In this document: positions 1 through 34,524 of the stretch, piece after piece
Numbering within the stretch: position 1 is the first letter of the stretch
Layout: every line of letters begins with the position of its first letter
Virus record (IMG/VR): IMGVR_UViG_3300042564_000130
Location: 1 to 34,524 of that record
Direction: 5' to 3' (one strand)
Length of the DNA stretch: 34,524 nt
Origin: a virus
Position numbers and translations under genes: made by a program
The notes under the pieces: generated by a model
The model's database searches: none
The model's input: the letters and a program-made list of their open reading frames with translations, nothing else
What the model was told of the DNA's origin: nothing

Positions 1-1
1 C

Positions 2-94
2 GCACGAGAAAAGTTCGAGGCATTGAGGGGCGAATTTAGGAACTGGAAGCAAGGACGACCCAATGAACGAGAACATCTTGATCGACTCCGATGA
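2..94 (+). CDS. Partial 3' end of an upstream plus-strand gene
   Basis: Reading from base 2, an open frame enters from the left edge and ends at TGA 92-94, giving about 30 visible residues. The tail is charged and looks like a helical C-terminus, with a run FEALRGEFRNWKQGRPNERE followed by H, L and D. It overlaps the next gene's start by 32 bases, as is common in packed phage operons. The other two plus frames stop at 24-26 and 37-39, so this is the only frame that can bring a protein in from the left. The family cannot be identified from this fragment. Confidence 0.5.
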   Translation, partial: AREKFEALRGEFRNWKQGRPNEREHLDRLR

Positions 95-272
95 GGTGGC
101 TGGCATGCTCCGGCTAGGCAAGCGGAGCTTCTACAACTTCTTGAAGACCGAGGAGGCTGAGGCTTTCCCAAAGGCCATCAAGTTCGGGCCACGGCTGAGC
201 CGCTGGCGTAAGAGAGAAGTCGAGGAGTGGCTGAGCGGTGACCACAAGGCCGATCTACGAGACGCGGGCTGA
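63..272 (+). CDS. AlpA/excisionase-like helix-turn-helix protein
   Basis: This 69-residue protein has the layout of AlpA/MerR-type winged helix DNA-binding proteins. SDEVAGMLRLGKRSFYNFLK (residues 9-28) is the HTH, FPKAIKFGPRLSRWRKREVE is the wing with the usual FP...G...RW pattern, and a short helix ending EEWLSG follows. Such proteins act as small regulators or as excision/directionality factors; here a regulator is more likely because no integrase is visible. The ATG at 63 is preceded by AAGGA at 51-55. It overlaps the following nuclease-like gene by 35 bases, so the two are probably co-expressed. Confidence 0.75.
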   Translation: MNENILIDSDEVAGMLRLGKRSFYNFLKTEEAEAFPKAIKFGPRLSRWRKREVEEWLSGDHKADLRDAG

Positions 273-675
273 CAGAGGGAGGGAGGCGGAGTTCTCCCTC
301 CTCCTATCCAAGAAGTTCAATTGCACTTTCTCGAAGCTCCCCATCCGCTATGGCCTAGACTTCAGCGCCGTGAGGGATGGACGCGTTGTCGCGTTTGTGG
401 AGACCAAGGTAAGGACCAACCCAGTGGGTCAGTACCCGACCTACCTGATATCCTCAGGAAAGTTCATGCATGCAGATGCGCTCTCGAGGGCGACCGGACT
501 CAAGTGCATGCTGGCCGTCAGGTGGTCTGACGCTTGGGGCTACACGGAGCTGACGATGTCACCCGACATCACCGTGTCTATCGGCGGCAGGATGGACCGT
601 GGTGATGAGCAGGACATCGAGCCAGTGTGCCTGATCCCGATATCCCGCTTCACCGTTACAGCCCTGCATCCCTGA
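238..675 (+). CDS. Putative PD-(D/E)XK-type nuclease
   Basis: This 145-residue protein starts at GTG 238, with GAGGAG at 222-227 as its ribosome binding site. The N-terminus has an acidic helix (REAEFSLLLSKKF), then YGLDFSAVRDGRVVAFVETK. This gives the order E...D...E-x-K expected of the PD-(D/E)XK fold (candidates E17, D42, E56 and K58). Small nucleases of this type occur in phage replication modules as resolvase-like or DNA-processing enzymes. The substrate cannot be told from sequence. Its 3' end overlaps the 3' end of the convergent giant gene by 20 bases. The nuclease call is by motif only; a nuclease-fold protein without activity is possible. Confidence 0.55.
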   Translation: MTTRPIYETRADRGREAEFSLLLSKKFNCTFSKLPIRYGLDFSAVRDGRVVAFVETKVRTNPVGQYPTYLISSGKFMHADALSRATGLKCMLAVRWSDAWGYTELTMSPDITVSIGGRMDRGDEQDIEPVCLIPISRFTVTALHP

Positions 676-3600
676 GCAGTGAGTTCGCCCTGCTGAGGAT
701 CATCTGCTTCCTCTCCTCGAGGCGATCCAAGAGGACCCGTCTCTGCTCATCCGGGATGTTCGGATTGGCATTGATCTGGTTCCGCATCTTGCTCGTCTCG
801 CGGAGTGCGCTCTCCAAGGACTTGATGGGACCAACGAGGCGAAGCTCCTTGCCGTAGCGCTGGATCGTCTCCTTTGCCCACGCAGCATCACCGACCTCAC
901 GCGCCCGCTTCAACTCCTCGCCTGCAGTGAGGACAGCCTTGGCTCCCTCGATGTAGGAGCCCATGTCCTCGCGCTCTGAGACAGAGCCCACGATCTTACG
1001 GAAGAACGGGATTTCACGGGCAACCTCATCAGACAGGCCCTCGTCTGCCGCCTTGAAGGGGAGCTCAGCGATGCGCTGGACGAAGCGACCGACACCGCCA
1101 GTGGCGAACTCGAACCAGAAGTCCACGACGTCAGGCGACCAATCCACGAAGCCCGGACGCACCTCATTGCCACCAGTGATGGCGTTGAGGTTGTTGGTGA
1201 TCCAGACCGCAGACGGGCTGGTGGTGGACCAGTAGAGCTGGCTGGCTGGTGCTGGGGTGCGGTCGAACGGCAGGCCCTCTTTGTAGATGGGCTTGTCGGC
1301 GAAGTCCTCGTTCTCAAGGATGTCGATGAACGGATCAGCGACGGTCGGGGCGACAAGGTTTGCCCAGCTCTCAGCGCCACCGATGGGGTTCAGCGTGTCG
1401 CCGATGGTGCCGAAGATTGTGGAGGTGGCCTCGCCTGCATCGTACTCCCCACGCGCAGCCCTGCTCACGGCACGACCGAGGTTGTGCGCCATGTTCAGGC
1501 CATACGGCATGGGGATCGAGATGTAGGAGCGGTCAGTGATGCCGAAGACATCCGGCAGGATGAAGTTGTGCTCAAGCACATACTGGGGAATCTTGTCGTA
1601 GATTTTCTCCCCGTCTTCGTCCTCATCCGACAGCATGGCGTTGAGCTGATCCTGCAGGAGGCCAGCAACCATGATTCCAGCCCACATCTTGCGGACCTTG
1701 GGTGAGCGCACGGCGGCATTCAGGAGGGCGAACGAGCCCTGCAGGGATGCGTTGTAGAACAGATACCAAGCGCCCATGAGCTGGCGGTAGTCGCCGCCCT
1801 TGGCGAAGTTCACCGTCACGTTGCGGGCAGCCTGAGCTGCACGTTGCTTGGACATTCCCCGGTCGATGAGCGCCTTGTAGGTGGCGACACGGATGCCGTT
1901 CTCGACGACCGTGTTGTAGTTCTCGACGAGGTTAAGGAGGGACCCGGTCTTCTTGCCGATGAAGCTGTTCTTCACTGCGGCCCACTGCCCACGGGCACCG
2001 GACTCCGAGATGTCGCCAAGGATGCCTTGGATGTTAGACATCTCATCGGCCAAGGTGTTGAACTGGTTGGTCGCATTCTGACCGCCAGCAGCAACGAAGT
2101 CCTTGTATATCTTGGCCCACTCCGAGGTCTCGTCACCGTTGCGGATCACGCGCTTGATGCCGACCAGAGCCGACTTCACGTTCCTGATCGCGTCAGAGGT
2201 GAGGCCTTCCATCTCGTATTGATTGATGTTCACGCCTGCGGTCGAGAGGTCGCGGAACATGTTCGTGATAAAGAACTCGGGGTTGTACGAGGTGTTGATG
2301 TTGGCGAGGTAGCGGTTGACCTTCTGCATGGCGGAGGTCAGCGATGCCCCGGTGGTGGGTGAGAATCCGTTCTTTCCGTTCATGGCACCAGCCACGCGCT
2401 CATCACGGAAGCGGACGAACACCTCCTTGCCGTCCTCCTTCACCACGAGGATGTCGGGATCGTTGTATGCGCGGGGATCAGGCACGTCGCGCATGGTGCC
2501 GTCAACCGATGCCCTCATGGTGGGGGCTCGCTTCAAAACCTCAGCGTATGCCGTCGTCTTGTTAGGGTCCGCACGAAGCAGTCTCAGGAGGGACTGCCCC
2601 ACCTTGTTGCGCTCAGCGCGGAGGATGGCGTTCTGGTTCTGAGTGAAGACATTTGCCACCAGATCGGCGGCATAGTCATAGCGACCCAGAGCCTTGCGGT
2701 CCTCCCGGCCACGAGCGCCGTAGCGGGGTGTACCCGGAGGGCCAGCGAAGTCATCCTCGTTGGTGTCAACATCGCCATCCGTGACGCCACGAAGGGGGAC
2801 GTAGAACTTGTACTGCGACCCAAGGACGACGGTGTTGCCGTCTTTGTCCACGGCATCTTCAGCGATGAGACCGCCATCAACGCGGGTCTGATTGGTGTTG
2901 GCCACAATCAGGCGTATGCCCTTCGTGAAGTCCTTGATGGCCTGAATGTTGCCGGCATCAAGGCCCTCGAACCAACGCAGGATTGCCTCCGCTTCTGCGT
3001 CTGTCATCCCAGAGCCAGCGTCGTTGGTCTTGTCCTTGTTGGCCTTGATGTAGCGGTTCCGCTCACGGGCATGCTTGGCGTACAGGTAGGCATCTGCCAG
3101 CACCATGCGGGGGCTGTCGCTCTGCTCCATGGCCATAGCAACATAACCCTTGCCGCTGGTGGATGCTGCATTCGAGGCAGCGATGAGCTGGTCGATCCTA
3201 GCCTTCGGCACGTTCAGCTTTTTGATGGCCTGAACGACGGGCTCATACAGGCCCTTCTGGTTTGCGCTGATCTTGTCACCAACCACACCATGCATGAGCT
3301 CTTCCTGCAGGTACGGGTCCATCGCGTCAGTGATGGTCATGCCCTTGGCTGACAGCTCCTGAACCATGCGTCCAATCGGCAGCATGCTGTCTTGGAAGCG
3401 GCGCAGCAGTCCGTCGGCAAACTCACGGGCAGTGTCCTTCTTGACCAGCTTTGTGCCAGTGAGGATTCTCGCGATCAGGTCGGACGAGCGGGCATACATC
3501 AGCGCCTTCTGGTTGGCCTGAATGTTCTGCCGCACGTTGGCAGTGATGGGGCTGACGGCGTAGCGGATCGACATGCGGGTGTCTGGGCTGTACGGCTCAC

Positions 3601-6600
3601 CGTCAGGGGCAAGGCCTTCCTTCCAAGTCCACTCCGGCATGAGGCCGACCTTCTGGTCAGCGAAGATGGTGTCCTCGACCTTGGCCTTGCGGTTCTGCTC
3701 GCCGAAGGGTCCGTAGTTCAGCCAGCTATTCTGGCCACGGGTCTCAGTGGTGAGAGCCCCCTTGGCCAAGCCAGTGAACAGGCGGATGTGAGCCTGCCAT
3801 GCGTTCTCCTCGCCACGGGCACGGAAGCCCGAGCCCTCGATGCCATGGCCGAATGCATCATGCACAGCTCTGAACAGGTCGTTGGCAAGCACCGGGACCT
3901 TTGGTCCATCCGGCCCGCCATACGGCCACATCAGATCAGTCTCCTCGAGGAGAGGATTCTGCGAGACATCGACTTCTTCTCTGGTGCCGAACCCGGAGAT
4001 GCTGGGGAACACCCCCATGGTCTTGTTCTTTCGGATGTCCCGCATCGCGTTCCACGGCGTGGATGCGTATGCCTTGTTGGCATCCTTGTCGATGAACCAG
4101 AACTTATAGCCAGCGTCAGCCAGTGCGTCGTACTGTGCGCGGGTCTGCTTGATCAGCTCTGCGTATGCAGCCTTGACCTGAGGATTGCTCGGGTCGTGCT
4201 CCATTGCCTCGAAGGCATCAGCGATGCGACCAGCTAGGGCCTCATCGACATCGACGTATGCGCCTTGACGGCGGAGGTCGATGCCGTTCTCGCGGGCGTA
4301 CTTCTCGGCAACTAGGACGAGGTTTTGGTCCGGGCCTGAGGCACCTTGAACCCGCGGAGCGCCTTCAAGCGGCGGAGCTCCCCGTACCGTTCTCCCTCCG
4401 CCTCCGTCTCGATCCCCACGTCCTGCGATCTTCCGGCTAAGTCTGGACGATCCGCTTCCATCGGAAGCAGGTCCCGCTCCAGCCCGCGCATCGCGGCCAT
4501 AAATTGCTCCTTCGGACTCGGCATCTTGGAACCTCCTTGCCAGTGCGTCCAGTGCAGAACGGTTGACCTCCGGGCGCTCATACCACGGAATGTCAGCCCT
4601 ATCTGTTACCTTGAACTTTTTCGGGATCACGGGGCTCGGCAGATCGACGCGCTTCCCGCTGTCGTCCATTACCTTACCAGACTTAATCGCATCCAAAAAG
4701 TCCTTAAATGTCGTTGGCTTCATGTAAACGAAGCCACCCTTGGACAGAGGGTACTCCATGATGGAGCCCTTAGCGGTGCGAATGTAGCGTGACCCAGAGG
4801 AGAATGTTGCCATCTTCCCTTCGGTAACGCTGAAGCCTACCGGAGTACGCCCAGACACGGCCTCCAAGGTGGAGTGATCAACGACCTGCTCCCCCTCGAT
4901 GACCCAGCTCTCCCAGTGGAAGCGACCGAGGCTACCGTCCTCAGGTCTGCCGATGGCAGCGTATGCCTCCTTGACGCTGTTCTTGAGGCCGTTCTCTAGG
5001 GACTCCGTGACCAGCAGGCCGCGAGGTCCCTTCATGATCTTGTTGAGGCCACCGCCGTCCGTGCCGAGACCATCATAGATGTTGACGCCACCAAAGCGGC
5101 CATCGTCCCACAGGTGGCGGGACTGGATTCGATCCATCACCAGCACGTCATCGCGACCGCTGACGAGCAGGATGAACGACACGACCTTGTTGTCGATGCC
5201 GGGTGCATCTGTGTTGGACAGGAACCAACGACGGATTGCTGGTCCGCTCATGGCGGGATCGGACATCATGTCGTGCACCGTCTGGAGCACCGTCTTGTCG
5301 GTGTCTGGGACGGTCTGCGACATGGCCTGCATCAGCCTGCCAGCGGCGTTGACGTTCATGGTCACCTGTCTGCCGGGAGACGCTTCCTGCAGGGCACCAG
5401 TTACCTGAGATTCCCAAAGGGCGACGTCGTCATCTGACAGCGGCCCACGGATGGCCTTCTCCACGAATGGCTTCGCAGAGTCGATGACGTCGATGTATGC
5501 GCCCTCCTGCTGGACTGGACCAGCGCCACGAGAAAGGATGCCCCAGATGAACAGGTCAGCCGTCATGTCGGGCGTTGCAAGGCCGGAGTCATACAGGCTG
5601 CGAAGAGCCTTGACGTGCTTGAAGCCACGGTCAACGCCGTCCTTGAGCGCAGGAGTCAGGCCGGAGAGCTTGTCTGCAATCCTCTTGGGATCGGACGCAT
5701 ACGACACGGCGACATAAGGCGTCTTCGGGAGGTACTCTCCGCCGAAGGTCTGCTGCATGAGGCCAAGCCAACCGGGTTCAGACTTCAGGCCAGCAGGGTT
5801 CGAGGCGAGAGCAGTGTCAATCGCTGCATTGTTCTTTGCCACGTTGGACTTGTTGTACTTCTGGGTGATCGGCAAGACCGCCTTGCTTCCGTCTCCGTCA
5901 TCAAGGAGAACATCCGGCAGGCCGTGCGCCGTCGTTCCTTCAGGGACAGTGAGGGCCGAGAACCTAGTTGGCTCGGCGGGAGCAACTATCTTGCGCTCAC
6001 GCTTGCCGATGTCACCGAAGCGCACACCCTCGAAGATGGCGTTGGGATCGGTGAGGCCAGCCTCTGCATGGGCACCCCACAGAGCTTTGAAGAAGCCCTT
6101 GATGCGATCCATGAGGGTCTTCGGCTTGCCGCCAATCTTCAGGCGACCAGCGACGTAGTCGCGGAACATCTCCGCGACAGCCTCTTCGGACTGAATCTCG
6201 GGGCTGTCACTGGCATACATCTGCTGTGCGCGCTGCAGGTAGGTATACCCACGCTCGACGCTCTTACCATCCTTGACCTTCATGTAGCGCTGACGTGCTG
6301 CCAGATCGCTGAGGGTCTTCCACTCGCCGTCGGTGAAGAGGCCGAGGCTGCGGATCGCGTGGATGACCTCGTGGTTCATCACAGCAGAGATGGCGTCGAA
6401 CAGCTCCTGCTGCGACATCTTCGGGTCGTACACGCCAAGAGCCAAGGAGATGATGCGGTTCCCGTTGCGGCGGTCCACCTCCATCATGCCCTCGATCAGG
6501 GCGTTCTGCGGCGCATTGGCGGGGCGAATGACGCGCTCTGCCACAAGCTTCACGTCGGACAGGCCAAGGTTGTCGAGGCGGCGACGGAAGGCGGTGAAGA

Positions 6601-8872
6601 GCTGGCCTTCCTTAGCGGTGTAGATCGGTGCCCGTGCTGCGGCCTCGGCTGCAACGGATGCCTCCTTGGCTGCAGCTGCCGTCTTCTGAACGCGATCCTG
6701 CTCGATGTCGGATGCAGGGCGGGCAAGAGCTGAGCGGATACCCTGAGCCATGCGGGAATCCGCGGCGGCGTCACGCTCCAGATCGAGCATGCGCTGCTGG
6801 TCGGATTTGGGCAATTGAACTTTTTTGCCGGACTCGCGGAGACGACGCGCTTCGGCTGCCTTGCGGGCTGCTTCCCGCTGGTAATAGTCCATGGACTGCT
6901 TGAGGCGCTTTGCGCGGTCAGACACTGCGGTCGCTTGAGCGCGAGGTGGTGCCTCGGTGATCGGTACTGCAGCCTTGCCGTCGGCGATGGGAGACAGTGG
7001 TGCCTCAGTGCGCGGCACAGCGGTCTCGGCGGATGCCCTAGGCAGACGAGCCTCGACCTCCTGACGCGTTGCCTGCACCCGCGCCAGCGTCTCTGCAGCA
7101 GAATCTGCCTGCAGGTTGAACTTGCGAGCGTCAGCCTTGGAGCCAGTCTGCTCTGCACGACGTGCGTCTAGGAGCGCTTTCTGCTGCGCCGTAGTGGCTT
7201 CCTGTGCGTCCTGCTGCAGATCATCAATGGTGCGGCGGTAGCTCTCAGCTTGGTCAACCTCTGGCAAACGGGTGGGAACCACACGGAAGCCACCCTTGGA
7301 CTTCTTGTCGGCAACGATGACGCCGTCAGCAGCCATGCGGTCTCGAATGGCCTTGGCCACGGCAGGCGTGGCGGGCTTCTTGGGATCGGTGCTTGCCGCC
7401 TTTTGGATGGCAGGGACAGACGCGTCCTTGGCGTTGACCACGGCCTGAGTTGCCGCAGTGTAATCGCGCCAACGGAAGGGCTGGGCGGGGCGAGGTGCCT
7501 CAGGTGTGACAAGACTCTCTTGAGTGGGCTGCGTTGCCGCGGCTGGAGTCGGAGCTTCTGGCACGGGCGCGGCTGGAGCGGCGGGCTCTGCTGGCGTCTT
7601 CTGCGCCAATTCTGCCTCATACTCCTCGAGGGTAATCCCTCTCTCCCGGTATGCCTGAATGGCCCCGAGCATTTTCCTCGCCTCAGCGCGGCGAACCTCA
7701 TCTACGGTAGCGGCAGGCTCTGCGGCGGCTGGGGCTTGAGGGGTTGGCGCTGCAGCGGCTGTCCGTGCCGGGGCAGGTAGGAGTGCTACGGGCGCTTCGG
7801 CCTCAGGGGGCGTGGGCTCCACAGCGGGAGGCGGTGCCATGGCCGCATCACCAAATGCGATGCGCTTGGACGCGTCCTCAGCTTCTTCTCTCTGGTCCTC
7901 CTCGAGGTCCTTGAGCGCTTGGTCAAGCTCCCTTTCTTTCGTTTTGTCGGCAGGAGACAGAAATCCGCCAACACCACCGATAGTCCCGCCAACGGCCATG
8001 CCCGAGAACAGGGCCTCGGCGTATTCGGCCAGCGCATCTGGAGAAGTAAGGTCCTGCCCTGCTTGACCCCGGATCACGGCCTGCTGGAAGACTTCAGTTG
8101 CGCCCTCCGCGGTGCCAGCCTCAATGGCATTCTTGACCGCAGAGCCAACCCGGCTCTTTGCTTCCTTTGGTATCAGTTTGCCCACAACGAAGTAGTCGGC
8201 GACAGCTTCGCTCAGCAGGTTTACCGCTGTAGCGCCAATGGCGTTGGTCAGATTGACCTCACCGCCAGCTTCCTTCTGCGCCTCAATGGCCTCAGCAAAC
8301 ATCTGAGGGGCAGCCTGTGCCGTGGTGTATGCGACACCAGTGGCTCGACCGATGGCAGCACCGGGCAGTGCGCCGATGCCGCCAAAAAACGACCCAATGC
8401 CAGCGCCTGTGGCAGTAGCTCCAGCCTGAATGGCCGCGTCCCGTGCCTCACCGCCTAGCTGTTCGCCCGTAAAGCTTGCAGCGGTACCCAGCCCACTGAT
8501 GTCTTGAAAGCGAACAGACGGGTCCTCAGACTCCAGCCTGCGGAGTTCAGCCTCTGCGGCTTCCTGCTTAGCCCGAGCTTCTTCCGCGCTGAAGCCAAAG
8601 AATTTTCCAAAGGCAGTGTCGGCGAGCGCCTCCTCGGCAACTCCAAAGGAGCGGGCCCTCTGGAGTGGCTCACGGACAAAGCCGCGACCGAATGCGGTGC
8701 GGTCAGTGTCCTCTGGTGCCACCTCTGCTGAGGCAACTGGTGCCATGGTGGCGTCCATCTGCGCGACATAGGCGTCGATGCGAGCCTGCTCTGCGGCAGT
8801 TGGAGCGTCACCCGCGATGCGGACAGAGTACGTCGCGCCAGTTGCGGAAGAGGGTACGGAAATCACTGCCAT
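656..8872 (-). CDS. Giant polyvalent (internal virion/ejected) protein with HEXXH and LPD38-like regions
   Basis: This 2738-residue protein is probably packaged in the head and ejected with the DNA, as proposed for large polyvalent phage proteins. Visible order: Gly/Ala-rich, possibly membrane-active segment near 154-180; Ala/Pro linker about 340-470; winged-helix-like segment about 475-535; charged coiled-coil region about 540-780; zinc-metallopeptidase-type HEVIH at 834-838; a globular region about 980-1440; a Gly/Arg-rich stretch 1450-1520; a domain with HDAFGHG at 1671-1677 and TETRGQNSWLNYGPFGEQN after it; helical regions; and an LPD38-like region about 2190-2490. ATG 8872 was chosen over TTG 8878 because AGGGAG lies 7 bases before it. 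It is last in the late operon, after three other ejection-type genes. Peptidase activity is not proven, and 4524-4312 carries a second frame. Confidence 0.85.
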   Translation of the reverse strand: MAVISVPSSATGATYSVRIAGDAPTAAEQARIDAYVAQMDATMAPVASAEVAPEDTDRTAFGRGFVREPLQRARSFGVAEEALADTAFGKFFGFSAEEARAKQEAAEAELRRLESEDPSVRFQDISGLGTAASFTGEQLGGEARDAAIQAGATATGAGIGSFFGGIGALPGAAIGRATGVAYTTAQAAPQMFAEAIEAQKEAGGEVNLTNAIGATAVNLLSEAVADYFVVGKLIPKEAKSRVGSAVKNAIEAGTAEGATEVFQQAVIRGQAGQDLTSPDALAEYAEALFSGMAVGGTIGGVGGFLSPADKTKERELDQALKDLEEDQREEAEDASKRIAFGDAAMAPPPAVEPTPPEAEAPVALLPAPARTAAAAPTPQAPAAAEPAATVDEVRRAEARKMLGAIQAYRERGITLEEYEAELAQKTPAEPAAPAAPVPEAPTPAAATQPTQESLVTPEAPRPAQPFRWRDYTAATQAVVNAKDASVPAIQKAASTDPKKPATPAVAKAIRDRMAADGVIVADKKSKGGFRVVPTRLPEVDQAESYRRTIDDLQQDAQEATTAQQKALLDARRAEQTGSKADARKFNLQADSAAETLARVQATRQEVEARLPRASAETAVPRTEAPLSPIADGKAAVPITEAPPRAQATAVSDRAKRLKQSMDYYQREAARKAAEARRLRESGKKVQLPKSDQQRMLDLERDAAADSRMAQGIRSALARPASDIEQDRVQKTAAAAKEASVAAEAAARAPIYTAKEGQLFTAFRRRLDNLGLSDVKLVAERVIRPANAPQNALIEGMMEVDRRNGNRIISLALGVYDPKMSQQELFDAISAVMNHEVIHAIRSLGLFTDGEWKTLSDLAARQRYMKVKDGKSVERGYTYLQRAQQMYASDSPEIQSEEAVAEMFRDYVAGRLKIGGKPKTLMDRIKGFFKALWGAHAEAGLTDPNAIFEGVRFGDIGKRERKIVAPAEPTRFSALTVPEGTTAHGLPDVLLDDGDGSKAVLPITQKYNKSNVAKNNAAIDTALASNPAGLKSEPGWLGLMQQTFGGEYLPKTPYVAVSYASDPKRIADKLSGLTPALKDGVDRGFKHVKALRSLYDSGLATPDMTADLFIWGILSRGAGPVQQEGAYIDVIDSAKPFVEKAIRGPLSDDDVALWESQVTGALQEASPGRQVTMNVNAAGRLMQAMSQTVPDTDKTVLQTVHDMMSDPAMSGPAIRRWFLSNTDAPGIDNKVVSFILLVSGRDDVLVMDRIQSRHLWDDGRFGGVNIYDGLGTDGGGLNKIMKGPRGLLVTESLENGLKNSVKEAYAAIGRPEDGSLGRFHWESWVIEGEQVVDHSTLEAVSGRTPVGFSVTEGKMATFSSGSRYIRTAKGSIMEYPLSKGGFVYMKPTTFKDFLDAIKSGKVMDDSGKRVDLPSPVIPKKFKVTDRADIPWYERPEVNRSALDALARRFQDAESEGAIYGRDARAGAGPASDGSGSSRLSRKIAGRGDRDGGGGRTVRGAPPLEGAPRVQGASGPDQNLVLVAEKYARENGIDLRRQGAYVDVDEALAGRIADAFEAMEHDPSNPQVKAAYAELIKQTRAQYDALADAGYKFWFIDKDANKAYASTPWNAMRDIRKNKTMGVFPSISGFGTREEVDVSQNPLLEETDLMWPYGGPDGPKVPVLANDLFRAVHDAFGHGIEGSGFRARGEENAWQAHIRLFTGLAKGALTTETRGQNSWLNYGPFGEQNRKAKVEDTIFADQKVGLMPEWTWKEGLAPDGEPYSPDTRMSIRYAVSPITANVRQNIQANQKALMYARSSDLIARILTGTKLVKKDTAREFADGLLRRFQDSMLPIGRMVQELSAKGMTITDAMDPYLQEELMHGVVGDKISANQKGLYEPVVQAIKKLNVPKARIDQLIAASNAASTSGKGYVAMAMEQSDSPRMVLADAYLYAKHARERNRYIKANKDKTNDAGSGMTDAEAEAILRWFEGLDAGNIQAIKDFTKGIRLIVANTNQTRVDGGLIAEDAVDKDGNTVVLGSQYKFYVPLRGVTDGDVDTNEDDFAGPPGTPRYGARGREDRKALGRYDYAADLVANVFTQNQNAILRAERNKVGQSLLRLLRADPNKTTAYAEVLKRAPTMRASVDGTMRDVPDPRAYNDPDILVVKEDGKEVFVRFRDERVAGAMNGKNGFSPTTGASLTSAMQKVNRYLANINTSYNPEFFITNMFRDLSTAGVNINQYEMEGLTSDAIRNVKSALVGIKRVIRNGDETSEWAKIYKDFVAAGGQNATNQFNTLADEMSNIQGILGDISESGARGQWAAVKNSFIGKKTGSLLNLVENYNTVVENGIRVATYKALIDRGMSKQRAAQAARNVTVNFAKGGDYRQLMGAWYLFYNASLQGSFALLNAAVRSPKVRKMWAGIMVAGLLQDQLNAMLSDEDEDGEKIYDKIPQYVLEHNFILPDVFGITDRSYISIPMPYGLNMAHNLGRAVSRAARGEYDAGEATSTIFGTIGDTLNPIGGAESWANLVAPTVADPFIDILENEDFADKPIYKEGLPFDRTPAPASQLYWSTTSPSAVWITNNLNAITGGNEVRPGFVDWSPDVVDFWFEFATGGVGRFVQRIAELPFKAADEGLSDEVAREIPFFRKIVGSVSEREDMGSYIEGAKAVLTAGEELKRAREVGDAAWAKETIQRYGKELRLVGPIKSLESALRETSKMRNQINANPNIPDEQRRVLLDRLEERKQMILSRANSLLRDAGL
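4312..4524 (-). CDS. Nested out-of-frame small gene inside the giant gene
   Basis: A 70-codon frame, offset by one base from the giant gene, begins with ATG at 4524. It is preceded by AAGGAGG and a 7-base spacer, one of the best ribosome binding sites in the window. The product is mostly helical and charged. It opens MPSPKEQFMAAMRGLERDLL, continues with acidic segments (ETEAEGERYGEL), and ends with basic residues. Its composition looks like a normal protein, unlike the Arg/Ser/Pro-rich shadow frames elsewhere. Over the same bases the giant protein is low-complexity Gly/Arg/Ala (residues 1450-1520). I recognise no family. It may be a small soluble protein retained when two genes fused around it. 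Confidence 0.6.
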   Translation of the reverse strand: MPSPKEQFMAAMRGLERDLLPMEADRPDLAGRSQDVGIETEAEGERYGELRRLKALRGFKVPQARTKTSS

Positions 8873-8878
8873 CTGCAA

Positions 8879-8900
8879 ACTCCCTGATGCGAGAGGGAGT
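8879..8900 (-). promoter_or_regulatory. Hairpin enclosing the giant gene's ribosome binding site
   Basis: On the minus strand, ACTCCCT pairs perfectly with AGGGAGT across an 8-base loop. The right arm contains the AGGGAG ribosome binding site of the giant gene, which starts at 8872. If the stem forms in the mRNA it would occlude initiation, so it may tune output of the giant protein or couple it to upstream translation. Confidence 0.5.
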
Positions 8901-8921
8901 ATAGCCGCATTTCGCGGCTAT
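8901..8921 (-). promoter_or_regulatory. 8-bp perfect stem-loop between ejection-protein genes
   Basis: ATAGCCGC and GCGGCTAT form a perfect stem with a 5-base loop, directly abutting the ribosome-binding-site hairpin. It lacks the U-tract of an intrinsic terminator. It may instead be an RNA processing or stability element, or weakly attenuate transcription between the 557-residue gene and the giant gene. Confidence 0.45.
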
Positions 8922-8938
8922 CTCTAGGTGTTAGTGGC

Positions 8939-10612
8939 TCACATTGTGGGAGCGGCTATGGAGCCAACTCTGGACCTGATGGCCGCATTGATCTGAGCAA
9001 TCTCGCCCTCTGCGCCCTGCATCGGAGCCACCACGCTTTCACCAAATTCGTTGGTGGACTTGGTGAACAAGGCGTCACGCGCATCGATGAGCTGCTGTAG
9101 GGTGGGTCCAGAGCTGGATTTCGCTGCGGCAGCCCGCTGCGATGCTCGTGCAGCCTCGATGCCAGCCAGCTCCTTGCTCAGGCCAAGACGCTCAGTCTCG
9201 TACTCATCGCGAGCGCCCTGATAGGACTGCAGGCCAGCAATGCCAGCTTCGCCCAGAGCGCCACCAAGCGTGGGCTGCGTGGACGACATGAGGCCAAGAC
9301 CGACCTGAGCCAAGGCAAGCCACTTGTCCTGCTGTGCACGACGCTCTGCCCGCTGCATGGCGTTGATGAGCTCTTGCTCATAGGATGTGGCACCGCTTGC
9401 GCTGCCGACGCCACCGGAAGTTCTGGTGCCGCCAGTGGTGGTGCCTCCCGCAAGCAGATCGCCAAGCCCGGTCGGCTCAGGCAGTTCAAGCGGGGACGGC
9501 ACTTGAGTCATGGAGTCCTCTGCCTCGGCATCAGCCGCCGCCACCTGCTTGGCGGCAGCAGCGGCTGCAGCGACCTCCTTTGGGTCTCGGAGAGACTGAG
9601 TGATCCCAGCGCTATCTCGCAACGCTGCGGCCTCCCTTGCAGACTCCTCGGCAGCTGTGAGCATTGGGTTCTCGCGGGCATCAAACACACCACGGAACTC
9701 ATTGTATGCGGGGAGGCCCTCGCCAGAGCGCATGTAGTCTGTCTCTGCGCGGAGACGCTCCATGGGGCTCATGGGCTGCAGGCGCTCAGGCGGCGTGTAG
9801 TACGACGGCTCCTCGCCGGGGATGGGATTACCGACTGGCACCTCTGGGTACAGTGGCTGTGGCGGAGATGCCAAGTTCAGCACCGATGGACCAGTGCCGC
9901 CAGACTCCGGCGCGAGAGGTACGCCAACAAACCGAGGCTCCTCAGCCAGAGACGCCCTGTAGTTTGCATCAAGGTCCTCTTGGGTCGGGATAAGGCTGCC
10001 CCGTATGGCGTCAGAGGTGTACGGCCTGAACTCCTGAGTTCCATCGACCTGAGAGAGAGCAGGGACAGTCGGATCGAACACATCAGAGCGCGGGGCTTGA
10101 GTGATGCGGCCATCCACAACCCTCTGGAGGTTCTTGGCTCGCGTATCGGGCGACAGGGATGCGATGTACTCCTCGACAGGGATGCCCAAGCGCTGAGCCA
10201 TGGCAATCACTGCGGGGTCGCTGGCAAGGGCGCTCGGGAAGTTCTGCTGCGAGTACGGGACCAGAGACTTGCTGTCCACAAACGCTCCAGCCTGCATCTT
10301 CTGAACATACCCGCCACCATACATGCCCTGCACTGGGGATACCCCGGTGTTCTGGGTCATGTCGGTCTTGGGTGCCAGAGCCTGAGCCATGTCGGCAATG
10401 CCGCCCTGAGGGACGCCAGCCGCAGCCACGGCCTCCTGCGCCACGGTGGTGCCATTGTCCTGTTGCTGCATGCTGTCACGCATCCGCTTGCGGCGGGTGA
10501 TCTCCGACAGCACCAAGAACTGAGGCACATTCTCAGCCGGAGCTTGCATGGCCTGCACAAGCTGCTGCTCAGAGAGCCCCTTCAGCTTGTCCTGAACGTC
10601 GAGCATGTTCAT
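8939..10612 (-). CDS. Internal virion (ejection-type) protein
   Basis: This 557-residue protein opens with MNMLDVQDKLKGLSEQQLVQ and a segment PQFLVLSEITRRKRMRD. That is a recurrent N-terminus in the ejection-protein cluster of marine podoviruses. The middle is Pro/Tyr/Gly-rich and probably disordered. The last third is predominantly helical, with an alanine-rich block and a Gly/Thr/Ser linker before RAERRAQQDKWLALAQVGLG. There is no signal peptide or enzyme motif. It starts on a TAATG overlap with the preceding gene and precedes the giant protein. I infer assembly inside the capsid and release during DNA injection, from position and composition. Confidence 0.7.
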   Translation of the reverse strand: MNMLDVQDKLKGLSEQQLVQAMQAPAENVPQFLVLSEITRRKRMRDSMQQQDNGTTVAQEAVAAAGVPQGGIADMAQALAPKTDMTQNTGVSPVQGMYGGGYVQKMQAGAFVDSKSLVPYSQQNFPSALASDPAVIAMAQRLGIPVEEYIASLSPDTRAKNLQRVVDGRITQAPRSDVFDPTVPALSQVDGTQEFRPYTSDAIRGSLIPTQEDLDANYRASLAEEPRFVGVPLAPESGGTGPSVLNLASPPQPLYPEVPVGNPIPGEEPSYYTPPERLQPMSPMERLRAETDYMRSGEGLPAYNEFRGVFDARENPMLTAAEESAREAAALRDSAGITQSLRDPKEVAAAAAAAKQVAAADAEAEDSMTQVPSPLELPEPTGLGDLLAGGTTTGGTRTSGGVGSASGATSYEQELINAMQRAERRAQQDKWLALAQVGLGLMSSTQPTLGGALGEAGIAGLQSYQGARDEYETERLGLSKELAGIEAARASQRAAAAKSSSGPTLQQLIDARDALFTKSTNEFGESVVAPMQGAEGEIAQINAAIRSRVGSIAAPTM

Positions 10613-12027
10613 TATTGGAACCCTTTGTAGAGGCTAAGACCTGCAAGCCCAGCACCAAGTGCCTGCTGGACAGGGTTGTACGGGGTCTGCTGCACAGTAT
10701 CTCCGGCCTTCGCGATGGGCAGGCCCTGAAGGATGCCGCTCATGAAGCCGATCTGCTCCTTGTTGTAGCCCTGCTGGCGGAGGTAATCTTCGTAGTCGAT
10801 GTCGAGGCCAGCTTGTGTCTTGGCCTCCTGCGCCTTGCCAATGGTCTCAAGGAGCTGTGCCGCTTGGATGTCGCCAGTGCGAGCCTGCTCTTCCAGATCA
10901 GCAACGAGGGATGCCTGCTCCGCGGAGAAGCCCATCATGGTGAGCTGATCTTGGATGGCAGCGCGGTTTTCGGAAGCCTGACCAGCCTGAACGCGAGCTC
11001 GTTCGGAAGCCCGTGCAGACTGAATGCGAGCGGCCTCATCGATGCTGATTCCCTGCGTTCTCGCAAGCTCAGCAGCTTCTGCCGCCTGAATGCGCGATGC
11101 CTCTTGGACGCTGATGCCCTGAACTCTGGCGAGCTCCGCAGCCTGAGACTCCTGAACGCGGGCAAACTCGCTGGCCGAAAGGCCCTGAATACGCCCAAGC
11201 TCTGCAGCCTCAGCGCCCTGTACACGTCCGGCCTCTCCAGCCTTTCCTGTCTGGACGCGAGCGAGCTCAGCAGCCTTCTTCGCCTCGACATCAGCACGGG
11301 CAGCTCGATCAGCCTCGAAGCGGCGGGTGGCTTCTCCATATGCGCTCTTGAGGCCAGTCGCCTCAATGTCGCGAAGGCGGTTCATGTAGTCACGCTCGGC
11401 CATGGACTCGGCGATCTGGGCGCGAGAACCACCGAAGGCCCCAGCCCCTACAGCGGTAGAGCTGCGACCAGCCTTGGCAATCTCGTAGTCCTCCTTGGCC
11501 TTCTCCTTCTCGATGTCTACGACACCGCGGAGGTAAGGGTCCATGTACTCTTGGGCAGTCTGCGCCGTCATGGTCTCGGCGGGTCCGAACTCATATCCTG
11601 TGAAGTTTGCCTCACGGAAGTCGGCATATGGATCGGCTCCAAATGCAGAGAACTGAGAGTACGGCTGCACTTGAGTTTCCGAGAACCCAGCATATGGCTG
11701 CGCCTCTCCTGCAGTGAAGCCGCCGTACTCGGAGAACTGGTACGGTCCAGCGCCACCCATGATCTGACCAGTGCGCGACACGTTGGCAGCAGCCACGTTT
11801 GAGGCTAGGTCGCGACCGGGCGCTCCCCTGCTCGCAATGTCCCTGATGATGTTGTACGAGCCAGCAGTGTCAGCCGAGGTGCCAGCGAGACGCTCGCCCT
11901 CATATGGCTGATAGGGCTTCCCAATCTCGTTCTCAGACTGAGCGAGAAGACGGTCGAAGTACGGGAAGAACTCCTTTGGGATGTTCTGCTGAGTGACCGT
12001 CGAGGTCGTGTTGCCACCGCTGCCCAT
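10612..12027 (-). CDS. Internal virion protein with hendecad coiled-coil repeats
   Basis: This 471-residue protein has three parts. The first about 150 residues are rich in aromatics and glycine, with repeated P-Y-x-x-F patterns (AQPYAGFSE, VQPYSQFSA, ADPYADFRE). A helical region follows. Residues roughly 249-355 contain nine copies of R-(V/I/T)-Q spaced exactly 11 residues apart, for example RVQGISVQEAS and RIQAAEAAELA, a hendecad pattern typical of long right-handed coiled coils. The C-terminus has a Gly/Ala-rich hydrophobic tail. GGAGG precedes the ATG. In this cluster it may form part of a core or a trans-envelope channel at ejection; that function is inferred. Confidence 0.7.
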   Translation of the reverse strand: MGSGGNTTSTVTQQNIPKEFFPYFDRLLAQSENEIGKPYQPYEGERLAGTSADTAGSYNIIRDIASRGAPGRDLASNVAAANVSRTGQIMGGAGPYQFSEYGGFTAGEAQPYAGFSETQVQPYSQFSAFGADPYADFREANFTGYEFGPAETMTAQTAQEYMDPYLRGVVDIEKEKAKEDYEIAKAGRSSTAVGAGAFGGSRAQIAESMAERDYMNRLRDIEATGLKSAYGEATRRFEADRAARADVEAKKAAELARVQTGKAGEAGRVQGAEAAELGRIQGLSASEFARVQESQAAELARVQGISVQEASRIQAAEAAELARTQGISIDEAARIQSARASERARVQAGQASENRAAIQDQLTMMGFSAEQASLVADLEEQARTGDIQAAQLLETIGKAQEAKTQAGLDIDYEDYLRQQGYNKEQIGFMSGILQGLPIAKAGDTVQQTPYNPVQQALGAGLAGLSLYKGFQ

Positions 12028-12028
12028 A

Positions 12029-12448
12029 TTATACCTCCAGCCTGAATGCGACGTAGTCCTGCTTCCACCCGTGACGCTCGATCATGCGGGTCCAAGCCGC
12101 TCGACCATAGCCTTCTAGGTGAGAGCAACCATTGCTCTTTGCGTGGTCCATGACGATCTTGTTCGCCATCGGCATCCACTCCTTAATGCGCTTGCCGCCG
12201 ATCCAGTCAAGCGCCATTCCGTTGCACGTCGGATAGTTGATGACCCGAGTTGTGACAGCGGCGATGATGTCTTCTCCGTCAACCACCACCCACAGAAGGT
12301 AAAGGTCTGACTCGATGCCAGACCTCACATCATCTATCGTGAGCTTCCCCTTGGCAGTATCCACCGCCTTGGCGAGGTACTCCTCCACCTTTGGCCAGAT
12401 CAGGCCAAGAAGGTGCTTGGGTACTGGTGTGAAGACGAGGTCGCTCAC
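12029..12448 (-). CDS. GNAT-like protein of the ejection-protein cluster
   Basis: This 139-residue protein starts at GTG 12448 in a GTGA overlap with the preceding gene. It has the outline of the acyl-CoA N-acyltransferase fold: an LLWVVVDGEDIIAAVTTRVI beta hairpin, then a helix-strand-helix segment with SHLEGYGRAAWTRMIERHGW near the C-terminus. Similar short GNAT-like proteins occupy the internal-virion-protein position (T7 gp13-like place) in many marine podoviruses. The canonical acetyl-CoA loop (Q/RxxGxG/A) is not clear, so catalysis is doubtful and a structural or chaperone role is equally likely. Confidence 0.6.
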   Translation of the reverse strand: MSDLVFTPVPKHLLGLIWPKVEEYLAKAVDTAKGKLTIDDVRSGIESDLYLLWVVVDGEDIIAAVTTRVINYPTCNGMALDWIGGKRIKEWMPMANKIVMDHAKSNGCSHLEGYGRAAWTRMIERHGWKQDYVAFRLEV

Positions 12449-13626
12449 GCTGGCATGACCTCTTCTTGCGGGACCTGCGGAGGCTGCTCAGAGGAGCCGT
12501 TGCGCGACGTGCGGACGCGGCTCATCATCTCCTCGAGGGCGCGGGCACCAGCATCAGAGGAGCCGTTGCCAAGGCCTGAGACAACGTCTGCAGGCACGAT
12601 AAACTCTCCATCGCTCAGGAGTACGTCCTGCTCGCCCTCTATGGTGGCCGGGATGAGGTCATCCATGCCATCACCGGGGCCACGAAGCTGACCCTCACTG
12701 CGGGCAGCGGTCTCATCCATATCGCCAGACTGCACCTTGTCAACGAGATCACGTAGCGCGTCCTCGCCATATGCGGTCAGGAACGTGGCGAGAGCGATCT
12801 CTGGGTTTGGACTCTCACCCTTGATTGCTTTCACGGCTTCGTTGACCACGTCCTTCTCGTTCCCGCCTGATGGCGCTGGCTCATCCTGCATAAGGGTCGC
12901 AATGCCGCCCTCAGCCAGACGGATCGGCCCGAACCTGTCTTCCAAGCTGCGGATCATGCCGCCACCGTAGAACCCGGTGGGGCGAGTACCTGCCGTCCTG
13001 TAATCATAGATTTGGTCAGCCGTCGGGAGGCCAGCCACGCCATAGTCAAACTCACTGCTGCCCGGAGAACCTCCGGGGCCGGGGAACGTGGGGGACTTGT
13101 AGAGCGACGGGCCGGGTGTGTCGGCGTACTTGCTCCTGCTCTTCTTGTCGTCGTCACCGCCGGGGGTCGCGAACGAAGCCCCCACGCTTGCACCGACTCC
13201 AGAGCCGATACCCATGCCGGACTTTGCAAAGTTCATCGCGCCCTGACCAAGACCCTTGATGCCAAGGCTGGGAGCGACGTTCATGGCCGCTGATCCAGCG
13301 CCAGTCGTTCCTAGGGCTGCGGACATTGGAAGGGACGCAGCGCCAGTGGCACCGGGAATCGCGGCTGGACCCAGACCCGCACCAACAGCGGGGGTGTTTG
13401 CGGCTGCAGCGCCAGCGCTCCCAGCACCACCCATCAGGGGGCCAAGAATGGAGCCACCAGCGAAAGCACCGAGCCCCGTCAGGATGCCAGTCTCGATGTC
13501 ACCTGTCTGAGCGTACCCGCCAAGGCCAGAGCCGATGGCTGCGCCACCCAGAGCGCCGAGCCCGCCCAGCATGCCTGCGCTGCCGAGTGTGCCACCAAGG
13601 GCTCCGAGGATCAGTGGTAGAACCAT
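12445..13626 (-). CDS. Gly/Ala-rich, probably membrane-active ejection protein
   Basis: This 393-residue protein starts at ATG 13626, with GGAG six bases upstream. Residues 1-140 are a hydrophobic Gly/Ala/Leu-rich series (LGGLGALGGAAIGSGLGG and similar), resembling membrane-inserting ejection proteins. A Pro/Ser/Asp-rich middle and RLAEGGIATLM follow. The C-terminal part holds DGMDDLIPATIEGEQDVLLS, then DGEFIVPADVVSGLGNGS, near residues 318-365. This motif is repeatedly seen in marine podovirus structural proteins next to the ejection cluster. It is first in the transcription unit downstream of the second palindrome. An injection role is inferred from composition and position. Confidence 0.65.
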   Translation of the reverse strand: MVLPLILGALGGTLGSAGMLGGLGALGGAAIGSGLGGYAQTGDIETGILTGLGAFAGGSILGPLMGGAGSAGAAAANTPAVGAGLGPAAIPGATGAASLPMSAALGTTGAGSAAMNVAPSLGIKGLGQGAMNFAKSGMGIGSGVGASVGASFATPGGDDDKKSRSKYADTPGPSLYKSPTFPGPGGSPGSSEFDYGVAGLPTADQIYDYRTAGTRPTGFYGGGMIRSLEDRFGPIRLAEGGIATLMQDEPAPSGGNEKDVVNEAVKAIKGESPNPEIALATFLTAYGEDALRDLVDKVQSGDMDETAARSEGQLRGPGDGMDDLIPATIEGEQDVLLSDGEFIVPADVVSGLGNGSSDAGARALEEMMSRVRTSRNGSSEQPPQVPQEEVMPA

Positions 13627-13659
13627 GTCTTGCTCCAGTCCATCTTTCCGCTTTGCGGG

Positions 13660-13698
13660 ATTCTAGCACAACGGGGTGAAAAAGTTCCATAGAACTTT
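13660..13698 (-). promoter_or_regulatory. Palindrome overlapping candidate promoter (copy A)
   Basis: Bases 13681-13698 form AAAGTTC-CATA-GAACTTT, a 7-bp inverted repeat. Downstream on the minus strand is TGC followed by TAGAAT (13660-13665), an extended -10-like element. The -35 region falls inside the palindrome (ATGGAA, 19-base spacer, suboptimal). The 82-base gap separates the small tail gene from the ejection-protein unit. It may be an operator-controlled promoter, or the palindrome may act as a weak terminator because T's follow it. Confidence 0.45.
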
Positions 13699-13708
13699 CT
13701 TGGCCCAC

Positions 13709-13960
13709 CTATACAACGATTCTCAGCTCTCCAGTAGACGTCTTGTACACGTCACCAGCGATGAGGCCTCCGGCGAGTGCAGCCGCGTTGTTGGCATACA
13801 CTGGCAGCGCTGTGAGGCGCAATGTGGTGAAGATCGCATCGCCGGGGTTATTGGCCTGCTGCACGAAGACAGCAAAGGCCCTGACGAGCTGCGCCATGTA
13901 CTGACGGTTGTACTCTCCGGGTGGAGTCGGGAAGAATGGCGCTGGGGATCTGCTCGGCAT
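13709..13960 (-). CDS. Conserved small phage protein following the tail protein
   Basis: This 83-residue protein starts at ATG 13960 in a one-base overlap with the stop of the gp10-like gene. The N-terminus is MPSRSPAPFFPTPPGEYNRQ, then YMAQLVRAFAVFVQQANNPG. Proteins with a PFFPTPP...EY...V..F..F.QQ layout accompany tail genes in marine podoviruses. No enzymatic motif is present, and a minor virion or tail-assembly role is inferred. A longer in-frame start at 14011 was rejected because it lies inside the upstream gene and adds an unlike sequence. Confidence 0.6.
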   Translation of the reverse strand: MPSRSPAPFFPTPPGEYNRQYMAQLVRAFAVFVQQANNPGDAIFTTLRLTALPVYANNAAALAGGLIAGDVYKTSTGELRIVV

Positions 13961-15822
13961 TACTTCCTCCCGTCGGTTCGCATATCGATGCGAGGGTCCC
14001 CAAGACGCCAAGCCGTATCGGTCTGATTTGACTCAATCCGCAGCGACATGGATCGACCCCGAAGGCGAACGTACAGCTCGTTGGTGAACTGCTCGACGGG
14101 GAGGGATGCCGTTTTCGTCACGGGGTCAGCGTCTGACGCGAAGTAGGCTCCACCGGGGAAGTTCCTTGCCTTGATCGTGATCGTGGCTGTGGGCGAGGCG
14201 TTGGTGGAGTTCCTGAATGTCAGGTCAGGGATGACCCTAGTGGCGAACATGAACTGGTCGCCCTCACCCATATCAACCACGCTCGACTCGATGTATGGCT
14301 CCAACGCTGCGGGAGGGTTTACGCTGCCGTCGTTGAGGCCGTTCTCGTGATAGTAGACGTAACCGTCGGGAGATACCGAGATGGGGAACGACAGGACGTT
14401 CCGATCCTGCCACGCGGTGCGGGACATGGACCCGTAGTACCAAACCCTCTGCTCGTAGTTATACACGACGTAGCTGTCGTTCTCTTGGCTGTTGGTGCTT
14501 GGGTAGAACCACCACACCTCAGAGAATGAGCTCGAGTGTCCAGCGTAGACCTTGAGCTGCTGCTGCGTGTTCATGCCGGAGAAGACATACTCCTTGACGT
14601 CGCACGGCACCTGAACCACGGCCCCGTCGTATGAGTAGAACTCATTCTTGCCCATCCAGAACACAATATCTCCCACGGCCACCATGGCGTTGGGGCTGAT
14701 GAGGGAGACGGAGGACGACACCTCCTGAAGTCCAAACGTGAAGGGGTCGCCAATGTACTGCATGGCGTGGACAGAGACGTCGGTGAACACAATGATCTGC
14801 TGTTTCGTCTGGATGGCACCGATAATCTCGGAGCCAGTGCCGATACGCAGCTCTCCAGCAGTCGTCGTCGGAAGGGTGCGCCACTCTGCGGGGTCTTCTT
14901 GGTCAGAGAAGCGAATGACGAGGGGGTCCTGAACTCCGGGCGTGGCCTCTGGATCGCAGCCGAATGCAATGACGTGACGATCACGCTCCGAGACAATGAC
15001 AGTCTTGGCGATGGTAGGCGCAGCCTGAGCGCCCGCCAAGTCTTCAAGCGCCACTGCCCGAGACGCGAGCCCAGCGCTCTTGTCCCAGTAATATATGCCG
15101 CCGTCCTGAACGCAGATGATGAGGTCTTCGCCGTAGTTGTCCTGCGACCAGATACGGAGCTGCGCCCCCGGCACGGTGGTGGTTGAGCCGGAGCCCCAAG
15201 TCCCACGGGACCACGGACCCGTTCCCCATCCCGTACCAAACACCGATGTGTCGAGGCCAGTGTTGATCTGGTAAGCGCCAATGACGGAGGCCCCACCATT
15301 TCCGCTGTCAGATGCGTTTGCCGTCACGCCAACCGTGATCTCGTATGTGTTGGCATCAACAACGCGTGTCACTTGATGCTCTGCGTTGAGGATGGTCGCC
15401 GTGACATTCCCTCCAAGGCTGGAGGCACCGGAGAAGATGACGAAGTCGTTGAGAAGAACCCCGTTGCTTGTATCTGTGACGGTAATAACGGAGGAGCCGT
15501 TGGTCGCTGCGAAGGTGACCGCCCCGGCGGTGGTCGTCTCCCTGATCGGCGTGATGTCGTTCAGGCCACCGCCGCGCACAGCATAGTACTTTAGGTTGGT
15601 GCCCATGCCTGTGTAGACAGTACCATCAAGCGCGGTCCACGTCAGAAGGGACCGTCCAGTTCCAAGCATCTGGGTGCGGGTATAGCGAGTCCAGCCGCCA
15701 ATGCTCTCTGGCTTTCCAGCCCGGAAGCGCACAAGGTTACCATCCCACCATCCACCTTCATTGGCGTAGGCAGTGGTCTCTCGGTTGATACCGGGCCGGA
15801 ATACGAGCTTCGTGAGTGCCAT
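13960..15822 (-). CDS. gp10-like tail/DNA-stabilisation protein
   Basis: This 620-residue, beta-rich protein opens MALTKLVFRPGINRETTAYA, then GGWWDGNLVRFRAGKPESIGGW. That start is typical of the P22 gp10-like packaged-DNA stabilisation family of podovirus tails. Repeated aromatic strands later (YYWDKS, WRTLPTTTAG, EVWWFYP, YEQRVWYYGSM) suggest a beta-propeller-like body. It would close or extend the connector below the adaptor. CAGGAG precedes ATG 15822. It follows the endolysin and precedes a small tail-associated gene. The family is judged from sequence pattern; tail nozzle is the alternative name for the same position. Confidence 0.75.
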   Translation of the reverse strand: MALTKLVFRPGINRETTAYANEGGWWDGNLVRFRAGKPESIGGWTRYTRTQMLGTGRSLLTWTALDGTVYTGMGTNLKYYAVRGGGLNDITPIRETTTAGAVTFAATNGSSVITVTDTSNGVLLNDFVIFSGASSLGGNVTATILNAEHQVTRVVDANTYEITVGVTANASDSGNGGASVIGAYQINTGLDTSVFGTGWGTGPWSRGTWGSGSTTTVPGAQLRIWSQDNYGEDLIICVQDGGIYYWDKSAGLASRAVALEDLAGAQAAPTIAKTVIVSERDRHVIAFGCDPEATPGVQDPLVIRFSDQEDPAEWRTLPTTTAGELRIGTGSEIIGAIQTKQQIIVFTDVSVHAMQYIGDPFTFGLQEVSSSVSLISPNAMVAVGDIVFWMGKNEFYSYDGAVVQVPCDVKEYVFSGMNTQQQLKVYAGHSSSFSEVWWFYPSTNSQENDSYVVYNYEQRVWYYGSMSRTAWQDRNVLSFPISVSPDGYVYYHENGLNDGSVNPPAALEPYIESSVVDMGEGDQFMFATRVIPDLTFRNSTNASPTATITIKARNFPGGAYFASDADPVTKTASLPVEQFTNELYVRLRGRSMSLRIESNQTDTAWRLGDPRIDMRTDGRK

Positions 15823-15851
15823 GGCGGTCTCCTGTTGCTGGAGATACTACA

Positions 15852-16706
15852 TCACCCGAGCAGCTTAGCCAACGTCTTCGGGCCAGCAACGCCGTCAGCA
15901 GTCAAGCCATTCGCAGCCTGCCACTTCTTGAGTGCCGCCTCGGTGCCCGGACCAAAGTCCCCATCAGCGCCGATCCCGAGAGCCGCCTGCATCTTCTTGA
16001 CCTCCTCACCATTGGAGCCCTTGCGTAGAGCCCCAACAGCCGTCGCAGGAGCGGCAACTTGAGTTTGGGCGGGGGTAGTACCACCCAATGCAGACATGGC
16101 CTTAGAATAGCGGGCCTGACGGTCTGAGAGGCCAATGTCCCCGCCATTGATCTTCTTGGTCAGTGCGGCAACGTTCCCGGTGTCAGCAATGGCGTTCAGC
16201 TTGTTGGTGTTCCAGAACCACAGTGCCGAGGCGAGAGCGCCCTCCTTGGTCTCAACCCACACGGCGGCTTCTTCTGCCGTCATGTCGTAGTCTTTGGCGA
16301 AGCGCGTATAGTTGTCACGGCCAGTGAGCTGCTTCAGGCCGCGGCCACGGAAGCGCCAGCCATCCCCCGGCTGGGTGTTCCCCAGCTTTGAGGTGCGGAA
16401 CTCATCCATGTAGACATAGTTGGCGATCTTCTCGGGGTTCTTGGCGTATTCGGCAGCGTTGCGCTTGCCGGGGCCAAAGTAGCGCGGAAACACCTTGTTC
16501 AGCGTTTCCTCGCGGTAGTTGAGGTTCTCGCTCATAGCGGTGAAGTCCATGCTCTCATGCGCGCACTGAGACACAAAGCCAGCGATGCGCTGGTCGGTGG
16601 TAATGTCGTACTTCGGCAGTGCTTTGTTCAGCTCCTCGCACCAAGCCTCGACCTCCTTATTGGTGGGGATCATGGCGCGCAGCTGGTCTACGGTAATCAG
16701 GCTCAT
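15852..16706 (-). CDS. Endolysin: GH19 glycosidase with C-terminal peptidoglycan-binding domain
   Basis: This 284-residue cell-wall hydrolase cleaves peptidoglycan glycan strands to release progeny. Residues 1-about 205 are a glycoside hydrolase 19 (chitinase/lysozyme-like) domain. QCAHESMDF supplies the likely catalytic E51, ENLNY follows with E60, then the diagnostic KVFPRYF, FRGRGLKQLTGRDNYTRFA and a tryptophan-rich helix. After an Ala/Pro/Thr linker, residues 226-284 are a PG_binding_1 repeat (LRKGSNGEEVKKMQ, GDFGPGTEAALKKWQ, DGVAGPKTL). There is no signal peptide, so export probably needs the holin. AGGAG lies 7 bases before ATG 16706. Confidence 0.93.
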   Translation of the reverse strand: MSLITVDQLRAMIPTNKEVEAWCEELNKALPKYDITTDQRIAGFVSQCAHESMDFTAMSENLNYREETLNKVFPRYFGPGKRNAAEYAKNPEKIANYVYMDEFRTSKLGNTQPGDGWRFRGRGLKQLTGRDNYTRFAKDYDMTAEEAAVWVETKEGALASALWFWNTNKLNAIADTGNVAALTKKINGGDIGLSDRQARYSKAMSALGGTTPAQTQVAAPATAVGALRKGSNGEEVKKMQAALGIGADGDFGPGTEAALKKWQAANGLTADGVAGPKTLAKLLG

Positions 16707-16716
16707 CTATAGGCTC

Positions 16717-17124
16717 CTATTCGCACCACGAGGACTTGGCCTCGCCTTTGTATGGACGGGCTAGGCCCGCTGAGATCAGGCTTTCGGCTAGGCTCTGGTG
16801 GTCCAGATAGACCTCACCCAGAACCCTGCCGCCGTACTTGTCCCACTTCAGGATAACGACATCGACCTCGAGGGCATTGGCCACGGCGTTCTTGGTGAAG
16901 GCGCTGGCCTTCTTCGCGAGGGCTGCCTCAGCATCGCATTGAGCGCGAGGAGCCTTCTCGGGGGTATCGATGCCCATCACCCTGATGGACAGCTTGGGCG
17001 GCAGCGGCTCTGGCAAGAAGTCCACCGCAATCTCCACGGTGTCGCCGTCAATGACACGGGTGATTTCGTACGGTGTGGCGACCGCGGGGACGGTCGATAG
17101 GAGGAGGGCAGCAAGCCACCTCAT
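16717..17124 (-). CDS. Secreted staphylococcal-nuclease (SNase) family thermonuclease
   Basis: This 135-residue protein has a signal peptide (MRWLAALLLSTVPAVA) and then an SNase domain, a calcium-dependent phosphodiesterase fold acting on DNA and RNA. All key positions are present: RVIDGDTVEI (D28), IRVMGIDTPE (R48, D53, T54, E56) and DKYGGRVLGEV (R100). With a signal peptide it should act in the periplasm or outside the cell. It starts on an ATGA overlap inside the lysis block. It may degrade host DNA or DNA released at lysis, or incoming competitor DNA; this role is inferred. Length and catalytic residues look intact. Confidence 0.9.
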   Translation of the reverse strand: MRWLAALLLSTVPAVATPYEITRVIDGDTVEIAVDFLPEPLPPKLSIRVMGIDTPEKAPRAQCDAEAALAKKASAFTKNAVANALEVDVVILKWDKYGGRVLGEVYLDHQSLAESLISAGLARPYKGEAKSSWCE

Positions 17125-17348
17125 TTCTTGGGCCTCTTGATCGGTACCTTCTTGGTGACGGCGTCCAGCACAGCTTCCTTTGCCATGTCCTTGCCCATGC
17201 CGCCGAGCAGATCACCGACGTTGCCAGTGGCTGCGACCTTGATGGCGTTCTCCACCGGGTCCGGCAGGTTCACCTTATCCAGCACTGCGTCCACGGCCTT
17301 TTCCTTGAGCTTGCGGCCAACAAGCATCCCAACGATGCGTCCGATCAT
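17121..17348 (-). CDS. Small Gly/Lys/Val-rich protein of the lysis block
   Basis: This 75-residue protein starts at ATG 17348 in an ATGA overlap with the Tad2 gene. It opens with a short apolar segment (MIGRIVGMLVGRK), continues with amphipathic helices (AVDAVLDKVNLPDPVENAI, GDLLGGMGKDMAKEAVLDAV) and ends in a strongly basic tail (KKVPIKRPKK). It is not a typical transmembrane protein but could be membrane-associated. No known family is recognised. Its position between an anti-defence gene and a secreted nuclease does not fix a function. Confidence 0.6.
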   Translation of the reverse strand: MIGRIVGMLVGRKLKEKAVDAVLDKVNLPDPVENAIKVAATGNVGDLLGGMGKDMAKEAVLDAVTKKVPIKRPKK

Positions 17349-17581
17349 TCTGCAATCCCCCAATCTTCGGCCAGCATATCCGTCTGGCTGGCAAGCCACG
17401 GAACCCGAGCGCCCGGAGTGTTCTGGGCGTTGTCGGGGTAGTTTAAGTAAACGTAGGGCAGCGTCATCTTACTGCCTGCGTCAGGAACTTGCAGCTCCAG
17501 CCACATGCCCTTGCCGTTCCATCCAGTGCGCGAAAGGCGCTTGCCCTGCTTGAGGGCGCGGAGTGCGTCTCCAAAATCCAT
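17345..17581 (-). CDS. tad2: Tad2 family (DUF2829) Thoeris anti-defence protein
   Basis: This 78-residue protein matches DUF2829 across its full length: MDFGDALRALKQGKRLSRTG, then WNGKGMWLELQVPD, SKMTLPYVYLNY, and the signature RVPWLASQTDMLAEDW at the C-terminus. Characterised Tad2 proteins sequester the cyclic ADP-ribose-type signal made by Thoeris ThsB, blocking ThsA activation in the host cytoplasm. ATG 17581 overlaps the preceding stop by one base (TGATG); GTG 17584 is less likely. It lies between the holin-like gene and a small basic protein. Family membership is clear; anti-Thoeris activity of this member is inferred. An insertion (YPDNAQNTPGA) precedes the signature. Confidence 0.9.
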   Translation of the reverse strand: MDFGDALRALKQGKRLSRTGWNGKGMWLELQVPDAGSKMTLPYVYLNYPDNAQNTPGARVPWLASQTDMLAEDWGIAE

Positions 17582-17862
17582 CACTCGGTGTACTCCTGTG
17601 TCGGCGGCTCATCGTTGCCACCCTTGTTGCGGTTGTTGCCTGCCGCCATCACACCGCCGAGAGCGCCAACGATGAACGAGGCGATGGGCGTCAGCAGTTC
17701 AAAGAACTTGCGGTCGTTCTCGCTCGACTCGCCGAGGGGCTGGGTCACGAAGACCAGCGAGTAGAGGATTGTGAAGATGGTGCCAGCCAAGATCACCACC
17801 AAGGCGCAGCCGATGAAATACCGCAGCTTGGCTTCCATCATTTCTGGATCGTTCTTGCTCAT
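17581..17862 (-). CDS. Holin-like protein with two transmembrane segments
   Basis: This 93-residue protein has two hydrophobic segments, YFIGCALVVILAGTIFTILY (about 15-34) and FFELLTPIASFIVGALGGVM (about 53-72). A charged loop lies between them, and a polar Asn/Gly/Glu-rich C-terminus follows. This is the layout of a class II holin, which would open the inner membrane and let the leaderless GH19 endolysin reach peptidoglycan. It starts on an ATGA overlap and sits in the lysis block four genes before the endolysin. Holin families are diverse, so the call rests on topology, size and position. Confidence 0.7.
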   Translation of the reverse strand: MSKNDPEMMEAKLRYFIGCALVVILAGTIFTILYSLVFVTQPLGESSENDRKFFELLTPIASFIVGALGGVMAAGNNRNKGGNDEPPTQEYTE

Positions 17863-18050
17863 TGCGAGTCTCCTGTCAGGTCAGTGGCGCACATGCCAGT
17901 ACGCAGGCAAATCGGTGGCGTGCATTCAAGCGCAGCCCAGTTCTCAGGGTCTTGGCAGGGATAGCGGTAGAAGCCGTCCCCGCTGACCCAGAAGATCGCG
18001 GCGACGGCAGCTAAAAACGCCAGCCAGATCAAGGCTTCCATCTTCATCAT
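17859..18050 (-). CDS. Single-pass membrane miniprotein with cysteine-rich tail
   Basis: This 63-residue protein has one N-terminal membrane segment (ALIWLAFLAAVAAIFWV, about 6-22). The hydrophilic C-terminus contains four cysteines in CQDPENWAALECTPPICLRT and GMC. The cysteines suggest disulfides on the periplasmic side. It is translationally coupled to its neighbours by ATGA overlaps on both sides and belongs to the lysis/envelope block. A small accessory lysis or spanin-like role is possible, but no family is recognised. Confidence 0.6.
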   Translation of the reverse strand: MMKMEALIWLAFLAAVAAIFWVSGDGFYRYPCQDPENWAALECTPPICLRTGMCATDLTGDSQ

Positions 18051-18478
18051 TGCATCGGGTTCCTTATCAGGTCGTCCATGGCCTTCCAGAGGTCTTCGAT
18101 CTCGGCGTCGTACTTCTCCAGCTTGCCAGCGAGGCCGCTGCTGACGCTGTCTGACTTCTCGACCATCGACCTCAGGTCCATCAGCTCTTTCTGTTGCTCA
18201 AGGATCGTCCCCATCTGGGTCGAGATTGCCGACAGCTTCGGTGCAAGCCCGCGCACGTCGTTGTCCTGTATCGCCTGCTCCAGAGTTTGCACCCGGCTTT
18301 CGACGCCCAAGACCCCATCCACGCTCTCCTCAACAGCCCAGAAGCGGTTGACGGTATCGTAGCCCACATAGATCGTGCCGCTCAAGCCTGACAGCACGGG
18401 CAGGGCGGCTGCAAGCCACCAGCCCTTCACGTCAAAGCCAGCGATCCGCAGGCCGTTGGTTTCAGCCTCTTCGCTCAC
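18047..18478 (-). CDS. Membrane-anchored coiled-coil protein
   Basis: This 143-residue protein starts at GTG 18478 in a GTGA overlap. After a short polar N-terminus, a membrane segment runs from WWLAAALPVLSGLSGTIYVG (about 20-39). It is followed by about 100 residues of acidic heptad-like coiled coil (VESRVQTLEQAIQ, GTILEQQKELMDLRSMVEK, LEKYDAEIEDLWKAMDDL). The architecture, one TM then a coiled coil, resembles an inner-membrane spanin or a holin-associated protein. Since another TM/coiled-coil protein adjoins a lipoprotein at 19777-20231, this one may be a second or alternative spanin component. Function is inferred. Confidence 0.65.
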   Translation of the reverse strand: MSEEAETNGLRIAGFDVKGWWLAAALPVLSGLSGTIYVGYDTVNRFWAVEESVDGVLGVESRVQTLEQAIQDNDVRGLAPKLSAISTQMGTILEQQKELMDLRSMVEKSDSVSSGLAGKLEKYDAEIEDLWKAMDDLIRNPMQ

Positions 18479-19224
18479 GAACCGTAGCCCGCAGCGTAGA
18501 CATCAGCCAGCGTTACAGTGTTGCTGCCGAGGAAGCCTTGGAAGCCGATACCGAAGGCGTTGGCCGCAGAAATGTTGATGATGTCAGCCGTGGCAGAGTA
18601 GGCCACCGTGGCCCCATACAGGCTGGTGTTGGCATTGGCGGCATAGCTGTCGGTCGCTCCAGTCAGCGACGTGTTGCGGGATGCAGCCAAGAAGGCACCA
18701 GCATCGCGGGCGTAGGCCTGCACCGCGCCAAGGGCATTGTTGTAGCTACTCACATCGGCGGCGGAGATGGTCATGTCGTTGTTGGTCAGGACGGCCTGAA
18801 ATGCCATCTGCTCGGTGACAGTGTCGGCGCTTGCAGCCATGTTGGCGACAACCTGAACCTCCATCAGAAGCGCAGTCGCGGCAACGAGGTTATCGACAGC
18901 CGTATCGAGATTTGCCATCGCTGCTTCGTGCTGATCCTGAAACAGCATCTCGGCGTTGTAGTACGTCGCGTCGATCACCCCCTGAATGTCAGAGTTGTAA
19001 TCGAGCCGCATCTGTTCGGTGATGGCTGCGTCCTGCATGATGCCCGGTGCGAGGATGTCGCCTTGGTCTGCACTGTAGATCGCGCCAACTGTCAGGTCCT
19101 GAGAGGCTGAAAGTTGGTCAAGGATTACCTGTGCTGACCCCTGCAGGTTCGTCATCGTTGGCTCTGCGTGAGCGGCGGAAGCGCTCAGACAGAGTAGGGC
19201 CACCGTTTTCTTGAGGTAGGACAT
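18475..19224 (-). CDS. Secreted alanine/asparagine-rich phage protein
   Basis: This 249-residue protein has a clear signal peptide (MSYLKKTVALLCLSASAAHA). It is then almost entirely Ala/Asn/Thr/Ser/Asp-rich and predominantly helical, with TMTNLQGSAQVILDQLSASQ followed by many small residues and a C-terminus LADVYAAGYGS. There are no cysteines in the mature part and no catalytic motif. The gene's first 107 bases overlap the end of the preceding secreted protein in another frame, and GAGGA upstream of ATG 19224 is its ribosome binding site. It probably acts in the periplasm or at the envelope; no known family is assigned. Confidence 0.65.
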   Translation of the reverse strand: MSYLKKTVALLCLSASAAHAEPTMTNLQGSAQVILDQLSASQDLTVGAIYSADQGDILAPGIMQDAAITEQMRLDYNSDIQGVIDATYYNAEMLFQDQHEAAMANLDTAVDNLVAATALLMEVQVVANMAASADTVTEQMAFQAVLTNNDMTISAADVSSYNNALGAVQAYARDAGAFLAASRNTSLTGATDSYAANANTSLYGATVAYSATADIINISAANAFGIGFQGFLGSNTVTLADVYAAGYGS

Positions 19225-19792
19225 CGGGCAATTCCTCTCCAATGCGAAGGAAGGTGTCCCAGAAGGACCGCTCTTGCGCGTATCCTACCACATAGGTGTG
19301 GGGGTTGTCACGCATGGCCAAGTACCCCTCACGCCCCACCAAGAGCTTGCCCGTCTCAATCGAATAGATCGGGCACGGCGTGGATGCCAGTGCCATGGCC
19401 TTGAAGATCGCAGGGCTTTCGCACATGACCGAGATTCCGCTGACTTGCAGGCCAAGGCCACCGCTTTCCTGCGGTGTGCCGAGAAGGCGGGCATCCTTGC
19501 GGCGGTTGCACTCGGGGTCTTGCGTCATGCTGCCCTCGGCCCTGCCGAAGATGCTGATCTGAAAGGCCTGCTGCTCCGGAATGAGACAGCTGTCGTTTCC
19601 GCCACCACCCATGACTGTCGGCGCGGCGGCTGTCGGTACAGGCGTCGAGAACGGCGCAGACCCAGAACCATTGTAGTTCGTGGTGCTGTCGTTGTTGTTC
19701 GACCCGATGGTGGAATTGGTGTTGCCGGAGTTTGTGTTAAGGTCGCCCGTCACTTGAGCGTCAGCGAGGCCTGCCGTCAGTAGACAGAGCAC
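19118..19792 (-). CDS. Secreted Asn/Ser-rich N-terminus, cysteine-containing phage protein
   Basis: This 224-residue protein starts at GTG 19792, with GGGAG upstream; an ORF start further upstream would lie inside the lipoprotein gene. A short hydrophobic leader (LCLLTAGLADAQ) precedes an Asn/Ser/Thr/Gly-rich stretch (GDLNTNSGNTNSTIGSNNND). A globular domain follows, with C at LIPEQQAF's preceding SCL, PECNRRKDAR, VMCESP and STPCP. The C-terminus is basic (RFRRSRRAND). Similar architectures recur in marine phages without a known role. Location beyond the inner membrane is inferred from the leader and cysteines. Confidence 0.6.
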   Translation of the reverse strand: MLCLLTAGLADAQVTGDLNTNSGNTNSTIGSNNNDSTTNYNGSGSAPFSTPVPTAAAPTVMGGGGNDSCLIPEQQAFQISIFGRAEGSMTQDPECNRRKDARLLGTPQESGGLGLQVSGISVMCESPAIFKAMALASTPCPIYSIETGKLLVGREGYLAMRDNPHTYVVGYAQERSFWDTFLRIGEELPDVLPQENGGPTLSERFRRSRRANDDEPAGVSTGNP

Positions 19793-19992
19793 AAGGCTCC
19801 CATAGCATCCCGCGTGTCGCCAGAGCACAGGAGCTGGTTGGCCGCATCTGGCATGGCCATGTAGTAGAGCGTTTCCGCGTTCTGACGAATCTCGCACTGG
19901 CGGTCACCTTTCGGGCAGGCCGTTGTGTAAGCCACGGACGACACAGTAACAGGGCCGCATCCGGCGACGAAGAGGACAAGGGCAAGTCTCAT
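19777..19992 (-). CDS. Lipoprotein, candidate outer-membrane spanin
   Basis: This 71-residue protein has a lipoprotein signal (MRLALVLFVAGC) whose lipobox cysteine is C12. The mature part has four further cysteines (ACPKGDRQCEIRQNAE, LLCSG, ALCSVY). It overlaps the upstream membrane/coiled-coil gene by ATGA, the arrangement expected for a two-component spanin pair that fuses inner and outer membranes at the end of lysis. It lacks the proline-rich region common in Rz1-type outer spanins, so the role is plausible rather than proven. A different outer-membrane lipoprotein (for example superinfection exclusion) is the alternative. Confidence 0.6.
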   Translation of the reverse strand: MRLALVLFVAGCGPVTVSSVAYTTACPKGDRQCEIRQNAETLYYMAMPDAANQLLCSGDTRDAMGALCSVY

Positions 19993-20231
19993 TTGGCAAG
20001 GCTCCGCAGGAGGGCGTCGATCTTGTGATCAAGGTTGTCGATCCGGGCGATCAGCATGTTGATGCTGGCCTGCACGTCGGTCTTGGTGACGTAGTCCCGA
20101 GCCATCTCCTCGCGGGTGCGATTGAGCAAGATTTGCAGTCGCTGCACCTCGTCGGAATGGCCCTTGAGAATCCAGCCCACGAGGGCAAGGATGGCTGATA
20201 GACCTGCGCTCCATAGCATCTCGGTGGTCAT
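19989..20231 (-). CDS. Short membrane/coiled-coil protein, candidate inner spanin
   Basis: This 80-residue protein has one hydrophobic segment (LWSAGLSAILALVGWILKG, about 6-24). A helical, heptad-like remainder follows (VQRLQILLNRTREEMARDYV, MLIARIDNLDHKIDALLRSL). GGAG precedes ATG 20231. It overlaps the downstream lipoprotein by four bases, as inner/outer spanin genes often do. The positive residue directly after the membrane segment is less favourable for a periplasmic C-terminus, so a holin-like or cytoplasmic membrane-anchor protein remains possible. Confidence 0.6.
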   Translation of the reverse strand: MTTEMLWSAGLSAILALVGWILKGHSDEVQRLQILLNRTREEMARDYVTKTDVQASINMLIARIDNLDHKIDALLRSLAK

Positions 20232-20232
20232 A

Positions 20233-21012
20233 TTAACTCCAAGTCGCCACAGTCATCGTCGATTGCGACGATGCGGATTTAGTGACTGTCGCCGTGAGGG
20301 GGCTAGACGTGATCCCATTGGCGTAGGCAGACGAAGCGCTGCTGTCTTCGGTTACAGCATCGAATGCTTCGATCATAGGGCTGGACCAGCTGTGGGATAT
20401 CTCAGCGTAAGTGAAGCACACGGAGATGGCCGCGTCCCCAACGGCGGAGCTTGCCGTAGCGGAGATCGTTGTTCCCGTGGTCGGCTCTGTGGAGCCCACA
20501 GAGGTGGGCGCTTGCGTGTTCCATCCAGTGACATTGAACACGCTGATCTGGCAGCGACCGGGCGTCCCGCCGCCAGCCAGAGACACCACTATGTCGGCAG
20601 TCGTCCCCGATGGAACGAGAAGGTATGCTATAGCACAGTTTGTGCTTGAAGCGCTTCTTACGGCAATCGTTGCAGCCGTTCCGCCAATAGATATGGCGTT
20701 AATGAAATATGAGCCCGATGCGAGCTGGTTAATGGCAGCCGTGACAACAACAAGTCTATCCGCTGACGCGGTCCCGATTGCGGTACCCGCAAAGGTATAA
20801 GTGAACGTGTTCGAGCCGCTTCGCGCAGAGGTGATATACGTTACGGTCGCGGCACCCTTACCCCACAGGTTGCTCATGCTAATGGCCCCAGATGGGATAC
20901 CAGCCAAGTCTCTCACTCCGGCATCGCCAAAGCTGATAGTCGCGGTTGGAGCCTTTGCCAGCTCCGGGTTGACTTGAGACATCGAAATTTGGCCACTGTA
21001 AGGCAGTGTCAT
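20233..21012 (-). CDS. Fibre-associated 'MSQVN' protein, copy 2
   Basis: This 259-residue, beta-rich protein opens MTLPYSGQISMSQVNPELAK. Then FGDAGVRDLAGIPSGAISMS and NLWGKG end a roughly 48-residue N-terminal module found in phage tail-fibre and receptor-binding proteins. The rest is Ser/Thr/Ala/Gly-rich strands with scattered cysteines (SSTNCAIAYLLVPSG, GRCQISVFNVTGW). It is a paralogue of the 253-residue protein at 23766-24527: same N-terminus, same size, and likewise directly after an S74 fibre. It is probably a tip or adhesin subunit loaded on the fibre, or a second receptor-binding protein; this is inferred. Confidence 0.65.
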   Translation of the reverse strand: MTLPYSGQISMSQVNPELAKAPTATISFGDAGVRDLAGIPSGAISMSNLWGKGAATVTYITSARSGSNTFTYTFAGTAIGTASADRLVVVTAAINQLASGSYFINAISIGGTAATIAVRSASSTNCAIAYLLVPSGTTADIVVSLAGGGTPGRCQISVFNVTGWNTQAPTSVGSTEPTTGTTISATASSAVGDAAISVCFTYAEISHSWSSPMIEAFDAVTEDSSASSAYANGITSSPLTATVTKSASSQSTMTVATWS

Positions 21013-21013
21013 G

Positions 21014-22669
21014 TCACGCCCCCAGCTTGGCTTTTAGCTCGTCAATCTGGGCCTGCTGCGCCTTGATAGCCTCGATCAGCAGGGGCACCAGACGCTCGTA
21101 CCGCACGGTCAGGTACTGTTCGTCGATTGGGGCTGGGGCTACCACCTCCGGCATGACGGCCTGCACCTCTTGTGCGGAGACACCGACCTCTTGCTTGACC
21201 TCGTAGCCGAGCGCCTGAGCGACCTCATTGGCCTCATAGTAAAAGCCAGACAGAGCCATAACCTTGGAGAGGGCATCGTCAATGCCACCGAGGCGGGTCT
21301 TGAGGCGGTCGTCAGAGTAGTAAGCCGTGATATTGTTCGTCGCACGGATTTCGCCAGCCGTGCCAGAAGCGCCAGTCCCAACCCCAAGGCTACCAACCTG
21401 ATAGCTGTTTCCGGTTGCAAGAGCGTTTGCGGTTGTTGCCGTGGTGGCTGTGCCGCTGATATTGATCGCCCAAGTGCCGGAAGCGCCGGAGCCAGTCAGA
21501 GACGGCTTGTTGTTGAGCTGCGTCTGGATGGCCGAAGTGACGCCACTGCTGTAATTCAGCTCAGTGGCGGTGGCCGTGAGGCCCAAGCTGATGAGAGCGT
21601 TGGCTGGGGTCTCCAGAGTCCATGCGGAGCCGTTACCAACGATGAAGTTGTCGGCTGTGGGCGCAAGGGCGGCGATCTGGTCGAGGTTTGCATCCCATGC
21701 CTGCACGTTGGTGCCGATAGCGAGGCCGAGATTGGTGCGGGCTGTAGCTGCGTCAGACGCACCCGTACCGCCGTCAGCGACAGCCAGATCGGTGATCCCG
21801 CTGATCGTACCGCCCGTGATGTTGACGGAGCTTGACGCCTGCGTGGCCATTGTTCCAAGGCCGAGATTGGTCCTTGCCCCTGCAGCATCAGAGGCCCCAG
21901 TACCACCGTCAGCCACTGCCAAGTCAGTAATGCCCGTGATCGAGCCGCCAGTGATAGACACGCCGCTTGATGCTTGGGTGGCAATACTGCCGAGGCCGAG
22001 AGAGGTCCTAGCTGTAGCGCCGCTTTCGGCGACCCAAGTGGTTCCGTTCCCCACGATGAAGTTGCTGTCGGTGACGGCTAGGGCCGCAATGGCGGAGAGC
22101 TCTGCGTCGTAGGCTTGCACATTGGTGCCTATGACGAGGCCAAGGTTGGTTCGTGCAGTGGATGCGTCAGAGGCACCTGTGCCGCCATCAGATACGGCAA
22201 GGTCTATGATCCCAGTGATCGTGCCCCCCGTGATCTTCACCGAGTTCATAGCAAAGTGATCGGTCAGATTGACGACCCCAGCAGCCCCGCCACCCCCGTC
22301 GGAGTAGATGATCGCAGTGTCGCCATTGGCAATGGTGACGTTTGTGCCGGACCCTTGGGTGAGCACCGCCGACTGACCTGACAGGTTGTAGACGTAGTAA
22401 ATTTTCTGGGCGTCGTTGGGCGAGATGGTGATCGTATGGGTGCCGCTGGGGCTGCCGCCGAGGATCAGAGCCTTGTACTGCCCGTTCGACAGAGTGCCGT
22501 CCGAGGTGGTCAGCGTTGAGGACGTGCCGCTCAGCGACAGGACAAGCGAGCCGTTGATGGCACGGTCGAGAATGTTCATGTTGTCGTTGACAACGTCACC
22601 CCAGATGCCGTCCTGCTCACCATCCGCTGGGAGTTCAACCCCGAGGTTATTAGTGTATGTACTGGGCAT
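21014..22669 (-). CDS. Tail fibre with C-terminal S74 intramolecular chaperone, copy 2
   Basis: This 551-residue fibre opens MPSTYTNNLGVELPADGEQD, a common fibre start. Three DLAV(A/S)DGGTGASDA..ARTNLGL repeats follow (about 151, 246 and 296). The C-terminal chaperone of endosialidase/peptidase S74 domain carries the self-cleavage site YYSDDRLKT at S452, releasing about 100 residues (S74 and a coiled coil ending EAIKAQQAQIDELKAKLGA) after trimer folding. It should bind host receptors. GAGGA precedes ATG 22669. Repeat sequence is shared with the 931-residue fibre, so domain exchange between them is likely. Confidence 0.88.
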   Translation of the reverse strand: MPSTYTNNLGVELPADGEQDGIWGDVVNDNMNILDRAINGSLVLSLSGTSSTLTTSDGTLSNGQYKALILGGSPSGTHTITISPNDAQKIYYVYNLSGQSAVLTQGSGTNVTIANGDTAIIYSDGGGGAAGVVNLTDHFAMNSVKITGGTITGIIDLAVSDGGTGASDASTARTNLGLVIGTNVQAYDAELSAIAALAVTDSNFIVGNGTTWVAESGATARTSLGLGSIATQASSGVSITGGSITGITDLAVADGGTGASDAAGARTNLGLGTMATQASSSVNITGGTISGITDLAVADGGTGASDAATARTNLGLAIGTNVQAWDANLDQIAALAPTADNFIVGNGSAWTLETPANALISLGLTATATELNYSSGVTSAIQTQLNNKPSLTGSGASGTWAINISGTATTATTANALATGNSYQVGSLGVGTGASGTAGEIRATNNITAYYSDDRLKTRLGGIDDALSKVMALSGFYYEANEVAQALGYEVKQEVGVSAQEVQAVMPEVVAPAPIDEQYLTVRYERLVPLLIEAIKAQQAQIDELKAKLGA

Positions 22670-22678
22670 AGGTCATCC

Positions 22679-23701
22679 TCACGCCGCGATGGTTGTCCAC
22701 GTGGTCGCCGGGGACGGCTCCACCTCTGTCCACGAATTTATAGCATCTGGATCGACCTCCGTCCACGTAGAACCGGGAGACGGAGAAAGAGCGCTCCAAG
22801 AGGTTGGCGGGACGGGGTTAAGCGGGTCCCAAGACGTACCCGGGTTCGGCGCAATGTTGCTCCAAACAGTGACCTGACCGACGCGCCCGACGGCACTGAC
22901 ACCAAGCGGGATGACAACCGCAGAGCCAGCTACAGCGACGGAGCCAACAGACCCAGAGGCGGACACGCCCACAGGGAATACAAATGTCGTTACATCGACA
23001 TCGACATCGCCGATAGCACCCGTTGCGGACACACCCGTGGCGGCGACAACTGCGGAGCCAATAGCCGTTGCGATTCCAACCTGACCGGACGCAGACACGC
23101 CAGTGACCTGCACGTCCGCGCCAGCGGCAGTAGACACGTCTCCAACCTGACCTGAGGCCTCTACGCCCGTCGTAGATACAACGGCGGAGCCCTCGGCGGC
23201 AAGAGTGCCAACCTGACCCGAGCCATCTACGCCAGTCGGCAGAACAAGGGCGGAGCCAGCGATGAGCACATCACCGACTTGACCGCTAGATGACACACCA
23301 TCAGGCAAGACGTTAGCATCGCCAAGGACATCCACGGTTCCAATGTCGGTGGACGCTAAAACGCCATCAGGTAGAGCCATAGCGCCGCCCGTGACGACTA
23401 CATCCCCCACGAAGCCTGAGGCCTCGACACCGGAGACCGCCACATTAGCATCAGCAAATACGGAGACGTTGCCCGTCAGGCCGTTGGCGGATACCCCGGT
23501 TACAAGAAGATTGGCATCTCCGGTTACGAAGACGTCGCCCGCGGCACCTGATGCAGATACGCCTGTCGGGAGCGCGACAGCGGGAGCGACGACATTGCCG
23601 ACAGCAGCGCCAGCAGAAACACCTATGACGCCGACAACAACGTCAGAGGTCGCGCCGAGGTCGGAGAAGGGTGCCGCGGAGAAGGGACTAAAGCCAAACA
23701 T
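22679..23701 (-). CDS. Tandem-repeat virion/fibre protein
   Basis: This 340-residue protein opens MFGFSPFSAAPFSDLG. It then has about a dozen repeats of 20-22 residues with core GVSASGQVGDV (variants GVEASGFVGDV, GVSATGAIGDV) from about 17 to 277. The C-terminus has a second repeat built on W: TSWDPLNPVPPTSWSALSP, then TWTEVDPDAINSWTEVEPSP. The first repeat is probably a beta-solenoid or beta-sandwich stalk. The W/P-rich tail resembles short stretches at the ends of marine phage fibre proteins. It sits between the two fibre pairs. No enzyme motif is seen; a stalk or linker role is inferred. Confidence 0.7.
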   Translation of the reverse strand: MFGFSPFSAAPFSDLGATSDVVVGVIGVSAGAAVGNVVAPAVALPTGVSASGAAGDVFVTGDANLLVTGVSANGLTGNVSVFADANVAVSGVEASGFVGDVVVTGGAMALPDGVLASTDIGTVDVLGDANVLPDGVSSSGQVGDVLIAGSALVLPTGVDGSGQVGTLAAEGSAVVSTTGVEASGQVGDVSTAAGADVQVTGVSASGQVGIATAIGSAVVAATGVSATGAIGDVDVDVTTFVFPVGVSASGSVGSVAVAGSAVVIPLGVSAVGRVGQVTVWSNIAPNPGTSWDPLNPVPPTSWSALSPSPGSTWTEVDPDAINSWTEVEPSPATTWTTIAA

Positions 23702-23729
23702 GATGTCCCTCCTCTCTCGGGTTTATGGC

Positions 23730-23758
23730 AGTGTATCAGTAACGCGGTGTGTCGTCAC
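23730..23758 (-). promoter_or_regulatory. Candidate sigma70-type promoter for the repeat-protein gene
   Basis: In the 64-base gap upstream of the tandem-repeat gene, the minus strand reads GTGACG (23753-23758), a 17-base spacer ending TGA, then TACACT (23730-23735). This gives four of six -35 matches, optimal spacing and an extended -10. It would start transcription about 20 bases before the gene. It is supported by sequence only. Confidence 0.35.
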
Positions 23759-23765
23759 GAGGCAC

Positions 23766-24527
23766 CTAGCCCCACACCACAAGGATGGCCTCCCCGGAAA
23801 TGTTTCCCGGTCCTCCAGTAAAAGTTCCAGATATGGTACCCCCGGGAGAGTTAGAGACGCTGGCGATGCCGTCTTCCGTCCCGCCGACGTCAAACTGCCC
23901 ATTATTGGTCATGCCGCTGACGCCAATTGTGGTGCCCGGCTCGATGCAGTTCCAAACCGCGATTCCACCCATTCCAATACGGCTTGTGAACGACACCGTG
24001 GTTGGCGAGAACGGCGTCTTTCTTGCACTGACATTTGTTCCCAGCGGCGTAGTGGAAGTCTGACCCGTGACCCTGAAAGTTCGCAGGTTGCACTGACCAG
24101 CGGTCGTATTCATTGTAACGACAAAGTTTGCCGTGGTTCCGCTAGGAAAGGCAGCATAAAACAAGGCACTCGAAATGTTTCCCGTGCTGGCCTTCGTCAT
24201 GGCTGAGCCATTTATCGTGCAGCTTGTTGGAAAAAACCCAGAGTTTGTGCTGACAGACACCGCCACAACCCTATCCCCCGCCGCAGCGCCGATGGCGATG
24301 CCCGAGAAGGAGTACGAGGCGGCGTTCCCACTGCTACCACCGCCGCTGACGTAAGCAACAGATACGTTTGAGCCCTTGCCGCGCAGGTTGTTTAGGCTGA
24401 TTAGGCCGGAAGGGACGCCCGCAAGAGATCGAACGGCGGAGTCGTTGAGGGTGAGGAACTGAGTCGAGGGCCGACCGAGCTCCGTATTGACCTGCGACAT
24501 GTAAATTGTTCCCGTCGGAAGGACCAT
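23766..24527 (-). CDS. Fibre-associated 'MSQVN' protein, copy 1
   Basis: This 253-residue protein starts at ATG 24527, one base after the stop of the 931-residue fibre. It opens MVLPTGTIYMSQVNTELGRP, then TLNDSAVRSLAGVPSGLISL and NNLRGKG. This is the same N-terminal module as the protein at 20233-21012. The remainder is a beta-rich, Gly/Ser/Thr body with few charges. As paralogues, the two probably arose by duplication of a fibre-plus-partner unit, with the distal parts diverged, which fits alternative receptor specificities. A minor tail or adhesion role is inferred. Confidence 0.65.
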   Translation of the reverse strand: MVLPTGTIYMSQVNTELGRPSTQFLTLNDSAVRSLAGVPSGLISLNNLRGKGSNVSVAYVSGGGSSGNAASYSFSGIAIGAAAGDRVVAVSVSTNSGFFPTSCTINGSAMTKASTGNISSALFYAAFPSGTTANFVVTMNTTAGQCNLRTFRVTGQTSTTPLGTNVSARKTPFSPTTVSFTSRIGMGGIAVWNCIEPGTTIGVSGMTNNGQFDVGGTEDGIASVSNSPGGTISGTFTGGPGNISGEAILVVWG

Positions 24528-24528
24528 C

Positions 24529-27324
24529 TTACACCCCCAGCCTGCGCTCCAGAGCGTCAATCCTAGCCTGCTGGGCCTTGATGGCCTCAACCAGCAAGCC
24601 GACCATATTGCCATAAGCGAGGCTCAGATGCTTCCCGTCGTCCATGACCGCCTCCGGCAGGACCTCCTGCACATCCTGCGCGACGAGCCCCGTCTGACGC
24701 TGCCCATTGTCTATGCGGGTGTAGGTGTAGCCCGTCAAGGACTGCACCTTCTCGAGAGCATCCGTTATCGGCTCAAGATTCGTCTTCAATCGCCTGTCGG
24801 AATAGGCTGCCACGTTGTTGGCCATCGTCAGGTTGCCGGACATGTCCATCTGGAGGAGGTTTGCCGGAGCCGACCAGCCACCAATGCGGAACACGTTGTC
24901 CGAGTCGAGACCCATATTGATGGCGTACTGACCACCCCTGTGGAACGACATAATAGCGCCGCCACTCGAGGAGTACGCCTGCAACGGGGGGTTTGAGCCA
25001 GTTGTGTTCTGGTTGGACTGGAATTGCTGTATGCCAGTCCAAGTGAAATTGCTGCCAACAGCGCTGCTAATGCTGGTCGTGTTGGAAGCGGTAGTGGCCG
25101 TCGCGGCGTTCCCGCTGATAGAGATACCCCACGTCCCTGATGCGCCACTCCCGGTGAGGGAAGGGCTGTAGGAGGTGTAGTTGGAACTGTTCAGGACAAC
25201 CTGCCAGCCATTCCAAGTGCTATTGATGCCATTCCTGAACCATAGGGTAGCGGGGCCGGAGGCGTTGACGCCCGATGCGTTTCCAAAAGCAAGCTGGTAG
25301 GATGAGTCACCCGTGCTTGCGCTGGTGCCATCCCACGGAGCATAGGTCATGACCCCGGCGTAGTTTCCAGCAGTCCCAACGCTTCCGGCGGTCGCGAAAT
25401 CAAACCGGACGCTTCGGGGGTTCGAGGTGGGAAGCTTGTTGCTGGCTATGCGGTCTCCGTCTGAAGAGGTGACCCGTATAGCCTGAATATTCCAGTCCCC
25501 TGACGCATCCCCGCCAGTGCGGGTCGGTACGTTGAGGTTTGTCCTAGCCGTCCCTGCATCAGATGCTCCAGTCCCACCGTCAGCGATGGCAAGGTCGGTG
25601 ATGCCGGAGATGGACCCCCCAGTAATAGAGACGGAGCTTGCGGCTTGCGTAGCCATCGTCCCGAGGCCAAGTGTGGTTCTCTGCGCCGCAGCATCTGCAT
25701 CGTCAAGGATAGCGCGACCCGCGGCAGTGAGGCTGGTCGTAGCATAGGTGTCCGATGCGGTCGTATAGATCATCTGGTTGGCAGATGTGGTCAACCCAGA
25801 GATGGACTGTAGACCCGCGTCATAGGCCTGCACGTTGGACCCGATGGCAAGGCCGAGGTTGGTCCGCGCCTGACTATCTGTCGTCGCGCCAGTGCCGCCA
25901 TTGCCAACGGCCACCGTTCCAGTGACGTTTGCCGCAGTCCCGGTGACAGAGATACCCCAAGAGCCAGAGGCACCAACACCAGTCGTGCTAGGGGCTCCAA
26001 TCAGCGACGGAGTGACAGTGACCGATGCAAGGCCCGTGACGTGACCGAAGGTGTCAAGGTTGACGTCCTGAATGAACGTGGCCCCGGTGTTATCGACGCT
26101 GGCCTGTGAGGACGTGTCAGCGTGGGAAAGGCCAGTCGCATCCTGCGTCAGGCCACTACCTGCAGCGACAGAGAAGGTCGTACCAGTAAGGCCAATGCCA
26201 TTTCCAGCCGAGTAGGTCGTATCGGTCGAGGTGATCGTGAAGTTCGGGTACGTCCCCGTGATCGTCGTGGCACCGCCTTGGGTGAGCGTGACGACCTGAT
26301 CCTGTGCAGTATTCGAGAAGACCGTGCCTGTCAGAGCGAGGCCGCTGCCAGCCGTATACACAGCGGTGGAGGCGATCTGAGTGAACGTGATGTTTGTCGT
26401 CCCGAAGGTGATCGTGCCCTCGGTATTGCAGACATAGAGCTCACCAGCACCCGTAGCGCCCTGCTGCACAAAGAACGCATCGCCAGCGCCGAGGGCATCA
26501 GGGTCGCTGGGTCCGTAGCTATCGGTATCGGTGGAACGCGTCAGGACCCAGTTGGTGCTTCCAGAGCCCGTGTTGGTGACCGTGTAGACGCCGTTCTGGG
26601 TCTGGGTGGTCTGCGCGTAGATCAGAACACGGTCATTGGTGGCAACCGTAACGCCGTCAATGACAAGGGCGACCTGCGTCCCTGCGTTGGTCAGAGTGGC
26701 TCCAACGCCAGAGGTGCCGTTGTTGTAGGTGGCGTTCAGGTTGAGCGGGGCCTCGACACGCACAGGGGCGTGGTAGTGAATGCCTGCGGAGGCAATGGTG
26801 TCCACATACTCCTTGGTCGCCGCCTGCAGCGGCAACGTCGGATCGGCAGGGAGCACAATCGGCACCGTCGTCGTGATGGTGCTGTTCTCGACCTTGAAGC
26901 GCTCAGTGCCGCCCGTCTCGACGGACATCGTGTTGGCCGCAGGGAACCGGATGGCGGTGTCAGTGTCGCCCGTGTGGACGATCTTATCCGCAACAGGCAG
27001 GTATCCGTTTGCGTCAAGGAACGACGCCTTACTGGCGGCGTAGGAGATGAAGATATTCTTGACGCCAACACCCCAGCTCACGGCAGAGCCGCCGTTGCTC
27101 GACGCAAGGATGGTCGTGCGGGCTAGGGTCGGGCCAGTGGTCGAGTAGGTGCCAATACCGACCTCCCAGTCGGTGTCATTGGTAATCGCGTAGTAGGTCG
27201 TGTCCGCATTGGCCAGCACGGCCCCAAAGGACTGATAGCCAGCGGCAGCGCCCAGCAGGACGTAGTCGGACGTGCCTGTGGTGCTCGTGGTTTCTTGGAC
27301 ACGATCAGCTACTACGAGAGCCAT
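24529..27324 (-). CDS. Tail fibre with C-terminal S74 intramolecular chaperone, copy 1
   Basis: This 931-residue fibre has an N-terminal region MALVVADRVQETTSTTGTSD, then a long Thr/Ser/Gly-rich shaft with GGTGA(S/T) repeats (VAVGNGGTGATTDSQARTNL, LAIADGGTGASDAGTARTNL). A beta-rich tip near 620-780 follows. The C-terminal S74 chaperone has its self-cleavage serine in AYSDRRLKTNLEP at S842 and ends KAQQARIDALERRLGV. The N-terminus differs from the other fibre, suggesting different attachment to the tail. AAGGA precedes ATG 27324. It is followed immediately by its small MSQVN partner. Confidence 0.88.
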   Translation of the reverse strand: MALVVADRVQETTSTTGTSDYVLLGAAAGYQSFGAVLANADTTYYAITNDTDWEVGIGTYSTTGPTLARTTILASSNGGSAVSWGVGVKNIFISYAASKASFLDANGYLPVADKIVHTGDTDTAIRFPAANTMSVETGGTERFKVENSTITTTVPIVLPADPTLPLQAATKEYVDTIASAGIHYHAPVRVEAPLNLNATYNNGTSGVGATLTNAGTQVALVIDGVTVATNDRVLIYAQTTQTQNGVYTVTNTGSGSTNWVLTRSTDTDSYGPSDPDALGAGDAFFVQQGATGAGELYVCNTEGTITFGTTNITFTQIASTAVYTAGSGLALTGTVFSNTAQDQVVTLTQGGATTITGTYPNFTITSTDTTYSAGNGIGLTGTTFSVAAGSGLTQDATGLSHADTSSQASVDNTGATFIQDVNLDTFGHVTGLASVTVTPSLIGAPSTTGVGASGSWGISVTGTAANVTGTVAVGNGGTGATTDSQARTNLGLAIGSNVQAYDAGLQSISGLTTSANQMIYTTASDTYATTSLTAAGRAILDDADAAAQRTTLGLGTMATQAASSVSITGGSISGITDLAIADGGTGASDAGTARTNLNVPTRTGGDASGDWNIQAIRVTSSDGDRIASNKLPTSNPRSVRFDFATAGSVGTAGNYAGVMTYAPWDGTSASTGDSSYQLAFGNASGVNASGPATLWFRNGINSTWNGWQVVLNSSNYTSYSPSLTGSGASGTWGISISGNAATATTASNTTSISSAVGSNFTWTGIQQFQSNQNTTGSNPPLQAYSSSGGAIMSFHRGGQYAINMGLDSDNVFRIGGWSAPANLLQMDMSGNLTMANNVAAYSDRRLKTNLEPITDALEKVQSLTGYTYTRIDNGQRQTGLVAQDVQEVLPEAVMDDGKHLSLAYGNMVGLLVEAIKAQQARIDALERRLGV

Positions 27325-27333
27325 GGCACTTCC

Positions 27334-27780
27334 TTAGCTGATACGGATGATGGCGTTCGAGGCGTCAGCTGCAGGGAACTGGATTGTGAACGTGCCCGCC
27401 GTCGAAATCTTGTCGCCGCCGAAGTCCAGCACAGCCACCGAGGGGTTGGTGTAGGTGTGGGTCGGGGTCGAGTTGTAGATCAGAGCGCCGCGGGCATTGA
27501 TCGTGGCCGACGTAAACGAGATGTCGTCAAAGTCGGTGAACGCCGTGGTGCCGGACGTCGTCGGAGTGATGTTGGTCAAGGTGCCGCCACCAGCCGAGTA
27601 GGTGCCGGAGTTGGCGACCTCATCGCTTGAGGTGTATGCCGTGGTGGTCGCGTCCAGAGTCGCCGCGCTCGAGTAGAGGGCGATCTTAAAGACGTCGCCC
27701 CCGGCGGAGCGAAAGTCATGCACGGCCTCAAGGAGCTGATCCTTGAACGAGGTGCACATGTAGTTCCCGGTGAAGGCCAT
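27334..27780 (-). CDS. Beta-rich tail/virion structural protein
   Basis: This 148-residue protein is almost entirely short Thr/Ser/Ala/Gly strands with few charges. It opens MAFTGNYMCTSFKDQLLEAV, then has FKIALYSSAATLDATTTAYT, a GTYSAGGGTLTNITPTTSGT segment and a FTIQFPAADASNAIIRIS C-terminus. The layout KIALYS..ATL...TTAYT...E..GTGY..GG is common in tail-proximal virion proteins of marine podoviruses. It lies between the helical adaptor-linked gene and the large fibre, so it may be a fibre-attachment or tail protein. AGGAG precedes ATG 27780. Confidence 0.7.
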   Translation of the reverse strand: MAFTGNYMCTSFKDQLLEAVHDFRSAGGDVFKIALYSSAATLDATTTAYTSSDEVANSGTYSAGGGTLTNITPTTSGTTAFTDFDDISFTSATINARGALIYNSTPTHTYTNPSVAVLDFGGDKISTAGTFTIQFPAADASNAIIRIS

Positions 27781-27781
27781 C

Positions 27782-28066
27782 TCACAGTCTCCTAATCTGC
27801 TGAGCCACGTCAGCCGCGCCGACCTGCTCGAGTTTCGCTATGACCGACTCACGGTCCTCTCTTGCGGCCATATTAACATACTGGAGGACGACCGCCAGTA
27901 TTTGCTCCCTGAACGCTCGAGCCTGCATTGCGATCTCTGGAGGGGCGCTGTCGGAAACATTGATCAGGCGCTGTACGCACAGCTCTGCGATTTGATCAGG
28001 GCTGTGGCCTCCGTTGGAGGAGGTCACTACGCTCACAGAGCCGGGGATGACTGACCCAACGAACAT
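27782..28066 (-). CDS. Small helical protein paired with the adaptor
   Basis: This 94-residue protein is mostly helical after a short Gly/Ser/Val start. Its core is IAELCVQRLINVSDSAPPEI, then AFREQILAVVLQYVNMAARE and a C-terminus GAADVAQQIRRL. A conserved 'SDSAPPEI' before the second helix is typical of small proteins between adaptor and tail genes of marine podoviruses. ATG 28066 overlaps the adaptor's stop (TAATG). The function is unknown; assembly or connector interaction is inferred from position. Confidence 0.6.
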   Translation of the reverse strand: MFVGSVIPGSVSVVTSSNGGHSPDQIAELCVQRLINVSDSAPPEIAMQARAFREQILAVVLQYVNMAAREDRESVIAKLEQVGAADVAQQIRRL

Positions 28067-28719
28067 TACTGAGCCACCCCAGATACAACTCCGTCTCGGT
28101 AATCGTCCCTCTTCGAGCGAACATCAATCCCAAAGAGCTGCCCCATAGCCTCAGCATAGCGGTCCATGTAGACCTTGGACATGTCCGCGTCCCCCTTGAG
28201 GTATGTGTATGCCTCCACCAGAGAGCCGTACAGCAGCGCCGCCTCTGCATTCGTGCCAAGCCAAGATGTGCCCGTGGTCACAATGGACGGCGGGTCGTAG
28301 TAGTAATGCAGCTCGACGGTGTATACCCCATTCGGAGTCGGCCCGAGAATAAAGTTCCCCTCCGTCACGCCAGTTTGGTCGCCGTCAAACTGCGCGTAGT
28401 ACTTCGGCAGGCCTTGCGTGGATGGACCCGGATAAGCCTCTCGGATGAAGTTGACATCCTTGTCGTAGAGGTAACTGTAGTTCCCGGAGCCATCAACGAC
28501 GGCCAAAGAGAACACCGACAGGAAGTCAGCTGGTCGGGCAAGGTACTGGTTGCCCGACGTCGTTGATGCGGTGGCGTTCTTGCGGAGCTCAGGAATCTGG
28601 ACCGACCGATAAATGCGCTCCTCGGCCTGCCGGACAAAATTGGGGATGTTGGAGACGAAGCTCGTTTCCGAGGTCTCCAAGTAGTCCTGTAACGCCTGAG
28701 TGAGCTCCGCGTAGTTCAT
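28066..28719 (-). CDS. Phage adaptor protein (SU10-adaptor-like, tail-tube side)
   Basis: This 217-residue protein opens MNYAELTQALQDYLETSETS, then FVSNIPNFVRQAEERIYRSV and QIPELR. That helical start is characteristic of podovirus adaptors. A beta-rich middle (LARPADFLSVFSLAVVDGSG) and VELHYYYDPPSI follow, and it ends with a helical region (AALLYGSLVEAYTYLKGDAD). Adaptors form the ring between portal and tail nozzle. The genome has this one and a separate gp4-like protein (29425-30102), consistent with a multi-ring connector. Confidence 0.75.
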   Translation of the reverse strand: MNYAELTQALQDYLETSETSFVSNIPNFVRQAEERIYRSVQIPELRKNATASTTSGNQYLARPADFLSVFSLAVVDGSGNYSYLYDKDVNFIREAYPGPSTQGLPKYYAQFDGDQTGVTEGNFILGPTPNGVYTVELHYYYDPPSIVTTGTSWLGTNAEAALLYGSLVEAYTYLKGDADMSKVYMDRYAEAMGQLFGIDVRSKRDDYRDGVVSGVAQ

Positions 28720-28722
28720 CTG

Positions 28723-29100
28723 TTAGCCCTTGTAGCTGCCGCCCTTCTTGGCAGCCCCCATGCCACGGCACATGCCGCCGCCAGCCATCTTGGATTCCAT
28801 CTTCTCCACGGCCTTTGACTCCATGCCCTCGTGCTTCATCATCGAGGCCTTGGACTTGTAGTTCTCCTTGCCGCCATATTCGGACACCTTGCCGCCCATG
28901 GCCATCTTTTTGACCTTTCCGCCACCAGCTTGGTACACCAGCGTCGGGGGCTGAGAGTGCTTCATGGCGCGGTCAGCCGCAGCATCTGCCTCGTCTTCAA
29001 ACTCTTTGTCGCTGCGAGTGCGAGGACGCATGCTCGACTTTGGGGCCATCTTGCTCTCAGGGCGAGCCTTGGGGCGGGGCGACTTCATCGGGGCCTTCAT
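28723..29100 (-). CDS. Lys/Met/Gly-rich small basic protein
   Basis: This 125-residue protein was assigned ATG 29100, with GGAG six bases upstream; ATG 29112 would add four residues and lies inside the preceding gene. It is highly charged and low in hydrophobics: PRPKARPESKMAPKSSMRPR, then VKKMAMGGKVSEYGGKENYK and a terminal MAGGGMCRGMGAAKKGGSYK. Glycine/methionine/lysine-rich proteins with AMGGK motifs are common in marine phage structural regions. Disorder and nucleic-acid or acidic-surface binding are plausible. No family or function is assigned. Confidence 0.6.
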   Translation of the reverse strand: MKAPMKSPRPKARPESKMAPKSSMRPRTRSDKEFEDEADAAADRAMKHSQPPTLVYQAGGGKVKKMAMGGKVSEYGGKENYKSKASMMKHEGMESKAVEKMESKMAGGGMCRGMGAAKKGGSYKG

Positions 29101-29101
29101 G

Positions 29102-29425
29102 CTATTCTCCATCCGTGGTGGTTACGGTGACGTTCCCGACAGACGATATCATGTACTGAGCGGGATTCCAAATGGGGTTCCACCCCCACAGCGCATTCGA
29201 TTCCAGAATGGCCGTGTCCGGGCGGGGGTCGTACAGCGACTGAGGGTCATTGACCTTCACCTTGCCGAGAAAGTTCTGCGGCTGGTCAGGGTCACGCACG
29301 TCACGACCCACACGGAAGCCCGTGCGCTGGCCGTTCTGGTACTCATAGACAAGGTCGCTCAGGGGATACCTGCGACCAGTCCTGTCGCAGAACCCAAACG
29401 CCTTGCTGCCCTTTGCATAAGCCAT
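29102..29425 (-). CDS. Conserved phage protein with zinc-ribbon-like N-terminus
   Basis: This 107-residue protein starts at ATG 29425, overlapping the connector's stop by one base (TGATG). It opens MAYAKGSKAFGFCDRTGRRY, then PLSDLVYEYQNGQRTGFRVG and RDVRDPDQPQNFLGKVKVND. The FC.RTG.RYPL.DLV pattern resembles a small zinc-ribbon or beta module found next to connectors in marine phages, but only one cysteine is present. The C-terminal half is beta-rich (NVTVTTTDGE). It may be a connector-associated protein; function is not known. Confidence 0.6.
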   Translation of the reverse strand: MAYAKGSKAFGFCDRTGRRYPLSDLVYEYQNGQRTGFRVGRDVRDPDQPQNFLGKVKVNDPQSLYDPRPDTAILESNALWGWNPIWNPAQYMISSVGNVTVTTTDGE

Positions 29426-30102
29426 CAGTAGCTCCACGGGCTCATTGGTACGAACGACACGGAGCCACGGTCGCGATCCTCGTCAGCGGCAAGGGCGAAC
29501 TGCTCCTCATACTCTTGCTTGAGCGCAGGCATCATGCCCTGAGACGCAGGCTTCTTGGCGGCGATGTAGTAGGCAAGGCCTGCTACAAGCGCGGGGACGA
29601 AGCGTGGTGGCACCATCGTGGTGTCTGCGCCAATACCAGATGCGAGGCCATCGATGCCCTTCAGGCGGTAGTAGAACAGCGTGTACGGCATGGTCGCGTC
29701 AGGCACAGGCCACAGGGTCAGCTGCGTGGACGTGGAGAGGCGCTGCACGAAGATTTGGGTCGGCCTGCCAGTGATCAGCTTATTGGTCTGCTGGGCATAG
29801 GTAGACACCGAGATGCGCTCAAGGAACGTGTCGGTCTGGTTCGCTCCGGTCCCGGTGCGAAGCTGATGCTCGATCAGGTCAATGGTGCCAGTCGGCATGG
29901 TGTATGTCGCCGTACCGGGCGTCAGAACCTGCGTCCCGGACTCAATGGTGAAGAGGTTGAGGCCGCGGTTGGCCCACTCCAGCGTCATGATGTTGAGGCT
30001 GCGACGTGCGGTCTTCAGGTCGTACCCTGATTTCATCTCGAGGCCAGCCCTCTCGAAGGCTTCCTCAAAGAGCTCCGGCAGATCAGGTACGATGACGGCC
30101 AT
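29425..30102 (-). CDS. Head-tail connector protein (gp4-like tail accessory factor)
   Basis: This 225-residue protein opens MAVIVPDLPELFEEAFERAG, then LEMKSGYDLKTARRSLNIMT and LEWANRGLNLFTIE. This helical start is shared by P22 gp4-like head-completion/connector proteins of marine podoviruses. The remainder alternates strands (QVLTPGTATYTMPTGTIDLI, FLERISVSTYAQQTNKLITG, QLTLWPVPDATMPYTLFYYR) and ends with helices (VPPRFVPALVAGLAYYIAAK). It would sit between portal and the adaptor encoded at 28066-28719. Start at ATG 30102. The call is from sequence pattern and position. Confidence 0.75.
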   Translation of the reverse strand: MAVIVPDLPELFEEAFERAGLEMKSGYDLKTARRSLNIMTLEWANRGLNLFTIESGTQVLTPGTATYTMPTGTIDLIEHQLRTGTGANQTDTFLERISVSTYAQQTNKLITGRPTQIFVQRLSTSTQLTLWPVPDATMPYTLFYYRLKGIDGLASGIGADTTMVPPRFVPALVAGLAYYIAAKKPASQGMMPALKQEYEEQFALAADEDRDRGSVSFVPMSPWSY

Positions 30103-30105
30103 GGT

Positions 30106-30480
30106 TTAGTCCCTGAATTTCGCGGTCTTCTTCGCGATGCGTTTCGGCTGTGCCACGAACTGCTTGCCCTTGGCGGTGCCCTCGCGCTTGGCGCGGGTGG
30201 TGGCAGCATACTCCGAAGGGCTCAGGGCGTCACGGGCCTTTTTGGGCAGGTACCGCTCTCCGGTTTCGCCTGACGGCTTGCCGCTCTTGGTCCCCCAGTC
30301 CTCCTTGCCCCACTTTGACAAGGACTTCTGAGCGGCGGTCTTCTCGCCAGAGTAACCGCCGCCCTTCTCTTTGTAGATTTTACCAGCGAGCTGCATTGCG
30401 CGAGCTGAGTGTTTGCCACCCATCTTGGCCTTGGCTTGCGCCTTGGACTGCTCCCACAGCTTCTCGTTGGTGCGACCCAT
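30106..30480 (-). CDS. DUF5872-like basic protein
   Basis: This 124-residue protein begins at ATG 30480, two bases after the preceding stop. An in-frame ATG at 30504 would run into that gene and adds an atypical start. It is strongly basic: MGGKHSARAMQLAGKIYKEK, then SLSKWGKEDWGTKSGKPSGE, RYLPKKARDALSPSEYAATT and QPKRIAKKTAKFRD. The W..K.W.TKSGKPSG...RYLP..A..ALSP.E.AAT.RAK pattern is typical of DUF5872. These proteins are probably DNA-binding or head-associated; no enzymatic role is evident. Confidence 0.75.
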   Translation of the reverse strand: MGRTNEKLWEQSKAQAKAKMGGKHSARAMQLAGKIYKEKGGGYSGEKTAAQKSLSKWGKEDWGTKSGKPSGETGERYLPKKARDALSPSEYAATTRAKREGTAKGKQFVAQPKRIAKKTAKFRD

Positions 30481-30482
30481 GG

Positions 30483-30626
30483 TTACTTGAACCCCCGGAC
30501 GCACTTGGATGCGCGGGCGCAGTCACCCGGATTGCCGCACTGGGCACACGGAGAGAACTCGGCTGCGGCCTCCACAGCGGAGGTATCGACCTGAGCTTCG
30601 ACCTTTGGGGTGGTCTTCTTGGCCAT
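30483..30626 (-). CDS. Four-cysteine miniprotein, probable zinc binder
   Basis: This 47-residue protein starts at ATG 30626, sharing one base with the preceding stop (TGATG). After a charged N-terminus, it has CAQCGNPGDCARASKCVRGF (C27, C30, C36, C42), a spacing that could hold one zinc ion. The ORF-level start further upstream lies inside the neighbouring gene and is less likely. The last 20 residues form the only folded-looking element. It belongs to a run of tiny genes upstream of DUF5872. Function is unknown. Confidence 0.6.
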   Translation of the reverse strand: MAKKTTPKVEAQVDTSAVEAAAEFSPCAQCGNPGDCARASKCVRGFK

Positions 30627-30817
30627 CAGCACATCTTCCCCTTGGTCTTGCCCTTCATGCAGCATCCGTCACCGCGCACCTTGCCGCCTTTGTTCATACG
30701 AACAACTGGCTTTTCCATGGCCTGCATAGCCATACGGCGCTCTGCACCGGGCATGCCAGCGGCGCGAGATGCCGGGGCGGTCGCGATCTGCTTACCCATG
30801 TTCATGCGTCCCATCAT
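30626..30817 (-). CDS. Small Met/Lys/Gly-rich protein with GCCMKGKTKGKM tail
   Basis: This 63-residue protein starts at ATG 30817 inside an ATGA overlap. It is rich in Met, Lys, Ala and Gly. It ends KGGKVRGDGCCMKGKTKGKM plus C, with three cysteines close to basic residues. A 'VRGDG.C.KGKTKG..' tail is a recurring feature of small proteins in marine phage structural regions. The sequence is low in hydrophobics. Function is unknown; a head-associated or nucleic-acid-binding protein is possible. Confidence 0.6.
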   Translation of the reverse strand: MMGRMNMGKQIATAPASRAAGMPGAERRMAMQAMEKPVVRMNKGGKVRGDGCCMKGKTKGKMC

Positions 30818-30951
30818 TTCTTCTTCTCCTTCTTCACACCCTTGATGGTGCCCTTGTTCTCAGCGGCGTAGAAGACGCGTTCTCCAGCCTTCTTGCCATA
30901 CTGCTTGGCCATCGCGGCCTTGATCTTCTTGCCCTTGGCGTTCAGAGGCAT
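30814..30951 (-). CDS. 45-residue basic miniprotein
   Basis: ATG 30951 to TGA 30814 encodes 45 residues, MPLNAKGKKIKAAMAKQYGK, then KAGERVFYAAENKGTIKGVK and KEKKK. It is helical at the start and very basic at the end. Equivalent miniproteins ('MPLNAKGKKI...YGKKKGE.VFYA..NKGTI') occur repeatedly in marine podovirus structural modules. It begins one base after the preceding stop (TGACATG) and ends in an ATGA overlap with the next gene, so it fits the reading pattern of the operon. Function is unknown. Confidence 0.65.
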   Translation of the reverse strand: MPLNAKGKKIKAAMAKQYGKKAGERVFYAAENKGTIKGVKKEKKK

Positions 30952-30952
30952 G

Positions 30953-31279
30953 TCAGCGCCGACCCTTCTTGTCGCCGTAATCACGGGTGATCTGGTTCAT
31001 CTTCTCGGCATGCCCGCGCTCAATCTTCGCCAGATTGGGCATACCCTCTTTACGGTCGATGGCGTAGCCAGCGGCGCGGCCCATCATCTCCGCGATCTTC
31101 GGGTTCAACGTCTTGGGTCTGCGACCCATGGCGGACTTACTATACTGGTCGGAAGCCGAGAACGGATACTTGGTGTCGCGCACATACTGCTGGCCACCAT
31201 CGGCGGTCTTCGTTGTGGTCTTTGTCCCCGGCTTGTTCACAGTCGTCGCGGCGCGGGTGGTTTTGGTCTTGCCCTTCAT
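30953..31279 (-). CDS. Basic small protein
   Basis: This 108-residue protein has AGGAGG five bases before ATG 31279. It is rich in Lys, Thr and Arg at the start (MKGKTKTTRAATTVNKPGTK). It then has DTKYPFSASDQYSKSAMGRR, a helical segment (NPKIAEMMGRAAGYAIDRKE) and a basic C-terminus (ITRDYGDKKGRR). No family is recognised. Its position in a run of small basic genes between virion proteins and the connector suggests a head-assembly or DNA-binding role. Confidence 0.6.
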   Translation of the reverse strand: MKGKTKTTRAATTVNKPGTKTTTKTADGGQQYVRDTKYPFSASDQYSKSAMGRRPKTLNPKIAEMMGRAAGYAIDRKEGMPNLAKIERGHAEKMNQITRDYGDKKGRR

Positions 31280-31288
31280 GGGAGCCTC

Positions 31289-31540
31289 CTAGCAGTTCCA
31301 AGCGCGCAGCGAGAGCGCCTTGCGTGTGGGTTTACCTTTTTCGTCCTTCATTGGACCGGGCATGCCGCCCATACGGGCGCAGAACGACTTGCGCCGTGCT
31401 GCGTCATTCTTGGTCTTGGGGCTTGGGGCCGGAGGCTTGAGGTTCATGCCCTGAGCCTTGGCTGACGCCCTGCCCTTGGCGTTCAAGCCACCCTTCGGGT
31501 CCTTACCTTCCTTACGGGTCCATGCGGGAGACTTAGCCAT
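31289..31540 (-). CDS. DUF6321-like protein
   Basis: This 83-residue protein starts at ATG 31540, overlapping the preceding gene by 8 bases. Upstream in-frame sequence is shadow of that gene. MAKSPAWTRKEGKDPKGGLN, AKGRASAKAQGMNLKPPAP and RRKSFCARMGGMPGPMKDEK are the hallmark segments of DUF6321, a small basic phage family (W.RKEGK.PKGGLN.KGRAS...LK.P and KSFCARM.GM). It contains two cysteines, one in SFCARM and one at the end. It is predicted to be basic and mostly unstructured. Function is unknown. Confidence 0.85.
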   Translation of the reverse strand: MAKSPAWTRKEGKDPKGGLNAKGRASAKAQGMNLKPPAPSPKTKNDAARRKSFCARMGGMPGPMKDEKGKPTRKALSLRAWNC

Positions 31541-32309
31541 TGTACACCAGAAGAATAATGAACATGGCGGATGCCTCGTTGTTGTTCGAGCTGCCCTGAG
31601 CCGTGGCCTCGAGCGTTGTCTTCTCTGGGACCCGCAGGGGGTACTCAAAGACATAGTCTGCCACGCCATTGTTAACGGTGGTGATGGCTGCGGTGCGACG
31701 AATGCCATCAGGACCGATGGTCATGAGGCGACCACTGACCTGCGCCGATCCACCGGGCTGTCCAGCAGAGAAGAGGCCCTGAGAGACGTATGCCGTGTAC
31801 CCTGACGGGATCGTGTAGCTCCCAGTGATGCGCTGGTTGTAGTCAAACTTGATGAGGTCATAGACCGTGGATGGGACTCCGGCGGTCACGGTGCCGTCAC
31901 CGAAGTAAATGTCTCCGGCTGCAGAGAGCGTGGAGCCTGCAGTCGCAACATATGCATTGTTGATGTGCAAGAACGACTGAGTCGTCAGCACTGCTGTCTG
32001 CCCGTTCAGGGTGACAATCTCGCTGATCTCGTTGTGGTTAGCGTCCAAGCCAGCCACAAACACGGTGCGAGCCCCGGTTCCATTCGCTGTATCATCGGCG
32101 CTGCTCGACGAGACCTTCATCTGAAGGGCGACTGGAGGCAGCGGGATGATGCCTGTGTACGGCCAAACAGTAACCCGCGAGGTATCCACGTCCGGGTTGT
32201 AACCAAAGACGGTGACACTGCGGTGCCACGCAATCTGGCCTCTGGAGACCTGAAGTTCGAATGGCTCGGTAAGACCGAACCTCGAGATGGATGAAATCTC
32301 CCGAGCCAT
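31533..32309 (-). CDS. Beta-rich virion structural protein
   Basis: This 258-residue protein has AAGGAG six bases before ATG 32309. It opens MAREISSISRFGLTEPFELQ, then VSRGQIAWHRSVTVFGYNPD. Many short strands follow (TVWPYTGIIPLPPVALQMKV, TVFVAGLDANHNEISEIVTL, SYTIPSGYTAYVSQGLFSAG), and the C-terminus has PLRVPEKTTLEATAQGSSNN. Similar beta-rich proteins follow the capsid gene in marine podoviruses and are found in virions. It is probably a head-fibre or decoration protein. The exact family is not recognised. Confidence 0.65.
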   Translation of the reverse strand: MAREISSISRFGLTEPFELQVSRGQIAWHRSVTVFGYNPDVDTSRVTVWPYTGIIPLPPVALQMKVSSSSADDTANGTGARTVFVAGLDANHNEISEIVTLNGQTAVLTTQSFLHINNAYVATAGSTLSAAGDIYFGDGTVTAGVPSTVYDLIKFDYNQRITGSYTIPSGYTAYVSQGLFSAGQPGGSAQVSGRLMTIGPDGIRRTAAITTVNNGVADYVFEYPLRVPEKTTLEATAQGSSNNNEASAMFIILLVYNG

Positions 32310-32319
32310 TCTGCTCTCC

Positions 32320-32595
32320 TTACGACCAGAAGATGGTCATTGCGGTGACGTTTGTGGCGGTGGCCACATATGGGTCGTTCTCGAACAGCGTACCCGTACC
32401 GGGCCACATGATGTCGTAGGTGCCAGCGGCACCGTAGTCGAGATCGACCTTGGTTGCCCCGCCATCCCCATTCGTGATGGTGATGCGACCAGCACCGCTC
32501 AGCGTGGCGACAACCATTCTGAGGCGGATGCGGCCAACTCCAGCCGCACCCGTGGCTGTCAGCCGCTTAGTGCTGATATCATAGTTGTCGGACAT
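32320..32595 (-). CDS. Small beta-rich structural protein
   Basis: This 91-residue protein has AGGAGG before ATG 32595. It opens MSDNYDISTKRLTATGAAGV, then GRIRLRMVVATLSGAGRITI and TNGDGGATKVDLDYGAAGTY, and ends with hydrophobic strands (NVTAMTIFWS). Size, composition and place between capsid-linked genes suggest a minor head or decoration protein. No family is recognised. Confidence 0.6.
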   Translation of the reverse strand: MSDNYDISTKRLTATGAAGVGRIRLRMVVATLSGAGRITITNGDGGATKVDLDYGAAGTYDIMWPGTGTLFENDPYVATATNVTAMTIFWS

Positions 32596-32607
32596 GCCGT
32601 CCTCCTA

Positions 32608-32871
32608 TTAGCTGAGGGCTGCGCCGACAGCAGTGACCCAAGCAGAGCCAGTCGAGATCACGAGGCAGTACTCGTCGTTACCAGCGCCGTTGTCATTGAT
32701 GAGGCGGACCTGACCAAGGTTGCCAGCAGCAGCTGCGGGCAAGGATGCGGTTGCGATGGCGGTGAGCTTGACGAAGCTGGTGACGGTCACGTCGCCTGAG
32801 ACGTTACCAGTGACAGAGCCAACGAAGCCGTTGGTCGAGGTCACGGGACCGGAGAAGGTGGTAGAAGCCAT
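32608..32871 (-). CDS. Small Val/Thr/Gly-rich structural protein
   Basis: This 87-residue protein has AAGGGG seven bases before ATG 32871. It is rich in Thr, Ser, Val, Gly and Ala: MASTTFSGPVTSTNGFVGSV, TGNVSGDVTVTSFVKLTAIA, then GQVRLINDNGAGNDEYCLVI. Short repeated strand motifs and low charge fit a small decoration or head-fibre protein. It is first in the transcription unit after the terminator and palindrome. No family is recognised. Confidence 0.6.
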   Translation of the reverse strand: MASTTFSGPVTSTNGFVGSVTGNVSGDVTVTSFVKLTAIATASLPAAAAGNLGQVRLINDNGAGNDEYCLVISTGSAWVTAVGAALS

Positions 32872-32961
32872 GATAGTACCCCTTGCACAAGGATTCGCCG
32901 CGCAGTCTGTGCATCGTCAGGTTGGGCGTCCTGTCTGCGTGGCTGATGTTACCCTGAGATC

Positions 32962-32999
32962 AGTGTACATCATGGGGCAAAAAGTTCCAATGAACTTTT
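32962..32999 (-). promoter_or_regulatory. Palindrome overlapping candidate promoter (copy B)
   Basis: Bases 32980-32999 form AAAAGTTC-CAAT-GAACTTTT, an 8-bp inverted repeat. On the minus strand TTGGAA (32985-32990), a 17-base spacer and TACACT (32962-32967) make a plausible sigma70-like promoter, with its -35 inside the palindrome. It lies between the capsid terminator and the 87-residue gene and shares its core with the palindrome at 13681-13698. Confidence 0.5.
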
Positions 33000-33030
33000 A
33001 AAAGCAAAGGGGGCAGCCGAAGCCGCCCCC
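32997..33030 (-). terminator. Intrinsic terminator after the major capsid gene
   Basis: On the minus strand, GGGGGCGGC-TTCG-GCTGCCCCC (33030-33009) forms a 9-bp stem, with one G-T pair, on a stable TTCG tetraloop. It is followed by TTTGCTTTT. It lies about 20 bases past the capsid stop, as expected for termination of the head-gene transcript. Confidence 0.88.
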
Positions 33031-33051
33031 TCCACAACGGTGTCCGTTTGC

Positions 33052-33957
33052 TTACGCGCCGGGGCAGCCGTACATGCCCAGCGGGTCCGACACGCCGAAC
33101 GAGTAGCGCTCGCGGGCCTTGTAGCGGACGTTGCCTGTATCAAAGTCACCGTCCATAGACGTTGACATCGCGGTACGCACGAAGTGCTTCATGCCGTTGG
33201 GGATGTCCGTGGTGATGTACCAAGCGTCCGCGTCGGTCAGGTAGTGGTTGACGCGGTAGCCCTGCGGGATCGAACCATTGGTGTTGATCGCGTTGATGTC
33301 GTTGTCAGCGGTGCCGACACGCAGCTCGGTCTGCAGCAGACGAGTTGCAACGAACATCAGCGACGGCGGAACGATCAGCTTGCGCGGGCGAGCGGCGATC
33401 AGCAGGCCACGTTCGTCCTTGAACGCAGCGATGTCGATCACAGCCTGCTCGAGAGCGGTCTCGTTCAAGTCAACGTCAACCGACGGGCGGTTGGAGTTGG
33501 TGCCGCCAGCAACCGTCGGGTGCGCGGTGTTGAACAGGGTCACGCCGTCACCAGAGGTAAAGGTTGTGAAGCCCGTGTTCAGCAGCGAAGCAGCCTTCAC
33601 TTGCTTGGTGTACGCCATGGCGCGAGCCAGAGCCTTGGTGTAGCGAGCCGACAGGGAATCATAGAGGTTGTCCTCCATGGCTTCCTCGGTGATGGAGAAG
33701 CCCATCGCCACGGTCTCGTGATTGTAACGAGCAGTGAACGATTCCTGCGCGTTGTCGTAGGTGATAGCGGAGCCTTCCGGCTTGACGGGGGCAGCCCCGA
33801 AGCCCGACAGCTTAACTTCCTCTTCGAACGAACGCTCCGAGGTCTCGGTCTCGTAAATCTCGGTGTGCTCGTTTTCGTACTTGCCGTACTCCAGACCGAA
33901 GAGGGCGTTCAGCCCCGGCAGGAGTTCTTTAAGGGCCTGTGCGCGTGAAATAGCCAT
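33052..33957 (-). CDS. Major capsid protein (Mu gpT-like)
   Basis: This 301-residue protein has AAGGAGGG seven bases before ATG 33957, one of the strongest ribosome binding sites in the window, as expected for the most abundant virion protein. It opens MAISRAQALKELLPGLNALF, then ETSERSFEEEVKLSGFG, GFSITEEAMEDNLYDSLSAR, GVTLFNTAHPTVAGGTNSNR and LIAARPRKLIVPPSLMFVAT. The last three are the hallmark pattern of Mu gpT-type (HK97-fold) major capsid proteins. It forms the shell. A terminator directly follows. Confidence 0.88.
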   Translation of the reverse strand: MAISRAQALKELLPGLNALFGLEYGKYENEHTEIYETETSERSFEEEVKLSGFGAAPVKPEGSAITYDNAQESFTARYNHETVAMGFSITEEAMEDNLYDSLSARYTKALARAMAYTKQVKAASLLNTGFTTFTSGDGVTLFNTAHPTVAGGTNSNRPSVDVDLNETALEQAVIDIAAFKDERGLLIAARPRKLIVPPSLMFVATRLLQTELRVGTADNDINAINTNGSIPQGYRVNHYLTDADAWYITTDIPNGMKHFVRTAMSTSMDGDFDTGNVRYKARERYSFGVSDPLGMYGCPGA

Positions 33958-33970
33958 GTGTCAGCCCTCC

Positions 33971-34524
33971 TTAGACGCCAACAGCAGCGGTCAGCTGCGT
34001 GTAGTTGAGTTTGACGACCAGCAACGGGAAGGTGGTGCCAGCTTCGCCACCGCGGGGTCCACCGACGTAGTCGATGATTCGCAGCGGGAGGTTGGCGTCC
34101 GTGCCGATGGTGGACGCATCGAGTGCCACTCGCGAGGCTTTGAACGTGGTGTTCACCGCGCCCTGCACAATCGCGGCGTTCTTGCCGTAGATGTCCAGCG
34201 AGTTGGTGATAGCCTCGTCAGCCTGCACGACGTACAGCGCCTGCGGATCGTCAACGACGAACGCCAGAGCGTCCGATGCAACGGTCCCGGTCGGCCACAT
34301 GTTCGAGAACGTGATCTGGCCAGTCGAGGGGTCGGTGTACGAGCAGCCGACGAACACGCCGAGCATCGCGATATCGGTCGAGGTGTCGCCCGTTCCGGTC
34401 TGCTTGGTGATCGTGGTCGAGGTGCCATTGTCAACGAGGTTGACGATGTCTCCGGCGGCGATGTTGACGGCGAGGCCCGAGGCGATGGGGTACTGGCGGA
34501 AAACCTCCAGCGAGCCATTGTCGA
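33971..34524 (-). CDS. Head/decoration-type structural protein, truncated by the window edge
   Basis: The open frame continues to the right edge, giving about 183 visible residues and no start codon in the window; the internal ATG at 34366 is not the true start. The visible N-terminal part is SLEVFRQYPIASGLAVNIAA, then GDIVNLVDNGTSTTITKQTG. The C-terminal half has FSNMWPTGTVASDALAFVVD, AITNSLDIYGKNAAIVQGAV and LRIIDYVGGPRGGEAGTTFP. Its place directly before the capsid gene and its beta-rich composition suggest a decoration or head-stabilising protein. Confidence 0.65.
   Translation of the reverse strand, partial: DNGSLEVFRQYPIASGLAVNIAAGDIVNLVDNGTSTTITKQTGTGDTSTDIAMLGVFVGCSYTDPSTGQITFSNMWPTGTVASDALAFVVDDPQALYVVQADEAITNSLDIYGKNAAIVQGAVNTTFKASRVALDASTIGTDANLPLRIIDYVGGPRGGEAGTTFPLLVVKLNYTQLTAAVGV

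Follow-up and report, generated by a model that had tools for sequence, protein, structure and literature searches.

A candidate dual-coding gene conserved in the interdomain linker of giant polyvalent-type phage proteins

Nested phage genes and the present locus

Phage genes nested out of frame within longer genes are already known: in the Rz/Rz1 spanins of lambda, a long gene contains the whole of a short one in its +1 frame, an arrangement that is conserved widely and that gene callers usually overlook (PMC6139136). Here we describe a nested open reading frame (ORF) in a virus contig of 34,524 nucleotides (IMG/VR record IMGVR_UViG_3300042564_000130; hereafter, the window) that, like Rz1, lies wholly within the +1 frame of a longer phage gene. 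Unlike Rz1, which is an outer-membrane lipoprotein encoded in a lysis gene, the predicted product has no lipobox or signal; its gene lies where a giant polyvalent gene encodes a linker between domains, and it is found alongside one particular domain of the giant protein. The host gene product is of the kind described as polyvalent by Iyer et al. (2017; PMC5512222), being a giant multidomain phage protein with the polyvalent-associated domain LPD38; a text search of that paper found no mention of an overlap or a nested small gene.

The nested ORF and its host gene

The nested ORF occupies positions 4312 to 4524 on the minus strand, is complete within the host gene on the same strand in a different frame, and encodes 70 amino acids (MPSPKEQFMAAMRGLERDLLPMEADRPDLAGRSQDVGIETEAEGERYGELRRLKALRGFKVPQARTKTSS) from an ATG at 4524-4522 to a TAG at 4314-4312. 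The start context was as the first-pass annotation had claimed, with a Shine-Dalgarno (SD) sequence, AAGGAGG (4538-4532, minus strand), separated from the ATG by a 7-base spacer (4531-4525), and with 70 codons open in the +1 frame. The host gene (656 to 8878, minus strand) encodes 2,740 amino acids from a TTG that is followed two codons later by an ATG. LPD38 is found near the C terminus of the giant protein (residues 2427 to 2625; E 4.9e-40), and its C-terminal half matches three large PHROGs of unknown function. The 34.5-kb contig also carries capsid-type, tail-fibre, endolysin, and DNA-ejection-protein genes; as the giant gene follows an ejection-protein-like gene, its product is likely an injected virion protein.

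The length of the nested ORF alone is unremarkable, for the giant ORF also contains same-strand alternative ORFs of 107 to 202 amino acids. Since a 70-codon open frame is not unusual in a GC-rich giant gene, the case for the nested gene must be comparative. Two of the alternative-frame ORFs, in the N-terminal part of the giant gene (6550-7158 and 7168-7701, minus strand; 202 and 177 amino acids), are probably GC-rich shadows.

A family of nested ORFs at one position

Searching at the DNA level with the entire giant gene returned nothing, and searches of phages and viral contigs with the nested protein alone found no annotated relative. Searches of Pfam, PHROG, and PDB with the nested proteins gave scattered single-member matches at chance level, and the nested protein fits no Pfam or PHROG family; phrog_8865 (head scaffolding) was rejected as its family, the best E value of 0.003 being at chance level. 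Relatives were collected by using as an anchor the conserved domain just downstream (giant residues 1515 to 1760; 3599 to 4336, minus strand), which partly matches phrog_3170 (unknown function). This anchor search yielded a close set of 80 viral and 17 bacterial-genome loci and, afterwards, 80 more distant viral loci.

A small +1-frame ORF lies at the same place in 73 of 74 nonredundant relatives (domain at least 59% identical), the sole exception being L064, and most of the distant set carries it too, contrary to the initial statement that there was no sign of a family. In the homologous giant genes, the nested frame has stayed open; a start codon is usually present, and an SD often is. In four loci (L034, L065, L083, and L093), the nested ORF is present and shorter at its 3' end; L093 also has a different-looking +1-frame ORF at the same position (5786-5947; MTVGRIVQNVQMASRAAGKPLANVTPRQIVEMVDRG...), perhaps a replacement small gene. 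Across relatives, the nested stop varies in position, lying at one extreme about 54 bases ahead of the anchor and at the other 90 bases past it. A further locus (L123:3752-4025) has a TAG in the giant frame just before the domain with the nested ORF intact, reflecting either a real split or a sequencing error in this single metagenomic contig. Named carriers are, among others, Synechococcus phage MinM2 (L008), with the start context AGGAGG-5-ATG, Paraburkholderia saeva LMG 31841 (L100), and Halomonas sp. NO4, in a prophage-like locus (L091); in the annotated record MW202722, the nested gene was not called.

The conserved core of the window's nested protein (ETEAEGERYGELRRLKALRGFK; residues 39 to 60; 4345 to 4410, minus strand) coincides with a predicted helix (residues 41 to 60). 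The core in close relatives is usually like PETEEDGIRAEALRRLKVRR, and their +1-frame reads before the domain include MEDDPNRPETEEDGIRAEALRRLKVRLLSKG (L096), MKQYDPNQPETEQDGQRAAQLRLLKVHRQF (L033), and MRNPMDQFLDAMKGLEK...EEVEEDGIRQASLRRLKVRRQSEA (L031). Split-half cross-validated profiles match the core at the expected place in 67 of 70 loci, and their one credible match elsewhere comes from a locus with a duplicated domain, next to which a second nested gene lies; the 70-locus statistics given here and below exclude four loci that have no candidate start. In the distant relatives, a second sequence class (PKRENFQTQEEYEEALAFFKHR) occupies the identical place and frame, mostly as the PKRENFQTQEEYEEALAFFKHRxKHL or DDPEEIAAWQKHRERQRG types, before the domain and frequently with AAGGAGG-8-ATG. 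An hhalign profile comparison of the two classes, which share place, frame, and neighbor domain, gave no match; as they are not alignable in this way, the argument for common descent of all the nested genes is one of position only.

Downstream of window position ~4426, the DNA of the closest relative (L001) shares about 91% identity with the window; just upstream, the two giant proteins are unrelated, so that the break (window ~4426, L001:13782) falls inside the nested ORF. L001 retains a +1-frame ORF ending in RYAELRRLRARRSFKVPQDRTKTSS, the window counterpart being RYGELRRLKALRGFKVPQARTKTSS.

Selection on the two reading frames

Over the 24 codons before the domain, +1-frame stops were observed in 5 of 74 loci, compared with 31.4 of 74 expected from host-synonymous shuffles (minimum, 25), and in four of these five the nested ORF is still present, merely ending earlier. 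This count was redone with the four start-less loci included to give the total of 74, and the conclusion holds. The mean +1-frame similarity between loci, calculated, like the codon-position pattern below, without those four, was 1.59, compared with −0.15 after giant-frame synonymous shuffling (z = 44); a control region 30 to 50 codons downstream gave no signal (z = 0.8), and this control weighs more than the z value itself because sequence relatedness inflates such values.

The substitution pattern changes along the overlap. Between codons −30 and −12 relative to the domain, the freest nucleotide is host codon position 1, the third position of the nested codons; past codon −12, it is host position 3. 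Nei-Gojobori dN/dS counts on independent pairs gave 0.32 for the nested frame and 1.39 for the giant frame over the core (codons −25 to −12), in keeping with the earlier proposal that the small gene is maintained in its own frame and the giant frame relaxed, and 0.78 and 0.36, respectively, over codons −12 to 0. The corresponding values for the distant class (codons −45 to −25) were 0.19 and 2.97, from five pairs only. In the control region, the giant frame had a dN/dS of 0.15 and unconstrained +1 frames values of 1.89 to 2.7. Constraint thus moves across the overlap, acting first on the nested frame and then on the giant frame, which is itself conserved from PPLEGAP onward. Constraint is not restricted to the host frame, then, as the nested frame is constrained over the core, and purifying selection on the nested frame exceeds that owed to the host frame. 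Conversely, giant-frame stops over the nested gene were found in 0 of 70 loci, against 46.6 of 70 expected from nested-synonymous shuffles; as the giant frame is stop free against expectation, both frames appear to be used.

These results bear on the composition of the giant protein over the nested gene. Gly/Arg low complexity had been reported for giant residues 1450 to 1520; it is present in a narrower stretch, about residues 1480 to 1503. Within the Gly/Arg-rich linker (4370 to 4420, minus strand), the giant frame is relaxed and seems largely dictated by the Glu-rich codons of the nested frame, since nested-frame Glu codons give rise to GGA/GGG-type codons in the giant frame. A Gly-plus-Arg content of 36% is predicted from the nested amino acids alone, compared with 43% observed over the linker and 15% in the domain. 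In L064, which has lost the nested ORF, there are many +1 stops and the giant-protein linker is not Gly/Arg rich (one case). To judge from these codon compositions, the linker is largely a shadow of the nested Glu-rich peptide.

Translation signals and predicted product

A strong SD with a correctly placed ATG or GTG was found in 36 of 70 loci, compared with 4.9 expected from synonymous shuffles (maximum, 13); start positions are uncertain in several relatives. At about a quarter of the loci (n = 17; mean GC content, 42%), the best start has no SD. These loci are low in GC, and their other long genes also seldom have an SD (12%, versus 35%), which suggests hosts that lean less on SDs.

For the window's nested protein, AlphaFold2 predicted helices at residues 4 to 18 and 41 to 60 at low confidence (mean pLDDT, 67; pTM, 0.27). 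It has no hydrophobic signal and no Cys, hence no lipoprotein signal. The product is predicted to be a short soluble protein in which an acidic stretch is followed by a basic amphipathic helix, with, in the window, a putative second short helix before the latter.

Linkage with the downstream domain

The nested ORF is co-inherited with the domain and not with the segments upstream. The 300-residue segments upstream fall into 26 unrelated groups across 70 loci, and the nested ORF and domain remain together. In one contig (L028/L201; L028:5849-7719), the domain is tandemly duplicated within one giant gene; an intact nested ORF precedes each copy, and the two nested proteins do not differ in their N-terminal parts. 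With the nested core alone as the query, 46 loci were recovered. Each lies in the +1 frame of a host ORF that is itself open, and the domain is present in 45 of them, the remaining one running off its contig. The link is strong and not absolute, as certain copies of the domain are without a nested gene (L064, L010, L103, and the solo domain genes L105 to L107). The solo domain genes occur in bacteria such as Chryseobacterium, Aquimarina, and Ruegeria.

The domain itself is characterized by the motifs NDLFRAVHDAFGH and ETRGQNSWLNYGP, and its structure was modeled confidently (pLDDT, 88.7; pTM, 0.85). The model had no fold match in PDB, and its matches in BFVD are to phage proteins only, so that the chemistry of the domain offers no hint to function.

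Taken across the loci compared, the +1-frame peptide is shown to be conserved as a peptide, in step with the following domain and duplicated with it. On comparative sequence grounds, we regard the nested gene as a genuine, old dual-coding gene that moves with the downstream domain and upstream of which other domains have been shuffled.

Origin and alternative explanations

The small gene could once have stood alone, as an ordinary gene separating two others that were later fused by read-through, an origin that had been proposed for this locus and that we consider rather doubtful. The nested ATG in L143 overlaps the stop codon of the upstream gene (ATGA), which is an ordinary operon junction, and the upstream part is a separate gene in some relatives (L184, L179, and L004). 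However, the unfused cases keep the frame of the downstream gene open over the nested gene, which still lies inside that gene's linker; in L184, for example, the upstream ORF ends at 3603, the downstream ORF runs from 3605, and the nested ORF lies at 3795-3965 with an ATG start. No clean stand-alone copy, for which a search had been suggested, was found among the loci examined; one candidate (L102) was rejected because it is a truncated remnant, next to a gene resembling a bacterial dehydrogenase. Overlap with the N-terminal linker of the domain gene itself seems to be the common state, and the fusion origin is weakened to that extent.

It is improbable that the nested ORF serves as a regulatory element through its translation, with ribosome loading or recycling yielding the C-terminal part of the giant protein also by itself and the peptide being unimportant. 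An SD and start of its own beside the domain boundary, together with a stop close to the domain, would suit such an element, but the position of the stop varies, a constant downstream start is absent, and the identity of the amino acids is conserved beyond mere openness of the frame. Still less probable is entry into the nested frame by ribosomal frameshifting, giving a truncated giant protein with an alternative tail. The nested frame is indeed often open upstream of the likely start; yet it is always +1, whereas the common frameshifting mechanism in phages is −1, an SD and start of its own are enriched, and several loci (e.g., L053, L070, L088, and L096) have a stop in the nested frame immediately ahead of the start. 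Least credible is a signal at the nucleotide level, whether an RNA structure, a recombination hot spot, or a packaging site, or else a by-product of the conserved giant frame, with no nested translation, which would accord with the module boundaries seen here (such as the break at window ~4426) and is largely refuted by codon-position and dN/dS patterns that fit the nested frame, by the loss of +1 similarity in host-synonymous shuffles, and by giant-frame relaxation exactly over the core.

The reading that we favor, with a probability of about 0.8, is that 4312 to 4524 is a real dual-coding phage gene, presumably internally initiated, whose product may partner the C-terminal part of the giant protein. 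Ribosomes would initiate at the nested AAGGAGG-ATG on the giant-gene mRNA, and a single mRNA would supply the giant protein and its small partner in fixed proximity. Where the two genes overlap, the giant frame would need only to be open and flexible, hence the Gly/Arg linker. The partner role, which is less certain, is suggested solely by co-inheritance with the domain: the nested protein may act in trans with the C-terminal part of the giant protein, probably a virion-ejected protein, and its candidate roles toward the adjacent domain are those of an assembly partner, chaperone, or inhibitor. More tentatively, it might be a partner specific to the neighboring domain of an injected phage effector, acting as antidote, chaperone, or targeting factor, and encoded in the linker DNA of that effector itself.

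Conclusions

The nested ORFs make up a large unannotated overlapping-gene family present in well over a hundred phage contigs. Neither the family nor its setting, an interdomain linker of giant polyvalent proteins, was found described in the literature searched, the coverage of which lay largely outside subscription journals. The family offers an explanation of low-complexity linkers as coding shadows and indicates that such linkers can contain genes; as standard gene callers tend to leave out nested genes, similar cases may be common. Because the small protein is tied to one uncharacterised domain, the function of both becomes testable. If the nested protein is indeed a dedicated partner of that domain, module swapping between phages would always carry the domain and its partner jointly.
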